A DNA stretch of 64,000 nucleotides from Chryseobacterium sp. StRB126 (GTDB lineage Bacteria > Bacteroidota > Bacteroidia > Flavobacteriales > Weeksellaceae). The stretch spans positions 3,534,001-3,598,000 of the forward strand of contig NZ_AP014624.1 of the NCBI RefSeq assembly GCF_000829375.1. Direction: 5' to 3'. Under the pieces are notes generated by a model. That model was not told the origin of the DNA, ran no database searches, and was given only the letters and a program-made list of their open reading frames with translations. Below are positions 1-64,000 of the stretch, in pieces; within the stretch, counting starts at the first letter, position 1, and every line of letters begins with the position of its first letter. A program made the translations under genes and the position numbers.

Positions 1-953
1 TTCGGATATTTTTTCAGAATGGCATCAATGGTATCCAAATCAGATTGAGACAGCTCAATATTAGCTGCAGCAACATTTTCTTCCAGATATTTGATACGTT
101 TGGTTCCCGGAATTGGGATAATATCATCTCCTTGATTCAAGACCCATGCTAATGCCAGCTGAGTTCCCTTTACTCCTTTGGAAGCTGCAAACTCATTGAT
201 TTCATTGGCTAATTTTGTATTGTTCTCCAGGTATTCCTGCTGATAACGGGGTAATGATTTTCTGAAATCATCATCGCCAAGATTCTGTACTTCATTAATA
301 TTAGCGAAAAGACCTCTTGCCAATGGTGAATAGGGCACCAAGGAAATCCCTAATTCTCTGATAGTTGGCAGAATCTCATTCTCAACATCTTTGGTCAAGA
401 TAGAATATTCAGACTGTAAAGCAGCTATCGGGTGAATTTTATTGGCTTTTCTGATAGATTCTGCTGAAGCTTCAGAAAGTCCTATATATTTTACTTTACC
501 CGCTTTAACCAGCTCCGCCATAGCACCCACAGTTTCTTCTATTGGGACATTTGGGTCTACCCTGTGTGCATAATACAGATCTATGGTATCTATTTTTAAC
601 CTTTGGAGGCTTAAATCTACCGCTTGTCTGATCCATTCCGGAGAGCCATCAAAATAAGTTCCCGGGGCACCACTATGACTAGCTACTCCATCTTTAAATC
701 TGAATCCGAATTTAGTAGCAATGAAAATTTTATCCCTGTTAGGTACTAAGACTTTAGAAATTAACTTTTCATTTTCTCCGTTGGCATACATATCCGCCGT
801 ATCCCAGAAGTTAACGCCTAAATCTAATGCTCTGTGCAAAGTACTGATACTTTCCTGTTCGTCTGACGGACCATAAGCGAAGCTCATTCCCATGCAGCCT
901 AATCCAATAGCAGAAAGTTGTTCACCGGTGTTTCCTAATTTTTTAAATTTCAT
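1..953 (-). CDS. Aldo/keto reductase, C-terminus cut by window edge
   Basis: The gene runs off the left edge. 317 codons are visible and the family is about 325-330 residues, so only the last few residues are missing. It is an NADPH-dependent TIM-barrel oxidoreductase expected in the cytoplasm, reducing aldehydes or ketones; the physiological substrate cannot be read from sequence. The catalytic tetrad is visible: Asp51 and Tyr56 in WDTADMY, Lys81 in IATKFG and His130 in YYAHR. The start is the ATG at 951-953. An AraC-type regulator lies 87 bases upstream on the same strand, a common arrangement in which the regulator controls the reductase. Confidence 0.93.
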   Translation of the reverse strand, partial: MKFKKLGNTGEQLSAIGLGCMGMSFAYGPSDEQESISTLHRALDLGVNFWDTADMYANGENEKLISKVLVPNRDKIFIATKFGFRFKDGVASHSGAPGTYFDGSPEWIRQAVDLSLQRLKIDTIDLYYAHRVDPNVPIEETVGAMAELVKAGKVKYIGLSEASAESIRKANKIHPIAALQSEYSILTKDVENEILPTIRELGISLVPYSPLARGLFANINEVQNLGDDDFRKSLPRYQQEYLENNTKLANEINEFAASKGVKGTQLALAWVLNQGDDIIPIPGTKRIKYLEENVAAANIELSQSDLDTIDAILKKYP

Positions 954-1040
954 AATGATTTTGGTTTTAAATTTATAGGACAAAATTAGAACATGAAACA
1001 GTCTCCCTTGGTATAGAATTCAAACTAAGAATTATAAAAA

Positions 1041-1946
1041 TCAAACAAGGTTTGTTCTTAGGGTATTGGGAGCTATTCCCGTCTGCTTTTTAAAATAATT
1101 AGTAAAATAAGCAGGTTCTTCAAAACCTAGTCCATAGGCAATTTCAGCAATATTCCAGTCTGTATGGGTTAACAGGGCATTGGCTTCCTGAATAACTCTC
1201 ATTGTAATCTGCTGGCTAGTAGTTTTTCCTGTAATTTCTTTTACGGAACGGTTTAAAGAATTAACATGAATGGAAAGGCTCTGTGCATAATCATTGGGAG
1301 TTTTTAGCTTCAAAAAAGCCTCAGGACTGTCAATAGGAAACTGTCTTTCCAGCAGCTCCATAAATAAGGATGCTACTCTTTGGGACGCGTTCTGATAAAG
1401 CTCAAACGTTTCTGCCGGATGCATTTTCATTGTTTCATGGATCATCAGGTGAAGGTAAGCTCTCAGCATATCATATTTGTGAACATAATCTGACTCAATT
1501 TCAGTCATCATCTTTGTATACAAATCTGAAAGTATTTTCTGTTGATTTTCATCCAAAAAGAAAATCGGAGTCCCACCAATTTTAAACAATGGTGAATCCT
1601 GAAGATTTCCTAAACGGCTTCCATTCTGTAAAAATGATTCTGTAAAAAGACAGAACCAGCCTCTCTGATCGTCATCATCGGCTTCCCAGGAATAAGGGAC
1701 AATAGGATTGGAAAACAACAATGCAGGACGGTCTACATAGATCCATTTATCGGCATAATGAAGCTTTCCTTTTCCTATAATCAATGAAATTTTATAATAA
1801 TCTCTCCTGCTGTATGGTGATAACAGCAAACAGTGATCCCGAGAAAACACATTAAAGTGTCCCATTTTGTTTGCGCCTAAGCATAAAGGTCCCAAACCGG
1901 GAGCATTTCGTTCATAAAAACCTTGTATTGATTCATTGGATTCCAT
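1041..1946 (-). CDS. AraC family transcriptional regulator
   Basis: A 301-residue DNA-binding regulator. The first 180 or so residues form a cupin-like sensing half (SRRDYYKISLIIGKGKL region). The last 100 carry the double helix-turn-helix of AraC/XylS proteins, ending in the typical second-helix signature IAYGLGFEEPAYFTNYFKKQ followed by a Pro-rich turn. It sits upstream of, and codirectional with, the aldo/keto reductase ending at the window edge, so that gene is the likely target. The effector is unknown. Confidence 0.9.
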   Translation of the reverse strand: MESNESIQGFYERNAPGLGPLCLGANKMGHFNVFSRDHCLLLSPYSRRDYYKISLIIGKGKLHYADKWIYVDRPALLFSNPIVPYSWEADDDDQRGWFCLFTESFLQNGSRLGNLQDSPLFKIGGTPIFFLDENQQKILSDLYTKMMTEIESDYVHKYDMLRAYLHLMIHETMKMHPAETFELYQNASQRVASLFMELLERQFPIDSPEAFLKLKTPNDYAQSLSIHVNSLNRSVKEITGKTTSQQITMRVIQEANALLTHTDWNIAEIAYGLGFEEPAYFTNYFKKQTGIAPNTLRTNLV

Positions 1947-2013
1947 ATCTCAAAGTTATAAAATTCAAACAAATTAAGAAGTATGATTATTTAAATTGGT
2001 GATAGATTAATAG

Positions 2014-2041
2014 GTAGGAAGCAGGAAGATGGAGGACGGAA
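2014..2041 (+). repeat. Degenerate 7-bp array, consensus GNNGGAA, four units
   Basis: Four consecutive 7-base units fit GNNGGAA with one exception (for example GCAGGAA and GACGGAA). The purine-rich strand is the top strand. With the opposite-facing array at 2261-2325 it brackets a GGCTAAAGCC palindrome element. The same unit recurs at 11397-11425. Confidence 0.55.
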
Positions 2042-2148
2042 GTGCTGTTGTTCCGTTAATATTTATTGGTATTTTATATGAATTATTTACATGAATAAAC
2101 ATTGTTGAAACTCAATGTGGGATAACAAATGAACCGTAGAATTTTAAG

Positions 2149-2220
2149 TTTTGGCTAAAGCCGGATAAAGATTGTTTATTTTTTGAACGGGCTAAAGCCC
2201 ATTTCTATTGATGTTGATAT
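2149..2220 (+). repeat. GGCTAAAGCC dispersed palindromic element, copy 1
   Basis: About 72 bases containing TTTTGGCTAAAGCC, then GGGCTAAAGCCC, ending in TATTGATGTTGATAT. The same order and spacing of landmarks is found at 3151-3221 and 37001-37073. Each half is a short palindrome. No coding potential is seen. It lies in the 446-base gap between the AraC gene and the exported protein gene. Confidence 0.75.
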
Positions 2221-2260
2221 TCGCATGCATAGTAAACCATAGATGTTTAACGAAAAGAAC

Positions 2261-2325
2261 TTTTTACTTTTTACTTTTTACTTTTTACTTTTTACTTTTT
2301 ACTTTTTACTTTTTACTTTTTACTT
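2261..2325 (+). repeat. Perfect 7-bp tandem array TTTTTAC, about 9.3 copies
   Basis: Sixty-five bases of exact TTTTTAC repeats. The purine-rich unit GTAAAAA reads on the bottom strand, opposite to the array at 2014-2041. It lies 68 bases past the stop codon of the exported protein gene. Confidence 0.95.
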
Positions 2326-2392
2326 ATAATAAAAATGACCGACACGAATGCCAGCCATTTCAATAGTGAATATATATAAAAATTGATAATGG

Positions 2393-2845
2393 TTAATCCC
2401 AGTCACCATGATGTCCATGATTGTGTTTATCTTGTTTTTTGTAATATTTGGATCTTTCTTTATAGTACTTTTCCTGCTCTTTACGGTATTTTTTATAATC
2501 ATTTTTTCTTCCGTATACAATAACAGGATTTTCTCCTCTATAATATTTCTTTTTAAAAACGATATATTTTTCCCTACCAAGAATTCTCTCCAATTCTGAA
2601 TATCGGTCTCCTCTCCATCTTCCCGGCTCTACCACATAGACTCTATTCCATGAATCATAATTGCGATATCTGTCATTTAAAGCATAAACCTGATTGGCCT
2701 GTGTTGTGGAAAGCAACAGATCCGCAACCACGGTTTGCCAGTTGATATCTGAAATACTTCTTCTATAATCATTATAATAATCCGATTGGGCATAGCTCAA
2801 ACTGAACGTCCCAACCAAAAATGCGGCTAACAATAACTTTTTCAT
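2393..2845 (-). CDS. Small exported protein, Tyr/Lys-rich tail
   Basis: A 150-residue protein with a clear Sec signal peptide ending ...LSYAQ (about residues 1-19), so it is exported to the periplasm or surface. The middle (DINWQTVVADLLLSTTQANQ to about residue 105) looks folded. The last 40 residues are an alternating Lys/Tyr/Glu-rich tail ending in histidines (HNHGHHGDWD) that could bind metal or be disordered. I do not recognise a named family. It is monocistronic, with no terminator hairpin that I can see, only the heptamer array beyond its stop. Confidence 0.75.
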   Translation of the reverse strand: MKKLLLAAFLVGTFSLSYAQSDYYNDYRRSISDINWQTVVADLLLSTTQANQVYALNDRYRNYDSWNRVYVVEPGRWRGDRYSELERILGREKYIVFKKKYYRGENPVIVYGRKNDYKKYRKEQEKYYKERSKYYKKQDKHNHGHHGDWD

Positions 2846-3038
2846 TTCATTCCTCTTTTAAATTAAACATCTAGACATAGTCAATTAAAGTGCCAATTAT
2901 TGATCGTAATTCCCAATATTTGTTAACAAAAAACATAAATAACTGATTATCTTTTAAATAATTTACAAATATCAATAGTTTTTGTGATTTTTAATTAGCA
3001 GTAAACGATGCTTTTATAGTTCTATTTATTATTAAACA

Positions 3039-3087
3039 GAGAGGTGAGGTACAGGGTTCGCAGTTGGTAGTTTATAGTTTACGAATG
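3039..3087 (+). repeat. Degenerate 7-bp array
   Basis: Seven-base periodicity is visible but eroded. The clearest run is GTAGTTT then ATAGTTT, preceded by GCAGTTG. It stands to the left of the second GGCTAAAGCC element and opposite the perfect array at 3261-3353, the same layout as in copy 1. Confidence 0.4.
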
Positions 3088-3150
3088 CCGGATTAATATT
3101 ATTCCAACCTTCAAACAATATTAATCATGAATGAGATGGGAGATTTTAGG

Positions 3151-3221
3151 TGTTGGCTAAAGCCAATAGAATGTGATTAATTCATTTGGCCGGGCTAAAT
3201 CCCTCTTGTTGATGTTAATAT
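3151..3221 (+). repeat. GGCTAAAGCC dispersed palindromic element, copy 2
   Basis: Contains TTGGCTAAAGCC (3153-3164), GGGCTAAATCCC (3192-3203) and TTGTTGATGTTAATAT at the end. Similarity to copy 1 continues rightward through a TGTTTAACG motif until the tandem arrays begin in both copies. It occupies the 639-base gap 2846-3484, which otherwise holds only AT-rich DNA and the arrays. Confidence 0.75.
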
Positions 3222-3260
3222 CCGAACGAATAATAGATAGTAGTTGTTTAACGGCAAGAT

Positions 3261-3353
3261 CTTTTATCTTTTATCTTTTATCTTTTATCTTTTATCTTTT
3301 ATCTTTTATCTTTTATCTTTTATCTTTTATCTTTTATCTTTTATCTTTTATCT
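3261..3353 (+). repeat. Perfect 7-bp tandem array CTTTTAT, about 13.3 copies
   Basis: Ninety-three bases of exact repeats; the purine-rich unit GATAAAA reads on the bottom strand. Long enough to translate as a heptapeptide repeat in the top frames, which is an artefact of the period and not a gene. Confidence 0.95.
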
Positions 3354-3406
3354 AATCTTCTTATAAAATTCGTTAAGATTCTCAAAAACTATTATTTCAT
3401 GTTAAA

Positions 3407-3414
3407 TAATTTTG
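3407..3414 (+). promoter_or_regulatory. Possible -7 box for the GNAT gene
   Basis: TAATTTTG matches the Bacteroidota TAnnTTTG box, 70 bases before the GNAT start. No TTG -33 box stands at the expected distance, so support is limited. Confidence 0.3.
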
Positions 3415-3484
3415 TAATTTTAAGGAAGAGAATGCTTTCTGGGGTTCTCAATATTATTTTTTTATCAACCAAATCTCAGTAATT

Positions 3485-3772
3485 ATGGAAAATATAAAAT
3501 TTATGGTATCTCCATATCAGGATGAACTGCAGTTGTTTATTGATGAGAAAAAAGCTGGGTATATGTCCATAGAAGTTGACGGAAGACTTCTTATTGTATA
3601 TTATACTAAGCTTGATGAAGAACGCGAGGGTAAAGGCTATGCCAAGTTACTGCTGGATGAGTTGGTTCGCTATGCAGAAGAAAAAGATTTGCTTGTAGAC
3701 CCGGAATGTGATTTTGTACGTCAGCAATTTGAAAATCATCCTGTAAGATATAAAGATATTTGGCATGCTTAA
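3485..3772 (+). CDS. GNAT family N-acetyltransferase, short NATD1-like type
   Basis: A 95-residue cytoplasmic protein of the short GCN5-related acetyltransferase type (YjdJ/NATD1-like). The acetyl-CoA-binding loop is EREGKGYAKLLLDELV (about residues 45-62), and the family ending with Phe-x-x-His-Pro-x-x-x-x (FENHPVRYKDIW) is present. The acceptor substrate is unknown. Its stop codon is directly followed by the stop of the convergent MBL hydrolase, with no base between them. Confidence 0.88.
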   Translation: MENIKFMVSPYQDELQLFIDEKKAGYMSIEVDGRLLIVYYTKLDEEREGKGYAKLLLDELVRYAEEKDLLVDPECDFVRQQFENHPVRYKDIWHA

Positions 3773-4870
3773 TCAGCTTTCCCACCAGACTGTAAAATGC
3801 TGATCTTTACGATTCAGATCCACAACCTCTCCGATCTTCGGAGTCAGGATGTCTAAGCTTTTTTCTTTACCTAAACTGGTTATTTTTTGCAAAGGCTCAT
3901 TCCATGGATGAAGTGCCAGTGCAAATTTAGCAGCGTGTACCGGAATAATATGTCTGGCATCTATATCAATAGCCGCCTGAATAGTATCTTCGGGTAAAGT
4001 ATGGATATATCTCCACGCTTCACCATATTGTCCATTTTCAAGGATTGCAAAATCAAAAGGACCGTATTTCTCCCCTATCATTTTAAAGTGAGAATCATAC
4101 CCGCTGTCACCACCAAGAAAAATTTTCTTTGTAGGAGTTTCCAGTACATAGGAAGTCCAAAGCGTATCGTTCTGTTTTAGTCTTCTGCCGGAAAAATGTC
4201 TGGCTGGTGTAAAGGCTAACTTTATATTATTTTTCAATTCAACTTCCGCTCCCCATTCTTCTTCAATGAGTTGTTCCTCCACATATCCCCATCGTTCCAG
4301 ATGTGCTCCTGCTCCTAATGGAACAATAGCCATCTTTGTACGATCTTTAATTGATCTAACCGTAGGATAATCCAGATGGTCAAAATGATCATGGGTAATC
4401 ACAAGATAATCGAGGTTCGGAATATCTTCAGGTTTAAAGATATCAGATCCTTTGAAAGCTTTGTTAAAGTATTTAAAAGGCGAGCCATATAGGCTTAATA
4501 CAGGATCAATTAAAAATGAAACGCCATCTGTCTGTACATAATAAGATGAGTGTCCCAACCAGATAAAAACATCCGTATTTTTATCCAGACTTTTCAAATC
4601 CGTATGAATAGAAGGGATTTTCTTTAAAGGTTTTAACAGCGGATGTTTTTTACCTAAAAAGAAATCATAAATAACCTTGGTCATCTTGTGTCCTTCAGCA
4701 AGAGATGGTGTATGGCTGATATTCTGAAATTGTTTGTCTCTATAAAGTTTTGACTGCCGGATACGATCCAATCGTTTTCCTTTGGGTACGGCTCCGAATG
4801 CGGCTCCATTTATCATTATAAAATAGGTTGCTGCCAATAAAATCGCAACCGTAAGAATCCAATACATCAT
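3773..4870 (-). CDS. MBL-fold metallohydrolase with N-terminal membrane anchor (NAPE-PLD/UlaG-like)
   Basis: A metallo-beta-lactamase-fold hydrolase. The zinc motif HxHxDH is visible as THDHFDH, followed by the later metal ligands in HFSGR, GGDSGYD and PVHAAKF. A hydrophobic helix (WILTVAILLAATYFIMI) at the N-terminus should anchor it in the membrane. The overall layout, including WLGHSSY and IDPVLS, is that of NAPE-PLD/UlaG-type phosphodiesterases; the substrate is unknown. The frame is open to an ATG at 4960, but I prefer the ATG at 4868-4870 because a perfect TAnnTTTG box lies at 4888-4895 inside the longer version and the extra 30 residues look non-native. Confidence 0.85.
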   Translation of the reverse strand: MMYWILTVAILLAATYFIMINGAAFGAVPKGKRLDRIRQSKLYRDKQFQNISHTPSLAEGHKMTKVIYDFFLGKKHPLLKPLKKIPSIHTDLKSLDKNTDVFIWLGHSSYYVQTDGVSFLIDPVLSLYGSPFKYFNKAFKGSDIFKPEDIPNLDYLVITHDHFDHLDYPTVRSIKDRTKMAIVPLGAGAHLERWGYVEEQLIEEEWGAEVELKNNIKLAFTPARHFSGRRLKQNDTLWTSYVLETPTKKIFLGGDSGYDSHFKMIGEKYGPFDFAILENGQYGEAWRYIHTLPEDTIQAAIDIDARHIIPVHAAKFALALHPWNEPLQKITSLGKEKSLDILTPKIGEVVDLNRKDQHFTVWWES

Positions 4871-4887
4871 TTGCAAAAAATAAACAT

Positions 4888-4895
4888 CAAAGGTA
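4888..4895 (-). promoter_or_regulatory. -7 promoter box for the MBL hydrolase
   Basis: TACCTTTG on the bottom strand matches TAnnTTTG, 17 bases ahead of the ATG at 4870. It supports the internal start. No clear TTG box stands upstream. Confidence 0.4.
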
Positions 4896-5045
4896 CCGAG
4901 TTTTGCTCTTATATAAAAATAAGATGCATTTGAGCCCATTTTTTTAACTAAATTTATCATGTGTTTCAGAAAATTTATTATTCATTTAAGTGATGATTAA
5001 TTTTAATCTTTCTATTTTAGCGGCTTAAAAAAACTCAAAGATCTA

Positions 5046-6581
5046 TTGAAAAAATACTCGGTAATATTTACTCTGGCCATGCTTTCCTCATGTGCATCTA
5101 CTAAGAGGCACAATGAACAGCGGGCTTCATGTATTCCCCCGGAACAGCTTAAAGAAGATGTGGATTTTGCCTACTCAAAACTTCAGCAGATGCATCCACA
5201 ACTGTATTGGTATATTCCCAAGCAGGAATTGGAACATAAGTTCGACAGTCTTAAGCAAACTATTAATGAGCCGCTTACCCCACTTCAGTTTTATTTTAAA
5301 CTTCAACCTGTGATTGCAGGGATACGGGAAGGACATCTTTCATTAAGAGTTCCCAGAAAAAAATTCACCAAAAAGGAAATTAAAAACTTAGAACAAAAAA
5401 AAGGACTGTTCGGCAGATTCGGATATTATATTTCTGGTGACCAGATGTATATTACAGAAAACAAAGATTCTATTGAAAATATTCAACCGGGAACTGAAAT
5501 TCTGTCTATAGACAATGTTCCGGTTTCAGAATATATCAAAAAATACAGAAACCTTATCAGCAGTGATGGGTATAATACCACTTTCCAGCCTTATTTTTTA
5601 AAGGATTTATTCTTTAATTATTATACTGCAGAAAACGGACTTGCCGACAGAGCAACAATGGAAACTCTTTATAAAGGTGAAAAACATACTTATACTTTAA
5701 GCAGAGAATCAAAATCTGATACAGATCTTAAAAAGGATAAGGAAATGAATAAACGGACTCAGGAAAAAAAGCTGAATGATTATGTTTCAGCCAGCAATTC
5801 TTATAACCGGAGCTTTAAATTTCTGGATAAAGACAGCACCATTGCTTATATAAAAGTGAAAAGCTTTTCCCGAGAATATTCTGATGAGTTTTATAAAAAA
5901 ACATTTGCGAAGATTAAAAACTCAAAAGCAGGTTACCTCATCATAGATGTCCGTAATAATTATGGTGGTTCACTTTATGAGATCAATAATCTGTATTCTT
6001 ATCTTACGGATAAGCCTTTTACCTTAATAAAACCTTCTCAGGTTACCTCAAGGGATATCCCGTTAAGGACCAATTATTTTAGAAAAAGTACTCCGCTAGA
6101 CTATGCTATTAAAAGCATCTCCTATCCAAGTTACTTTTTTGCCCAGGCTTTCAGTACTTATAAAAAAGATGGAAAGGTTTTCTACAAAATGAAAGCTGAC
6201 AAACCTACAAAACCCAATAAAGGAGCTTTTCACGGTAAAATTTTTGTTCTGATTAACGGGGGAAGCTTTTCTGCCTCTTCTATTATTACGGCAAAGCTTA
6301 AAAATGATAAAAGAGCCACTCTTGTGGGTGAAGAAACCGGAGGCGCCAATGACGGAACCGTTGCCGGCTTTTATTCTTATCAGAAACTTCCGAATTCTGA
6401 GATCAGATTTCCAATCGGTCTACTTCTGGTACAGCCAAATATTGATTTTTCAGATACTAAAAAAGGAGTTATTCCTGATGTAGAAATCAAAGAAAGTATG
6501 CAGGATATTATTGATAAAAAAGATCCCCAGCTAGATTGGATCAGGAATGAAATTGGAAAGGAAAAAACAGGTAAGAATTAA
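5046..6581 (+). CDS. S41 family peptidase lipoprotein, TTG start
   Basis: A 511-residue serine protease-like protein of the C-terminal processing peptidase family (S41). A lipoprotein signal (MKKYSVIFTLAMLSSC, cysteine at residue 16) means it is membrane-anchored outside the inner membrane. The signal peptide is only complete if translation starts at the TTG at 5046; the next ATG would remove its charged start. A PDZ-like region (about 110-180, PGTEILSIDNVPVSEY) precedes the catalytic half (from about 260, IDVRNNYGGSLYE), with the nucleophile expected in INGGSFSASSIITAKL. The peptide substrate is unknown. It is divergent from the MBL hydrolase. Confidence 0.9.
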   Translation: MKKYSVIFTLAMLSSCASTKRHNEQRASCIPPEQLKEDVDFAYSKLQQMHPQLYWYIPKQELEHKFDSLKQTINEPLTPLQFYFKLQPVIAGIREGHLSLRVPRKKFTKKEIKNLEQKKGLFGRFGYYISGDQMYITENKDSIENIQPGTEILSIDNVPVSEYIKKYRNLISSDGYNTTFQPYFLKDLFFNYYTAENGLADRATMETLYKGEKHTYTLSRESKSDTDLKKDKEMNKRTQEKKLNDYVSASNSYNRSFKFLDKDSTIAYIKVKSFSREYSDEFYKKTFAKIKNSKAGYLIIDVRNNYGGSLYEINNLYSYLTDKPFTLIKPSQVTSRDIPLRTNYFRKSTPLDYAIKSISYPSYFFAQAFSTYKKDGKVFYKMKADKPTKPNKGAFHGKIFVLINGGSFSASSIITAKLKNDKRATLVGEETGGANDGTVAGFYSYQKLPNSEIRFPIGLLLVQPNIDFSDTKKGVIPDVEIKESMQDIIDKKDPQLDWIRNEIGKEKTGKN

Positions 6582-6650
6582 TTTTAAGAAGGAAGAAATT
6601 TATAAGTTGAAAAACGTATTCTTTATTTAAATCACTTAATACATATAGAT

Positions 6651-6683
6651 AGGTTTCGGCGGGCTTTCAGCCCGCCGAAACCT
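6651..6683. other. GC-rich perfect hairpin, 15-bp stem and 3-base loop
   Basis: AGGTTTCGGCGGGCT, loop TTC, then its exact complement. It lies 70 bases past the S41 peptidase stop, and a T-rich stretch follows on the top strand, so it could terminate that gene. Its GC content is far above the surroundings, which also fits a REP-like dispersed palindrome. Apart from this and the next hairpin, the 335-base gap 6582-6916 is featureless AT-rich DNA. Confidence 0.7.
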
Positions 6684-6863
6684 TTAACTTTACTTTTTTA
6701 AAATAATAAAACAAACAGATAAATATTGCCAGACCTCTCATCGTTCTTTTTAGTTTCTACTATTTTTAGATTAGTATTTTATTCAAAATAATTGTATGTA
6801 TTTCTAATTGTAATAATTACTTGTACAGTTAGTAGAGGAAAACAAAAATTTTACATAAAAATA

Positions 6864-6894
6864 ATACCCTGATATTTTTTCCATATCAGGGTAT
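6864..6894 (-). terminator. Rho-independent terminator
   Basis: Perfect 12-bp inverted repeat ATACCCTGATAT with a 7-base loop. On the bottom strand it is followed by a T-rich tract, 22 bases after the stop of the 119-residue protein gene. Confidence 0.8.
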
Positions 6895-6916
6895 CTGTAT
6901 CACTATTTAGTGTATT

Positions 6917-7276
6917 TTATTTAAAATCTAAAAACTCATCTTTTTCAAGATAGTGATTAAGGGCAGTGATAAGCTGAGAAAAAGTAATATCAGCATACTG
7001 CCGGAAAGCAAGGTCCACCACGTCTTGAATATTTTCATCAGAACACATATAGTTAAGCTTATTATGGTATACAAAATCCGGTAAGATTTCGTTATCATTC
7101 TCTCCTATATCTAAGTGGTCTCCGATGAAAACTTTCATTTCAGGTTCAAATTCATCTTTTGAAGAATAGACTGCGTAATTGTACTCCGGGTCATAAGATT
7201 CCTTTCTGTCTTGTTTATTCTTTACAAGTTCTAAGAATTCTTCTATAAAATACATCTGATTTTTAATCTCGTTCAT
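6917..7276 (-). CDS. Acidic small protein of unknown function
   Basis: A 119-residue cytoplasmic protein, strongly acidic, with no signal peptide or membrane segment. The central block VFIGDHLDIGENDNEILPDF and the following helix (NIQDVVDLAFRQY) look like a small mixed alpha/beta fold. It faintly recalls DUF7716-type or immunity-like small proteins, but I cannot assign it. It is monocistronic with its own terminator. Confidence 0.7.
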   Translation of the reverse strand: MNEIKNQMYFIEEFLELVKNKQDRKESYDPEYNYAVYSSKDEFEPEMKVFIGDHLDIGENDNEILPDFVYHNKLNYMCSDENIQDVVDLAFRQYADITFSQLITALNHYLEKDEFLDFK

Positions 7277-7397
7277 CTGATATTCTTTTAACAGCTCAAT
7301 TTTTTAAAGATAGAAAATTTTATAGAAGACAAACAGTTTCTAGTTCAGTTTATTTAAAAATTTTTGTAAAGATCTTAAATACAGCAAGGGATTCTAA

Positions 7398-9026
7398 TTA
7401 AAAAATATAGTCTGTGCTTAAAAAGTTGGAATCATGATCTCTAACAATAGTATTCAATAATTCTTTATTGGAATCTGTAAGTTTAGCAGCTACCAGAGAT
7501 CTGATGGAGAATGAACGCAACGCATCAAAAACAGAAAGCGTACCTTCCGCACTATCTTTTCTTCCGGTAAACGGAAATACATCCGGACCACGCTGTGCCT
7601 GACAGTTGATATTGACACGACTTACCAGATTTACAAAAGGATCAATTAGTTTTGCCACTTCCTGTGGATCTTCACTGAAAATACTCACCTGCATTCCATG
7701 GGAGGCATTCACCTGATAATCAATAGGTTCTTCAATATCTTCAAACGGAACTACTGGAATTACAGGCCCAAACTGTTCTTCATGATACAATTTCATATCG
7801 CTATTTACAGGATAAACAACTGCCGGAAAAACAAAGGACCCTTCTGTATAGCCACCGTTTTTATTTAAAACAGCTGCTCCTTTTGCTATTGCATCATCAA
7901 TACATTCTTTCAGGTATGGGGGTTTATTAACTTCAGGAAGAGGAGTTACTTTCACCTCTTTTTCCCACGGTAAACCGGCTTTCAGAGCGGAAACAGCTTC
8001 GCTTAACTTTGCCGTAAATTCCGCAGCGATTTCTTTTTGTACAAAAATCAGTTTTAATGCTGTACAACGCTGTCCATTGAATGAAAGTGCCCCTAAAATA
8101 CATTCACTTACTGCTACATCAAGATTGGCATTTTTAGTAACAATAGCCGCATTTTTAGCATCGAGGCTCAGAATTGCTCTCAGACGGTTCACTTTTGGAT
8201 GTAATTTCTTCAATCCATTAGCTACTTTACTGGAACCAATAAAAGCCAAAACATTGACTTTACCACTTTCCATGATGGGAGTAATAATTTCAGAACCTTT
8301 TCCATATAACGTGTTCACCGTTCCTTTTGGAAAAGCTTCTTTAAAGGCATTCAGTAGAGGATAATGAGCCAACACACCATGTTTAGGAAGTTTAAACAAA
8401 ATAGTATTCCCCATAATTAATGCAGGAATCAGCGTTGTAAAGATCTCATTCAAAGGATAATTGAAAGGCCCCATACTTAAAACCACACCCAGCGGTGCTC
8501 TTCTGATCTGTGCAATGGTACCTTCTGCCTGCTGGAAACGAGAAGATTCTCTGTCCAGGTCTTTTAAAGCATCAATAGTCTGATTGATATAATCTACTGT
8601 ACGGTCAAATTCTTTGGTAGAATCTGCCAATGTTTTCCCGATTTCCCACATCAGCAACTTTATAATCAGATCACGCTGTTGGATCATCAAATAGACAAAT
8701 TTCTGCATGCATTTGATTCTTCCTTCTACAGACATTGTAGGCCATTCCCCAAGACCGTTATCATAAGCTTTCACGCAAGCTTCAAGAACCTCCATAGCTT
8801 CCTCCGGACCGATATTGGGGATGCTCCCCAACAACTTTCTCTCTAATCCGTTTTCTGTAGGAATACAGACCGGGGAATAAATATTCTGCGTTTCTCCTTT
8901 CCATTCTACCAATTCACCATTCAGAAGATAAACTTTCTGATAAATTTCCGGTACTTTATATTCTTCGGGGATTTCGTTTTCACTTTTAAAAATATCTTGA
9001 AACGATGCATTGTTTGCTGAACTCAT
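7398..9026 (-). CDS. Aldehyde dehydrogenase, GapN-type (NADP-dependent glyceraldehyde-3-phosphate dehydrogenase-like)
   Basis: A 542-residue member of the aldehyde dehydrogenase superfamily, most like non-phosphorylating NADP-dependent glyceraldehyde-3-phosphate dehydrogenase, which oxidises glyceraldehyde-3-phosphate to 3-phosphoglycerate and yields NADPH. It is longer than classical GapN (about 475) because of an N-terminal extension. Visible landmarks are Asn189 in PFNYPL, the catalytic Cys321 in GQRCTA and the cofactor-site EEQFGPV. The LELGGK block that normally supplies the general base Glu reads LSLDAK at 286-291, so the Glu is replaced by Ser287. Gene symbol withheld for this reason. 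No operon partners. Confidence 0.85.
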   Translation of the reverse strand: MSSANNASFQDIFKSENEIPEEYKVPEIYQKVYLLNGELVEWKGETQNIYSPVCIPTENGLERKLLGSIPNIGPEEAMEVLEACVKAYDNGLGEWPTMSVEGRIKCMQKFVYLMIQQRDLIIKLLMWEIGKTLADSTKEFDRTVDYINQTIDALKDLDRESSRFQQAEGTIAQIRRAPLGVVLSMGPFNYPLNEIFTTLIPALIMGNTILFKLPKHGVLAHYPLLNAFKEAFPKGTVNTLYGKGSEIITPIMESGKVNVLAFIGSSKVANGLKKLHPKVNRLRAILSLDAKNAAIVTKNANLDVAVSECILGALSFNGQRCTALKLIFVQKEIAAEFTAKLSEAVSALKAGLPWEKEVKVTPLPEVNKPPYLKECIDDAIAKGAAVLNKNGGYTEGSFVFPAVVYPVNSDMKLYHEEQFGPVIPVVPFEDIEEPIDYQVNASHGMQVSIFSEDPQEVAKLIDPFVNLVSRVNINCQAQRGPDVFPFTGRKDSAEGTLSVFDALRSFSIRSLVAAKLTDSNKELLNTIVRDHDSNFLSTDYIF

Positions 9027-9197
9027 ATTTTTAGTATTTAATAATTTGAATCTGAACTTTTGTAGAATAAAGGTAGATGTAAAAATTGATTTTCAGAATA
9101 ATGATTCAATAGATTTGCTCTATTTAAAAGCTATTTGAATGAAAATTAACCCAGCCAACTGAAAAAAACAATATTTTTGTTTAAAAATAAATTTTCA

Positions 9198-9770
9198 ATG
9201 TTTTCAAAAATAGTTTTCAGTACGTTATTCTTTTTCTCAGCAATGGGTTTTGCTCAAAAATCTAAACCTATCAATACTGTTTTATTAAAAGGAACACCTG
9301 TTCGTACTTATTCCAAATTACCGGATGTCAACAAACCGGCTCCTAAATTTACCCTTACAGACGTTAATATGAATGACCAGAGCCTGGATGCTTACAAAGG
9401 GAGATATGTGATCCTGAATATCTTTCCAAGTGTAGATACGGGAGTTTGCTCAGCATCTGTTCATCACTTCAATGAAGAGGCAGGAAATCTTCCTAATACG
9501 GTAGTTCTTTGCATTTCTAAGGACTTACCTTTCGCTCAAAAAAGGTTCTGTGGAGCTGAAGGAATTAACAATGTTGTAATGCTTTCGGATTTCCGTTCAG
9601 ATTTTGGATGGAACTACGGGGTGGAAATGGTAGAATCTTCTATGAAAGGACTTCTCAGTAGAGCGGTTGTAGTAATTGATCCTTCGGGAACTATTATTTA
9701 CGAAGAACAAGTTCCGGATATTTCTCAAGAGCCTAATTATGCAGCAGCTATTCAGGCTGTGAAACAATAA
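9198..9770 (+). CDS. tpx: Exported thiol peroxidase (Tpx family)
   Basis: A peroxiredoxin of the Tpx type that reduces hydrogen and organic peroxides using a reductant such as thioredoxin. The peroxidatic cysteine is in DTGVCSASV and the resolving cysteine in KRFCGAEG. Unusually, the N-terminus is a signal peptide (MFSKIVFSTLFFFSAMGFAQ), so this copy acts in the periplasm. The frame is open to a TTG at 9177, but the ATG at 9198-9200 gives a normal signal peptide and is preferred. A TATTTTTG box overlaps the rejected TTG start. Confidence 0.9.
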   Translation: MFSKIVFSTLFFFSAMGFAQKSKPINTVLLKGTPVRTYSKLPDVNKPAPKFTLTDVNMNDQSLDAYKGRYVILNIFPSVDTGVCSASVHHFNEEAGNLPNTVVLCISKDLPFAQKRFCGAEGINNVVMLSDFRSDFGWNYGVEMVESSMKGLLSRAVVVIDPSGTIIYEEQVPDISQEPNYAAAIQAVKQ

Positions 9771-9779
9771 ACTAAAAAG

Positions 9780-9811
9780 CTCCGATAATTTTCTATTATC
9801 GGAGTTTTTTA
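9780..9811 (+). terminator. Rho-independent terminator of tpx
   Basis: Stem CTCCGATAAT, loop TTTCT, complement, then TTTTTTA. It begins 10 bases after the tpx stop and lies between tpx and the convergent TonB-plug pseudogene. Confidence 0.9.
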
Positions 9812-9817
9812 TTGTTC

Positions 9818-10394
9818 TTATCTTGATTTTCTTTTCTTCTTAGTAGTAACCACAATTACACCATTTTTAGCGTCTCCACCATACTTTTCTACATCTTCTT
9901 TAGCCAAAAGAGTATTGACAGTTTCAATAATCTCCGGCTTTATCGTACGTAATTCTTCTATAGAAATCTTTTTACCATCCAGTAAAACCAAAGGTTCTTC
10001 TGCACCTTTGAAGCAGGTGCCCCAATTCTTACAGATGGATTCCTGTTGAAAGGATCAGTGGATATGACACTCATGTTCAACCCTCGTACTTTCTCTGAAA
10101 TTTTAGTACCTGGCTTGTTTCCTGTGCGTTTACAGTAGCTGTAAAACCACCCACTACCAATAGTCCTAATGCCAGTTTACTCGCTAATGAAAAGTTCAGA
10201 TTCACATCCAACTGATCTTCCCGAAATCTTCCACAAATATCTTTATTAGAGCCAAAAATATTCATAATTTCTTCTTCTGAAAAATTGGTGAAATCATAAA
10301 CTGTTTTTGAACAAACGGAGCAGAATTTTCCTTTTTCATCAGGAGACATATTGTTCCAGTTTTCATGACAGGGTTTTGGAATGGTAATTTTCAT
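9818..10394 (-). pseudogene. TonB-dependent-receptor plug-like protein, two frameshifts
   Basis: The intact start encodes a Bacteroidota-specific N-terminus (MKITIPKPCHENWNNMSP, with conserved CSVC and CGRF motifs and a membrane segment LALGLLVVGGF). After ETSQ the homology moves to a second frame (KISEKVRGLNMSV, then DPFNRNPSVRIG), then to a third that encodes the plug-type ending PLVLLDGKKISIEELRTIKP and KNGVIVVTTKKK, with a stop at 9818-9820. The three pieces lie in three different frames, so at least two indels have occurred. Related intact proteins have a membrane-anchored start and a periplasmic TonB-plug tail. Sequencing error is the alternative. Confidence 0.8.
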
Positions 10395-10568
10395 AGTATT
10401 CTTTTACCTATAAAGATGCTCTGGTGAAGAAAAAGGTTGGAAAATGCTAAGATGCAATTAAAATTTTAAATATCGTGCTTTATTTTATCACAGATAAAAT
10501 CTTTGCGCCTTAAAAATATGATTTCAACATTTCAAGCTCTTTGCGCCTTTGCTCTACTCCAACAAAAA

Positions 10569-11330
10569 CTAAGCTTCCAAAACCATTTTCCCATCCTCAA
10601 GAATCATATATTCCTGCCCTAATTCCTCAGAAACTCTTTTCAAATCATTTTCATCAAACAATTGAGGAATATAGCTTTTCTCATGAGTAAACAGCCCGTA
10701 ATGTATCGGAACCAATTTTTTAGCATGTAAAAGATGGGCAGCAGCAAAGGCTTCCTTCAAATTAAGAGAAGCCGGAACCGGACTGTATTCCAACCCAATA
10801 ATCTCAAAATTAACAACGACTCCGTTTACGGGTAAAAAAGCATAATCGATGTCTTTATTTTCTTTCCCCAACTTCCAGAATTGGTTATGCCAGATGGTAT
10901 CTCCGCCATGAAAGATTTTAGTAGTTGCATCTTCCACAATCCATGAAGACTGAGTCTCTCCCACTCCATCCATTGCAAATACTGGCTTGAAGGTGATCCC
11001 ATTTTCAGAGAAGGTTTCATCCAGATCCAGGACTACCATTTCAACACCATCCATATGCTCTCTCACCAATGGTTCAAGTTCTGAATACACTACCAATTTT
11101 CCATCATTTTTCAGACATTTTTTGATAGCGCCTTTGTCAAAATGATCTAAATGCAAATGAGTAAACAGAATATAATCTGCCTGCACATGATCTGAGAAGT
11201 TTATCACCTGCTCTACAGCATCCCCAAGAACGGGTTTGTAATAAGCGAAATCTTCTGCTGCATCTATTAAAATGGTTTTGCCATTAGAAAGCAGTTTTAT
11301 TCCTGCCCAGTTTAATTTTTGTATTTCCAT
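10569..11330 (-). CDS. MBL-fold metallohydrolase (UlaG-like)
   Basis: A 253-residue cytoplasmic metallo-beta-lactamase-fold hydrolase. The HxHxDH motif is THLHLDH (His58, His60, Asp62, His63); later metal ligands are in FHGGDT and VPIHYG. There is no signal peptide. The compact size and IDAAEDFAYY lead fit UlaG/YtkL-like hydrolases; the substrate is unknown. The frame extends five codons further to 11345, but the ATG at 11328-11330 gives the family-like start MEIQKLNWAGIKLL and is preferred. Confidence 0.85.
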   Translation of the reverse strand: MEIQKLNWAGIKLLSNGKTILIDAAEDFAYYKPVLGDAVEQVINFSDHVQADYILFTHLHLDHFDKGAIKKCLKNDGKLVVYSELEPLVREHMDGVEMVVLDLDETFSENGITFKPVFAMDGVGETQSSWIVEDATTKIFHGGDTIWHNQFWKLGKENKDIDYAFLPVNGVVVNFEIIGLEYSPVPASLNLKEAFAAAHLLHAKKLVPIHYGLFTHEKSYIPQLFDENDLKRVSEELGQEYMILEDGKMVLEA

Positions 11331-11396
11331 ACTTTTTTTCAGCAAAGTAAAAGACTTATGGAGGGGGAAACAATAAACAAAAGTTAATTAATGAAG

Positions 11397-11425
11397 GTTA
11401 GGAGATGGAAGCATAAGGATGGAAG
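11397..11425 (+). repeat. Degenerate 7-bp array, consensus GNNGGAA
   Basis: Four units, two of them exactly GATGGAA, with the purine-rich strand on top. It faces the bottom-strand array of the same unit at 11714-11750. The 408-base gap 11346-11753 is therefore bracketed by inverted heptamer arrays with a palindromic element inside. Confidence 0.55.
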
Positions 11426-11487
11426 TTAATTATAGTCTTATAATGTCTGATCGTTTTCTAATTGTTGAAAAATCCAAATCTTTTTTC

Positions 11488-11651
11488 ACGCAAAGTTTTT
11501 ATGTATTACCCTGTAGAATCTAAAGAAGCAAAGATTATGGCAAAGCCGTTGACTAAACTGATGACTACAGTACGCTTCATCAAATCGATGGAAAATCGAT
11601 GAACTCTTTGCTCACTTAAAGTAATGCGTATTTAAAATTGAAACTTTGCGT
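11488..11651. repeat. MITE-like element with ACGCAAAGTTT terminal inverted repeats
   Basis: A 164-base non-coding element bounded by perfect 11-base inverted repeats (ACGCAAAGTTT at 11488-11498, complement at 11641-11651). It contains an internal palindrome around ATCGATGGAAAATCGAT. A partial second copy sits at 38387-38478. Confidence 0.6.
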
Positions 11652-11713
11652 TTATAAAAACAGGATAGCAATTCCTATCAAAAGCCTGATATAGCATATT
11701 ATAACCTTGATAA

Positions 11714-11750
11714 CTTCCCACTTCAAGCTTCCAGCTTCCAGTCTTTCCAG
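11714..11750 (-). repeat. 7-bp array, bottom-strand unit GCTGGAA-like
   Basis: On the bottom strand units such as GCTGGAA, GCTTGAA and GTGGGAA run in tandem, inverted relative to the array at 11397-11425. It starts just past the stop codon of the Crp-like gene. Confidence 0.5.
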
Positions 11751-11753
11751 TCT

Positions 11754-12296
11754 CTACGTAATCCTCTTTCTGATCCTGCTTAAGGAAATAGGAGTAATCC
11801 CGATATAGGATGCCAGATATTTCAAAGGAATATTCTGAATGTAATGGGGCTGATTGGCTAATAGATATTCGTAAAGATCCTGAGGTGTATTTTTAAGCAA
11901 AAGCATTTCGCGCTTCATGGCAGCATTCAGCTTTCTGCTCAGGTAATAATTTTGTACAAAACGGCACTCGGGATTTACGACGAACATTTCCTTTACTTCA
12001 TCTAAAGTAATTTCCCAGGCCACGCCGCTACTGATTGATTCATAAACCCCTTCAGAATCTTTATTTCCAACGGTAAAAATATCACCTGGAAAGTAGAATT
12101 CTGCACAGACTTCAGTATTGATATCTGAAGTACTGTTGATATAATATTTACGGACAAGCCCATCTTCAACAAGATAGGCTTTATTATCCGAGAATATGTT
12201 TTTCTTTGCAAACTCAAACTCAGCAAATTTTTTCCAAACAGGATCATCATCCTCTACATTGAGGTGTGAAAACAGTTTTTTATTAATACGTGCCAA
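11754..12296 (-). CDS. Crp/Fnr family transcriptional regulator
   Basis: A 180-residue one-component regulator. The N-terminal two thirds form a cyclic-nucleotide-binding-like beta roll (VEDGLVRKYYINSTSD to GDIFTVGNK). The C-terminal helix-turn-helix is LKYLASYIGITPISLSRIRK, the usual form in Bacteroidota Crp proteins. Key cAMP-binding residues are not obvious, so the ligand is uncertain. It starts 18 bases after the hutU stop on the same strand and is probably cotranscribed with it. Confidence 0.9.
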   Translation of the reverse strand: MARINKKLFSHLNVEDDDPVWKKFAEFEFAKKNIFSDNKAYLVEDGLVRKYYINSTSDINTEVCAEFYFPGDIFTVGNKDSEGVYESISSGVAWEITLDEVKEMFVVNPECRFVQNYYLSRKLNAAMKREMLLLKNTPQDLYEYLLANQPHYIQNIPLKYLASYIGITPISLSRIRKRIT

Positions 12297-12314
12297 TGCT
12301 GAATTATTTATGAT

Positions 12315-14300
12315 TTACAGTAAGTTTTCGTCTACAAGGTTGGGAAGGGTGACCTTTAAATTAGGTTCAACTTCCATTGCTCTTTTGATCGCAAAAATAG
12401 CGCCTTCATTTCTTGCCCAGCTTCTTCTTGAAATTCCGTTGTTAACGTCCCAGAAAAGCATAGACTTCAATCTTCGGTCTGCATCATCACTGCCATCCAG
12501 CAGCATTCCGAAACCTCCGTTGATAACTTCTCCCCAGCCAACTCCACCACCATTGTGGATAGAAACCCAGGTTGCTCCACGGAAACTGTCCCCAATCACG
12601 TTGTGGATCGCCATGTCTGCAGTAAACCTTGAACCATCATAAATATTGGAAGTCTCTCTGTAAGGAGAATCTGTTCCTGAAACATCATGATGGTCTCTAC
12701 CCAATACTACAGGTCCGATTTCGCCATTTTTAATCGCTTTATTGAAGGCTTCAGCGATCTTCATTCTTCCTTCTGCATCAGCATAAAGGATTCTTGCCTG
12801 TGATCCTACTACAAGTTTATTTTCCTGTGCTCCTTTAATCCATTGAATATTATCCTTCATTTGCTGTTGGATTTCTTCAGGAGAATTTTTAACCATTTCC
12901 TCTAAAACGGCACATGCAATATCATCAGTTTTCTGTAAGTCTTCCGGTTTTCCGCTAGCACATACCCAACGGAATGGTCCGAAACCGTAATCAAAACACA
13001 TAGGTCCCATAATATCCTGAACATAGCTTGGATATTTGAACTCTCTTCCTAAGGTTGGATTATCTGCCATTACATCAGCTCCTGCTCTTGAAGCTTCCAA
13101 TAAGAAGGCATTTCCATAATCGAAGAAATACGTTCCTTTTTCTGTATGTTTATTGATGGCAGCAGCATGTCTTCTTAATGTTTCCTGAACTTTTTCCTTG
13201 AATAATTCAGGGTTTTCAGCCATCATTGTATTGGACTCTTCAAAGCTTTGTCCTACCGGATAATATCCACCCGCCCAAGGATTGTGAAGGGAAGTCTGAT
13301 CCGAACCGATATCAATTCTTAAATCTTCCTGATCAAATTTCTCCCAAACGTCTACAATATTTCCAAGATACGCTAAAGAAACTGTTTCTTTATTTTGTTG
13401 TGCTTCTCTTACTCTTTTTACCAATGCATCCAGATCTTCATAAATTTCATTCACCCATTTCTGATCGTGACGGATTTTAGTGATTTTTGGATTTACTTCT
13501 GCACATACCGTAACACAACCGGCAATATTTCCTGCTTTAGGCTGAGCTCCGCTCATCCCTCCTAATCCGGAAGTTACAAACAGACCTCCTTTAGGGTCTT
13601 TATTGATCTTTCTAAAAGCATTTAAAGCGGTAATCGTAGTTCCGTGCACAATTCCTTGTGGGCCTATGTACATATAGCTTCCTGCAGTCATTTGTCCGTA
13701 TTGGGTTACTCCAAGAGCGTTGAATTTCTCCCAATCATCCGGTTTGGAGTAGTTTGGAATCATCATCCCGTTGGTTACGACTACTCTTGGTGCATCTTTA
13801 TGAGATGGAAACAATCCCATTGGATGCCCTGAGTACATCACCAAGGTTTGTTCATTGGTCATTTCAGACAGATATTTCATCGTTAACAGGTACTGAGCCC
13901 AGTTAGAGAATACAGCACCATTTCCACCATAAGTAATCAATTCATGAGGGTGCTGAGCTACTGCATAATCCAAATTATTCTGAATCATCAGCATAATGGC
14001 TTTTGCCTGTTCAGATTTTCCGGGATAATCTTCAATAGATCTCGCTTTCATCTCATAATCCGGACGGAAACGATACATATAAATTCTTCCGTAATCTTCC
14101 AGTTCCTGCTTAAATTCATGAATCAATTCTGCATGAAATTTCGGGTCAAAATAACGTAAAGCATTCTTTAACGCCAGTTTTTTCTCCTCTTCACCTAAAA
14201 TTTCTTTACGCTTTGGAGCATGGTTGATATTGGTCTCATATGGTTTTAGTTGTGGCAGCTGATTAGGAATCCCCTGCTGTATCTGTTCTTGAAATGTCAT
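12315..14300 (-). CDS. hutU: Urocanate hydratase
   Basis: Urocanase, the second step of histidine breakdown, converting urocanate to 4-imidazolone-5-propionate with tightly bound NAD. At 661 residues it is longer than the 557-residue proteobacterial enzyme but matches the extended bacterial form. Clear family blocks are ITYGGNGAVFSNWAQY, YSGHPMGLFPSH, GGLFVTSGLGGMSGAQPKA and the active-site FRWVCASG. The ATG at 14298-14300 (MTFQEQIQQG) is preferred to one ten codons upstream. No other hut gene is nearby; a Crp-like regulator follows directly. Confidence 0.96.
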   Translation of the reverse strand: MTFQEQIQQGIPNQLPQLKPYETNINHAPKRKEILGEEEKKLALKNALRYFDPKFHAELIHEFKQELEDYGRIYMYRFRPDYEMKARSIEDYPGKSEQAKAIMLMIQNNLDYAVAQHPHELITYGGNGAVFSNWAQYLLTMKYLSEMTNEQTLVMYSGHPMGLFPSHKDAPRVVVTNGMMIPNYSKPDDWEKFNALGVTQYGQMTAGSYMYIGPQGIVHGTTITALNAFRKINKDPKGGLFVTSGLGGMSGAQPKAGNIAGCVTVCAEVNPKITKIRHDQKWVNEIYEDLDALVKRVREAQQNKETVSLAYLGNIVDVWEKFDQEDLRIDIGSDQTSLHNPWAGGYYPVGQSFEESNTMMAENPELFKEKVQETLRRHAAAINKHTEKGTYFFDYGNAFLLEASRAGADVMADNPTLGREFKYPSYVQDIMGPMCFDYGFGPFRWVCASGKPEDLQKTDDIACAVLEEMVKNSPEEIQQQMKDNIQWIKGAQENKLVVGSQARILYADAEGRMKIAEAFNKAIKNGEIGPVVLGRDHHDVSGTDSPYRETSNIYDGSRFTADMAIHNVIGDSFRGATWVSIHNGGGVGWGEVINGGFGMLLDGSDDADRRLKSMLFWDVNNGISRRSWARNEGAIFAIKRAMEVEPNLKVTLPNLVDENLL

Positions 14301-14549
14301 ATTGCTATTTAAAGTTCTATGTTTAAACAATGTTTGAAGTTTTAAAGATATTCAAATTATGAAATATAGGCAACAAAAGAGGGGAAAAGCAAAAGCTAAA
14401 AGAATGAATCAGTACAAAAACTGATTATCAATCCTGTGAAAATATAAACCAAGAGTCTATTTAAATCCTATATTTGAAATAAACGCACTCAAATTCCCCT
14501 CCTCTGGAGGTGGATTTCTTTATACGAAATCAGGTTATCATTTCAAAAA

Positions 14550-14577
14550 TAAAAAACCTCACTGAAAATCAGCAAGG
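14550..14577 (-). terminator. Rho-independent terminator of the acidic protein gene
   Basis: Bottom-strand stem CCTTGCTG with CAGTGAGG (two G-U pairs), loop ATTTT, then a run of six T. It starts 24 bases beyond the stop at 14601. Confidence 0.7.
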
Positions 14578-14600
14578 CAAATATTTTATCTGAGTGAAGT

Positions 14601-14894
14601 CTAAGTTAAGACATCATCATTTTCCTCTTCATGATCGTCCTCATTATCACTTAGGCTCCAATAGTTGTTTTCTTCATCTTCCTCTCCTATTCCTTCCATA
14701 TCATCATCTCCGTCTTCACCGGGAATATCCAGGCCTTTATCTATTTTGTCGTCATCTATATCTTCATCAAATATAGGGTTTCCGTCTCCATCAAGCGAAA
14801 TATGTTTTTCTCTTTTGAATATATCTTCACTGGGATCATAATCCATACGTTCCAGCTTTTTATTCTGCTCATTAATATTGTTTTCCGGTGCCAT
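14601..14894 (-). CDS. Very acidic small protein of unknown function
   Basis: A 97-residue protein in which Asp and Glu dominate the second half (blocks such as DEDIDDDKID and EEDEENNYW). No signal peptide or membrane helix. Probably disordered in part. I do not recognise a family. It has its own terminator and starts 50 bases after the stop of the dehydrogenase gene on the same strand. Confidence 0.65.
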   Translation of the reverse strand: MAPENNINEQNKKLERMDYDPSEDIFKREKHISLDGDGNPIFDEDIDDDKIDKGLDIPGEDGDDDMEGIGEEDEENNYWSLSDNEDDHEEENDDVLT

Positions 14895-14944
14895 GATATT
14901 TAGATTTTAAGGGTTATTCTATTGAGAACAAAAATAATTCCAAG

Positions 14945-15931
14945 TTATGATGAATGACCAGAATATACTTCAGGATTCGCACAATTGGGCATCACTTCTC
15001 CTTTTGAAAAGGCAATAATATTTTCAGCAGCCAGTCTTGCCATTCCGTTTCTGGCCTCAATGGTTGCAGAACCAATATGTGGTAATACACAAACATTCGA
15101 TAACTTCAGGAGGGGATTATCTGCAGACATGGGTTCCGGATTGGTTACATCAAGACCTGCACCCCAGATCTTACCTTCAGTTAACGCATTGTACAAATCC
15201 TGTTCCTGATGGAAGCCACCTCTTGCTGTATTGATAAAAATCGTATTAGTCTTCATTTTTTCAAATACATATTCATTGAAAAGATCCTTATGTTCAGGCG
15301 TAAAATTGGCATGAACACTCAGGACATCTGAATTGCTGACCAATTCATCAAAGGAAACATAAGTGGCATTCAATTCTCTTTCAGCTCCTTCATTTCGATG
15401 ACGGTTGTGGTAAATGATCTCCATGTCAAAAGCTTTTTTACACTTTTCAGCCATTTGAAAACCTATTCTTCCCAATCCAAAAACACCTAATGTTTTGCCA
15501 TAAAGCTCCTGTCCCAAAGCATGCAAAGGATCAAAACCACCCCAATTATCTTCTTTCACCTTCTGAAAATTATAACTGGTTCTCCTTGCTACCGATTGCA
15601 TCAGTAAAAAAGCAACATCAGAAGTTGCTCTGCTCAGCACATCCGGCGTATTTCCTATAGGAATATTCCTTTGATTGGCTTCTTTAATATCCACATGATC
15701 AAACCCAACAGAATACAATGCAATGGCCTTTATATTAGGGCAAGCATCGAAAAATACTTTATCATATTTAAAATCACCACCAATGTTTATAATAACATCT
15801 GTATTTTGACAATACTTCAGCCATTCTGCATCCGTAATATTTTCATTTTCAGGAAATATAATCTGCAATCCTGCTTTCTGTAATAGATGAATTCCAATCT
15901 CTGGAATTCTTTTATTAATAAAAACTTTCAT
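14945..15931 (-). CDS. D-isomer-specific 2-hydroxyacid dehydrogenase (glyoxylate/hydroxypyruvate reductase-like)
   Basis: A 328-residue cytoplasmic NAD(P)-dependent oxidoreductase. The Rossmann motif is GVFGLGRIGFQMA; the catalytic triad is Arg in NTARGG, Glu in NPEPMS and His in LPHIGSAT. The overall layout resembles GhrB/glyoxylate reductase rather than D-lactate dehydrogenase or SerA, since no ACT domain follows. It interconverts 2-keto and D-2-hydroxy acids; the preferred acid is not readable. Confidence 0.92.
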   Translation of the reverse strand: MKVFINKRIPEIGIHLLQKAGLQIIFPENENITDAEWLKYCQNTDVIINIGGDFKYDKVFFDACPNIKAIALYSVGFDHVDIKEANQRNIPIGNTPDVLSRATSDVAFLLMQSVARRTSYNFQKVKEDNWGGFDPLHALGQELYGKTLGVFGLGRIGFQMAEKCKKAFDMEIIYHNRHRNEGAERELNATYVSFDELVSNSDVLSVHANFTPEHKDLFNEYVFEKMKTNTIFINTARGGFHQEQDLYNALTEGKIWGAGLDVTNPEPMSADNPLLKLSNVCVLPHIGSATIEARNGMARLAAENIIAFSKGEVMPNCANPEVYSGHSS

Positions 15932-15987
15932 TGTTATTTTTTAGATTTAAATAAAAATGATACTGCATATTTTATTTTAATTCCTTC

Positions 15988-16638
15988 CTATTGATTCGTG
16001 TTCCCCAACATCGGAACAAATTTATAAGCTCCGAATTCTTCTTTCTCAAACTCCGTGGGTCCTACTTTTGTAAATCTATATAAAACCTGCTCGTCTGTTG
16101 GTCCTAATGGAATTACCATGATTCCACCTACTCTTAACTGCTTTAGCAATTCTGTAGGTAAAGTACTTGCCCCACAGGTTACAATAATTTTATCAAAAGG
16201 AGCAAACGTTGGAAGCCCTGCAAATCCATCTCCAAAACTTTGAAATTTTGGATATAAATGAAGTTCTCTCAGCTTATTTTTAGAAAAATCAAATAGATCT
16301 TTCTGTCTTTCCACCGTGTAGACATGAGCTTTCATTGCAATGAGAACGGCAGTCTGATATCCGCATCCGGTTCCGATTTCCAGTACTTTTTCACCCGCCT
16401 TCACCTGTAACAGCTCAGATTGTTCCGCAACTGTAGAAGGGTGTGAAATGGTTTGATGCGCCAGGATAGGGAAAGCCCTGTCTTCATAGGCAAAGTCTTC
16501 AAAAATACTTTCAATGAAAAGGTGTCTCGGAATTTCATTCATTGCCGAAAGTACATTTTCATCCGAAATCCCAATTCTGTATCTGAGATATTCTACTAAA
16601 TTCTTTCTTTTTCCTTTATGTACAAACGAATCCTGCAT
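15988..16638 (-). CDS. pcm: Protein-L-isoaspartate O-methyltransferase
   Basis: A 216-residue S-adenosylmethionine-dependent enzyme that methylates L-isoaspartyl residues in aged proteins and starts their repair. The SAM-binding motif VLEIGTGCGYQTAVL, the preceding IGHPST-like loop (QTISHPSTVAEQ) and the post-motif block DKIIVTCGA are all present at the expected positions. Length matches the family. It precedes the hydroxyacid dehydrogenase by 56 bases on the same strand and may be cotranscribed. Confidence 0.95.
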   Translation of the reverse strand: MQDSFVHKGKRKNLVEYLRYRIGISDENVLSAMNEIPRHLFIESIFEDFAYEDRAFPILAHQTISHPSTVAEQSELLQVKAGEKVLEIGTGCGYQTAVLIAMKAHVYTVERQKDLFDFSKNKLRELHLYPKFQSFGDGFAGLPTFAPFDKIIVTCGASTLPTELLKQLRVGGIMVIPLGPTDEQVLYRFTKVGPTEFEKEEFGAYKFVPMLGNTNQ

Positions 16639-16696
16639 ATGACAAAAGTAAGAAATTAGATTTTAGATTTCAGAAATCGAGCAAAAGAATTATCCA

Positions 16697-16728
16697 CAAA
16701 AATAAAGCTGTCAAAAAACTGACAGCTT
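16697..16728 (-). terminator. Rho-independent terminator
   Basis: Bottom-strand stem AAGCTGTCA, six-base loop, complement, then TATTTTTG. It lies 12 bases after the stop of the lipoprotein gene at 16741. Confidence 0.8.
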
Positions 16729-16740
16729 CTATTTTAGATA

Positions 16741-17421
16741 TTAATTCCATTTTACAACCTGTGAGGTGACATCGGTATAGGTATTATCTGCACATCTTTT
16801 TCTTACATAGAACATATAAGAAATTGTCTTATTTAAGTTAGCAAAAGCGGCATTATGCCCAGGAATAATTGGGTCTCCGTTTCCCGGAGCCGGCGGTGTA
16901 CTACTAGTCCCTAAATATACTTCGTATACAGAAATACCATCACTTTCCCAGGAAACAGTAGCTGAAAAAGTAGGATCATAAACAGAAGGGGTTGATGTGG
17001 TATAATTAACATATCCTGGCTTTACACACGCGGTAGTATTTTCAGAAAGAATGGTAATAGGGCCCGCCCAATTGCTCTTTCCATCTGTTGTTCCACAGTT
17101 CTTTCTTACATATAAATCATATTTCTTACCTTTAAATAATGGAAGACTGTATGAGGTATTGCTTACTTCAGCTACAGTCCCGCTTCCTAAAGTAAAGCCT
17201 TGTTCTCCATATTGTACTTCAAAAAAACCTGTTCCCTGGCCGCTATTACTGCTCCATGAGAAAATATTATATAACGGTTTAAAACTTAAACTTGTAGGAG
17301 TCTCACACTTAGGTTGTGGGGGTGGATTATTGTGTACTTCAGTTGCAATATTGTCTCCAGAGCCTGAGCACCCTGTAGCCACTAGTCCTGCTACGGATAA
17401 GATGAAATATATTTTTTTCAT
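16741..17421 (-). CDS. Lipoprotein with two fibronectin-III-like repeats
   Basis: A 226-residue lipoprotein: signal MKKIYFILSVAGLVATGC with the lipid cysteine at residue 18, then a short Pro-rich linker. Two similar beta-sandwich segments follow, each with a tryptophan in the SWSSNSG/SWESDG strand and a late YDLYVRKNCG / YMFYVRKRCA strand, typical of fibronectin type III-like domains in Bacteroidota surface proteins. It is probably exposed at the cell envelope; the function is unknown. Confidence 0.8.
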   Translation of the reverse strand: MKKIYFILSVAGLVATGCSGSGDNIATEVHNNPPPQPKCETPTSLSFKPLYNIFSWSSNSGQGTGFFEVQYGEQGFTLGSGTVAEVSNTSYSLPLFKGKKYDLYVRKNCGTTDGKSNWAGPITILSENTTACVKPGYVNYTTSTPSVYDPTFSATVSWESDGISVYEVYLGTSSTPPAPGNGDPIIPGHNAAFANLNKTISYMFYVRKRCADNTYTDVTSQVVKWN

Positions 17422-17573
17422 AGTTGATAATTTTATAGATCGCGAATTTAATACAATTCTTTTAATTGATAAAAGCTATCCCCACCAATGCTTATCATGC
17501 AAAACTATCCAAGTAAAAAGTCATGTATTTTTATACTATACATTCACTATCTTTACAGAAATTTAATACAGCT

Positions 17574-18542
17574 ATGTTAAAAGCAGGTTTGGTAGGTGCC
17601 GGACACTTGGGAAAAATCCATTTAAAACTTCTTAATCAGTCAGATCGATATGAGTTTGTAGGATTCCACGATAAAGATGTTGAAAACGGGAAAAAATTAG
17701 AAGCCGAATTCGGATATAAATATTTTGAAAATTTCGATGAATTGCTTGAGCAGATTGATATGCTGGACATTGTCACTCCGACAGTCTATCATTATGATTA
17801 TGCATTAAAAGCTATCGCAAAAGGTCTTCATTTCTTTATTGAAAAACCGGTTACCCAAACTCTGGAACAGGCAGAAGAAATCCTTCGTTTATGCCAGGAA
17901 AAAGGAATCAAAGCACAGGTAGGACACGTTGAGAGATACAACCCGGCTTTTATTGCCACTAAGGAATACATCAGCACTCCCATGTTCATCGAAATCCATA
18001 GACTGGCAGAATTCAATCCACGTGGTACAGATGTTTCTGTGGTATTAGATCTTATGATTCATGATCTGGATATTTTATTAAGCATCGCTAAATCTAAAGT
18101 GAAGAACATTCATGCAAGTGGTGTTTGTGTTGTAAGCAAAACTCCGGATATTGCCAATGCCAGAATAGAATTTGAAAACGGATGTGTGGCCAACCTAACC
18201 ACTTCCAGAATTTCAATGAAAGCCATGAGAAAGAGCAGGTTCTTCCAGAAAGACGCTTATATCTCCGTGGATTTCCTTGAGAAAAAGGCAGAAGTTATCA
18301 GAATGAAAGATGCTCCGGAAAACCCTACTCCATTTGACATGATTATTGAAAATGCTGAAGGAGAGAAAAATCAGATTCTGTTTGAATATCCAAATATTCA
18401 GCCTAACAATGCTATTCTTGATGAATTGAACTCTTTTGCTGATGCTATCACCGGTGATAAAAATGTGGAAGTTTCTCTTGAAGACGGAACTGAAGCGTTA
18501 AAAGTTGCTTTGGAAATTATGAAGCTTATCAGTCAAAAATAA
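17574..18542 (+). CDS. Gfo/Idh/MocA family oxidoreductase
   Basis: A 322-residue cytoplasmic NAD(P)-dependent sugar-type oxidoreductase. The nucleotide-binding start is KAGLVGAGHLGKIHL, and the family signature EKP occurs in FFIEKPVT. The catalytic-region residues fall in VGHVERYNPA and the MIHDLDILLS helix. The substrate is not identifiable. The frame is open to 17523 but the ATG at 17574-17576 begins the Rossmann strand directly and is preferred. Confidence 0.93.
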   Translation: MLKAGLVGAGHLGKIHLKLLNQSDRYEFVGFHDKDVENGKKLEAEFGYKYFENFDELLEQIDMLDIVTPTVYHYDYALKAIAKGLHFFIEKPVTQTLEQAEEILRLCQEKGIKAQVGHVERYNPAFIATKEYISTPMFIEIHRLAEFNPRGTDVSVVLDLMIHDLDILLSIAKSKVKNIHASGVCVVSKTPDIANARIEFENGCVANLTTSRISMKAMRKSRFFQKDAYISVDFLEKKAEVIRMKDAPENPTPFDMIIENAEGEKNQILFEYPNIQPNNAILDELNSFADAITGDKNVEVSLEDGTEALKVALEIMKLISQK

Positions 18543-18574
18543 AATACGCTGTTTTTATGAACAGCAATAGTAAC

Positions 18575-18623
18575 AATGCTATCTTAATAACCACGAAAGG
18601 GTTATTAAGATAGCATTTTTTAT
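18575..18623 (+). terminator. Strong rho-independent terminator
   Basis: Perfect 18-bp stem (18575-18592 with 18600-18617), 7-base loop, T-run after it. It starts 33 bases past the oxidoreductase stop. The rest of the 312-base gap to the GH5 gene is AT-rich with no clear motif. Confidence 0.92.
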
Positions 18624-18854
18624 TGATTGCAAATATCATCCCCATTATAAAATTTACCGATTTATCAATAAAAAGTTACTTTCAAAACAAAAAAACAATA
18701 TATTTGAACAACAATTCAATAAACAATTGAAAAATTTCATTTTACATACGCAATGGATTCCCCGCAAAATAAGTGGTCTTACTGTAGATTCTTATTATGA
18801 TGTGACCATTTTTTATCATTAAATCCTCCTTCATTATTTAAAATCAAAACAACT

Positions 18855-20585
18855 ATGAAAAGAGCTATCCTATTATCCGCTTTATTATTGTCTCAATTTG
18901 GGACATCACAATTATTAAAAGTCTCCGGTCAAAAAATCGCTAATGATAAAGGTGAAAATATCCAATTGAAAGGTCTTGGGTTAGGCGGATGGATGTTGCA
19001 GGAGGGTTATATGCTAAAAACTGCTGATTTTGCAGGTCCTCAATATAGAATTAAGGAAAAAATAGCTGAATTGATTGGGGAAAACGGAATGCAGGAGTTT
19101 TATAAAGCCTATTTAAAGAATGGAGTCACCAAGCAGGATATTGATTTTCTAGCAAAAGCAGGATTCAATTCTATCAGGCTTCCAATGCATTACAATCTCT
19201 ACACACTTCCCATAGAAAAAGAGCCTGCACAAGGCAAAGATACCTGGCTGGAAGAGGGTTTTAAAATGACAGATGACCTACTCCAATGGTGTAAAGACAA
19301 TAAGATCTATCTCATTCTTGATCTTCATGCCGCTCCCGGCGGACAGGGAAATGATGCCAACATCTCTGATAATGATAAATCCAAACCTTCTCTTTGGGCA
19401 AGTGAAGAGAATCAAAGAAAAACAGTGGCACTTTGGAAAAAACTGGCAGACCGTTATAAAAACGAACCATGGATAGGTGGCTATGATATCATCAATGAGC
19501 CTAATATCAATTTCACCGGGAAAAATCCAAATGGTACAGACGAAATGTCAAACGCTCCTCTCTGGAAATTACAGAAAGACATTACTACAGCGATCCGAGA
19601 AGTAGATCAAAAACATATTATTTTTATTGAAGGAAATGGCTGGGGGAATAATTATAATGGTTTGATACCGATCTGGGACAACAACATGGCCTTTAGCTTC
19701 CATAAATATTGGAATGATAATGATGATAAAACCATACAATTTGCTTTAGATTTAAGGGCAAAACACAATATGCCGATCTGGCTTGGAGAAACCGGTGAAA
19801 ACTCTAATGTCTGGTTCACAGAACTGATTCAGTTAATGGATAAACATAATATCGGATATGCTTTCTGGCCCATGAAAAAGATTGATAATATTGCCGGAAT
19901 CACCAACGCAAAAACAACTCCTGAATATGAAAAACTATTGAGCTATTGGAAAAATGGGGGTAAAAAGCCTTCAAAGGAATATGCTAAAAAAGCATTGATG
20001 CAAATTGCTGACAATTATAAATTCAGCAACGTGGAGATTAAAAAAGACGTTATTGATGCCATGTTCAGACAAGTGTCAGACACTTCTACAAAACCATTTA
20101 AGAATCATCAGGCTCCAGGAAGAGTATTTGCATCGGAGTATGATTTGGGAAGAATGGGTTCTGCTTATCTGGATAAAGATTTTATTAATCTTTGGGTAAG
20201 CGATCCTGCTAAAAGATCAGAATGGAATTCCGGCCAGCAGATGAGAAATGATGGCGTGGATATCTTTACCTGTAATGACACAATAGCCAATCATTATTAT
20301 GTTGGAAAAACCGAAGCTGGGGAATGGCTACAATATACCGTTAATTCCAAAACAGGTAAAAATTATGTGTTTGACATCAGGTATTCAAGCACCACCCCTT
20401 CAAAAATAAGACTGGAAGATTCTTCAGGGAAACTATTAGCCAATATTTCATTGCAGACTACTGGTAAAAATGAAAACTGGGCAACTGTTTCTGCGAAAGA
20501 TATACCGCTCCAGAAAGGAGAAAACAAAATCAGAATCATCTTTGAAAATGATGGCGTAAATCTGAATTATTTTGAAATAAAATAA
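18855..20585 (+). CDS. Secreted glycoside hydrolase family 5 with C-terminal CBM6-like domain
   Basis: A 576-residue exported endo- or exo-glucanase-like enzyme. The signal peptide ends about residue 19 (SQFGTSQ). The GH5 TIM barrel spans about 30-370, with the acid/base Glu215 in YDIINEPN and the nucleophile Glu312 in WLGETGEN. From about 415 to the end a beta-sandwich with AGEWLQYTVN and the closing LNYFEIK resembles family 6 carbohydrate-binding modules. The N-terminal GLGLGGWMLQEGYM block is typical of beta-1,3/1,6-glucan-type GH5 subfamilies, but the substrate is inference. An IS1182-like element starts 22 bases after its stop. Confidence 0.92.
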   Translation: MKRAILLSALLLSQFGTSQLLKVSGQKIANDKGENIQLKGLGLGGWMLQEGYMLKTADFAGPQYRIKEKIAELIGENGMQEFYKAYLKNGVTKQDIDFLAKAGFNSIRLPMHYNLYTLPIEKEPAQGKDTWLEEGFKMTDDLLQWCKDNKIYLILDLHAAPGGQGNDANISDNDKSKPSLWASEENQRKTVALWKKLADRYKNEPWIGGYDIINEPNINFTGKNPNGTDEMSNAPLWKLQKDITTAIREVDQKHIIFIEGNGWGNNYNGLIPIWDNNMAFSFHKYWNDNDDKTIQFALDLRAKHNMPIWLGETGENSNVWFTELIQLMDKHNIGYAFWPMKKIDNIAGITNAKTTPEYEKLLSYWKNGGKKPSKEYAKKALMQIADNYKFSNVEIKKDVIDAMFRQVSDTSTKPFKNHQAPGRVFASEYDLGRMGSAYLDKDFINLWVSDPAKRSEWNSGQQMRNDGVDIFTCNDTIANHYYVGKTEAGEWLQYTVNSKTGKNYVFDIRYSSTTPSKIRLEDSSGKLLANISLQTTGKNENWATVSAKDIPLQKGENKIRIIFENDGVNLNYFEIK

Positions 20586-20607
20586 CAAGAATTGCCTTAA
20601 ATTGCAG

Positions 20608-20637
20608 GAGGCTGTCTCAAAAGACAGTCTCTTTTTT
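20608..20637 (+). terminator. IS end acting as a terminator-like hairpin
   Basis: GAGGCTGTCT, loop CAAA, AGACAGTCTC (one mismatch), followed by TTTTTT. Placed 23 bases after the GH5 stop, it would end GH5 transcription. An almost identical, perfectly paired hairpin stands alone at 27999-28024. Confidence 0.65.
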
Positions 20638-20737
20638 ATTGCAATTTTTTGTGAGGGACTTAGTTTTGTATTTTAATTATTTAGGATTTAGTTTTTTGAT
20701 GAGTTGTGGATGTATTTTTTTTAAAAAAGAGCAGATT

Positions 20738-22075
20738 TTACCCTGCAAGCGCTAATTTTCTTAGATTGTGAGCAATAGCAACCAGGCCGATTTCTATTTC
20801 GACTTTATTTTGTCCTCTAAGCATAAATCTTTTAAATCCTTTGTTATGTTTGATCTGAGCAAAAACAGGTTCTACATCGTGGCATCTTTGTTTTCTAAGC
20901 TTTACTCCACGTTTGGTATTAAGAAGCTTATGAGCCTTATGCCGGAGCTTTGAAAGTTTTGGATTAGAAGGTGAAGAAGTTATGGTTTTAGTTTTCTGGT
21001 CTTTATCAAAGTAATTATACTTGATATAGGCTTTGACTTTTCTCTTTTGAAGAAAAATATAATTCTCTTCTGATCCATATCCTGCATCAGTCACTATCTC
21101 CTTGGGAGTTTTACGATAAAGATGTTCAAAATTATCAATATGAGGGAGCAGTGTTTTAGTGTCCCCAGGATTAGGATGCAGCGTATAGTTAAGGATAAAC
21201 TGATTCTCGGTACTGAGCTGAAGATTGTAAGCGGCTTTAAGCTGTCCGTTACCCATATGATCCTCTTTCATACGCATGAAAGAAGCATCAGAATCTGTTT
21301 TTGAATAGCTGTTCCTGCCCCGGAGAATTTCCTGCTGTTTCTCATATTTTTCAAGGTTATCCGGCCAGTTTTTTTTTGCATAATTAATCTTCTGACGGAC
21401 TTTAGGACAGATTTTCTTCTTTCTCAAAGTAGAGTCTATCGTTTCTATAGCAGATTTTATTTTTTCTTTATCCATAGACTTAAAGGTTACCTCAGAAGTA
21501 TCTTTCATTTCTTCCCCAGCTATTTCCTGAGTGTAATTCCACAAATCTTCAAGCTGGGACTCTATACGTTCTTTATTCTTTTTGATCGCCTTTCCCCATA
21601 CAAATGTATAACGATTGGCATTGGCTTCTATTTTGGTACCATCGGTAAAAATAGTCTGAAGGCTTACCAGCCCTTCTTTCTCTAAATACACTACAATTTG
21701 TGCGAAGATCTCTTTGAGTTCTCCTTTTAATCTTTCACTTCTAAAACGGTTCAAAGTATTATGATCAGGACGATTCATGGCACTGAGCCACATAAAATGA
21801 ACATTTTCTTTGAGAGCCTGTTCCAGCTTTCTGCTAGAATAAATATTACACAAATAGCCATACACCAATACTTTCAAAAGCATTTTCGGGTGATACACCG
21901 ATGTGCCCCCTGGTTTATAATTACGGATTAAATTACTGATATCCAGACCGTCTATAACTTCTGAAACAATTCGTACAGGATGATTAGCTTCTATTAACTC
22001 CGATAAATTCGGAGGAAATAGAAAATTTTGCTTGGGATTGTAATCTTTAAAGACTACCTTTGAATTACTTAACAC
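20738..22075 (-). CDS. IS1182 family transposase
   Basis: A 445-residue DDE transposase. The N-terminal DUF772-like block (NHPVRIVSEVIDGLD to PDHNTLNRFR) is intact. The catalytic acids lie in IFTDGTKIEANANRY, EIVTDAGYGSEENY and the late CHDVEPVFAQIKHNKGFKRF segment. The reading frame is uninterrupted, so the element may still be active. It faces away from the downstream beta-lactamase. Confidence 0.93.
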   Translation of the reverse strand: MLSNSKVVFKDYNPKQNFLFPPNLSELIEANHPVRIVSEVIDGLDISNLIRNYKPGGTSVYHPKMLLKVLVYGYLCNIYSSRKLEQALKENVHFMWLSAMNRPDHNTLNRFRSERLKGELKEIFAQIVVYLEKEGLVSLQTIFTDGTKIEANANRYTFVWGKAIKKNKERIESQLEDLWNYTQEIAGEEMKDTSEVTFKSMDKEKIKSAIETIDSTLRKKKICPKVRQKINYAKKNWPDNLEKYEKQQEILRGRNSYSKTDSDASFMRMKEDHMGNGQLKAAYNLQLSTENQFILNYTLHPNPGDTKTLLPHIDNFEHLYRKTPKEIVTDAGYGSEENYIFLQKRKVKAYIKYNYFDKDQKTKTITSSPSNPKLSKLRHKAHKLLNTKRGVKLRKQRCHDVEPVFAQIKHNKGFKRFMLRGQNKVEIEIGLVAIAHNLRKLALAG

Positions 22076-22104
22076 ACAGCAAATTAATCAATTTGCAAAT
22101 ATTA

Positions 22105-22129
22105 GGAAAGCAAAAGCTTTCCTTTTTTT
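22105..22129 (+). terminator. Terminator inside the IS, before the beta-lactamase
   Basis: GGAAAGC, loop AAAA, GCTTTCC, then a T-run on the top strand. It would stop transcripts running antisense through the transposase before they reach the beta-lactamase gene. Confidence 0.65.
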
Positions 22130-22188
22130 ATCCACACAAAAAAGACTGCCTCACTTTTGAGACAGCCTCTTCTTTTTAACCTGTCTTT

Positions 22189-23067
22189 ATGAAAAAAATA
22201 ACCACAATTTTCCTTTTAATATCGGCATTTGCATCAGCACAAAAATCTTCATTGGAACAAAAAATAAATTCCATTACAAAAGGTAAACAAGCTACAGTGG
22301 GAGTTTCTGTTCTGGGATTCGAAAATAATTTTAAATACAACCAAAACGGAGATAAAAAACTGGCTATGATGAGTGTTTTTAAATTTCATATTGCCTGCGC
22401 TGCACTGGATCTTGTAGACAAGGGAAAACTTTCATTAGATCAAAAAGTTTTTATTAAAAAATCTGAACTTTACAATACCTGGTCTCCATTCAAGAAAAAC
22501 CATCCTGAAGGAAATATCGAGATCCCTTTAAGTGAGGTTATAGATTACACAGTAGCATTAAGTGACAATAATCTTTGTGACATTTTGATAGAACTTTTGG
22601 GAGGAACACAGGCTGTACAGAAATTTATGGATTCTAAAGGGGTAAAAGACTTTCAGATTAAATATAGTGAACGTGGGATGGCCCTTAACGGATGGGATTC
22701 TCTGTATGAAAATTATACCACTACCCATTCTACCATACAGCTTTTGAAGCAGTTCTATGACGGCAAACTACTTTCAGAAAAATCTACAGATTATCTGATG
22801 AAGATTATGCTGGGAACTAAAACCGGAACCAATAAAATTGTTGAACAATTACCTAAAGGGACTCCTGCAGCCCATAAAACGGGATCTTCCAGTATAAAAG
22901 ACAACGTTCTTACGATCGCCGAAAACGATATGGGAATCATCACTCTTCCGAATGGAAAACATTACGCTATTGCTGTTTATGTAAGCAATTCTAAGGAATC
23001 AGAAGCTGAAAACTGCAAGATAATTTCAAATATTTCCAAAGCGGTCTGGGATAATTTTAATAAATAA
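22189..23067 (+). CDS. bla: Class A beta-lactamase, CIA/CGA-like (subclass A2)
   Basis: A 292-residue periplasmic serine beta-lactamase (signal peptide to about residue 17, ASAQ). Active-site motifs are Ser62-x-x-Lys65 in MSVFKF, SDN at 125-127 in LSDNNLCD, an omega-loop Glu at about 161 in YSERGM, and KTG at 230-232 in HKTGSSS. The sequence closely recalls the chromosomal CIA/CGA enzymes of Chryseobacterium, which hydrolyse penicillins and many cephalosporins. The start lies only 19 bases from the right end of the IS, so the native promoter is missing and expression is uncertain. Confidence 0.94.
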   Translation: MKKITTIFLLISAFASAQKSSLEQKINSITKGKQATVGVSVLGFENNFKYNQNGDKKLAMMSVFKFHIACAALDLVDKGKLSLDQKVFIKKSELYNTWSPFKKNHPEGNIEIPLSEVIDYTVALSDNNLCDILIELLGGTQAVQKFMDSKGVKDFQIKYSERGMALNGWDSLYENYTTTHSTIQLLKQFYDGKLLSEKSTDYLMKIMLGTKTGTNKIVEQLPKGTPAAHKTGSSSIKDNVLTIAENDMGIITLPNGKHYAIAVYVSNSKESEAENCKIISNISKAVWDNFNK

Positions 23068-23123
23068 AATATTAAGCTTAATTTTAGCGCGGAGAATCGG
23101 ATAGATTCTCTGAATTCGTCATT

Positions 23124-23534
23124 ATGAAAAAGATACTATTAGCAGCTGCTTTATTTTGCTCCACATTCTTCTTTTCTCAGAAGAATCAAAACTATTTAAA
23201 GATCAGCTATACCAGTGTATGCTGCGGTCCGGCTTCTGAAAAACCTTCCATCACCTATCTGAAAGAATTCAAAAGAAAAAATCAGATAAGAAGTCTGGAA
23301 ATCCTGATGCAAAAAGGATTGGGCAGAGAAGGTGAATTTGAATTATATGTTGGAACTGATTTTCTGACAATCAACCAAAGAAAACGTCTTGTACGCGGAC
23401 TTACGGCTTCAGTTTCCAATCAGAATAATAACAAAAAGTCGCAAAACATCGGAAATATAAATTTTGATCCAGCGGATATCGCTCATCAGGAGGATCTTAT
23501 GAATGCAAAAAATTTAACTATCTATAAAAAATAA
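23124..23534 (+). CDS. Small exported protein of unknown function
   Basis: A 136-residue protein with a signal peptide (MKKILLAAALFCSTFFFSQ). The mature part has a Cys-Cys pair in TSVCCGPASEKP, a folded central block ending FELYVGTDFLT, and a polar Asn/Lys-rich stretch near 100-110. I do not recognise the family. It ends 7 bases before the hydroxybutyryl-CoA dehydrogenase gene. Confidence 0.75.
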   Translation: MKKILLAAALFCSTFFFSQKNQNYLKISYTSVCCGPASEKPSITYLKEFKRKNQIRSLEILMQKGLGREGEFELYVGTDFLTINQRKRLVRGLTASVSNQNNNKKSQNIGNINFDPADIAHQEDLMNAKNLTIYKK

Positions 23535-23541
23535 AGGAAAA

Positions 23542-24435
23542 ATGATCAAAAACATTGTAGTTATCGGCGCAGGAACCATGGGAAATGGTATTGCACATAC
23601 TTTCGCACAAAGCGGTTTTAAAGTAAATCTTGTGGATGTATCTCAGGATGCTTTAGACAGAGGACTGAAAACCATTACTACTAACCTTGACAGAATCATT
23701 GCAAAGGGAAACCTTACAGAAGAGCAAAAAGCTGAAACTTTAGGGAACATCACTACTTTCACAGCACTTAATGAGGCAGTAGGAACAGCTGATCTTATCG
23801 TAGAAGCAGCTACTGAAAATCTTGATCTTAAATTAAAGATTTTCGGTCAGATGGATGAATTAGCTCCCGCAGACTGTATCCTTGCAACCAATACATCTTC
23901 TATTTCTATCACGAAAATTGCTGCGGCTACCAAAAGAGCAGACAAAGTGATCGGGATGCACTTTATGAACCCGGTTCCTATCATGAAACTGGTAGAAATC
24001 ATCAAAGGATATTCTACTTCTAAAGAGACTTTCAGTGCTATTTATGAAATGAGTAAGACATTAGGAAAAGTTCCGGTAGAAGTGAACGATTATCCAGGTT
24101 TCGTTGCTAACAGAATCTTAATGCCAATGATTAATGAATCTATCGAAACTCTTTATAACGGTGTTGCGGGCGTAGAGGAAATTGATACGGTAATGAAATT
24201 AGGAATGGCTCATCCAATGGGACCGCTTCAATTGGCAGACTTTATTGGTCTTGATGTATGCCTTGCCATCCTGAACGTTATGTATGACGGATTCAAAAAT
24301 CCTAAATATGCACCAAATCCATTGCTTGTAAACATGGTAATGGCTGGAAAACTGGGTGTAAAATCCGGAGAAGGATTCTATGATTATTCTGAAAGCAAAA
24401 AAGCTGAAAAAGTTTCAAAAATGTTTTTAAAATAG
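23542..24435 (+). CDS. 3-hydroxybutyryl-CoA dehydrogenase (3-hydroxyacyl-CoA dehydrogenase family)
   Basis: A 297-residue cytoplasmic NAD(P)-dependent enzyme that interconverts acetoacetyl-CoA and 3-hydroxybutyryl-CoA, or longer homologues, in fatty-acid or butanoate metabolism. The Rossmann motif is VIGAGTMGNGIAHTFAQSG; the catalytic His is in IGMHFMNPVP, with Glu and Asn nearby (EVNDYPGFVANRILMP). Length matches the single-domain Hbd form. It has no thiolase or crotonase partner in the window. Confidence 0.95.
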   Translation: MIKNIVVIGAGTMGNGIAHTFAQSGFKVNLVDVSQDALDRGLKTITTNLDRIIAKGNLTEEQKAETLGNITTFTALNEAVGTADLIVEAATENLDLKLKIFGQMDELAPADCILATNTSSISITKIAAATKRADKVIGMHFMNPVPIMKLVEIIKGYSTSKETFSAIYEMSKTLGKVPVEVNDYPGFVANRILMPMINESIETLYNGVAGVEEIDTVMKLGMAHPMGPLQLADFIGLDVCLAILNVMYDGFKNPKYAPNPLLVNMVMAGKLGVKSGEGFYDYSESKKAEKVSKMFLK

Positions 24436-24516
24436 TTTCTCAAATGATGAGTTGTACGTTATAAGTTATAAATTTGGGGTCTCAATCTCTGATTATAATA
24501 AATAACAACAGCTTTG

Positions 24517-25833
24517 ATGAGAATTAAAGAAAAAAATATTCAAATATTATTGGTCATCATTACTTTAGTGATGACCATTTTTCGTTTTTTACTGAATGAA
24601 AAAGGAAGAATAAATCCGGATTCTATCCGCTTTATGAGATTCGCACATGGATTGCCTTTTATTGATAATACAACCACTCCCTTAGGATACCCTGCCGCTA
24701 TAAAATTTTTTACTTACTTTGGTTTTGATGAATTCTGGAGCAGTAAGCTAATTGGCATTCTTGGCTGTCTGTTTATTATTTTATTCGCCGGGAAAAAGAG
24801 ATTCTATTTCAGAGAGTCCATTGTGGTATGCAGTTTATTCAGTATTGTTTCCATTTTTTCCTTTACCATGAGTGAGGCTCTTATTTTACCTTTTGTATTC
24901 CTTTTTCTGTATACTTCAACTCTTATTATTGACAGAAAATTAGAAGGTCTGAAAGCTGTTTTCTACCTTTCTTTATCTTTAATTATACTCTACAATATAA
25001 GATATAGTGCACTCTTTATTATTGGAGGCACAGGGTTATACGGACTTATTTTCTGGAAAAGAAAGTATGGGCCTTCATTCATCATTTCAGCAGCCATAGG
25101 AATGGTTTTCGTTATTTTGTATAAGTTTTTATTCATCGATTATTTTAATAAGGACTATGTAAAAGACTTTTTAGAAATGGGGCTTCATACCACTCCAGAA
25201 TTATTGGTAGAATTATTCCAGGGGTTGTGTACTTCATTTAATCCTTTTATTCACATGGCCAATCCTACAGGAGGTATTATCAACTATGGAATTTACGGAA
25301 TCGGTCTTTTGAATATCCTTCTCATGATTTTCCTTTTTCTTAAACAAAAGCTTTCGGATACTGAATTCTTTTATATTTTCATCGGAGTGTCAGGAATCGT
25401 CTGTTCTTATTTTATACAGTATTTCTATTCTCTAACGCCTATAGATTATAGATTAATAGTTGCATTCAGCTTTCCTTTATGGCTGGTTTATTTTAAAAAG
25501 CTGTTTGAAATTTTCGATACCAAAGTCTATATCATTAGTGTTTTAAGCTTAATGTCCGGAATGCTGTTCACATGGCTTTCAAAAGGAAATTATCTTGAAA
25601 ACAGAAAAATGATTACCCAATTTTTACAATCGGAAAATTTAGATAAAGTTCCTCTAAAGTTTTTTATTATTGAGGAAAAGGATTTGGAAAAAGTACAAGT
25701 AGCTGAGCTAATCAGCACTGTAAATCCTCAGATAACCATCACAATCAATCCCCAGGATACGATACAAAAAACAACATTAACCCGCTATAAAGTTTTACAA
25801 AAAGTTAAGATCGACAAGAATAAATATCAATAA
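24517..25833 (+). CDS. Polytopic membrane protein, possibly glycosyltransferase-like
   Basis: A 438-residue inner-membrane protein with roughly ten hydrophobic helices and a soluble C-terminal tail from about residue 355. The early NPDSIRFMRFA segment after the first helix recalls the acidic first loop of GT39/ArnT-like membrane glycosyltransferases (GT-C fold), but there is no second motif to confirm it. The start is the ATG at 24517; a TTG codon just before it is in frame but unnecessary. Confidence 0.75.
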   Translation: MRIKEKNIQILLVIITLVMTIFRFLLNEKGRINPDSIRFMRFAHGLPFIDNTTTPLGYPAAIKFFTYFGFDEFWSSKLIGILGCLFIILFAGKKRFYFRESIVVCSLFSIVSIFSFTMSEALILPFVFLFLYTSTLIIDRKLEGLKAVFYLSLSLIILYNIRYSALFIIGGTGLYGLIFWKRKYGPSFIISAAIGMVFVILYKFLFIDYFNKDYVKDFLEMGLHTTPELLVELFQGLCTSFNPFIHMANPTGGIINYGIYGIGLLNILLMIFLFLKQKLSDTEFFYIFIGVSGIVCSYFIQYFYSLTPIDYRLIVAFSFPLWLVYFKKLFEIFDTKVYIISVLSLMSGMLFTWLSKGNYLENRKMITQFLQSENLDKVPLKFFIIEEKDLEKVQVAELISTVNPQITITINPQDTIQKTTLTRYKVLQKVKIDKNKYQ

Positions 25834-25839
25834 TTTTAT

Positions 25840-25847
25840 TATCTTTG
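25840..25847 (+). promoter_or_regulatory. -7 promoter box of the acidic 79-residue protein
   Basis: TATCTTTG, a perfect TAnnTTTG match, 24 bases before the ATG at 25872 and directly after the stop of the upstream gene. No TTG -33 box is seen. Confidence 0.5.
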
Positions 25848-25871
25848 ATTCAAAGTTAAAACATTAAAAAA

Positions 25872-26111
25872 ATGAAATTACCAAAGTTTTTATTAGCAGA
25901 TAATTCGGAATTTCCAGAAGATCTATTCGTAGTTCATACAGAATATCCAAGATTTATCCTAAACGTTGAGGAAGAGGAAGTTGAGTGGTTAGATGATCTT
26001 GAAGGAGATGATGAAGAAACTATGGCAGATGAAGCTACAAAAGTAGTGGAGGCAGCTTTCAAATGGTGCGATGAAGAGTTGGCTAAGTACGACGAAGAAG
26101 AGGAAGATTAA
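25872..26111 (+). CDS. Conserved acidic 79-residue protein
   Basis: A short cytoplasmic protein starting MKLPKFLLADNSEFPEDLF and ending in an acidic tail. Similar proteins with the same start are, from memory, widespread in Flavobacteriia, so it is a real gene, but its function is unknown. It has its own -7 box and a strong terminator, forming an independent unit. Confidence 0.85.
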   Translation: MKLPKFLLADNSEFPEDLFVVHTEYPRFILNVEEEEVEWLDDLEGDDEETMADEATKVVEAAFKWCDEELAKYDEEEED

Positions 26112-26130
26112 TAACAATCTAAATCATAAA

Positions 26131-26160
26131 AAAGGAACTCAAATTGAGTTCCTTTTCTTT
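26131..26160. terminator. Bidirectional terminator
   Basis: Stem AAAGGAACTC, loop AAATT, complement; T-rich to the right and A-rich to the left. It serves both the acidic protein gene and the convergent META lipoprotein gene. Confidence 0.88.
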
Positions 26161-26162
26161 TT

Positions 26163-26573
26163 TTATTCTGATTTATTGAATTTCAACAATAAAAGATTGT
26201 CTTTATAAAGCTCCAGGGTAGTTCCTGAAATTACATATTTGTTAGCTTTTCCCATCATATCCATAAAGTTCTGCTCTACTCCGATATTGTTGCACATCAT
26301 CTTTGTAGAACCCATCTGACCGGCAGAAAAACCTCCTGTAGAAGGATCTATGGTAGCCGTTCCGAAGTAATTGTTGCATCCTGCATTTCCATTAATTTTT
26401 TCTCCTTCAATATTTAAGGTTGGAATTTTGCCTTTTACGTTATCAGCCAGAGTCCATTTTGTATTGGCAAGAGCCGGCTGAGCTTTTCCTACTTTAGAAG
26501 CAGAAGGGCTTGTCATGGTACCACATGATGCCAATACTGCTGCTGCACATATACTTAAAAAAAGATTTTTCAT
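26163..26573 (-). CDS. META domain lipoprotein (HslJ-like)
   Basis: A 136-residue lipoprotein with lipobox VLASC (cysteine 17). The META/HslJ domain shows its usual hallmarks: NTKWTLADN, the GNAGCNNYFG core, STKMMCNN and the closing LELYKDNLLLLKF. Proteins of this family are envelope-located and in Enterobacteria linked to novobiocin and heat-stress tolerance; the molecular role is unknown. Confidence 0.9.
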   Translation of the reverse strand: MKNLFLSICAAAVLASCGTMTSPSASKVGKAQPALANTKWTLADNVKGKIPTLNIEGEKINGNAGCNNYFGTATIDPSTGGFSAGQMGSTKMMCNNIGVEQNFMDMMGKANKYVISGTTLELYKDNLLLLKFNKSE

Positions 26574-26952
26574 TTTTTACTATTTGAATTAACCCAAATT
26601 TACGGATTTTATATTATTTAAACGGGCTGTGGTTCATTTTATTATTCTTTAACACATTATATTTTGGATCTATCCTGCCAAAGAATATAATACATCTTGC
26701 AGCTCCGAAAGGGATGCCTATTCTCCTCTATTACCATTCTAAAATAGAACATCCAATGGATAAAAATAATTAATAAAAATTAACAATAAACAAATACAAA
26801 TACATAATTTAGAAGATTATTTACGTAAACATAAATTAATAATAAATTTAACACTAATTTAGTTCTAATATCAATATTTAACAACAATTTTATTGTATCA
26901 AGATTAAACATTAAACCTTAAAAAAATTGAAAAGATTTTAATTTTAAACAGT
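26574..26952. other. 379-base AT-rich intergenic region
   Basis: Upstream of both the META lipoprotein and the surface protein gene. I see no hairpin, array or clear TAnnTTTG box. The last 150 bases before the surface protein start are extremely AT-rich and probably carry its promoter. Confidence 0.3.
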
Positions 26953-27990
26953 ATGAAAAAAAACTTCTACACCGCCATGTTTCTGGTATCCTTTAATTTA
27001 GCTTTTTCCCAAGTAGGTATTAATACTTCTAATCCTAAGGCAAGCCTTGACATCAATGCTAAAACTACTGATGGCAGCCAGCCTGAAGGAATTATAGCTC
27101 CCCGACTCACAGGAGATCAGATTAAAGCAGGAGATACCAGCTACGGAACAGACCAGAAAGGAGCGCTTATCTATGCAACATCCGCTGTGACAGTCTCGAG
27201 CACAAAGACGGCTAATATCACAGCAGAAGGCTATTATTTTTTTGATGGAAATATCTGGCAAAAGGTAGGCAGCAATGCCCTCATAACCGCAGCAAACGGA
27301 CTTTCTTTAAACGGTACTCAAGCAGAATTAGGAGGAAGCCTTAACAGAAACACAAGTATATTGCAGGGTAATTTTCCTCTTACCTTTACAACCTCCGCCA
27401 CTAACGGTTTCTCTGTTAACAACACTACATTATCCGTAGATGGTGCTAACAACAGAGTAGGCATAGGAACCACTACTCCCTCTGTTCCTCTGGAAATTAA
27501 TAATGGAACCACAGCAGGGGCCTTAAAAATAACTGATGGAACTCAGGGATTGGGTAAAGTGCTTACGAGTGACCCAGCAGGTGTGGCAACGTGGTCTAAT
27601 ACTGTTGTAACAGCTTTCGCCAATGCCTGGACTCCCGCCTCCGGAACCCTTGTAAATCCTTTCACTGGCCCAGCAGGAGGCCCGTATAACACTGGACTGA
27701 GTGTGATTATTCCGGCCAAGGGATGGTACTTTTTCCGTTGTGGTATAGCCATTAATTCAGAATGTAATGATTATTTCTTCTACATTAATGGTATTGGGGA
27801 TGTATGGAGGAGCTATTGCGGATCTAATACCGCGGCCTTTATGTTTCCAAGAGATCAAAACCGAGTCCTTTATTTTGCCAATCCGGGAACTTATACTGTA
27901 GTTGCCGGGAAAACTAATTTAGTAGTTCCTACAACCTTCAATGGAGGAAACCCTACTTTTTATCTGGATTTTGTAAAATTTCAAAATTAA
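26953..27990 (+). CDS. Exported surface protein with tail-fibre-like N-terminus
   Basis: A 345-residue secreted protein (signal peptide to about 19, NLAFSQ). The first mature segment VGINTSNPKASLDINAKT, followed by GIIAPRLTGDQI, is a motif shared by many Flavobacteriia surface and fibre-like proteins. A second copy of the theme occurs at about 165-200 (VGIGTTTPSVPLEINNGTT then GKVLTSDPAG). The C-terminal 130 residues look like a separate beta domain. There is no type IX sorting tail. Function unknown; adhesion is a guess. Confidence 0.8.
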   Translation: MKKNFYTAMFLVSFNLAFSQVGINTSNPKASLDINAKTTDGSQPEGIIAPRLTGDQIKAGDTSYGTDQKGALIYATSAVTVSSTKTANITAEGYYFFDGNIWQKVGSNALITAANGLSLNGTQAELGGSLNRNTSILQGNFPLTFTTSATNGFSVNNTTLSVDGANNRVGIGTTTPSVPLEINNGTTAGALKITDGTQGLGKVLTSDPAGVATWSNTVVTAFANAWTPASGTLVNPFTGPAGGPYNTGLSVIIPAKGWYFFRCGIAINSECNDYFFYINGIGDVWRSYCGSNTAAFMFPRDQNRVLYFANPGTYTVVAGKTNLVVPTTFNGGNPTFYLDFVKFQN

Positions 27991-27998
27991 AAAATAAA

Positions 27999-28029
27999 AG
28001 AGGCTGTCTCAAAAGACAGCCTCTTTTTA
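27999..28029. terminator. Perfect terminator hairpin matching the IS1182-like end
   Basis: AGAGGCTGTCT, loop CAAA, exact complement, then TTTTT. It lies 8 bases after the surface protein stop and is shared with the convergent pheT. Its first 15 bases after the initial A are those of the IS end at 20608. Confidence 0.92.
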
Positions 28030-28045
28030 AATTGTTATATCTTTA

Positions 28046-30448
28046 TTATGATCTTAACTCTGCATTGAATTCTTTCTGAAAAGATTTAATTAAGGAATCC
28101 ATTACTTCTGCAATTTCCTTTTCTTCCAGTGTTTTTTCTTCGTTTAACAGCTCGAAGCTCATTGCATAAGACTTCTTACCTTCAGGAAGATTTTTCCCTT
28201 CGTATACATCAAATAGGTTGATGCTCTTAATGAATGGAGATTTGTTTTTCTTTGCTGTCTGATATAACTCCTGATAGTTAATATTCTTATCAATCAATAA
28301 AGCTAAATCTCTTCTGATCTTGTTGAATTTCGGAATGTCTTTAAACTTCAATTCGTTTTTAGAACGTAATTCCTGAGCCAATTCAAGTTCAATTTCAGCA
28401 TAGAAGCAATCCTGATCGATGTCAAAGTCTTTCAACAATGCTGGAGCTACTTTTCCGATTCTTACCAAGACTTTACCATCTGCTTCATACGCTAATGCAT
28501 CAGAGAATCTTTCGTCAGTTAAAGCTACTTCTTTATAGTTTACTGCTAATCTTTCCAATAAAACTTTTACATAAGCTTTAAGGTTGTAGAAGCTTACTGC
28601 AGATTTAGGCTGTAACCAGTTTTCAGCAACATCTCTTCCTGAAACGATAATAGCTAACTGTTTCCTTTCTTCGTATTTATCTTTTTTGTGATAGATCTTT
28701 CCTAATTCAAAGAATTTGATATCCTCGTTCTTTCTGTTGATATTGTAAACGGTATTCTGAAGAAGTCCTTCCAATAAAGACTTTCTCATGAATGCAAGAT
28801 CACCACTTAAAGGATTCAACAGTTTTACAGCATCTGTTTCATCTTTTACAGAAGTTAGTGAGTTGTTCATTACTTCATGGAAACCAAGGTTCTGTAAAGC
28901 TCTCGCCCAGTTGTTCTCCAATTCATCCTGATCGTTCGCACTTAGTTTAACCGGTGTAAACGAAATCTTTTGAGGAGCGTCAATCTTGTTGTATCCATAG
29001 ATTCTTAAAATCTCTTCAATAACGTCAATTTCTCTTGTTACGTCTGCTCTGTAAGCAGGAACAGAAATTTCAAAACCGTTAGGAATTTCATTTAAAACCT
29101 GAATTTCCAATGCCTTCAGAATCTCTTTTACTTTTTCTCTGTGAATTTTTGTTCCTAAAATCTGTTCAATTTTAGAGAATCTTAAAATCACATAGTTATC
29201 TTCTATTTTCTTAGGATATTCTTCTAAAAGCTCCCCTATCAATTTTCCTTCAGCAATTTCCTGAATCATTTTAATAGCGTGAGTAATCGCTGTTCTGGTA
29301 AGGTTAGGGTCTACCCCTCTTTCAAATCTGAAAGAAGCATCTGTATTTAAACTGTGAACTTTTGCTCCTTTTCTTACCGCTACCGGATTAAAGTAAGCAC
29401 TTTCAAGGAATATTGTTTTTGTAGTTTCAGACACTCCTGAATTTTCGCCACCGAAAACTCCGGCAATACACATTGGTGTATCCTTACCGTCTTTAATCAT
29501 GATCTCAGTACCGTTCAGGGTTCTTTCTACACCATCCAGCGTAGTGAATTTGGTTCCCGGTTTTACAACTCCAACTTTCACTTTTTTATCTGCAATTTTA
29601 TCTGCATCAAATGCGTGAAGCGGCTGTCCGTATCCGTGAAGAATATAGTTGGTAATATCTACAATATTGTTAATCGGGTTTAGTCCGATTGCTTTTAATC
29701 TGTCTTTTAACCAGCTTGGAGATTCTGCAACTTTTACATCTTCAATCACCGCACCGATATATCTTGGACAAAGCTCTGCATCTTCAATTTCAAGTTTGAA
29801 ATCGTGAGAACCTTCGTTATTTAAAGCTTCTGAGGCTACTTTGTTAAACTGAGATTTCTGCTGATTGGTAGAAAGGAATGCATGCAGATCTCTTGCAACC
29901 CCATAGTGAGACATTGCATCTGTTCTGTTTGGCGTTAACCCTATTTCAATCACCTCATCATTTGTCAATTCAAAATAGTCTGCAAAGTTCTTCCCTACTT
30001 CATATTTGGTTTCATCTAAAACCATTATTCCACCATGATCTTCACTAAGACCTAATTCATCTTCTGCACAGATCATTCCCTGAGAAACTTCACCTCTGAT
30101 TTTTGCTTCTTTAATTTCAAAAAAGTTTCCGGTTTTATCATAGATTTTTGTTCCGACAACTGCTACAGGCACAGTTTGTCCTGCTTCTACATTGGGAGCA
30201 CCACAAACGATGTTCAATATCTTCCCGTTTCCAACGTCTACTGTTGTCTTCTTCAGCTTATCAGCATTCGGATGTTTTTCGCAGGTTAACACTTTACCTA
30301 CAACAATTCCTTCCAGACTGCCTTTTACACTTTCGAATTTATCTATCCCTTCAACCTCAAGACCTATGTCTGTAAGGAACTCACCGATTCTTTCAGTTTT
30401 CAATTCCGTTTTTACAAAGTCTTTCAGCCAGTTGTTTGATATTTTCAT
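28046..30448 (-). CDS. pheT: Phenylalanine--tRNA ligase beta subunit
   Basis: The 800-residue beta chain of the alpha2-beta2 phenylalanyl-tRNA synthetase, which charges tRNA-Phe in the cytoplasm. Domains in order: tRNA-binding EMAP-like fold (about 40-155, GIVVGKVLTCEKHPNADKLK), B3/4 editing domain (about 215-395), B5 domain (about 405-475), a catalytic-like core and the C-terminal anticodon-binding FDX-ACB domain (about 705-800). Length is normal. The alpha chain gene pheS is not adjacent. Confidence 0.97.
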   Translation of the reverse strand: MKISNNWLKDFVKTELKTERIGEFLTDIGLEVEGIDKFESVKGSLEGIVVGKVLTCEKHPNADKLKKTTVDVGNGKILNIVCGAPNVEAGQTVPVAVVGTKIYDKTGNFFEIKEAKIRGEVSQGMICAEDELGLSEDHGGIMVLDETKYEVGKNFADYFELTNDEVIEIGLTPNRTDAMSHYGVARDLHAFLSTNQQKSQFNKVASEALNNEGSHDFKLEIEDAELCPRYIGAVIEDVKVAESPSWLKDRLKAIGLNPINNIVDITNYILHGYGQPLHAFDADKIADKKVKVGVVKPGTKFTTLDGVERTLNGTEIMIKDGKDTPMCIAGVFGGENSGVSETTKTIFLESAYFNPVAVRKGAKVHSLNTDASFRFERGVDPNLTRTAITHAIKMIQEIAEGKLIGELLEEYPKKIEDNYVILRFSKIEQILGTKIHREKVKEILKALEIQVLNEIPNGFEISVPAYRADVTREIDVIEEILRIYGYNKIDAPQKISFTPVKLSANDQDELENNWARALQNLGFHEVMNNSLTSVKDETDAVKLLNPLSGDLAFMRKSLLEGLLQNTVYNINRKNEDIKFFELGKIYHKKDKYEERKQLAIIVSGRDVAENWLQPKSAVSFYNLKAYVKVLLERLAVNYKEVALTDERFSDALAYEADGKVLVRIGKVAPALLKDFDIDQDCFYAEIELELAQELRSKNELKFKDIPKFNKIRRDLALLIDKNINYQELYQTAKKNKSPFIKSINLFDVYEGKNLPEGKKSYAMSFELLNEEKTLEEKEIAEVMDSLIKSFQKEFNAELRS

Positions 30449-30697
30449 TTGTTTATCTATCTACTTGTTTAATTCGTCAAACGAAACGAGAGGCTTCATT
30501 TGCTCTATTTTTGAAACTTTTATTTGAAATTCCGTCCAATGATTGACTCGGTTTTTCGCGGTACAAATGTCGTGTTTTTTTGAGAAATACAGAAATTTCA
30601 GAGCGATTTTAAGAGAATTAATTTTCTTTTTTTTCTCTTCGGAAGGTTGGATAAATCAATCTCCACCGTGCTTCTTCATAAAATTCGAGTAAGCCAT

Positions 30698-31061
30698 TTA
30701 AAATACCTGAGCAGATGGTTTCAAAACCTTCTTCAGATTATCGGAGAATAAAACAAGCCCGCCAGCCATCATAATGATATCTTTTACCACAAGACGCCCT
30801 ACTCCTGAAAGATAAGGAAACCCATATTGAGGTGTCGGATAATCACCACCAAGGTTAGGAACGTATACTTCAGGAGTGGTCACCAGAAAAGATAAAGTAA
30901 CTAATGACATGAGAGCCGTTAAAACGCCTCCCACTGCTCCAATTTTAGGAAACCAAATTCCCAGTAAAACCAGAATCCCTATCACAAAAATCATCGTACC
31001 CAATCCGTAAGAAAAGACATAGGTTCCGTTTTCTGTGTGCCAGTCAATGTTTTTCTTACTA
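30698..31061 (-). pseudogene. DUF417 (YkgB-like) membrane protein, C-terminal part cut by IS3
   Basis: Encodes the second half of a YkgB-type membrane protein: helices IFVIGILVLLGIWFP, LTALMSLVTLSFLV and IIMMAGGLVLF. The first half is at 32412-32704. Joining the two across the insertion with a single CTA target copy gives one uninterrupted frame of 217 codons, through KVSKKNIDWHTENGTYVF. The gene was therefore intact before the insertion. Confidence 0.92.
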
Positions 31062-31112
31062 TGTCTCGTCCTGAAAAAAGTTGACTATAAAATCATAAAA
31101 ACAGTCACTCTT

Positions 31113-31475
31113 ATGGATTCAAAAAAAATAGCATTCCCTGTACAGGAATACAGCGAGGCTTTCAAAAGACAGGTTGTCTCCGAATATGAACGGGGATTAT
31201 TTACGAAATCACAATTACAGACACGATACAATATTCGTGGTAATTCATGTATTTCCAGCTGGTTAATAAAATATGGTAACTTTACTTACGAAACAAAACT
31301 AAGTAAAGGTAGACCCATGAAAGATCCACAGCAACAAAAGATTAAAGAACTTGAGGCAGCTTTGTTAAAAAAGGAAGAAGAGCTTAAGGTATTTAGGAAG
31401 TTTATAGAAATAGCAGAGCGTGAGCTAAAGATTGAGATTGTAAAAAAGTCTGGTTCCAATCAATCCAGGAAATAA
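31113..31475 (+). CDS. IS3 family transposase OrfA
   Basis: A 120-residue helix-turn-helix protein that binds the IS ends (AFKRQVVSEYERGLFTKSQL then RYNIRGNSCISSWL), followed by a coiled-coil-like Lys/Glu-rich helix for dimerisation. The frame is open upstream to 31035, but the ATG at 31113 is the one shared with the other copy. The last codons carry a slippery A-AAA-AAG sequence. Confidence 0.93.
   Translation: MDSKKIAFPVQEYSEAFKRQVVSEYERGLFTKSQLQTRYNIRGNSCISSWLIKYGNFTYETKLSKGRPMKDPQQQKIKELEAALLKKEEELKVFRKFIEIAERELKIEIVKKSGSNQSRK
31442..31448 (+). promoter_or_regulatory. Programmed -1 frameshift site
   Basis: AAAAAAG is in the correct phase (codons GTA AAA AAG) near the end of orfA. After a -1 slip the frame is open through VWFQSIQEIRP into OrfB, which has no ATG of its own. 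The identical site is at 49143-49149 in copy 2. Confidence 0.75.
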
Positions 31476-31513
31476 GGCCGTATACGCATCTTTCACTGGA
31501 AGATATCTGCCGA

Positions 31514-32365
31514 TTGTTTGGACACAGTAAACAAGCTTATTACAAAAGAAGAAAACAATCTGATTCTACAAATAATCAAGAAAGGATTATAGAATTGGTG
31601 TTATCAATTCGTAAAAAGATGCCTAAAATAGGGACTCGAAAACTTTACTTCTTACTTAAGGATGATTTTGAAAAAGAGAAACTTCATATAGGAAGAGATC
31701 GCTTGTTTAAGATTTTAAGATCAAATTATCTTTTAATCCCCAGAAGACACAGCTACTTTAAAACAACGAATTCCAGACATTGGATGAGGAAGTACCCCAA
31801 TATTATCAAAGAAAAAGAGTTGGAATGTTCAGAGAAAGTCTGGGTTGCAGACATTACCTATCTGAAAACCAAAGAGAGGAATTATTATCTTCATTTGATT
31901 ACCGATGCCTATTCAAAGAAAATTGTAGGACATGAATTGAGTGATAATTTACAGACAAGCTCTACGTTGAAAGCATTAAAACAGGCTATAAAGAATCGAG
32001 TCTACAAACATCCCCTAATTCATCATTCAGACAGAGGCCTGCAGTATTGTAGTAAAGAATACACTGAAATGCTGAAGAATAATGACATTCTCATCAGTAT
32101 GACAGAGAACTCAGACCCTTATGAAAATGCTGTAGCCGAAAGAGTCAATGGTATTCTGAAATATGAATTTGGATTGATCGATACCTTTGAAGACTTTAAA
32201 AATCTCTCACAACAGCTTGATCAATCAATCTATTATTACAATAATTTAAGACCTCATTTTTCTTTGAATTATAATATTCCAAGCCAAGTGCACATGAAAA
32301 ATAATGTGAAATTAAAAACCTATAAAAAACAAAATCAGAATAGGAAAATTCCTACTCTGATTTAA
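31514..32365 (+). CDS. IS3 family transposase OrfB (DDE integrase)
   Basis: The catalytic part of the transposase, with an HTH_21-like lead and an rve integrase core. The DDE residues are in VWVADITYL, HHSDRGLQY and the DPYENAVAERVNG segment. In its own frame the first usable codon is a TTG at 31514, but the frame is open back to the slippery site in orfA, so the real product is most likely an OrfA-OrfB fusion made by -1 frameshifting. Confidence 0.93.
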   Translation: MFGHSKQAYYKRRKQSDSTNNQERIIELVLSIRKKMPKIGTRKLYFLLKDDFEKEKLHIGRDRLFKILRSNYLLIPRRHSYFKTTNSRHWMRKYPNIIKEKELECSEKVWVADITYLKTKERNYYLHLITDAYSKKIVGHELSDNLQTSSTLKALKQAIKNRVYKHPLIHHSDRGLQYCSKEYTEMLKNNDILISMTENSDPYENAVAERVNGILKYEFGLIDTFEDFKNLSQQLDQSIYYYNNLRPHFSLNYNIPSQVHMKNNVKLKTYKKQNQNRKIPTLI

Positions 32366-32411
32366 GTATATTTGAAATATTAAACTAGTCAACCTTTTTC
32401 AGGACTAGTCA

Positions 32412-32704
32412 CTAACTTTTCCTTCCGGATTTTTATACAATGTATACTCTGAAACCAGCTTTTGATCTTCATTCAACACTTTATTTTCTGCATTTTTATA
32501 GAAAATGTTCATGAATGGGCTATTAGCAACAAAAGGAACTATTCCGTCAGCTTCATATTGAAAGGCTTTAAGGCCGCCAATCCAAGCCATAACCACAAAT
32601 ATTGATATTCTCAGAAAATTAAAGAAACAGACGTCTAATTTTAATAGCTGGTTGTATAATCTACCGTTTTGCATATGATTTACTTTTTTAACAAAGGTAT
32701 TCAC
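32412..32704 (-). pseudogene. DUF417 (YkgB-like) membrane protein, N-terminal part cut by IS3
   Basis: First half of the interrupted gene: a cytoplasmic start, helix LRISIFVVMAWIGGLKAF, then a periplasmic loop up to EGKV, where the IS begins. It starts 34 bases after an AraC-type regulator on the same strand, which probably controlled it. YkgB proteins are inner-membrane proteins, in E. coli linked to reactive-chlorine response operons with an AraC-type regulator (RclC/RclR), a parallel worth noting. Confidence 0.9.
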
Positions 32705-32738
32705 ATACCTACAGCCCGAACATAGATATTTCAGGATA

Positions 32739-33569
32739 TTACATGGACATTTTTGCCACTACGGAAATGCCTACTTTTTCCCGGAATTGTTTCGGAGAAC
32801 AGCCAACGGATTTTTTGAAATACCTGCTGAAATAGAATTCGTCATCAAACCCCAATTCTGAAGCAACCTCTTTGACAGAACGATACGTTAAATGAAGCCA
32901 TTTTTTAGCTTCAAGAATGATTCTCTCATTCATTAACTGACTCGGTGTTTTACCAAATTCTTTTTTGACCAGTTTACTTAAAGTATTATTGGTAACATTG
33001 AGTTTATCACTATAAAACAAAAGCTCTTTTTCTTTTTTAAAGTTGCTTTCCAACAATTTTTGAAATTCCACTGCGTTTTTGTTGGGCAGTTTTTCATTGA
33101 TGGCCTGGTTATTTTCAATCCCGCTTTTCCGCTTGCTGCAGATGGCAAGAATCAGCTGGATGTAAGTTTTAATGATAGATTGTGAAAACTGATGATTTTC
33201 TATTTCTTCTTTTTTTATATGATTAAAAAGTTCCAAAATGTATTCATAATTCTCTTTTGAAAGTTCTATACCAGGATTCAGATAGATATTATTGAAAAGA
33301 AGTCCATTGCAAGCAACTTCATTCTTATGGTATTCAATACAATAATAATCTCCGTGAAAAAGAAGAACGTCTATACTTTCTACTGAATCGGAAAATAATT
33401 TCAGTTTCTGATAAGGTGAAAGGAACAGAATATTATGGCCACTATAAGAATAATTGATTCCATCTACGGAAAATACTCCTACCCCCTTCCATATCATCAC
33501 AATATAGTTTTCAGTAGTAAATTCTGAAATAAAATCTGATGACTTGTAAGATTGTATTTTCACTTCCAT
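32739..33569 (-). CDS. AraC family transcriptional regulator
   Basis: A 276-residue regulator with an N-terminal cupin-like sensor half and a C-terminal double helix-turn-helix ending VKEVASELGFDDEFYFSRYF then GCSPKQFRE. It is directly upstream of, and codirectional with, the DUF417 gene now broken by IS3, so its probable target has been lost. Confidence 0.92.
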   Translation of the reverse strand: MEVKIQSYKSSDFISEFTTENYIVMIWKGVGVFSVDGINYSYSGHNILFLSPYQKLKLFSDSVESIDVLLFHGDYYCIEYHKNEVACNGLLFNNIYLNPGIELSKENYEYILELFNHIKKEEIENHQFSQSIIKTYIQLILAICSKRKSGIENNQAINEKLPNKNAVEFQKLLESNFKKEKELLFYSDKLNVTNNTLSKLVKKEFGKTPSQLMNERIILEAKKWLHLTYRSVKEVASELGFDDEFYFSRYFKKSVGCSPKQFREKVGISVVAKMSM

Positions 33570-33633
33570 AATTTAGAGTTATAATCTACGATACTATTTT
33601 ACTTACATTTTGAATTGTTTTTTAACGCAGCGT

Positions 33634-33816
33634 ACGCTAAGATTTTACAATTATATAATTATTTTTTAAAGAACGCAAAGGCGTTTCACTCAGCAAGGAA
33701 TGACTGTTTACTTTCTACATCTTAATTAGGTTATAACTCACTGCCTCTGCTGAATGAAATGCCCTTGCGAACAAAAACATGCAGTTTTATGATGTCTCTT
33801 CTTGCGATCTTAGCGT
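33634..33816. repeat. Long imperfect fold-back element
   Basis: Outer arms ACGCTAAGAT (33634-33643) and ATCTTAGCGT (33807-33816) are exact complements. Inner arms 33675-33695 and 33748-33768 match at most positions when one is complemented. The whole segment can fold into one long hairpin. Non-coding; sits in the 476-base gap before dnaN's 3' end together with the next element. Confidence 0.6.
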
Positions 33817-33850
33817 TTAAATTATAATGCAGGAAAATTTGAAAATATAT

Positions 33851-33983
33851 TGAACCATTAATGTTTCTAAGAAGATAAGAAAGGTTAAGGAAATAGCTAA
33901 GCTATTGATTAAGCAACATCCTAAATTCATCTTTGATGAAGCTTAACTTACCTCAAAGTCTTTACTTTTCTTAATGGTTTAAA
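33851..33983. repeat. MITE-like element with TGAACCATTAA ends, copy 1
   Basis: About 133 bases starting TGAACCATTAA and ending in the near complement TTAATGGTTTAAA. The interior has AGCTAAGCT and the block CCTAAATTCATCTTTGATGA, shared with copy 2 at 38241-38376. No open frame. Confidence 0.7.
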
Positions 33984-34000
33984 TTCTCGGATTGGAAACA

Positions 34001-34029
34001 AAAAAAGCCGGATTACTCCAGCTTTTTTA
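34001..34029 (-). terminator. Rho-independent terminator of dnaN
   Basis: Bottom-strand stem AAAAAAGCTGGA with TCCGGCTTTTTT (one G-U pair) and loop GTAA, 17 bases after the dnaN stop. Confidence 0.85.
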
Positions 34030-34045
34030 GTATTTGTTTTTAATA

Positions 34046-35176
34046 TTACAATCCGATTACCGGCATTGATAACATTAAGATATTTTCGTTTTCTTCAAGA
34101 CCATCAAGCGGTTCAATAATTCCCGGTCTGTTTGGCTGAGACATTTTCATGGTGATATCATCAGAACCTAAGATCGTTAACATCTCTGTTAAGAATTTAG
34201 AGCTGAATCCGATATTGATATCTTCTCCGTTATAATCACAAGGGATTTGCATATCTGCTTTGTTTGCATATTCCGTATCTTCTGCATGAAGGTGAAGAAT
34301 ATTTCCTGAAAGCTTGAATCTTACCTGATTGGTAGATTTGTTAGACATGATAGATGCTCTCTTGATTGCTCCTAATAAAAGGTTTCTGTTGATGGTTAAT
34401 ACATTCGGGTTTTCTTTAGGGATTACCGCTGTATAGTTTGGATATTTACCGTCAATCAGTCTACAGATCCAGATATGTTTCCCAAAAGTAAATTTAGCCA
34501 TATTCTCATTGAAGTCGATTTTCACGTCTTCATTGGAACTTGCCAGAATATTTTTGAAGATATTCAAAGGTTTTTTAGGCATGATAAACTCCATTGGCTC
34601 AGCATTCATCAGGTCTGCTCTTTTGTAAACAACAAGCCTGTGAGAGTCTGTAGAAACGAAATTGGTTTCGTTTTCTCCAAACTGGAATAATACTCCTGTC
34701 ATTACCGGACGAAGTGAATCGTTGCTGGTGGCAAATAATGTATTGGTTAAAGCTTCAGACAAAACTCCAGCCGGCATTACGACACTTTGAGAAGCATCGA
34801 ATTCCGGTAATTCAGGATAGTCATCAGCATTATCTAATGCTACTGCGAAATTATCTTTTTCATCTAAAATCTCAAGCTGGCTTCCAGTTCCTTCTGCATT
34901 GTCCTTTACAACAAATGTTAAAGGCTGTTCTCCATATGTCTTGATAAAATCTTGAAAAATTTTAGCAGGAACAGCAAATTTACCTGAGTCATCAGACTTT
35001 ACTTCCAGAGAAGTTACAAGAGTTGTCTCGCCGTCAGATGCTGTAATGGTAACATTATTTCCGTCTAATTCAAAAAGATAGTTTTCTAAAATCGGTCTCG
35101 ATTGAGAGCTTGATATTACGCCACTTACAGTTTGCAACGCCTTCTGCAGTTCACCACTTGAAATAATAAATTTCAT
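34046..35176 (-). CDS. dnaN: DNA polymerase III beta subunit (sliding clamp)
   Basis: The 376-residue beta clamp, a ring-forming homodimer that tethers the replicative polymerase to DNA. Three repeats of the clamp fold are recognisable, and family blocks SSQSRPILENYLFEL, PAKIFQDFIKTY and STDSHRLVVYKRADL are present. The last residues (LSMPVIGL) form the usual C-terminal strand near the protein-binding cleft. dnaA and oriC are not adjacent here, common in Flavobacteriia. Confidence 0.97.
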   Translation of the reverse strand: MKFIISSGELQKALQTVSGVISSSQSRPILENYLFELDGNNVTITASDGETTLVTSLEVKSDDSGKFAVPAKIFQDFIKTYGEQPLTFVVKDNAEGTGSQLEILDEKDNFAVALDNADDYPELPEFDASQSVVMPAGVLSEALTNTLFATSNDSLRPVMTGVLFQFGENETNFVSTDSHRLVVYKRADLMNAEPMEFIMPKKPLNIFKNILASSNEDVKIDFNENMAKFTFGKHIWICRLIDGKYPNYTAVIPKENPNVLTINRNLLLGAIKRASIMSNKSTNQVRFKLSGNILHLHAEDTEYANKADMQIPCDYNGEDINIGFSSKFLTEMLTILGSDDITMKMSQPNRPGIIEPLDGLEENENILMLSMPVIGL

Positions 35177-35198
35177 AGATTTATAAAATAAGTTTCTA

Positions 35199-35206
35199 CA
35201 AATATA
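35199..35206 (-). promoter_or_regulatory. -7 promoter box of dnaN
   Basis: TATATTTG on the bottom strand, a perfect TAnnTTTG match, 22 bases before the dnaN ATG. A TTG occurs 14 bases further up, shorter than the usual 17-23 spacing. Confidence 0.55.
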
Positions 35207-35401
35207 ATAAATACATATAACAAAGAAAAGAATAATCCTGACGAGTTTTTAACAAAGATCGTCAATGGGGTTTCAGACCCGATATTACGTTCTGGTTTCC
35301 ATCACAGTATATTTTTGCATCAAAATATTGACAGCCGAATATATTCTAATCTTACTATTTCAAATATAACAGATTAGCCGCAACAATCAAAATACAAAAG
35401 C

Positions 35402-35409
35402 TATCTTTG
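35402..35409 (+). promoter_or_regulatory. -7 promoter box of the diacylglycerol kinase gene
   Basis: TATCTTTG, 20 bases before the ATG at 35430. No TTG -33 box at standard spacing. Confidence 0.5.
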
Positions 35410-35429
35410 TTGAAAAAAATAAAAGAAGC

Positions 35430-35783
35430 ATGCAAAAACCTCCTCTCCATAAAAGTTTCCTGAATGCTTTCCGGGGTGTTTTTGTTATGATAAAAACAGA
35501 AAGAAACTTCCAGATTGAACTCCTTGCTTTCTTTATTAACCTCTTCCTTATTTTCTATTTAAAGCTTACCTCTATTGATGCAGCCCTTATTCTTATAGCT
35601 TCTGCAACTGTTTTAAGCGCTGAAATTTTCAATACAGCCATCGAAAAGATATGTGACATCATCCAACCTGATTTTGATAAAAGAATTGGCTTTATTAAGG
35701 ATATTGCAGCTGGTGCAGTTGTACTTATAGCCATTTCCTCTGTGATTATTGGGATTCTTGTATATTGGAAGTATCTTTTTTAG
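35430..35783 (+). CDS. dgkA: Diacylglycerol/undecaprenol kinase family membrane protein
   Basis: A 117-residue integral membrane kinase of the DgkA family, which phosphorylates diacylglycerol or undecaprenol at the inner membrane. Three membrane helices are visible. The catalytic-site motifs ERNFQIEL and EIFNTAIEKICD, and KDIAAGAVVL in the last helix, are conserved. Which lipid it uses cannot be settled from sequence; in Bacteroidota both activities are plausible. Confidence 0.93.
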   Translation: MQKPPLHKSFLNAFRGVFVMIKTERNFQIELLAFFINLFLIFYLKLTSIDAALILIASATVLSAEIFNTAIEKICDIIQPDFDKRIGFIKDIAAGAVVLIAISSVIIGILVYWKYLF

Positions 35784-35862
35784 CAGAAACAACAAGCATC
35801 AAAATTAAAATTATGTTCAGGTTCATTTAAGAAATTTCATTAAGTTCGTCAAAAATTCATTT

Positions 35863-36318
35863 ATGAAAAAGATTTTGGCCGGAATGTTAGCATTAGGAAC
35901 CTTTTCCTCGTGCAGTCTTGAAGACAATACCCCAACAGAGAATAATAACAATATCTACAATACTAATATTCTTGGAGTATGGAAGATCCAGACCGAATAT
36001 CAGGTTTCAGGAAATAATATAGAGATTATTATCAACGAAAGTGTTCCTGATAACTGTAAGAAAAAAAGCACTTATGAATTTAAAAATGATGGAAAGTATT
36101 ATGTAAACGATTACAACAGTATAAGTTCTGGTTGTTTACAATCGGAAGCTACATTACCCTATCTGTATAGTTCTGCCCAAATGAAGCTTACTATTAACAA
36201 TAACGAAGCCGAAGTTCTTGAACTGAACCTCCACAAGCTAGTTGTTCTCACTCCTGCCTACTATGATTATAATGGTGACAGTATCAATGATTACGTAAAA
36301 ACTGTTTTTTATAAATAA
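35863..36318 (+). CDS. Lipocalin-like lipoprotein
   Basis: A 151-residue lipoprotein (FSSC lipobox, cysteine 17). After an Asn-rich linker comes ILGVWKIQTEYQ, a lipocalin-like first strand common in Bacteroidota lipoproteins of the DUF4923/lipocalin-like type, and a conserved YEFKNDGKYYVND strand pair. Function unknown; envelope location. Confidence 0.8.
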   Translation: MKKILAGMLALGTFSSCSLEDNTPTENNNNIYNTNILGVWKIQTEYQVSGNNIEIIINESVPDNCKKKSTYEFKNDGKYYVNDYNSISSGCLQSEATLPYLYSSAQMKLTINNNEAEVLELNLHKLVVLTPAYYDYNGDSINDYVKTVFYK

Positions 36319-36337
36319 TCATTACACCTAAAATATT

Positions 36338-36375
36338 AAAAGCCTGACATCTTTACAATGTGCAGGCTTTTTTAT
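36338..36375 (+). terminator. Rho-independent terminator
   Basis: Stem AAAAGCCTG with CAGGCTTTT around a short inner helix, then TTTTTT, 20 bases after the lipoprotein stop. Confidence 0.85.
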
Positions 36376-36412
36376 TGCAAAAAAGGATATGAGTTTTTAT
36401 TGTAGGTTCTGC

Positions 36413-36871
36413 TTATTTCACAGCAATCAAGATATCAACTTCTGCATCAGAAGGATTTTGGGCTTTTTCTCCATACATTTCAAAATCAGCGGTGAAAGTT
36501 CTTCCTAAATCCATATTCCAGATTTTAAACCATTCATTGATGACCAAACCTTCTGCAAGGTTTCCTTTTGCTGTAAACTTTACATAATCTCCGCCATCAA
36601 AAGACTTCCCGACCATTCCCTCAGGAATGTTATCAAGACTGTCTACTTTACATCCCAATAAGGTAGTATAGGGCTTTGTATGATCCTTTTCATAATCTGT
36701 ATAGATAGAATAAACAGTATTGTCTATTTTGTTTGGGATATTTTCATGTACATTCTCTTTCATAAACTTCTCCCATAATACCGGAATATCCTTTGCTGCC
36801 TGTTCATTTTCATTGGTTGTTCTTACTGCGATTCCGATTACTTTAAAAGGTTCAATTTTCACGTTATTCAT
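36413..36871 (-). CDS. GyrI-like / AraC effector-binding domain protein
   Basis: A 152-residue stand-alone ligand-binding domain of the GyrI-like superfamily (transcription-activator effector-binding fold). The family shape is visible: EPFKVIGIAVRTTN at the start, the IYTDYE and LLGCKVDSLDNIPEGM blocks, and a final TADFEMYG strand with acidic residues. It lacks a DNA-binding domain. The ligand is unknown; relatives bind small hydrophobic or cationic compounds, or DNA gyrase. Confidence 0.85.
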   Translation of the reverse strand: MNNVKIEPFKVIGIAVRTTNENEQAAKDIPVLWEKFMKENVHENIPNKIDNTVYSIYTDYEKDHTKPYTTLLGCKVDSLDNIPEGMVGKSFDGGDYVKFTAKGNLAEGLVINEWFKIWNMDLGRTFTADFEMYGEKAQNPSDAEVDILIAVK

Positions 36872-36942
36872 TTCTTGATTTTTTATTGTAGGCCAAAGAT
36901 AGAGAGGAGTTGTGACAACTGTTTGTCAGGAGGGACTTTTTT

Positions 36943-36977
36943 GATGAATGATGATTGATAGATGATAATTGAGGGTA
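36943..36977 (+). repeat. 7-bp array, top-strand unit GATNNNT
   Basis: Five clear units beginning GAT or GAG, including GATGAAT and GATAATT; the latter is the unit of the perfect array at 59375-59455. It stands left of the third GGCTAAAGCC element. I see no opposite array to its right. Confidence 0.55.
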
Positions 36978-37000
36978 TAAATTATCAATTGATTTTTATA

Positions 37001-37073
37001 TTTTGGCTAAAGCTGATGGAATGGGGCTAAAATATAAAACGGACTAAAGCACGTTTCTATTGATGTTGATATT
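37001..37073 (+). repeat. GGCTAAAGCC dispersed palindromic element, copy 3
   Basis: TTTTGGCTAAAGC, then GGACTAAAGCAC, then CTATTGATGTTGATATT at the same relative places as in copies 1 and 2. The second palindrome is partly eroded. Confidence 0.7.
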
Positions 37074-37129
37074 GATATATTTAGATTTACTTATGTTATT
37101 TTTAAATAATTATGAAATACACATATGTT

Positions 37130-37474
37130 TTAGACTTCCGAAGATGCTCCTATATAGATGAATCCTTTATTACCGGATTTAAAAACGGTTTCTATTCTTT
37201 TGTAGTCATCTACTTCATATTCGTCTGCCTGAAGGATTTCCGAATCTGTTACTTCAAATAAAATTCCTTCTATTTCATCATTCGCATTTCCGGAGAACTC
37301 CAAAACGGGATGATATTTCTGACCACTCTTCCTCAGAACTTCCGGGTCTTTAATTTCAAGCATATTGAGTTTGTATCCTAATAAAAAGTCTTTTTCTCCC
37401 CGTAAAATACGTCCGAATGTTTCGAGTTGAACCTGTTCTTTCTGTAAGGTTCCGTAAGAAAATAAATAAGGCAT
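37130..37474 (-). CDS. Gamma-glutamylcyclotransferase-like (AIG2/GGCT fold) protein
   Basis: A 114-residue cytoplasmic protein of the GGCT/AIG2 fold. The cavity-forming start LFSYGTLQKEQVQ and the acidic active-site region ILQADEYEVDDYKR are typical. Relatives release 5-oxoproline from gamma-glutamyl amino acids or peptides; the exact substrate is unknown. Its ATG overlaps the stop codon of the esterase gene by one base (TAATG), which indicates coupled translation. Confidence 0.88.
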   Translation of the reverse strand: MPYLFSYGTLQKEQVQLETFGRILRGEKDFLLGYKLNMLEIKDPEVLRKSGQKYHPVLEFSGNANDEIEGILFEVTDSEILQADEYEVDDYKRIETVFKSGNKGFIYIGASSEV

Positions 37475-38103
37475 TATAAATATTTTTCAATGATTGGAAT
37501 TGCAATTTCAGCCATCATTCCATAGCCTTTTTCGTTAGGATGAACCCCGTCGGCAGAAAGCAGAACTTCTTTATCGTCTAACAATGCGGAATGAAAATCG
37601 ATATACTTCAGAGAGTGATCTGCTGCAACACTCTTAAGAATATCATTATAAACAATTACGTCTTCATTTGATCTTAATTTTCCTGAGCTCACCACTACTC
37701 CATCTATATTTTTAGCAATAGGAAGAATACTGACCAAATAAATATCTTTAGAAAATTCTTGGGCATTCTGAATTGCTGTAATGATATTATATTTAAATTG
37801 TTCAGGATTCACTATCTGTACTCCCTCTTTGATAGCAAGATCGTTGGCTCCGTAACTTATGAAAACCAGATTTCCATCCGCGGAATTTCTTGCGCTTAAT
37901 TCAGTAGGCATCCGTTTCAATAAGCCTTCTGTTGTTTCACCACCGATTCCTAAATTGAATAAAATCAGTTCATCACCATTTCCTTCATGGAATCTTTGCA
38001 GGGCATACCTCTTTAAAATATCTACCCAGCCTCCAAAAACGCCGTCATATTCTCCATATGTTATACTGTCCCCAAAGAACAGGCCATACACTATTTTCTT
38101 CAT
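37474..38103 (-). CDS. SGNH/GDSL-type esterase or lipase
   Basis: A 209-residue hydrolase of the SGNH fold. Block I is GLFFGDSITYGEY with the nucleophile Ser, block III is SYGANDLAI, and block V carries the Asp and His in SADGVHPNEKGY. No signal peptide is evident, so it is probably cytoplasmic. It is the first gene of a two-gene unit with the GGCT-like protein. Confidence 0.92.
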   Translation of the reverse strand: MKKIVYGLFFGDSITYGEYDGVFGGWVDILKRYALQRFHEGNGDELILFNLGIGGETTEGLLKRMPTELSARNSADGNLVFISYGANDLAIKEGVQIVNPEQFKYNIITAIQNAQEFSKDIYLVSILPIAKNIDGVVVSSGKLRSNEDVIVYNDILKSVAADHSLKYIDFHSALLDDKEVLLSADGVHPNEKGYGMMAEIAIPIIEKYL

Positions 38104-38240
38104 TCAATTAATTCTTTTGTTTATTGACTTCAATCGTTACTAATATCCAAATTAAAATATTTTTCAAAGTAAGATAAAATCTGCTGAATCTGGCTAATAT
38201 GCAAGGAATTTTTAATATAAAATTATATTGATAGGATTTT

Positions 38241-38376
38241 GAACCATTAAGATTTTTTAAGTGATTAAGAAGAGCTAAGAAAACAGCTAAGCTATTTTAT
38301 TTATATAAGCAACATTCCTAAATTCATCTTTGATGAAGCTTAATTTATCTTAAAATCTTTATTTTTTTAATGGTTA
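38241..38376. repeat. MITE-like element with TGAACCATTAA ends, copy 2
   Basis: Same ends and interior blocks as 33851-33983, including CCTAAATTCATCTTTGATGA. The two copies are both in gaps downstream of housekeeping genes. Part of the 453-base gap 38104-38556. Confidence 0.7.
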
Positions 38377-38386
38377 TTTTTTTTTG

Positions 38387-38478
38387 ACGCAAAGTTTTTA
38401 TTATGATTTTGTAGACTTTAGGATGCAAAGATTTAATCAACAAGTTGATTCGATGAAGCTAAATGGAAAGCTTTGAAA
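38387..38478 (+). repeat. Partial copy of the ACGCAAAGTTT element
   Basis: Begins ACGCAAAGTTTTTAT like 11488 and follows it, with gaps, through GTAGA and GCAAAGATT to about GATGAAGCTA. The right inverted repeat is missing. It follows the MITE copy almost without spacing. Confidence 0.5.
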
Positions 38479-38509
38479 ATATTGAATGTCATTAATAGTT
38501 AAAACCTCC

Positions 38510-38557
38510 ACTCATTACTCATTACTCATTACTCATTACTCATTACTCATTACTCAT
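38510..38557 (+). repeat. Perfect 7-bp tandem array ACTCATT, about 6.9 copies
   Basis: Forty-eight bases; the purine-rich unit GAGTAAT reads on the bottom strand. It abuts the stop codon of the barstar gene, and every bottom-strand frame through it meets a stop. Confidence 0.93.
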
Positions 38558-38937
38558 CAATCCAAGGTCAGTGTAATATTCTTGTGTGATTCTATAATTT
38601 CCACCAAAATTTCAAACAGTGTTTGTCCTTTTCCTTCTGTTAAATCATTCAGTTTTTGTTGGATAAGTTCTATGTTGAAAGGTTTTCCCTGTTTGATTTT
38701 GTTTTTGTAGAATTCCTGGGTTGCTTGAAGTCCTAAGTCTCCTATTGATTTTCGTGATTCTTTCCAGCAGATTTTAATTTCTTCTTTATTTTCAATAACT
38801 CCGAAGCCGCCGTACAGAATATCATCAAAACCATCCAAAGTTCCTACTTTCCAATCCGTGTCTTTCATTAAAACATTGGAAACTTCTTCGTAGAAACCAT
38901 CTAAAGACGAAAAATGACCGCCATGGATGACGATCAT
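38557..38937 (-). CDS. Barstar family protein (ribonuclease inhibitor-like)
   Basis: A 126-residue cytoplasmic protein of the barstar family, whose founding member blocks the active site of the RNase barnase. The family opening is MIVIHGGHFSSLDGFYEEV, followed by the binding-helix equivalent TLDGFDDILYGGF, in which the Asp residues correspond to the inhibitory acids. The ATG at 38935-38937 is used because it lies 13 bases after the purL stop; an upstream ATG at 38970 would overlap purL. No barnase-like gene is nearby. Confidence 0.85.
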   Translation of the reverse strand: MIVIHGGHFSSLDGFYEEVSNVLMKDTDWKVGTLDGFDDILYGGFGVIENKEEIKICWKESRKSIGDLGLQATQEFYKNKIKQGKPFNIELIQQKLNDLTEGKGQTLFEILVEIIESHKNITLTLD

Positions 38938-38950
38938 TTTTCTTGTATTC

Positions 38951-41900
38951 TTATTTGAAGTATTCAACACCGTTTTTGAATATATTGTGATAATTCGCGG
39001 TGGGTATGTTTCTCATGAGACCATCCGTAAATCTTTCCGGGTGTCCCATTCTTCCGTAGATCTTTCCACATGGGCTGGTAACACCTTCAATTCCGAATAA
39101 TGAGTTGTTCGGGTTGAAAGGCATTCCGTGGGCAATATCTCCATCGAAATCGATGTACTGCGTTGCGATCTGACCGTTTTCATATAGCTTCTTGATTTCT
39201 TCTTCAGAAGCCATGAAACGTCCTTCTCCGTGAGAAATCGGAATGGTGAAGGTTTGACCTTTCATTCCTTTTAACCATGGACTTTCATCGTTCACTACTT
39301 TTACAGTAACCATCTGGGAGATGTGTCTTCTGATGGCATTGTGAGCTAATGTAGGAGAGTTTTCATCCAGATCCTTGATTCTTCCGTAAGGTAACAATCC
39401 TGATTTTACCAAAGCCTGGAATCCGTTACAGATTCCGATAATCATACCGTCTCTGTCTAATAATTCGTGAACTGCATTTCTCATTTTTTCGTTCTTTAAA
39501 ACGTTGACAATGAATTTTGCAGAACCATCCGGCTCGTCACCAGCTGAGAATCCTCCTGAGAAAGCTAAGATCTGAGAAGTTCTGATCTCTTCTACCCATG
39601 CATCAATACTTTCATCCAGCAATTGGTGGCTGATATTGATTAAAGGTAAGCTGCTTACTACAGCCCCTTCTTTCTGGAACGCATTTAAGGTATCGTACTC
39701 ACAGTTGGTTCCTGGGAACACCGGAGCAAATACTTTAGGCTGTGCAATTCCATGTTTTTTGATGATGATATTTCTTGGATTGATTGAGTTTGATTTTTCG
39801 TCAATTTCAACCGTAATCATTTCTTTTTCTACTGTAGGAAAAAGGTTTTCGAATGTTCCAGTATAAGCAGATTCGAGATGCGTAATGCGGGTTTCGAGAT
39901 TGTTGATCTTTAAAACACCTGAATCTTTTACTTCGCCGATAAGTTGAAGAGATGCGCTGTTGAGTTCTTCTTTAGCTTCGATGATTAAGCTACCAATATT
40001 TTTAGCTAATAAAGTATTTTCATCAGCGTTAATTTCAGCACCCAATCTGTTTCCAAAACTCATTTTTGCTAATGCTACTGCTACCCCACCGTCTTTTACT
40101 GTTTTTACAGAAACGATTTTTCCTGATTTGATGTTTTCAAAGATGAATTCATAAATTCCTTTCAAAGCATCATAGTTCGGAAGCCCGTTTTCCTGAGCGA
40201 TATGATTGAAGAAATATACTTTATTTCCTGCCGCTTTAAACTCCGGAGAAATGATATTTTGTTTGTCTCCGTTGGCACATGCAAAAGAAATCAAGGTTGG
40301 CGGAACATTCAGATCCTGGTATGTTCCACTCATTGAGTCTTTACCACCGATAGCAGCCAATCCAAGGTTGATCTGTGCATCATAAGCTCCTAGAAGTGAA
40401 GCTAATGGTTTCCCCCATTTTTCAGGAGACTGACCTAGCTTTTCGAAATATTCCTGGAAGCTTAATCTAATGTTTTTATAATCACCTCCCATCGCAACAA
40501 TCTTCGCCACACTTTCTACTACGGCATAAGATGCTCCCAATAATGAGTTTTGTTTTGAGATTTCAGCATCAAATCCCCAGCTTGCCAAGGAAACGGTTTT
40601 GATATCTTTTGCTCCTAAGATTGGTAGTGTCTGCACACTTCCTTCCATTAGGGTTTGCTGGTATTTTCCACCTAAAGGCATAGCAACAGTTGTTCCTCCT
40701 ACGGAAGAATCGAACATTTCCAATAGTCCTTTTTGGGAAGCTACGTTTTTATCTTTTAGGGTATTCACGAAGTTTTCTTCGTTGAATGCTTTAGTTTCTA
40801 CTTTTACTTCTTCAAGATGGTTAATTTTTACCTCCTGAGATTTTGAACATCCGTTCGTATCAAGGAATGCTCTTGAAAGGTCAACAATTTTGTCTCCTTT
40901 CCAGAACATCTGCATTCTTCCTGAATCTGTTACTTTTGCTACTTCTACCGCAACAATGTTTTCAGCTTCACAGAATTTGATGAACTTTTCTTTGTCTTTC
41001 GGATCTACCACAACGGCCATTCTTTCCTGAGATTCGGAAATAGCCAGTTCTGTTCCGTTTAATCCTTCGTATTTTAAGGGCAATACATCAAGGTTTACTT
41101 CCAAAGAGTCTGCAATTTCACCAATGGCTACGGAAACACCTCCTGCTCCAAAGTCATTGGATTTCTTGATTAATCTTGTCAGTTCAGGATTTCTGAATAG
41201 TCTCTGGATCTTACGTTCTTCTACAGCATTTCCTTTCTGAACTTCAGAACTCATGGTGTGGATAGAAGTTTCGTCCTGTTCTTTTGAACTTCCGCTTGCT
41301 CCTCCAACTCCATCACGACCGGTTGCTCCTCCTAAAATAATGATGGAATCACCATTAGCCGGTTTTTCACGTCTTACCCAGTCTACAGGAACGGCTCCGG
41401 TAACGAAACCTACTTCCATTCTTTTGGCTTTGTACCCTTCGTCATAGATTTCAGAAACCATAGTGGTAGCAAGACCAATCTGGTTACCATAAGATGAATA
41501 TCCGTTTGCTGCCTGTTTCGTAATGGTTTTCTGTGGTAATTTCCCTGGTAATGTTTTGTCTACTGATTCTAAAACGTCTGCAGCACCTGTTAATCTCATC
41601 GCTTGAAACACAAACGATCTTCCGGATAAAGGATCTCTGATAGCTCCACCTAAACAAGTAGAAGCACCTCCGAAAGGTTCAATTTCCGTTGGGTGGTTGT
41701 GTGTTTCGTTTTTGAATAGTAAATACCAAGGTTCTTTCTTCCCATCGTATTCTGCTTCAATCTGAATGGTACAAGCATTGATCTCGTCAGAGATAACAAG
41801 ATTGTCCAGATTTCCTGTTTTATGAAAATATTTACCACAAACTGTTGCCAAATCCATTAAGGAAATAGGCTTCAATTCGCGGCCTAAGAATTTTCTTTTT

Positions 41901-42646
41901 TCGATATAGTCATTGAAAATAGTATCCAATGTCTGTTTGAATTTTCCTTCAAACTGAATGTCTGACAATTCTGTTTCAAAAGTCGTGTGACGACAGTGAT
42001 CGCTCCAGTAAGTGTCCAATACTTTCAGTTCTGTTTCTGTAGGGTTTCTTTCTTCAGTTTTAAAGTACTCCTGAATAAATTTCAGGTCATCTAATCCTAA
42101 TGCAAAGCCGTGATTATTATAGAAGTTTTCAAGTTCAGCATCATTGAAATTGATGAAGTTTTCGTGGATGATTACTTTTGACGGTGTTTCATCAGCAGGA
42201 ATATTCAGTACAGACAGGTCTTTTTCCTGAGATTCTACTTTGTTGATCAAAAGGTCTTTGATTTTCACCAAATCAGCTTCTGATACTCCTACAAATTCGA
42301 TTAACTTTCCACTTCTTACTTTTGACTTTTCATTTTCTGTTAATAAAGCGATACACTGTTGTGCAGAGTCTGCTCTCTGATCGTACTGACCGGGCAGGAA
42401 CTCCATCCCGAAATGGATGCTTTTTGCAGGGTTTTCTGTATGTAAAATATCAGTAACAGGATCTACGAAAGTATTGTTTACTACTTTCTCGAATTCCCCG
42501 TTATTCAAATTGAAGATATCATACACATTGTAGACTTTCACACTTTGAATTGCCGGAACAACTGCTTTTACTTCATCAAAAATTTTTGGACTTTCAACAT
42601 CGAAAATTCCTCTTTTTTCTACGAAAATTCTTTTGTTATTAGACAT
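38951..42646 (-). CDS. purL: Phosphoribosylformylglycinamidine synthase
   Basis: A 1231-residue single-chain FGAM synthase, the fourth step of de novo purine synthesis, converting FGAR, glutamine and ATP to FGAM. Order of parts: N-terminal PurS-like region, linker with LDTYWSDHCRHTTFE, two AIRS-type synthase halves (FKNETHNHPTEIEPFGGAST early; AAIGGKDSMSG later), and the C-terminal glutamine amidotransferase with nucleophile Cys in GICNGFQAL and the His/Glu in GHPERF. Length matches the long PurL type. A barstar gene follows 13 bases downstream. Confidence 0.98.
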   Translation of the reverse strand: MSNNKRIFVEKRGIFDVESPKIFDEVKAVVPAIQSVKVYNVYDIFNLNNGEFEKVVNNTFVDPVTDILHTENPAKSIHFGMEFLPGQYDQRADSAQQCIALLTENEKSKVRSGKLIEFVGVSEADLVKIKDLLINKVESQEKDLSVLNIPADETPSKVIIHENFINFNDAELENFYNNHGFALGLDDLKFIQEYFKTEERNPTETELKVLDTYWSDHCRHTTFETELSDIQFEGKFKQTLDTIFNDYIEKRKFLGRELKPISLMDLATVCGKYFHKTGNLDNLVISDEINACTIQIEAEYDGKKEPWYLLFKNETHNHPTEIEPFGGASTCLGGAIRDPLSGRSFVFQAMRLTGAADVLESVDKTLPGKLPQKTITKQAANGYSSYGNQIGLATTMVSEIYDEGYKAKRMEVGFVTGAVPVDWVRREKPANGDSIIILGGATGRDGVGGASGSSKEQDETSIHTMSSEVQKGNAVEERKIQRLFRNPELTRLIKKSNDFGAGGVSVAIGEIADSLEVNLDVLPLKYEGLNGTELAISESQERMAVVVDPKDKEKFIKFCEAENIVAVEVAKVTDSGRMQMFWKGDKIVDLSRAFLDTNGCSKSQEVKINHLEEVKVETKAFNEENFVNTLKDKNVASQKGLLEMFDSSVGGTTVAMPLGGKYQQTLMEGSVQTLPILGAKDIKTVSLASWGFDAEISKQNSLLGASYAVVESVAKIVAMGGDYKNIRLSFQEYFEKLGQSPEKWGKPLASLLGAYDAQINLGLAAIGGKDSMSGTYQDLNVPPTLISFACANGDKQNIISPEFKAAGNKVYFFNHIAQENGLPNYDALKGIYEFIFENIKSGKIVSVKTVKDGGVAVALAKMSFGNRLGAEINADENTLLAKNIGSLIIEAKEELNSASLQLIGEVKDSGVLKINNLETRITHLESAYTGTFENLFPTVEKEMITVEIDEKSNSINPRNIIIKKHGIAQPKVFAPVFPGTNCEYDTLNAFQKEGAVVSSLPLINISHQLLDESIDAWVEEIRTSQILAFSGGFSAGDEPDGSAKFIVNVLKNEKMRNAVHELLDRDGMIIGICNGFQALVKSGLLPYGRIKDLDENSPTLAHNAIRRHISQMVTVKVVNDESPWLKGMKGQTFTIPISHGEGRFMASEEEIKKLYENGQIATQYIDFDGDIAHGMPFNPNNSLFGIEGVTSPCGKIYGRMGHPERFTDGLMRNIPTANYHNIFKNGVEYFK

Positions 42647-42827
42647 TAGATGTCAGATTTTAATATTAGATTTATTTTTCTTTTTACTTTTCTGAGTTCA
42701 GAGTAGCACTTCCTTATTGTTATCCTTTGTTTCCTCTCCATTGGCTGCTCTTTTAGATGTTATGATACATCCTATTTTATTGAGTACAAATTTACTCTTT
42801 TTACTTTCTTTAAGCTCAATCTTTTTC

Positions 42828-44255
42828 TTATAATACTAATGCCAGATTATTATCTTTGGTCCCGTCATTATTGGATGCATTTTTAGAAGCTCCAATCCAT
42901 TCTTCTTTATTCAATACAAATTTAAAAGAATAGGGCTTTCCTTTTTCAAATTGAGAGACAGGAACCTCCAATTCATAAAGGTTTTTATCTTTTTTTACCA
43001 TCTGATATTCTTTATTTTCAGCATCCCAATTGTTGAAACTCCCTGCTACAGCGACAGTATTAATAAGGTTTCCGTTCAGGTTTTTCGGATGGATGTAAGA
43101 AAAAACGATTTTATCTCCCTTTACGGAATACCCATACACCTGCTTTTTATCTGAAGTTGAAATAAGATCGGCTACTAAACTGTCCGTCCCGTTATAAAGT
43201 GCAGTAAATGTTTCGGGTCCATTGATGTTAACGATCATGCAGATCCCGATATTCAGCTCAGGAAATACGGTAAATAAGGTATTTATTCCATAGGATCCAC
43301 CATGTTTAAATCCTCTTTTACCATGTTCCGTAATCCAATATTTATCCCAAAAATATCCATACCAATCTTCTTTGCTATGGTTAATATTTCTTTGAGATTC
43401 CTGTACTATTTTATTTTTTGGATCCAGCTCTTCTTTTAAAAATTTCACCATATCTCCCATTGTAGATTCGGTTTTTGAACCTCCGGATCCCCATAAAAGA
43501 CTTTTTGAAACCGGCATCAGACGATAATTTTCATGATATCCATTGGCCTGAGCTTCATCTTTTCCGAGTTCCAGTTTGGTATGATTCATCCCATTTTTTG
43601 AAAAGATATTTTCTTTCAAAAGGGTTTCATAGCTTTTTCCGTAAATATTTTCGAGTATAAGTCCAGCTAACTCCAGACTTAAATTACTGTATTTATATTC
43701 TTTTCCCGGCTCCATGCTTAATTTCACAGTGCCCAGATCTTTTTTAAAATCTTCCTTGGTATATCCTTCGTTGAGCTTCTCGTAAAGAAAAGGAGTCTCA
43801 TCTGTCATGTTTTTTCTTAATTCATCATCGTTGGGAAAGTTTCTAGGCAACGCTGTTTCATAAGAAATCAGATTCCTTACTTTTATCGGAACTCCATTAT
43901 ATTCTAAGTTTGGGTAAGATCCTTTCAGATATTTACGTACATCATCATCAAGACTTACCTTCCCTTCCAGAACTGCCTGAGCCAATAGTTGCCCTGTAAA
44001 AAGCTTGGTAACAGAAGCTATGGCAAAGTATGTATTATTATTGGCTTTATTGCCTTTTCCTTTGTCTATTTCACCAAAATGCTTGGTATACACTTTCCCG
44101 TCTTTGATAAGTCCAACAGACACTGAATATGCTTTGGATTCTTTAGCCACTTTCTGAGCTGCTGCATCTATAATTGAATACACTGTTTTCTCACTTTGTG
44201 CATGGTTTTTCACAAATACCAAGGCAAAAATACATATGAGTAGATTTTTTCTCAT
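42828..44255 (-). CDS. Exported serine hydrolase (class C beta-lactamase fold) with glycogen-binding-like C-terminal domain
   Basis: A 475-residue exported protein (signal peptide to about 20, KNHAQ). The serine beta-lactamase/penicillin-binding fold shows SxxK as Ser81-Val-Thr-Lys84 in IASVTKLF, YSN at 189-191 in YKYSNLS, and HGG near 316 in FKHGGSYG. From about 385 a separate domain with VAVAGSFNNWDAENKEY and YSFKFVLNKEEWIG matches AMPK/CBM48-type glycogen-binding domains. Role probably cell-wall peptide or ester hydrolysis; the domain pairing is unusual. It starts 5 bases after the WG-repeat gene stop. Confidence 0.88.
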   Translation of the reverse strand: MRKNLLICIFALVFVKNHAQSEKTVYSIIDAAAQKVAKESKAYSVSVGLIKDGKVYTKHFGEIDKGKGNKANNNTYFAIASVTKLFTGQLLAQAVLEGKVSLDDDVRKYLKGSYPNLEYNGVPIKVRNLISYETALPRNFPNDDELRKNMTDETPFLYEKLNEGYTKEDFKKDLGTVKLSMEPGKEYKYSNLSLELAGLILENIYGKSYETLLKENIFSKNGMNHTKLELGKDEAQANGYHENYRLMPVSKSLLWGSGGSKTESTMGDMVKFLKEELDPKNKIVQESQRNINHSKEDWYGYFWDKYWITEHGKRGFKHGGSYGINTLFTVFPELNIGICMIVNINGPETFTALYNGTDSLVADLISTSDKKQVYGYSVKGDKIVFSYIHPKNLNGNLINTVAVAGSFNNWDAENKEYQMVKKDKNLYELEVPVSQFEKGKPYSFKFVLNKEEWIGASKNASNNDGTKDNNLALVL

Positions 44256-44260
44256 GAGGT

Positions 44261-45235
44261 TTAATTCTGGTTATCTTTGAATTTATTCGGGTTATCAGGA
44301 TGTACTTTTTGAAATTGTTTGGCTTCTTCTATTTCATTTTTCAGCCATTCTCCAAAAGGAACTTTTTTCTCATTATAATCTCTTATCGTGTAAAATGTCT
44401 TCCCATCTTCTGAAACTAAGAATTTAAAACGGTTGAGCATTCCCAAATCGTTTTTCGTGTAATCATAGGTATTTACCTGATAATAAGGGAAATTTTCTTT
44501 TGGCCTTTCTACTATTTCAAAAAACAATTTCTTTTCTTTTTCAGGGATCTTATTGTAAACATTTACATAATAAAGATCTGACAGCAGTTTATTCTGCTTT
44601 TCAAAAAACTGAAGAATATTGTTCTCTTTTTCGTTGTATTGAAAAGGATATGGATAATATTTTCCAACAATTTTCACATCTTTATCAGAATATTTGGTAA
44701 GTGGTTGAACTATTTCTCCTTTGATATTGATCATTCCCCATTTCTCACCAGGTACTTTTATATACCCGTCATCATCGTTCCTTTTACATCCATCACAAAA
44801 TGAAGCATATCCATACGTAAAATGGTCAACAAAATCATGTTGGGGTTCAATAACTGTTTTTCCGTTTCTATCCACAAAACCTATCTTTCCGTTTTTAACG
44901 AAGCGTCTTACCCCTTCTACAAAATAATCTGGGCCATTGTCATACAGAAATGGTGTGTACAGAAAGTTTCCTTTTCGGTCATAAACATATCCCCAGGTGT
45001 GCTTCTGAGGTTTCTCATCTTTTTTCTCGCCGTCAAAGAGAATGGTTTCTCCCTCTACCAGATCACCATCTTTAAGGTCTGAGTAAATTTTAAATTGTGC
45101 AGGAATGATAATACTTCCTTTGTCGTTTTTCACCCCTACTAAGGATTCTTTGGTTTTAAAATATCTTAAAACTTCCTTCTCCTGAGAGAAAGCAAGTACA
45201 GGGATTATTGAAATGAGTAAAAGGACTTTGTTCAT
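44261..45235 (-). CDS. Exported WG-repeat protein
   Basis: A 324-residue protein with a signal peptide (LISIIPVLAFSQ). WG-type repeats are visible, for example TWGYVYDRKGNFLYTPF, KIGFVDRNGKTVIEPQHDF and KWGMINIKGEIVQPL. WG repeats form beta-rich scaffolds in many Bacteroidota envelope proteins; the partner is unknown. It is cotranscribed with the serine hydrolase, separated by 5 bases, and a terminator separates it from purB. Confidence 0.87.
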   Translation of the reverse strand: MNKVLLLISIIPVLAFSQEKEVLRYFKTKESLVGVKNDKGSIIIPAQFKIYSDLKDGDLVEGETILFDGEKKDEKPQKHTWGYVYDRKGNFLYTPFLYDNGPDYFVEGVRRFVKNGKIGFVDRNGKTVIEPQHDFVDHFTYGYASFCDGCKRNDDDGYIKVPGEKWGMINIKGEIVQPLTKYSDKDVKIVGKYYPYPFQYNEKENNILQFFEKQNKLLSDLYYVNVYNKIPEKEKKLFFEIVERPKENFPYYQVNTYDYTKNDLGMLNRFKFLVSEDGKTFYTIRDYNEKKVPFGEWLKNEIEEAKQFQKVHPDNPNKFKDNQN

Positions 45236-45252
45236 GGTTGGGTTTAAAATAA

Positions 45253-45279
45253 AATATGCAGCCCAAAAGGCTGCATATT
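45253..45279 (-). terminator. Rho-independent terminator of purB
   Basis: Bottom-strand stem AATATGCAGCC, loop TTTTG, GGCTGCATATT, then TTATTTT. It lies just past the purB stop and 18 bases before the ATG of the WG-repeat gene, so that gene's promoter must overlap the hairpin region or readthrough must occur. Confidence 0.88.
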
Positions 45280-45282
45280 GTT

Positions 45283-46710
45283 TTATACTTTAAGATCAGC
45301 TTCTAATCCTATCAAATCTTTATTCTGGTCTATAATCGGCAGCACTTCGTTCTTGACAAATTCTTCTGTCTGAATCGGTGCGAACCCAATAAAGTTCTTC
45401 GGATCTAAAACTTCTTTTAATTTTGATTTATCTAATTTTAAAGAATCATCGTTTAAGATTCTTTCGATCAGATCATTTTCTTTTCCTTCTTCCTTCACTT
45501 TCTTGGAAGCTTCCATAGAATGAACTCTGATTACTTCGTGAATTTCCTGACGGTCACCACCTGCTTTCACTTCTTCCATGATGATATATTCTGTTGCCAT
45601 GAAAGGAAGTTCTTCTTCAATATGCTTGTTGATTCTGTTCGGATACACCACGATTCCGTTCATGATATTGTTCCAGATCAATAGGATCGCATCAACAGCT
45701 AAGAAAGCCTGAGGAATAGTTAGTCTCTTATTGGCAGAGTCATCTAATGTTCTTTCAAACCATTGTGTAGATGCTACCATTGCAGAACTCGTCGTTAAAG
45801 ACATTACATATTTTGCCAATGCCCCGATTCTTTCACTTCTCATTGGGTTACGCTTGTACGCCATTGCGGATGAACCGATCTGGTTTTTCTCGAATGGTTC
45901 TTCAATTTCCTTAAGGTTTTGAAGTAAACGTAAATCGTTAGTGAATTTGTGAGCAGATTGAGCGATATTTCCTAATAATGCTACTACTTTAGCATCAATT
46001 TTTCTGTCGTAAGTCTGTCCTGAAACTCCAAAAACTTTTTCGAATCCGAATCTTTTTGAAAGTTCTTTATCTAAGTGTTTTACTTTAGAATAATCTCCGT
46101 TGAACAGTTCAAGGAAACTTGCCGCAGTTCCTGTAGTTCCTTTTACTCCTCTGAAACGAAGGGTTTCAAGGAAGAAATCCAATTCTTCAATATCAAGAAC
46201 CAAACTCTGTAACCAAAGGGTTGCTCTTTTTCCTACTGTAGTTAACTGTGCCGGTTGGAAGTGTGTAAATCCTAATGTTGGAAGGTCTTTGTACTGAATC
46301 GCAAAGTCAGCTAAGTTTTTCATTACGTTCACCAACTTTTTCTTCAGGATTAAAAGTCCGTCACGGATCTGAATTAAGTCTGTATTGTCTCCTACAAAAG
46401 CTGAAGTTGCTCCCAAGTGAATAATTCCTTTTGCTGAAGGCGCCACATCTCCATAGGTGTGAACGTGAGCCATTACATCGTGACGGAATTTTTTTTCGTA
46501 TTCTGCTGCTTTATCGAAGTCGATATTTTCAGCATTAGCTTTTAATTCAGCGATTTGCTCGTCTGTAATTTCCAGCCCTAAGTCTTTTTCGATCTCTGCT
46601 AAAGCGATCCAAAGTTTTCTCCAGGTACGGAATTTGTTATTATGTGAGAAATTAAACAACATTTCTTCACTGGAATAGCGCTCTTCCAATGGATTTTTGT
46701 AGGAATTCAT
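45283..46710 (-). CDS. purB: Adenylosuccinate lyase
   Basis: A 475-residue cytoplasmic enzyme of the fumarase/aspartase superfamily that acts twice in purine synthesis, cleaving SAICAR and adenylosuccinate with release of fumarate. Family signatures are the TSAFVGDNTDL block, LGFTHFQPAQLTTVGKRA and the flexible signature loop IGSSAMAYKRNPMRSERI. Length is normal. purL is on the same strand about 2.6 kb further on, but separated by a terminator. Confidence 0.97.
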   Translation of the reverse strand: MNSYKNPLEERYSSEEMLFNFSHNNKFRTWRKLWIALAEIEKDLGLEITDEQIAELKANAENIDFDKAAEYEKKFRHDVMAHVHTYGDVAPSAKGIIHLGATSAFVGDNTDLIQIRDGLLILKKKLVNVMKNLADFAIQYKDLPTLGFTHFQPAQLTTVGKRATLWLQSLVLDIEELDFFLETLRFRGVKGTTGTAASFLELFNGDYSKVKHLDKELSKRFGFEKVFGVSGQTYDRKIDAKVVALLGNIAQSAHKFTNDLRLLQNLKEIEEPFEKNQIGSSAMAYKRNPMRSERIGALAKYVMSLTTSSAMVASTQWFERTLDDSANKRLTIPQAFLAVDAILLIWNNIMNGIVVYPNRINKHIEEELPFMATEYIIMEEVKAGGDRQEIHEVIRVHSMEASKKVKEEGKENDLIERILNDDSLKLDKSKLKEVLDPKNFIGFAPIQTEEFVKNEVLPIIDQNKDLIGLEADLKV

Positions 46711-46906
46711 TCGTTCTTTTACTTTTTAGATGTACAAAAATACGGTTTTTCAGTGAGAGATGAAAATTCTGGTTTTATGATTTTTGTAGTCGTAGTTTGT
46801 AGAGAATTTTGAGGAGTTTTCCCTTAGCATTCTATTGGGTTCGTGTTTTGTAGTTCTATATTAACATCTGCATCAATAAACGTAATATTTTTTTGAATTT
46901 TATCAG

Positions 46907-46932
46907 CTCAAAGTCGGGAGACTTTGCGCAGC
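46907..46932 (-). repeat. Short hairpin repeat CTCAAAGTC/GACTTTGCGCAGC, copy 1
   Basis: CTCAAAGTC, a short loop, then GACTTTGCGCAGC. It lies 12 bases past the stop of the 124-residue membrane protein gene. The same motif occurs at 50116-50140, past the likely RHS immunity gene. Confidence 0.6.
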
Positions 46933-46944
46933 AAGTTTTTTAGT

Positions 46945-47319
46945 CTATTTTAAAAACCCATTTGTTCTTGCTTCTTCAAAATAATTATTCTTTATTATAC
47001 TGTCTTTTCTGAAAATATATTCAATAGAATCACCTTTACTTTTTGAAACAGAATCACCTATTTGATATGGAAATTCTAAAATTTTTTGAGTTCCGTTAGA
47101 ATATTTAACATAAGGAAAATTATGCTCTTTTTTATTATTGTAAATATCAATTACTCTTGTATATCTTTCAATAGATAATAATTGTTGTTTTACAAGTTCA
47201 TTTGAATTTATAATGAGATATAATATTGTAAGTACAAAAATACTTACAAAAAAGACTACAAATATTTTAATAATTCTTTTACTGGTTTTATCGATTTCTA
47301 TTCCTAAATAATTCTCCAT
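46945..47319 (-). CDS. Single-span membrane protein of unknown function
   Basis: A 124-residue protein with one strong membrane helix (IFVVFFVSIFVLTILYLII, about residues 19-37) and an exposed C-terminal domain. I do not recognise a family. Its position in the RHS island and the shared 3' hairpin repeat with the gene at 50150 make an orphan immunity or accessory protein possible, but this is inference. Confidence 0.65.
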   Translation of the reverse strand: MENYLGIEIDKTSKRIIKIFVVFFVSIFVLTILYLIINSNELVKQQLLSIERYTRVIDIYNNKKEHNFPYVKYSNGTQKILEFPYQIGDSVSKSKGDSIEYIFRKDSIIKNNYFEEARTNGFLK

Positions 47320-47525
47320 GAACCCAATTTTTAGAAGCTATTCTCTTGCCAATGCTAGCTTTTAGCTCGTATCATTCTAAAGTGTCTCTGTAAATTTACA
47401 TTTATTTATAAAATCTAATTGTTTTTTCAATAGATAGTGATTTTATTTAAACTTTTTTAATAAATTCGTTGCAAGCGGACCTCGAAAAGCTTACAGAGTA
47501 GAGTAACCAAAAACAAATTAAATGT

Positions 47526-47675
47526 ATGAAAAATTTAAAAAAACTAACAAAGACCGATTTAAAAACAATCTCCGGCGGATGGGTTCCACAACCGGGACAA
47601 AGCTGTCCAAGCGGAACTTGTCAATACCGCGAAAATGGAGCCTGCAGAAACTATGATCCTGAAAAATGTATTTAA
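47526..47675 (+). CDS. Double-glycine leader peptide, bacteriocin-like
   Basis: A 49-residue peptide with the leader MKNLKKLTKTDLKTISGG, cleavable after the Gly-Gly by a C39-type peptidase/ABC exporter. The 31-residue core has four cysteines and starts WVPQPGQSC. This leader type is known from Chryseobacterium bacteriocin-like proteins. Export would release the core, possibly with two disulfides. No transporter or modification gene is adjacent. The stop codon runs into the stem of a strong terminator, so the gene is a complete small unit. Confidence 0.82.
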   Translation: MKNLKKLTKTDLKTISGGWVPQPGQSCPSGTCQYRENGACRNYDPEKCI

Positions 47676-47712
47676 AAGATAAGCCTGACTGATGTCAGGC
47701 TTATCTTTTATT
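47674..47712 (+). terminator. Strong terminator of the GG-leader peptide gene
   Basis: Perfect 16-bp stem (47674-47689 with 47694-47709), loop TGAT. The stem begins inside the stop codon. Confidence 0.93.
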
Positions 47713-47783
47713 ATCAATTTTTATAAATAATAGGAAGCTCTTACATTGATAGGATAAACTTGCAAACGAGCAAAGAACTTATA

Positions 47784-47969
47784 TTAAGCATTCCCATCCG
47801 GATTTATAAAGTTAACAGGATTATTAAATGCATAATTATAAGGTGAGTGTCTCCTCATTATCTCTGCAGCGGCATCTACAACTCCCCATCTTCCCAGATC
47901 AGGCATATACATCCTTGCCCCATAATCATACATTCCTGTCTCTTGCAACTCCTTCCCGTTGTACTTGTA
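47784..47969 (-). pseudogene. RHS core C-terminal remnant
   Basis: Translates as [20 protein letters not shown] continuing through DLGRWGVVD to [13 protein letters not shown] and a stop. This is the conserved end of the RHS core, nearly identical to residues around 890-940 of the intact RHS protein at 50743-54261 up to the DPLAEK position, then divergent. Everything upstream has been replaced by non-coding DNA with stops in frame. It marks a former second RHS gene or an orphan tip cassette. Confidence 0.88.
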
Positions 47970-48234
47970 GTTCTACAACTCCGCTCAACTTTTCAGGATT
48001 TGCCTACTCAACCTTTTCTCGTGCGAGGCTTTACACTGTGATCGCCTACTCTTGCTCGCTTAAGTAAATATAATTTTTCTTTTTCAATTGAAAAAAATAA
48101 TTAATGTCAAAAATAGTAGTGAAAGTTTAGCAGGCAATGTTTTTATTTGCTTTTTTATGTGGTTATAAAAACAAAAATTTAAAATCTCTTGTCAAAATCA
48201 TTTAATACATCTATTTTTTTGTAAAACATGATAT

Positions 48235-48242
48235 TATATTTG
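48235..48242 (+). promoter_or_regulatory. -7 promoter box of the small membrane peptide
   Basis: TATATTTG, a perfect TAnnTTTG match, with only four bases between it and the ATG at 48247. The transcript would be leaderless or nearly so. Confidence 0.5.
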
Positions 48243-48246
48243 TCCC

Positions 48247-48360
48247 ATGAACGAAGGAATAACACTTTTCGCCCTGCTTTTTCTAATTATTGTAGCAATG
48301 ACCACTTTGGTTATTGTTTCCAATAATGCTAGAAAAACAAAAAGTGACCGCGAACAATAG
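48247..48360 (+). CDS. Small single-span membrane peptide, candidate type I toxin
   Basis: A 37-residue peptide: short polar start MNEG, one hydrophobic helix of about 20 residues (ITLFALLFLIIVAMTTLVIV), then a charged tail ending KSDREQ. Size, layout and charged tail match type I toxins and holin-like toxic peptides in Gram-positive bacteria. It has its own -7 box, a terminator after it, and an inverted repeat spanning its stop codon, overlapped by a convergent promoter on the other strand. No sequence family is claimed; a small structural or regulatory membrane protein is the alternative. Confidence 0.55.
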   Translation: MNEGITLFALLFLIIVAMTTLVIVSNNARKTKSDREQ

Positions 48361-48421
48361 TAGAGCAATCACTTTCTTTCAATTTAGTTTTCAGTAGTCC
48401 ACCCTGCCAGGTGGACTATTA
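48336..48421 (-). ncRNA. Candidate antisense RNA opposing the small membrane peptide
   Basis: A perfect -7 box on the bottom strand (48427-48434) would start an RNA at about 48421. It would begin with the stable 9-bp hairpin 48395-48418 and run across the 3' end of the peptide gene. On this strand AAAGTGA, a 21-base loop and TCACTTT are followed by TTGTTTTT, a weak terminator-like end near 48330-48340. Predicted length is about 85 bases. This is inferred from layout alone. Confidence 0.35.
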
Positions 48422-48425
48422 TTTT
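48395..48425 (+). terminator. Terminator of the small membrane peptide gene
   Basis: Perfect 9-bp stem TAGTCCACC, loop CTGCCA, complement, then TTATTTT. It starts 35 bases after the stop codon. Confidence 0.8.
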
Positions 48426-48426
48426 A

Positions 48427-48434
48427 CAAATATA
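48427..48434 (-). promoter_or_regulatory. Convergent -7 box, candidate antisense promoter
   Basis: TATATTTG on the bottom strand, the same octamer as the peptide's own promoter at 48235-48242. No TTG box at standard spacing. Confidence 0.4.
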
Positions 48435-48523
48435 TACTTTCTTTCGATTTGTTTTGTGGTTCCGGTGGTATTGTTGTCGCTGTTGTTGTAGATGTGAACT
48501 TGTGGGTAAAATTGGTGCAGCTT

Positions 48524-48577
48524 TTAGCCTTGGGTATAGCCCCGCTGTTTTCGTAAACTCTTTAGCTTTTCTATCAT
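48524..48577 (-). pseudogene. Truncated XRE-type regulator start
   Basis: Seventeen codons, MIEKLKSLRKQRGYTQG, then a stop. This is the first helix pair of a Cro/C1-type DNA-binding protein cut off after YTQ. A perfect -7 box lies upstream at 48597-48604. Codons after the stop remain open to about 48422 but show no HTH similarity. Confidence 0.55.
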
Positions 48578-48596
48578 GATTTTTTATTCATTACTA

Positions 48597-48604
48597 CAAA
48601 TATA
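48597..48604 (-). promoter_or_regulatory. -7 box ahead of the truncated XRE gene
   Basis: TATATTTG on the bottom strand, 19 bases before the ATG. Third use of the same octamer within 370 bases. Confidence 0.4.
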
Positions 48605-48660
48605 AAAAATTCAAACCTTTTATTCTATACCTAAGTATTATCCCAAAGATTTATTTCTAT

Positions 48661-48721
48661 TGTTCTGTTTTGTAAATGAAAACAGAACAAGAAAACCACC
48701 GCTTTGGTAGGTTTTCTTGTT
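48661..48721 (+). other. Two overlapping, mutually exclusive hairpins
   Basis: Hairpin A pairs 48661-48671 with 48679-48689 (11 bp, loop GTAAATG). Hairpin B pairs 48686-48697 with 48710-48721 (12 bp). They share 48686-48689, so only one can form fully. B is followed by TATTT-rich DNA. An 18-codon frame starts at 48676 inside loop A. The layout resembles an attenuator, although nothing but an IS lies downstream. Confidence 0.5.
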
Positions 48722-48813
48722 ATTTAAAATAATACAAACATGATGATTAGATATCGCTAACTTGTCTCGTCCTGAAAAAAGTTGACTATAAAATCATAAA
48801 AACAGTCACTCTT

Positions 48814-49176
48814 ATGGATTCAAAAAAAATAGCATTCCCTGTACAGGAATACAGCGAGGCTTTCAAAAGACAGGTTGTCTCCGAATATGAACGGGGATTA
48901 TTTACAAAATCGCAATTACAGACTCGATACAATATTCGTGGTAATTCATGTATTTCCAGATGGTTAATAAAATATGGTAACTTTACTTATGAAAAACAAC
49001 TAAGTAAAGGCAGACCTATGAAAGATCCCCAGAAACAAAAGATTAAGGAACTTGAAGCAGCTTTGTTGAAAAAGGAAGAAGAGCTCAAAGTATTTAATAA
49101 ATTTATAGAAATCGCAGAGCGTGAGCTAAAGATTGAAATTGTAAAAAAGTCTGGTTCCAATCAATCCAGGAAATAA
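48814..49176 (+). CDS. IS3 family transposase OrfA, copy 2
   Basis: A 120-residue helix-turn-helix protein differing from the copy-1 protein at a handful of residues (for instance ISRWL for ISSWL and EKQLSKG for ETKLSKG). The slippery A-AAA-AAG site is conserved in phase at 49143-49149, so OrfB should again be made by -1 frameshifting. Confidence 0.93.
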   Translation: MDSKKIAFPVQEYSEAFKRQVVSEYERGLFTKSQLQTRYNIRGNSCISRWLIKYGNFTYEKQLSKGRPMKDPQKQKIKELEAALLKKEEELKVFNKFIEIAERELKIEIVKKSGSNQSRK

Positions 49177-49214
49177 GGCCTCATACGAATTTTCCACTGC
49201 AAGATATCTGCCGA

Positions 49215-50066
49215 TTGTTTGGATATAGTAAGCAAGCTTATTATAAAAGGAAAAAACAACCTGATTCTAGAAATCATCAAGAAAGGATTATAGAATTGGT
49301 GTTATCAATTCGTAAAAAGATGCCTAAAATAGGGACTCGAAAACTTTACATCTTACTTAAGAATGATTTTGAAAAAGAAAGCCTTCAAGTAGGGAGAGAT
49401 CAGTTGTTTAAGATTTTAAGAGCCAATTATCTTTTAATCCCCAGAAGACATAGCTATTTTAAAACAACGAACTCCAGACATTGGATGAAGAAATACCCCA
49501 ATATCATCAAAGAGAAAGAGCTGGAATGTTCCGAGAAGGTATGGGTTGCAGATATTACCTATCTAAAAACGAAAGAGAGAAATTATTATCTCCATTTAAT
49601 TACTGATGCTTATTCAAAAAAAATTGTCGGCTATGAATTGAGTGATAATCTACAGACAAGTTCTACATTGAAAGCATTAAAACAAGCCATAAAGAATCGA
49701 GTCTACAAGCATTCTTTAATTCATCATTCAGATAGAGGTTTACAGTATTGTAGTAAAGAATATACTGAAATACTTAATAAAAGTGATATTCTCATTAGCA
49801 TGACCGAGAACTCGGATCCCTATGAAAATGCCATAGCGGAAAGAGTGAATGGTATTTTGAAATATGAGTTTGGATTGATTGATATATTTGAAGACTTTAA
49901 AAATCTCTCACAACAGCTTGATCAATCAATCTATTATTACAATAATTTAAGACCTCATTTTTCTTTGAATTATAATATTCCAAGCCAAGTGCACATGAAA
50001 AATAATGTAAAATTAAAAACATATAAAAAACAAAATCAGAATAGGAAAATTACTACTCTGATTTAA
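49215..50066 (+). CDS. IS3 family transposase OrfB, copy 2
   Basis: Catalytic integrase part of 283 residues from a TTG codon; the frame is open upstream to the slippery site in orfA. DDE residues are in VWVADITYL, HHSDRGLQY and DPYENAIAERVNG, all intact. Differences from copy 1 are spread along the gene, so the two copies have been separate for some time or arrived independently. Confidence 0.93.
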   Translation: MFGYSKQAYYKRKKQPDSRNHQERIIELVLSIRKKMPKIGTRKLYILLKNDFEKESLQVGRDQLFKILRANYLLIPRRHSYFKTTNSRHWMKKYPNIIKEKELECSEKVWVADITYLKTKERNYYLHLITDAYSKKIVGYELSDNLQTSSTLKALKQAIKNRVYKHSLIHHSDRGLQYCSKEYTEILNKSDILISMTENSDPYENAIAERVNGILKYEFGLIDIFEDFKNLSQQLDQSIYYYNNLRPHFSLNYNIPSQVHMKNNVKLKTYKKQNQNRKITTLI

Positions 50067-50115
50067 GTATATTTGAGTTATTAAACTAGTCAACCTTTTT
50101 CAGGACTAGTCACTA

Positions 50116-50140
50116 CTCAAAGTCACAGACTTTGCGCAGC
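50116..50140 (-). repeat. Short hairpin repeat, copy 2
   Basis: CTCAAAGTC, a short loop, GACTTTGCGCAGC, as at 46907. It lies between the IS right end (three bases away) and the stop of the 198-residue protein gene. Confidence 0.6.
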
Positions 50141-50149
50141 GGGGGAACA

Positions 50150-50746
50150 TTACCGATGAGGCTTAGGATAAACAATCACCCCGTTCTCGGTCATTTGATA
50201 AAGTTTTAAGTTAGAAAATTTCTTTAAAAACATTTTAAACTCCTTAGGAGCTGCAATTTCTGCTTCTATTATCTTTCCGCTAACGTTTATTATTTTATAG
50301 TCTTTATTGAAATAAACCGACCAAGGCTTTATTTCTCCGTCTAGCTGATCATCTATAGTTTCTTGATCTTTAATCTCAATATCTACATCTAATAATTCTA
50401 TGGATTTTAATTTATTAAAATATTCCTTACATTTTTGAGTAGGATTTAAATCACAAAAAATAATCAGTTTTTTATTTTTAAATTTAAACCACCTATAATT
50501 TGTTGATTTTTTATACAGATCATTTTTTTTATTAAAAGTATCAATTAAAAATCCAATTGTATTAAATTTTTCGTTTGAATAAATATACGCAATTATATAA
50601 TCTCCATCTTTAAAAGAGGTTTTTAAAGTGTCTTTAACATACATATTTAATAAACTTTCAGTGGTTTCTTTTAATCTTTCACATTTATTTTGTGAATAAA
50701 AGACTGAAAACATTAATAATGATAATATTATGGTTACATTTCTCAT
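50150..50746 (-). CDS. Exported protein, likely immunity partner of the RHS toxin
   Basis: A 198-residue protein with a signal peptide ([19 protein letters not shown]) and a mature mixed alpha/beta domain that I do not recognise. Its ATG overlaps the RHS stop codon (ATGA), so translation is coupled to the toxin-bearing gene, the usual arrangement for polymorphic-toxin immunity genes. The signal peptide would put it in the periplasm, which suggests it meets the incoming toxin there. Immunity function is inferred from position alone. Confidence 0.7.
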
Positions 50747-53700
50747 TTTTTATTACTTTTATGATGACCGTTTTTTATCGAAGTAACTTCTTTTCTATTA
50801 TAATATACTGTTTTGGGACCTGTGAAAAATTTTGGATTATACATAAACAACGTTGCTGTATTAGGAAAAAGCTGACTTGTATTATAATCTCCATTTTTAA
50901 TATCTTTTCCAGCATTTATATTTTTAAAACCTGTATAATCATGACCTTTCCAACCAGTCATTTCTATGTTGTAGCCACTAGGGTCAAGTTGATAAGCTCT
51001 ATCCGGGTGATTATGTCCAAATAATGAGATTGAGTTTTGATCAAAATAGTCAAGATAGGGACTTATTGAAACACTACCTTCGTTAGCAGGTTTATTGAGA
51101 GCTCCATTCTTTCCTACAATAGATTGTTCTTGACCATCTTTTATTCCAGAGCCTACAGCAAATTCAGCTTCTACATTATTTGATATATACTCATGTAAAC
51201 CAAGTGCTTTATCTTCATTTTGAAAAGTTATCATGCTATACTGTTTTTCATTACCTTTTGAATCTGTAAAACTACCTGATATTGTATTTTTAGAAATATA
51301 TCCTTGTTCACCAACAGTAAATCCTTTTGCCTTTTTTATCAAAGAATTATCCTTATTGAATTGATTTGCAGCATATAGTTGATCTTCTTTAGAACTAGAA
51401 ACCCATTCTATAGAACCATCAGTACCTAATTTATAAACGTCCATTCCAAATGGATCAATATAACTGATAGGATTATTAAGTACATAGCTGAATGGAGAGT
51501 CACTAAAATATTTTTCAGCAAGCGGATCCACCACACCCCATCTTCCTAAGTCAGGCATATACATCCTAGCCCCATAATCATACATCCCGGTCTCTTGAAG
51601 CTCCTTTCCGTTGTACTTGTAATTCTTATAACTACCTAACTGTCCTTTAATTCCTCCGATATGATTCAATCCAAAAGGGTAATAGTTGTTTGTATCTGTA
51701 ACCTCAAGAACTCCTGCGCTGTTTTTAGCAAAACTCACCCTTGTATTCCCTAAGTGATCTTTATACTGGTAAATATAACGGTTTTCTGTGAAACTATAAA
51801 AACCTTCTGCTGTGGGTACAAAATCCAGTTTCCAGGATATAGATCCAGGTATTAAAGCATCCTGTGTACTCTTATAAGCCTGTTCTTCATAAGCAAAACT
51901 GGTTTTATCTAATAACACAGGACCTCCGATTAATCCATTGTCATAATAGCGATACTGAAAACCATCAAGATAATCAATCATCGTTGTTTTGCCTATATCA
52001 CCCTCCCTTGCATTGTACTTAGTTGTTCTAAGTTTGGTTCCGTCTGCACGATATAAGTGACTTATATTGGTATTATAAGTCCATCCCAAAAGCTTCTGAC
52101 TGATGGAAAACTGATGGGATAAATTAAGATAATTATAACCAATAGAATTGATGTTTTTATCATTCATATTGGTCATATTCCCATTGGCATCATAATCAAT
52201 GATATTATTTCCCCCTTCATACCCTGTATCATTCATGGCAGATTCTATCACCTGATTTAAGCGGTTTCCGGTGTATTTATATTCAAGATCATCTACCAAA
52301 GTAGAAGTGCCGCCTGATACAGGAATAGCTTTTCTTTTCAAAGTATTGATATTCCCATTCAGATCATAGGTCAGATATTCATCAAAATTACCATTAGAAG
52401 GATTAGTGGCATTAGGCTCCGAGTAGAAGCCATTTCTTAAGCGGTTCAGAGGATCATATTCATAATTATATCTTTTCAGAACGTCTTCCGAAGAATTTCT
52501 CCAGTCTACCTCTGCAATATTACCATTAAATCGGCCTGGTGATTTGGTTGGGTTTAATGGATTGTTGTACTTTATTTCATACCCAAATAATTTCCCATTC
52601 AGAGTAGAAGGATCATTGATCTTGGTCAGCCAGCCCCGGATGTTGTATTTATAATCCATTTGCTGAAGAGGAGACCCTATTACAATCCCGCCTACTTTTT
52701 TAGTTTCCAGCTGGGATAGTTCATTATAGGTATTCTGGGTAAGGATTTCTACAGGGTTGGTATCTACCTGATGTTTATGTACCAATAATCTGTTCTGGTG
52801 GTCATATTCAAAATTCTCTGTAATAACTCTTTCTGGATCTGTTTCCAACCTTTTATGTTTGGTGATAACGGTTTGGGCTACTCCTGCAAAATCCAGCTTG
52901 GATTCTGTTTTGGTATAGCCTCCCAGGTGATTGATAGAATGAGTTCCTATCACTCTTCCTTTGGTATCGTAATAGGTATAATTCTTTGTCCAGTTATCAT
53001 CTTCAATGTTCTTTATCAAACTCATCACTGGAAGCCCTTTTGTGCTTTTTCCTTCAGCAGATACCGCTTCTTTTAAAGTTTCTTCACCCTGAATAGATGA
53101 TGGAAATGATGGGTTAAAGTTATACCCCGGATAGGTATCGTAATAATTGATACTTAAAATGGTAGGGATTTCTCCAACAAAGGCACTATCAGTATAGTAC
53201 ACTGTGATGCCATTTCGGGTAAATCCTGTGGTGCTTCTATCTTCAGTAATCACCAGATCCTTGATCTGATTCTGCCTTCCAGCTCTATCACCGCCAGTTA
53301 AAAAACCGGTATAAGCAATTCTCCCCAACTTGTCATACTTGGTAATGAGCCATTTATTGGAGACACTGAGATTGGCATCCTGAGAGAGAACTAACCTGTC
53401 TGATTTATCATATACCATTAATTCCCAGCCTTTGCCCGGGAGTTTCTTTTCTACCAGGCGATTTTTCCCATCATATTTATACTGATAACAAAGGGTATCT
53501 AATGTAGTGGTATCTATTGCCGGCAAGACAGAGGCTAAAGGTGGAATTACAAAAGCCAGCTGATCGTAATTATTATAAACATAATAAGTATCAGCTTTTT
53601 CTGTTGCATTTATTTCTTTTCTTACCAGTAAAACCTGGCCTTTCCCATTTTTAAATTCAATGGTTTTGTTTCCATCTTCATCTGTAACGATATTTTTATA

Positions 53701-54261
53701 TAACTGACCACCTCCATAATTGCCTGATACATTAATCTCGGATTTAAAGGTTGAATAATCAAAAGTGGCAACATATTTTTTTACTTCACCATCAACATTG
53801 GCTTCATAATTAAATTTCACAGGTTTAGTACTCCAGTCATTACCTACCTGAATCTGCTGTTGAAGTCTGTTCAACGGAGAGTTTTCTAATACTTTCTCTG
53901 AATAAATCTTTTCTGAACCATAAGGGGTATTGGCTGCATTAGATAATGGGTTGGGAATTAGGGCTCCATTTAAAGTTTCTCCCTGAGGAACAGGTAGATA
54001 ATCTTTAACCTGTCTTCCAAGGCTATCATATTCAATATGCGTGGCTACATCTCGTCCCAGCGGAGATGCTTTTACATTAACTACTTGCTTAGGTCTTCCC
54101 AAACCGTCAAAATATTGAACGGTCTCTGAGGTTTTGGAAGGTGTAGTTCCATTATAATCCAAATAAGTTTTGGATTGAATATAGTTTTCTCCCTGAGTGA
54201 GCTGGGCATAGGCTGAATGACTTATCAGCAATATACCTACGGGAATGAGTATTTTTTTCAT
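50743..54261 (-). CDS. RHS repeat-associated polymorphic toxin with JAB-like tip
   Basis: An 1172-residue exported protein (signal peptide to about 20, SHSAYAQ). Parts in order: DUF6443-like N-terminal region ([24 protein letters not shown]), many YD/RHS repeats forming a cocoon (about 150-890), the conserved core end [14 protein letters not shown] with delimiter [12 protein letters not shown] (about 905-940), and a 232-residue tip. The tip has [18 protein letters not shown] (His1083, His1085) and a following DPSGY, resembling JAB/JAMM metalloprotease-type toxin domains. Probable contact-delivered toxin; the next gene overlaps it and is the likely immunity gene. Confidence 0.87.
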
Positions 54262-54265
54262 CGTC

Positions 54266-57200
54266 TTAGTTTTTGTAATGGTAGTTAAATTCTTTTAACA
54301 GTTTTCCAGTATTGTTATGTTCTCTGACTTCTTTAAGTCTGCCGGCTGTATCATAAAGGTAAACTTCCCTGATTCCGGATGGTGGAGTAATACTTCTTAC
54401 TCCAATTAAAGGGTCATAACTGTAGGTAGTGATCTGATAGCCGGATAAGACTGAATTGTTTCTAAACCCATCCAACGCATTCAGCATCCGCTCTTCAGAA
54501 GCAATTGTACCTTGCGATCCATCTGTTTGAGATGCGATAACAATACTATCTATGAATGACTGATTAATATCTGAGAGTTTGGCACCCACTATTTTGGCTA
54601 TAGGAAGTATACTCTCATATCCCCAAATAATAACTGTTGGAATACCTTCTTTAGTAGTATACTGCTGTAGATTTCCTTTAGCATCATACTTATCGTAAGT
54701 AACTTCCGTGGTCGCTGCCTGAGAATTCTGGAGATCAAAGGATAATACTGAAGTTGGAAGCAGGTTAGCAGGATCATCATACTTGGTTTCTGTTTTTGAA
54801 ATCGTTGTTCCAGAAGGGTCACTTACATTTCTTTTTTGGATTGAGGAGCTTTCCAGCGGAGTTGCTATTATATTAGCATTGATCAACTTTTGATTATTTT
54901 TCTCATGAGCATACTGATATGATATTTCTGAAGCCGAACCATCAAAGAAACGGGTTTCACTTTTCATCAGATTGATAGGTTTATTAATATCACTCAAAGA
55001 GTAGGAATTGACCGTCTCCGAAGTCAATATCCCATTCAGGTAATTTTTATCTGTTGATTTAGTCAATAGCCATTTACCGGATTCTACAACATAAAAATCA
55101 TTAATTTTAATCAAAAATTGATGATTCAAATTAAAAAAAGCAAATGAAGTAGAAAGAGCCAGACTATAAGGTGAATCAGGAAGATGGTCTGAAGATAGTG
55201 GGTTTTTTAACAACAAATTTTCATACTCATAGCTTTTTTCCTGAAGCAACGCTCCGCTTTCTGAATACGACTTTTCATTCAATATATTTTTATTCAGAAA
55301 CCGGTAAGGATTCCAGCCTGCAAGAGGAATTGTTATGTTTAAATTACCTCCAATGACAGGAAATTGGTACATTTTCTTTCCTTTCCCTAAAGTATGTTCG
55401 GTCACATATTCATAAGAAACCACATCTCTTCCGGAGAGGCTTGAATTAACAGCCTGATCCGCACTTAAACCATAGTTGTCACATATAAACTCTAGTATTT
55501 GTTCTGACTCAGGTTTTACCACACTATAGTGCATTTTTAAAAATTCTAATGGAGAAGCAATACTTCCTGAAGACTGAGTACTTAAACTATCCGGTTTATT
55601 ATATTCAAAAGTTCTTTTGGTGTAGTTGGTCTGGCCATCAAAGTCATTAATACTTTTTATTCTTAATCCTCCAACAACTGCATTTTCATTAACCATCATC
55701 CTATAAATTCTTTTCCTTAAAACAGATAAAGAGACTGAACAACCCGGTTCTGGCTCATTGGTCTGTAACATGACTCTCAATCGTTTTTTATAGTCAGGAT
55801 TATGAGAACCGGGGACTTCTAAAATAGGGCCACGAACATCATTCCTAAACTGTGCTATTCTTTTCCAGCTACCCGTTGGCTGCAGTTCTTCCAGATAGCC
55901 ATTCCCATTGGTAACCTGTATAGATCCTGGTCCACCCGGAATATTATTAGCACAACTGTTCGTCCAATCCACAAGATAAGTTATCGTTCCCTCTACATTC
56001 ATAGCATCATTAAGGTAAAATTCAGGTCCTGTTTCTTCGGCATACCCTGCACCGGGATTTAAAACTCCAATTACATTTGATTTTGTAGTTATTTCCTCCT
56101 GTGGAATAACCAGTGTTTTCCAGACATTGTTGTTTTCATAAGTAAATGAAGAAGATCCTTTGGTAGGGTAATTTATCTTTTTCAGAACATAAGCCTGTGA
56201 GTATTGAGGATATACATTACGATTTCCACCCTGTGTATAATTCCTGTTAAAATACTGCATATTGGGAATGAGCCCATAGTTATTCTGACCATTATAATAT
56301 CCCCATATATCCTGAGAAAAACTTCCCAAAGATGGCTGATCATTTTCATTATATTCGAAAGAGTATTCTGTATTATCCAGCAGATTTCTTACTTTATTCA
56401 ATTTCAATCTGAAATTTTTATAGGGCTTATCTCCGCCAGAAGTCTCAAAATATTGATGCTCAAGAGCCATTTTTTGAATCACTCTATCTTTATAAGTCCC
56501 TATAATTTCACTGAGGGCAAAAGTATTATCTACCGCTCCGTCCAGATCTTTCCTACCCTGTACTCCCTGAATAGTATTGGCATAATTGAATGTAAGCTTT
56601 TCATCATCATGAACAATTTCCGTGAGCAAAGCCTCTATATACATATTATTAGTTGTTGAATGTAGATTCTTGTTGGCTGGTGCACACATAGGATCATTAT
56701 GTTCTACAGGAATATAAATATCTGTAAAACTGTGGGTAATATTCTTATATAGCATTCTTTTCCCATAATTGAAACTTACTTCCTCGTTATTGGGGAATTT
56801 AATTTTTTCAAGGATAAATGATGAACGATAAGATTCAGAAGAACCACCTGTTGAAATTGTACTGGTTGAATTTCCTTTTGACAATGTATAGATAACCCCT
56901 TTAGAATCTATAATGATAAATTTATTGTCAGCATAAGAGATTTTTACATCTTCATAAGGAATCGTTCTGAAGTTCCCGTTTGAATCTTTGATAAAGGAAC
57001 CTGAAATAGTGGGTAGGTTATAATGATAAATATCGGGTTGAGAGTCCATAATACCATCCTTAATATTTGACATTCTATAATAAATATCCGGTGGAAGATT
57101 ATGTAAGTTTCCAATTGCATATTCTCCAGGTTGCTGGGGGAACCATACCTCGTTTTCAATATCATCCTTTCCATGCATTTCCACAGAAATACTGTTTGGA

Positions 57201-57508
57201 ATGGCCAGTGACCATCCCAGTCCTGCCACACCTGAGGTTTCATCTACTTTAATTCCACCTGTATTATAGGTTAGACCGATAGGAATAGTTACCCCATATC
57301 GGGTTTTGATTTCATATAAAGGAACAGAGACATTAAGCTTACCTGTCCTGTAATCTACCGGAAAATCCCCAGCTTTGAACATGCTGTATGTTTCAGGGGT
57401 AGTAGGAAATATCTTTTGAATATCATTTTTTGTTCCGGGATCTATGGAAGCCTGCCCCAATACTATTATACCTGACAATGCAGATGCCAGAAGTATTATT
57501 TTTTTCAT
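54266..57508 (-). CDS. Large exported RHS-partner protein
   Basis: A 1080-residue exported protein (signal peptide to about 20, GIIVLGQ). The N-terminal part ([19 protein letters not shown], then [20 protein letters not shown]) resembles the beta-rich start of SpvB/TcdB-like and RHS-associated proteins. The C-terminus has YD-type repeats ending [17 protein letters not shown]. No toxin tip or type IX sorting tail. It ends 4 bases before the RHS toxin gene, so the two are translated together and may assemble in one complex. Confidence 0.8.
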
Positions 57509-57520
57509 GATTAATGTTTT

Positions 57521-59146
57521 TTATTTTTTAATCAGCTTTGCATTGGCTGTTTTGTTATTATCTGTTTTTATGGTTACTAAGTACGCTCCCTGTATCAAAG
57601 CCTGGGTATTCATCTTAGTCACTCTGTTCTTGGTTTTGAAGTTCTGAAGCTGTCTTCCGCTCATATCATACAGCATAATATCAGCTTCTTTAAAATCAAA
57701 ACCGATTTCTACATAGGCATAGTCAGAGACAGGGTTTGGATAAATCTTGATGTCATATTTCTCTATCAGATCATTCACCTGCTTATCACCCAGCTTGACA
57801 ATCTTCCAGTTCTCCCTGCCTAATTCTTTGGCACTGGTTCCCGCTAAAACAATAGAACCGTCTCTATTTAATTTTAAATCTGAAAGTCGTTCTTCTTTCT
57901 GTCTGGATTCTCCTGCTACATGTTTTCGCCACTGTTCATTTCCATTCCCATCCAGATACAGCATCCAGAAAGTCTCATCATCTTTCTCTATTCTTCCTTC
58001 GGCTTGGGTATAGCCTCCTAACAAAATTCCTTTGGATGATTTGTCATCTGAAGAATGAATGACACTCATTCCCATCAGAATATCACGGTTTTTAAAATTG
58101 TAGGACTTTTGCCACTGCTCATCGCCTCTTTCGTTTAAAGCAACTAACCATAAATCTGTACCTTCTTCAATGCCTACGGTTTTGTTTCCGGATCTTTCGG
58201 ATCTGGATTCGCCACCGATGATATAACCATTTGCAGTTAAGGCCAACGTTCTTACATGGTCATCTCCTTTCCCGCCAAAGTTCTTCTCCCATTCTACTTT
58301 TCCGGTTTTATCCAGTTTGATGATCCAGTAGTCGCCTTCGCCAAAGTTTTCTGTAGATTTTCCCGTGCGGGATGCGGGATTCGCGGTACTAGGTTCAGAA
58401 GGCGATGCTGCTCCACGAGGGCTATCTCCGGATCCCGAAACACGGACCTCGGAACTCCTTGAGTAAATTCCCAATAAGGCTCCACCATCTTTTGTCGGAA
58501 TCATTTTCTCTACTTCGTCCAACCCTTTTCCGCCTAAGATCAATTGAGAAAGTTCCTTACCATCTTTGTCCAGTCTGGTGATCCAGACATCTTTGGATCC
58601 ATAGCCTTTGGATGAGTTTTGTACATTTCCGGCTATAAAAAAGCCTAGATCTGTACTTTGAATGACTGCTTTGGCTTCTTCATCAGAAGAAGTTCCCAAC
58701 GTCTTTTGCCACAGTTCATCTCCAAATTCATTGATCCTGATGAGCCAGATATCTGATCCGCCTTTGGAATCCTCTTTCTTATCCAATCCTTTTCCTGAGT
58801 AAGAGGTTCCGGCTACAAGAAAACCTCCGTCCTGGGTAGTTACTGTCGCAGATAAATAATCGTGATTGTTTCCTGAGAAATACTTTTCCCAGGCTTCTTC
58901 TCCCTGCTGATTCAATTTAATCAGATGGAAATCGTAGCCGTTATTTTGTCTGCTTCCAGCCTCCATCTTCCCGCTTCCTGACTGAATAGAGCTTCCTGTA
59001 ATGAGATACTGCTGATCGATGGTAGTGGTTACCTGGCTTAGAAAATCCTGAGTAGAGGATTTGATGTCTTTCTGCCAGAGAACTTCCTGGGCAGATAGCC
59101 CAAGAATGGTGCATACAGTACATGCACTGAGATAAATCTTTTTCAT
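57521..59146 (-). CDS. T9SS-sorted exported repeat protein
   Basis: A 541-residue exported protein (signal peptide to about 19, LGLSA). Repeats of the form TQDGGFLVAGTSY then DIWLIRINEFGDELWQK, six or seven in all, suggest a beta-propeller. The C-terminal type A sorting domain (about 465-541, KIYPNPVSDYAYVEI, then QGAYLVTIKTDN) marks it for the type IX secretion system and surface attachment. A GC-rich in-frame insertion lies at residues 233-262. It is the first gene of the four-gene RHS operon. Confidence 0.9.
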   Translation of the reverse strand: MKKIYLSACTVCTILGLSAQEVLWQKDIKSSTQDFLSQVTTTIDQQYLITGSSIQSGSGKMEAGSRQNNGYDFHLIKLNQQGEEAWEKYFSGNNHDYLSATVTTQDGGFLVAGTSYSGKGLDKKEDSKGGSDIWLIRINEFGDELWQKTLGTSSDEEAKAVIQSTDLGFFIAGNVQNSSKGYGSKDVWITRLDKDGKELSQLILGGKGLDEVEKMIPTKDGGALLGIYSRSSEVRVSGSGDSPRGAASPSEPSTANPASRTGKSTENFGEGDYWIIKLDKTGKVEWEKNFGGKGDDHVRTLALTANGYIIGGESRSERSGNKTVGIEEGTDLWLVALNERGDEQWQKSYNFKNRDILMGMSVIHSSDDKSSKGILLGGYTQAEGRIEKDDETFWMLYLDGNGNEQWRKHVAGESRQKEERLSDLKLNRDGSIVLAGTSAKELGRENWKIVKLGDKQVNDLIEKYDIKIYPNPVSDYAYVEIGFDFKEADIMLYDMSGRQLQNFKTKNRVTKMNTQALIQGAYLVTIKTDNNKTANAKLIKK

Positions 59147-59190
59147 TCCCGTGTTATTTTAAGTTGAGTAATTAGCTTTTCAAATTTTTA

Positions 59191-59218
59191 CAAATTTAAC
59201 TTTTTTTAGTTCACGCAA
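59191..59218 (-). promoter_or_regulatory. Promoter of the T9SS-RHS operon
   Basis: Bottom strand TTG (59216-59218), 17-base spacer, TAAATTTG (59191-59198): an exact match to the Bacteroidota consensus TTG-N17-23-TAnnTTTG. It lies about 45 bases before the ATG at 59146. Confidence 0.75.
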
Positions 59219-59374
59219 GTCTTGTAAATGTGATTTAATATAAATTATTTCCAGGTATAAGGACATTTCATTGTGCTTCTATGATCCTTCATTGATTCTA
59301 CAAATCTACTACAGTACTGCGACAGAACCTGTCGTATTTTATGTAATAAAGCAGAGATTGAAGTATAGGAACAA

Positions 59375-59455
59375 GATAATTGATAATTGATAATTGATAA
59401 TTGATAATTGATAATTGATAATTGATAATTGATAATTGATAATTGATAATTGATA
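59375..59455 (+). repeat. Perfect 7-bp tandem array GATAATT, about 11.6 copies
   Basis: Eighty-one bases, purine-rich unit on the top strand. It faces the six-unit array at 59514-59555 across a 58-base spacer. Both lie in the 598-base gap 59147-59744. Bottom-strand frames through it are open only because of the period. Confidence 0.95.
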
Positions 59456-59513
59456 CAAAAAAAATAGTTTGGGTAGAGATAATATAAGTAATATTGAATC
59501 TTAACAACAATAT

Positions 59514-59555
59514 TGTTATCATTCATCAATTATCACTTATTACTTATCCATTAGC
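59514..59555 (-). repeat. Six-unit 7-bp array, bottom-strand GATAATT-like
   Basis: On the bottom strand six consecutive 7-base units, including GATAATT, GATGAAT and GATAAGT, run opposite to the array at 59375-59455. The periodicity is exact although the units vary. Its end overlaps the start of the next element. Confidence 0.65.
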
Positions 59556-59656
59556 CCCGATAGAAACGGTTACCCCACAGCAAACGGTTGGCCCTTAGAC
59601 TTCGCCAGGATAGCTTTGGCGCGAGGAGTATGAGTGGATAGCGGGATAAAGCTCCT
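59552..59656. other. Conserved intergenic element TAGCCCCGATAGAA...GGATAGCGGGA...GCTCCT
   Basis: A GC-rich, apparently structured segment. Its landmarks TAGCCCCGATAGAA, GGATAGCGGGA and GCTCCT recur, from memory, in many Flavobacteriia intergenic regions. It is non-coding. It could be a dispersed repeat or an RNA; I cannot tell which. Confidence 0.5.
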
Positions 59657-59696
59657 TAATAAAAGAAGATTCTTACCATCCGGAATATAAATTCAT

Positions 59697-59724
59697 AAAA
59701 AAACCACCCTTTTCGAGTGGTTTT
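59697..59724 (-). terminator. Terminator of the distal paralogue gene
   Basis: Bottom-strand AAAACCAC with GTGGTTTT and a T-run after it, 20 bases past the stop at 59745. Confidence 0.8.
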
Positions 59725-59744
59725 AAGCTTTTGAAAATTTGATC

Positions 59745-60158
59745 TTATTGATAAATGACTACATCATCTTTTTTAATTTGATACCCGGTTTTCTTGTAGG
59801 GAACTAAAACATAGGTTTCTTTAATATAGCTTCCACTTTTCCAGAGTTTGCTTTTTCCTTCTTTTTCAAGAATAATGCTTTTGGCACTTCCCTCTGGAAT
59901 AAAAACTTCAGCCCGCTTCATATCTTTACTAAAAATAACAGCCGTCATTGTAGTATAGCTTTTATCTGAGCCTACTTCCTTTAATTTGATTTTCTGTTCG
60001 AAAACCTTTACACAATTATTTCTGATTTGTGAATAGGTATAACCTGCAGAGCCTATACAACCATGAACATCTCTATCACCTCCCAAAACCGGAGTTTTTT
60101 GCTGGGCAAAAATTAAAGAGCCAAGGAACATCATGCTAAATAAAATTGGTTTTTTCAT
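59745..60158 (-). CDS. Small exported protein, tandem paralogue B
   Basis: A 137-residue protein with a signal peptide (FLGSLIFAQQ). The conserved motif GCIGSAGYTYSQIRNNCVK, with two cysteines that probably form a disulfide, is shared with the neighbouring gene at 60380, as are the LKEV and ending DDVVIYQ segments. I know no function. The ATG at 60156-60158 starts the signal peptide and is preferred to one 21 codons upstream. Each paralogue has its own terminator. Confidence 0.8.
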   Translation of the reverse strand: MKKPILFSMMFLGSLIFAQQKTPVLGGDRDVHGCIGSAGYTYSQIRNNCVKVFEQKIKLKEVGSDKSYTTMTAVIFSKDMKRAEVFIPEGSAKSIILEKEGKSKLWKSGSYIKETYVLVPYKKTGYQIKKDDVVIYQ

Positions 60159-60330
60159 ATTTAAATTATTAATGTTTTCAGTGGGGTAAAAGTGTTTTGG
60201 AAATAAAGATATTAATTTCATTCCTAGTTACAAAAATATAATTCACTGAACAATTATTTATTTTATTATTCCAGTTCTGTTTACCTCACTGAAGGCCTGT
60301 CATTATTTATTTTCCATAGTTTGTATCCAC

Positions 60331-60357
60331 AAAAAAAGCCACCCTTCCGAGTGACTT
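60331..60357 (-). terminator. Terminator of the proximal paralogue gene
   Basis: Bottom-strand AAAGTCAC with GTGGCTTT (one G-U pair), then a T-run, 22 bases past the stop at 60380. Confidence 0.75.
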
Positions 60358-60379
60358 TATCTTTCTTTGAAAACTGATC

Positions 60380-60769
60380 TTATTGATAGATTACAACATT
60401 ATCCTTTTTAAGCTGAAAACCATTTTTTTTGTAAGGAGTCAGTACATAACCATCTTTTTTCCACACTTTTGCTTTTCCTGCTCTGGTAAGAATTATGCTC
60501 CTGTTTTCTCCATCTTTTACAAAAACTTCAGCATTTTTTTTGTCTTTGCTGAAAATAACTGCTGCAATATAATCTCCTTTTGTAGCGACCTCTTTTAATT
60601 TGATCTTTTGTTCAAAAGTTCTAACACAGTCTTTCTTGATCTGTGAATAGGTATATCCGGCTGAACCGATACATCCGTGAGCATCTTTATCGCCACCTAA
60701 TACCGGTGTTTGTTGTGCAAATGCTAAAGTACCAAGGAACATTGCGCTCAATAAAATTGTTTTTTTCAT
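60380..60769 (-). CDS. Small exported protein, tandem paralogue A
   Basis: A 129-residue protein with signal peptide (FLGTLAFAQQ), clearly homologous to the gene at 59745 over its whole length: the motif GCIGSAGYTYSQIKKDCVR, the FEQKIKLKEV strand and the DNVVIYQ end are shared. It lacks a short insertion present in paralogue B near residue 105. The ATG at 60767-60769 is preferred. Function unknown. Confidence 0.8.
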   Translation of the reverse strand: MKKTILLSAMFLGTLAFAQQTPVLGGDKDAHGCIGSAGYTYSQIKKDCVRTFEQKIKLKEVATKGDYIAAVIFSKDKKNAEVFVKDGENRSIILTRAGKAKVWKKDGYVLTPYKKNGFQLKKDNVVIYQ

Positions 60770-60862
60770 GTTGTTTGTATTATTATGATAACTACGCAGG
60801 GTATTAATAAAAATCATGCCAAAAATATCATAAAACACATTACTGTGAAAAAAAACTACTTT

Positions 60863-63190
60863 TTACTTTGTCCAATTGACTTTAGAATGTTTCACCTCAT
60901 CGGAGCTTGTTCCGATCATAATATCAAACTCACCTGGCTCCCAGTCGTATTTCAACTCTCCGTTGTAAAATTTCAGATTTTCCGGAGTGATCTCAAAGGT
61001 TACTTTTTTAGATTCTCCTTTTTTCAAAAATATTTTCTGGAAACCTTTCAATTCTTTTACGGGTCTTGTAATACTTCCCACCATATCTCTGATATAGAGC
61101 TGCACTACTTCTGCTCCATCGTAGTTTCCGGAATTGGTTACCGTAACAGATGCCTGAATAGCCTGATCTCCTTTTGGATTAGGATTGGAAATACTGATAT
61201 CAGAGTAGTTGAACTTCGTATAGCTTAATCCATAACCGAATGCATACAAAGGAGTATTGCACTCATCCATATAATTAGAACGGAATCTTTGGTACTCACA
61301 TTTATCAGTCAGCTTTTGATCTAACGGGCGACCTGTATTTTTAGCATTATAATAAATAGGAATCTGTCCTAAACTTCTTGGGAAAGTCATTGGAAGTTTT
61401 CCTGATGGGTTTACTTTTCCGAAAAGAACATCGGCCATTGCATTTCCTGCTTCTGAACCCGGGAACCAAGCGTTAAGAATGGCATCAGGGGTGTCTTTTA
61501 CATTCGTTAGTGCTAGCGGGCGGCCTGTGAAAAGAATCATAGCGATTGGTTTTCCTGTCTTTTTCAATTCATTGAGCAGGTCTACCTGAGACTGAGGAAT
61601 CGTGATTTCTGATCTTGATGAAGATTCTCCACTCATTTCTGCAGATTCTCCGATAGCCAGGACAATAACGTCAGCTTTATTGGCAACGTCTACTGCTTCT
61701 TTTAACAGTTCTTCTTTTGAACGGTTATCTCTATCGGTTTTCTTTCCGTGAGCAGCATAAATGTCTTCCAGTTTTGCATTGTAATCAATGTTGGCTCCTT
61801 TTGCGGAAAGGAATTTCACTTCCTTACCATAATTTGCCTGAAGCCCCTGCATTAAGTTAACTGAAATGTTATGTTTTGTAGCCACACTCCAGGTTCCAGC
61901 CATGTTGATTGAGTTATTCACCAATGGACCGATCACCGCAACAGTTCCTGATTTTTTTAAAGGCAATACCTGATTTTCATTTTTCAATAAAACCATTGAT
62001 TGTGCAGCAACATTTCTTGCGATATTACGGTTTTCCAGATTATACACTTCTTTGGCTGCTAATTTTGCATCACCATGTTTGTATGGATTATCGAAAAGAC
62101 CTAAGTCATATTTTGCTTCCAGGATTCTTCTGGCTGCCATATCAATTTCAGCCTGTGTAACCTTACCTTCGGATAATGATTTTTTTAAAGTGGTTAAAAA
62201 GCCCTCTCCTACCATATCCATATCAACACCTGCTTTTAAAGCTAATGCAGAAACCTGCTGAAGATCTCCCATTCCGTGATCCACCATTTCATTGATTCCT
62301 GTGTAATCTGTCACTACAAACCCGTTGAACTTCCATTGGTTTCTCAATACTTCGGTCTGAAGCCATCTGTTTCCTGTTGCAGGAACTCCGTCCACCTCAT
62401 TAAAAGAAGCCATTACTGAAGCTACTCCGGCATCTACAGCGGCTTTGTAAGGTGGAAAATATTCATTGAACATTCTTACATGGCTCATATCAACCGTGTT
62501 ATAATCTCTTCCCGATTCCCCGGCTCCGTACAATGCAAAGTGCTTTACACAAGCTAATATATTGGTTCCATTAGCCAAGTCTTTTCCTTGGTAACCGTAC
62601 ACCATATTTTTTGAAATCTCGCTTCCTAAATACGGATCTTCTCCGGAACCTTCGGAAACTCTTCCCCATCGTGGTTCACGGGAGATATCCACCATTGGCG
62701 AAAATGTCCAGTTGATTCCATCGGCTGCGGCTTCTCTTGCAGCAACTTTTGCAGATTGCTGTACCAGATTCATATCCCAAGAAGCGGCTAATCCTAATGG
62801 AATAGGGAAAGTAGTTTCATATCCGTGGATTACATCCATTCCGAAAATCATTGGAATTTTCAAACGGCTTTTTTCAACAGCTACTTTCTGAACGGCTTTA
62901 ATTTTATCTGCTCCTTTTATATTGAATAATCCACCTACTAATCCCTGCTCTACCTTTTTTCCGATATCTGAGCTCTGCGCCATTCCGGTAGTAAAATCTC
63001 CGGAGGTAGGAAGGTTCATCTGACCGATTTTTTCATCTAAGGTCATTTTAGATAAAAGATTATCTACAAAGGCTTTTTTCTTGGCCTGATATTGAGCAGT
63101 CTGATAAGACTGCACAGGCTTGTCCACCATTTCCTGAGCGGAAAACACAGGTGAAAGCGCCAACGTTGCAAGTACAATTAACTTTTTCAT
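60863..63190 (-). CDS. bglX: Beta-glucosidase, glycoside hydrolase family 3
   Basis: A 775-residue periplasmic enzyme (signal peptide to about 18, SPVFSA) that removes beta-linked glucose from the ends of oligosaccharides. The GH3 N-terminal barrel carries the nucleophile Asp295 in FVVTDYTGI and the substrate-binding KHFALYGAGESGRDY. The C-terminal sandwich domain supplies the acid/base region near GESAEMSGESSSRSEI. A fibronectin-III-like domain closes the protein (about 680-765). Gene order puts it 69 bases after an esterase gene, and the two probably act together on plant glycans. Confidence 0.95.
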   Translation of the reverse strand: MKKLIVLATLALSPVFSAQEMVDKPVQSYQTAQYQAKKKAFVDNLLSKMTLDEKIGQMNLPTSGDFTTGMAQSSDIGKKVEQGLVGGLFNIKGADKIKAVQKVAVEKSRLKIPMIFGMDVIHGYETTFPIPLGLAASWDMNLVQQSAKVAAREAAADGINWTFSPMVDISREPRWGRVSEGSGEDPYLGSEISKNMVYGYQGKDLANGTNILACVKHFALYGAGESGRDYNTVDMSHVRMFNEYFPPYKAAVDAGVASVMASFNEVDGVPATGNRWLQTEVLRNQWKFNGFVVTDYTGINEMVDHGMGDLQQVSALALKAGVDMDMVGEGFLTTLKKSLSEGKVTQAEIDMAARRILEAKYDLGLFDNPYKHGDAKLAAKEVYNLENRNIARNVAAQSMVLLKNENQVLPLKKSGTVAVIGPLVNNSINMAGTWSVATKHNISVNLMQGLQANYGKEVKFLSAKGANIDYNAKLEDIYAAHGKKTDRDNRSKEELLKEAVDVANKADVIVLAIGESAEMSGESSSRSEITIPQSQVDLLNELKKTGKPIAMILFTGRPLALTNVKDTPDAILNAWFPGSEAGNAMADVLFGKVNPSGKLPMTFPRSLGQIPIYYNAKNTGRPLDQKLTDKCEYQRFRSNYMDECNTPLYAFGYGLSYTKFNYSDISISNPNPKGDQAIQASVTVTNSGNYDGAEVVQLYIRDMVGSITRPVKELKGFQKIFLKKGESKKVTFEITPENLKFYNGELKYDWEPGEFDIMIGTSSDEVKHSKVNWTK

Positions 63191-63259
63191 AAATCTATCT
63201 TCTTATTATTATTGTTTTGATTTTTATGGATCTTCTTTCGCTTAACGAAATATGTATTC

Positions 63260-63961
63260 TTATTTTTCTTTCTTTTTAGACAGCATCCATTCATATAGCT
63301 GTGGATTTGAATAAGCTGAATCCCATGAATTGTGATTATCATTTGGAAAAATCACTAATTCTGCGTTCGGATTTACAGGGTGAAGCTTCTGATAAAATTT
63401 GAAGGCATTCTCCGGCAATACAATATCATCCATTCCTCCGTGAAATATTTTCATATTCAAATCTTTAAACTGCTGAATATTGGCGGTCATCACCTGATCT
63501 GTAGGTGCACAAACTGAAGCTACTGCTGCAAATATTTCAGGATGTTCCATAGCCAGTTTTAAGGTTCCCCAGCCTCCCATAGAAAGACCGGTAAGGTAAA
63601 TTCTGGAAGCATCAATTTTATATTTTTTCTGAATTTCTTTGATCAGATGATATACGGTAACTGTATCCCACCAGCTATCTGCAGGACATTGTGGCGCCAA
63701 AATAGCAATTGGTTCCTTAATCAGATTTTTATACGTGAACGGGCTGTGAGCTTTTACCAACTCAAGATTAGTTCCTCTTTCTCCTGAACCGTGAAGAAAC
63801 ACAATCAACGGAACATTTCCTTTTGCATTTTTAGGATAGTCCAAAATATAGGACATTTTCTCCTGACGTTTAATTTCTTTATTCAGCTCTGCTTTTATTT
63901 CCTGAGCATTAAGCTGTAGGGAAAGTGGGAGCAATAAAAGGGGAAGATGTTTTAGTTTCAT
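63260..63961 (-). CDS. Exported alpha/beta-hydrolase (esterase/peptidase-like)
   Basis: A 233-residue exported serine hydrolase (signal peptide to about 19, SLQLNAQ). The nucleophile elbow is LTGLSMGGWG, the oxyanion region FLHGSGERG, and the His is in NDNHNSWDSAY. This layout is that of the predicted peptidase/carboxylesterase group near CE1, often linked to hemicellulose degradation. It precedes bglX on the same strand, which supports a role in polysaccharide breakdown. Confidence 0.9.
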   Translation of the reverse strand: MKLKHLPLLLLPLSLQLNAQEIKAELNKEIKRQEKMSYILDYPKNAKGNVPLIVFLHGSGERGTNLELVKAHSPFTYKNLIKEPIAILAPQCPADSWWDTVTVYHLIKEIQKKYKIDASRIYLTGLSMGGWGTLKLAMEHPEIFAAVASVCAPTDQVMTANIQQFKDLNMKIFHGGMDDIVLPENAFKFYQKLHPVNPNAELVIFPNDNHNSWDSAYSNPQLYEWMLSKKKEK

Positions 63962-64000
63962 AGTGCTATTAGGTTTGGGCTAATACCTTGGATTTGGTTT

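Follow-up and report, generated by a model that had tools for sequence, protein, structure and literature searches.

Does a ∼200-base stretch of the Chryseobacterium sp. StRB126 genome encode a small membrane toxin together with an antisense RNA that silences it, that is, a type I toxin-antitoxin module? The stretch, here termed the cassette, lies at 48235–48434 of a 64,000-nucleotide region (the window, positions 3534001–3598000 of the forward strand of NZ_AP014624.1, GCF_000829375.1) in a genome of 5.5 Mb on one contig. The original prediction, made from the sequence alone, rested on a short open reading frame (ORF), two facing promoter boxes and a set of hairpins. We analyzed each of these parts in the window and across related genomes.

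The peptide and its relatives

The ORF was present as predicted: 37 codons at 48247–48360 (+), encoding a single-span membrane peptide by hydropathy, with one hydrophobic stretch (best 19-residue mean hydropathy, 2.86) and a basic tail. The gene is present in a single copy in its own genome. The peptide had no toxin-family match in Pfam, NCBIfam or PADLOC: Pfam gave no family at E ≤ 0.1 for the window peptide, NCBIfam gave sub-threshold matches only (two unrelated names, at most 5 of 13 family members, no curated cut-off reached), and PADLOC matched none of the 13 members.

A peptide search at E ≤ 0.1 gave matches in 16 of the 173 genus genomes, of which those in G008 and G104 look like chance and that in G085 is a degenerate relic; loci L015 and L016 of this search were dropped as chance matches and stand outside the set used below. 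A family profile was then built from 13 distinct members, with the second G144 copy and a relic excluded. Among 296 family genomes it added G283 and G285, the latter with two copies (2.8e-14, against 0.003 for the next score). Intact relatives were thus found in 15 genomes, the source genome included: 13 of 173 in the genus and two in sister genera (G283, G285). The 13 genus genomes hold 14 loci, since G144 has two, and the 17 intact loci in total reduce to 15 distinct ones when the pairs in G144 and G285 are collapsed. With 395 genomes of the order the profile matched four genomes, all of the same family and the source genome among them, plus one weak match, in G615 (E 5.9e-4), which was judged from the raw sequence to be due to chance. 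The 395 phylum genomes yielded only the source genome and one other of its genus, adding nothing firm, and no match to the profile was found in viral contigs, plasmids or phages. Five loci, all from Chryseobacterium, came from a genome contig collection.

The ORF is selected as a protein. Pooled pN/pS was 0.39 for the coding frame, against 0.86 and 1.20 for the two alternative frames (14 distinct loci, 30 codons; L092 was excluded for an indel), and pN was below pS in all 91 locus pairs of this set. A hairpin inside the coding region (48279–48335, +; 48279–48283 pairs with 48331–48335, and 48294–48304 with 48308–48318) was also observed. In the sense alignment of the relatives its helices had 93.3 and 96.4% of cells paired, and this long fold shows some paired changes, for which RNA selection or codon constraint are both possible.

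Facing promoter boxes, hairpins and a predicted antisense RNA

The sense −7 box TATATTTG was read at 48235–48242 (+), four bases 5′ of the ATG as predicted. The −7 box of F. johnsoniae is described as running from T at −12 through G at −5 (PMC6847099), and by this numbering transcription would start at 48247, the A of the ATG. The peptide mRNA is therefore predicted to be leaderless, starting at its own AUG. Leaderless mRNAs are reported as a minority in flavobacteria, making up 5.5% of mRNAs in F. psychrophilum (PMC9723704). An exact TAnnTTTG sense box was found in a fitting place in 13 of the 15 distinct loci. The sense box puts the ATG at +1 to +4 in 8/15 distinct loci (exactly +1 in five of these) and gives a 65–82 nt leader in 5/15. 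L086a and L093 carry only seven of the eight box bases, and L093 has in addition an exact box at −39. The promoters of the leaderless and leader classes are alike by eye in some members (TTTAGCAAA..., e.g. L083 and L084), which gives the impression that a leader was acquired or dropped in the interval from promoter to ATG. By eye, the long leaders of some loci seemed able to pair with the 3′ end, but minimum-energy folds did not in general show such pairing.

The same octamer faces the ORF from the other strand, at 48427–48434 (−), in agreement with the original prediction. This antisense box reads TAnnTTTG in 14 of the 15 distinct loci and is one base off (TACCCTTG) in the 15th, L092. It is kept where the flank beyond is unrelated by eye (L081, L086a, L087, L090, L092). 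Within the window, TATATTTG occurs 11 times, where 6.05 are expected (a count of 11 was reached in 3 of 100 shuffles), and TAnnTTTG 90 times against 83.5, which is not above chance. Since the −7 boxes alone are at most modestly above chance, everything depends on comparison, and it is conservation that lifts the boxes. A −33 box at standard spacing had been noted as missing from both promoters, and none was seen on either side; this is weak counter-evidence, because a −33 box could not be identified in F. johnsoniae (PMC7366714).

By the −7 numbering the antisense RNA would start at 48422, one base from the earlier 48421. It is predicted to be ∼89 nt long (48334–48422, −), judging from its box and terminator, and complementary to the 3′ end of an mRNA spanning 48247–48425. 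The two transcripts would overlap at their 3′ ends, away from the start codon, over ∼89 nt rather than the ∼80 bases first estimated, so that the antisense RNA would cover the last ∼90 nt of the mRNA, its final codons included. One direct repeat was found in 48200–48450, the 15-nt ACTTTCTTTCRATTT. Its first copy (48371–48385) lies inside the predicted antisense RNA, its second (48436–48450) just upstream of the antisense −7 box, and neither is near the start codon.

The 9-bp hairpin at 48395–48418 (+; hairpin 1, the predicted mRNA terminator, with a T-rich tail at 48419–48425) and both arms of the inverted repeat AAAGTGA/TCACTTT, all noted in the original prediction, were read directly. That prediction had considered the antisense terminator weak. 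Hairpin 2 (48341–48375, −), the predicted antisense terminator, has 11 bp and a free energy of −12.6 kcal/mol with its tail, and none of 200 shuffles was as stable. An 11-bp stable hairpin with a T-rich tract behind it, extending to about 48333, is not a weak terminator. A generic terminator scan called neither hairpin.

Both hairpins align in all 15 distinct loci. Read as antisense RNA, the two helices had 95.5 and 98.2% of cells paired, the higher value belonging to hairpin 2. In this alignment the paired cells, the cells changed on both sides and the covariation score were each reached by 0 of 500 shuffles, the pairs changed on both sides by 6, and the further pair types by 443. The same five measures were reached by 0, 0, 0, 11 and 329 of 500 shuffles in the sense alignment; two of the five (pairs changed on both sides and further pair types) are thus weaker. 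Sliding by 1–3 columns lowered pairing to 33–62% (antisense) and 39–66% (sense), though this control is biased in favour of a structure that was itself drawn from the aligned sequences.

A G-U pair on one strand is an A-C mismatch on the other, so wobbles reveal which strand folds. Hairpin 2 had 20 G-U cells as antisense, spread over six pair columns, and none as sense, and hairpin 1 had five as sense and one as antisense; the cells come from related sequences, and the independent changes are fewer than the cells. From this opposite asymmetry, the mRNA terminator is best assigned to hairpin 1 and the antisense terminator, most simply, to hairpin 2. The stop codon lies before hairpin 2 in L003 and inside it in the window, and the hairpin stays, suggesting that it is kept as RNA. 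The covariance analysis of the region 48330–48425 that had been proposed thus found both hairpins conserved and covarying, with strand-specific wobbles.

These data bear on whether an antisense RNA is made at all. The cassette could be an ordinary small gene with a bidirectional terminator, its minus-strand box unused. TATATTTG is frequent in this AT-rich genome, as its 11 occurrences in the window illustrate, the −33 box is missing, and antisense transcripts can come from random promoters, as cautioned in PMC7366714. Against this, 14 of 15 loci keep the box without a mismatch, even beside unrelated flanks, and hairpin 2 wobbles as antisense only (20 vs. 0), which makes such a gene very improbable.

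The minus-strand covariance model matched 13 of 173 genus genomes at E ≤ 8.2e-11, with the next match at 0.0014, and these are the same 13 genomes that encode an intact peptide. The model was built from those sequences, which match by construction, and the informative part is that no other genome matched strongly. In the source genome the best match (E 3.0e-16) was followed by one at 0.63, leaving a single convincing copy. Weak matches occurred at 16 places, seven of which were inspected as raw sequence (L060–L065 and L076); all except L063 were ordinary terminators or unrelated sequence by look, and a weak match in G282 was likewise an ordinary terminator. In L063 (G045) the peptide gene has decayed, start codon included, and remnants of both hairpins are visible. 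A degenerate relic outside the 15 loci (L013/L091, G085) lacks the antisense region and has an altered sense box and peptide. Two decayed cases are too few to argue from. A peptide kept while its antisense parts were lost, named beforehand as the finding that would count against the prediction, was seen in none of the 15 intact distinct loci; the proposed genus search gave 13 of 173 genomes with an intact peptide, and hairpins were present in all 15 distinct loci.

Selection, covariation and wobbles fit equally well a small membrane protein whose role is regulatory or physiological and whose mRNA is tuned by a cis antisense RNA, and antisense control of non-toxin genes is described in Bacteroides (DonS and susC homologues; PMC7366714). 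A patchy spread (13/173 genus genomes), small size, frequent mobile-element neighbours and degenerate copies are, however, seen more typically in toxin-antitoxin modules than in housekeeping genes. We regard a non-toxin role as unlikely, though it deserves to be kept in mind, and the peptide as likely to be a membrane toxin acting against its own cell.

A slot between rhs tips and a recombinase element

The original prediction placed the locus among accessory debris. An orphan rhs tip remnant was confirmed at 47784–47948 (−), a stretch 69.7% identical to residues 880–945 of the full-length RHS protein of the window, and the truncated XRE label stands by eye only. The latter concerns a short frame on the minus strand, MIEKLKSLRKQRGYTQG then a stop (48524–48604), which by eye resembles the truncated start of an XRE-type regulator; the XRE-like frame itself (48524–48577) has 17 residues. 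A further TATATTTG box lies upstream of it, at 48597–48604, and 48531–48626 is 98% identical to L093 7070–7165. On the other side of the cassette, 47526–47675 (+) encodes a peptide of 49 residues that contains cysteine and a double-glycine motif (ISGG) and gave a sub-threshold Bacteriocin_IIc match.

A match to the RHS core of the window was found within 2 kb in 10 of the 15 distinct loci (the window, L078, L080, L081, L082, L083, L084, L086a, L088 and L093). One or two recombinase-like ORFs lie 0.7–1.1 kb from the ATG in eight (L079–L084, L086a and L088). Profile searches, run on the L086 ORFs and one L079 ORF only, identified tyrosine recombinases, and in L086 also a CHC2/Toprim primase-like protein. 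At E ≤ 1e-30 the L086 recombinase was found in 15 of 173 genus genomes. It was present in 6 of the 13 genomes with the cassette and in 9 of the 160 others (Fisher p 1.8e-4, not corrected for relatedness), and gave no match at this threshold in 7 of the 13, the source genome included.

In L086 a mobile element spans 6493–10601, carrying tyrosine recombinases, at most two in tandem, together with the primase-like protein. Equivalents were seen by eye in L079–L084, L088, L089 and L091, repeatedly beside rhs tips, and rhs arrays are possibly assembled by such an element. A similar arrangement in gut bacteria may be the subject of a 2025 preprint that deals with orphan immunity genes (PMC12247911). 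The L079 contig (NZ_MVAG01000207.1, 5925 bases) carries the cassette and recombinases at a stated coverage of 380. It is perhaps a multicopy element or a collapsed repeat, and its ends showed no terminal overlap. G144 and G285 each carry two cassette copies (G144:C1:4543434 and 4554020; G285:C1:1307650 and 1351290). Each pair of copies is embedded in repeats that are 99% identical; these measure 2.3 kb in G285 and, being truncated by the contig end, at least 2.9 kb in G144, and in both genomes they begin within the rhs core match.

Among 23 recombinase loci given by this search, seven had the cassette and 16 did not. The element end is shared by 13 of these 16, and 8 of the 10 cassette-less copies displayed have the TTCAATTGAA palindrome next or close to it; the rhs/recombinase-element junction is empty in recombinase copies without the cassette. 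In the window the palindrome (48083–48092) forms the left, rhs-side edge of the slot and a residual recombinase-element end (48474–48530) its right edge. Six of the 15 distinct loci (the window, L079, L080, L085, L088 and L093) have the palindrome no more than 260 nt before the ATG, and the end motif lies downstream in 10 of 15. With the palindrome upstream and the element end downstream, the cassette sits between the two in these six loci. L081 has the palindrome on the downstream side, and L087, L090 and L092 have neither mark, with no rhs or recombinase ORF in view. Given the seven genomes without a recombinase match at E ≤ 1e-30 and these solitary copies, an addiction role for the recombinase element is not general. 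Because the association is only partial, the cassette is described here as sitting at the element junction; the reading in which it belongs to the recombinase element was discarded.

The window copy has lost the recombinases and has an IS as its neighbour. The family might therefore be a genuine toxin-antitoxin module of which this copy is debris like its neighbours, being located between the rhs remnant, the truncated XRE-like frame and the IS, in a genome with no recombinase match at E ≤ 1e-30. Each part of the window cassette is intact, however, and its peptide shares 97% identity with the one from another species (pS 0.05 and pN 0.01 for this pair), so that a debris copy appears improbable.

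The type I reading and known systems

The candidate type I reading gained support from purifying selection, an antisense box in 14 of 15 loci, conserved covarying hairpins and strand-specific wobbles. We consider that the cassette is probably a type I toxin-antitoxin module, in which a putative membrane-damaging peptide would be translated from a predicted leaderless mRNA and a predicted ∼89-nt antisense RNA would pair with the 3′ end of that mRNA and mark it for decay. The sequence would fit the following course: (i) the mRNA, ended by hairpin 1, would be translated from its 5′-terminal AUG, and the peptide would span and damage the inner membrane of its own cell; (ii) the antisense RNA, made from the facing promoter and ended by hairpin 2, would pair with the mRNA over ∼90 nt at the 3′ end, and the duplex would be cut by RNase III, which the source genome encodes (profile score over cut-off); and (iii) the cassette would stabilise the adjacent array or element through post-segregational killing. 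Repression by duplex cleavage is suggested by the distance of the antisense RNA from the start codon. Where the mRNA starts at or near the AUG, blocking of a 5′ ribosome site would be impossible, and the antisense RNA would then have to silence from the 3′ end.

The original prediction had likened the layout to Fst, TxpA and BsrG systems. On the predicted ends the layout comes closer to TxpA/RatA than to Fst, because the antisense RNA would lie far from the start codon. TxpA/RatA of Bacillus subtilis shares with the predicted layout of the cassette converging transcripts that overlap at their 3′ ends (∼75 nt there), a small peptide, a location in a mobile element (skin) and an antitoxin that does not overlap the translation initiation region, and repression there is described as mainly by RNase III decay (PMC4147584). 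In contrast, the peptide here has no family match, 37 rather than 59 residues and a host of another phylum, the predicted overlap enters the coding region, and the mRNA is predicted to be leaderless. The BsrG/SR4 RNAs of B. subtilis also overlap at their 3′ ends; no sequence relation to them was found, and the likeness is one of layout only. Degradation and translation are both listed as targets of BsrG/SR4 regulation (PMC4147584). Fst RNAI/RNAII (pAD1 par) likewise has converging RNAs with a 3′ overlap and a short hydrophobic peptide, but its RNAs are reported to share one terminator and to carry direct repeats that block translation (PMC4147584). Here there are two hairpins with opposite wobbles, unlike a shared bidirectional terminator, and no repeat near the start codon. 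Rfam 15 gave no match at gathering over the whole window and none at E ≤ 1 for 48100–48520.

According to a 2025 paper, type I systems are known only from Proteobacteria, Firmicutes and Tenericutes, plus one in Cyanobacteria (PMC12390103). The latter type I-like module, MsoT1/MsoA1 of Microcystis, resembles the cassette in lying outside the three classic phyla and differs in its phylum and its two predicted membrane spans, against a single span here (PMC12390103). Within the phylum, RNA-seq of B. thetaiotaomicron gave seven putative type I pairs with a cis antisense architecture, in which each of the divergently encoded genes has a candidate small ORF, which sets them apart from the present layout; the accessible text reports neither a conserved family nor a toxicity assay for them (PMC7366714). 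With these pairs in print we make no claim of a first in the phylum. Toxin-antitoxin systems have been counted in marine Bacteroidota, with no type I case named in the accessible text (PMC12654330), and in that of PMC10367356 the term type I occurs in a reference only. By titles and the openings of abstracts, in a literature coverage outside which most subscription papers fall, no Chryseobacterium or flavobacterial type I system was found. RNA-controlled toxins thus appear hardly documented in Bacteroidota.

Whether the cassette represents a new, Bacteroidota-native type I family is, in our judgement, evenly balanced. Such a family would be characterized by (i) facing TAnnTTTG promoters; (ii) an mRNA that in about half of the members starts at or within three bases of the AUG and is silenced wholly from its 3′ end; and (iii) movement as an addiction cassette that slots in where rhs toxin arrays meet an element with two recombinases and a primase. 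As a family that is conserved across Chryseobacterium and its sister genera and open to experiment, it would broaden the range of type I systems in Bacteroidota, and would provide a naturally occurring example in which the 3′ end is the only point where a leaderless toxin mRNA can be controlled. The cassette would also allow asking whether addiction holds rhs arrays and recombinase elements in place.
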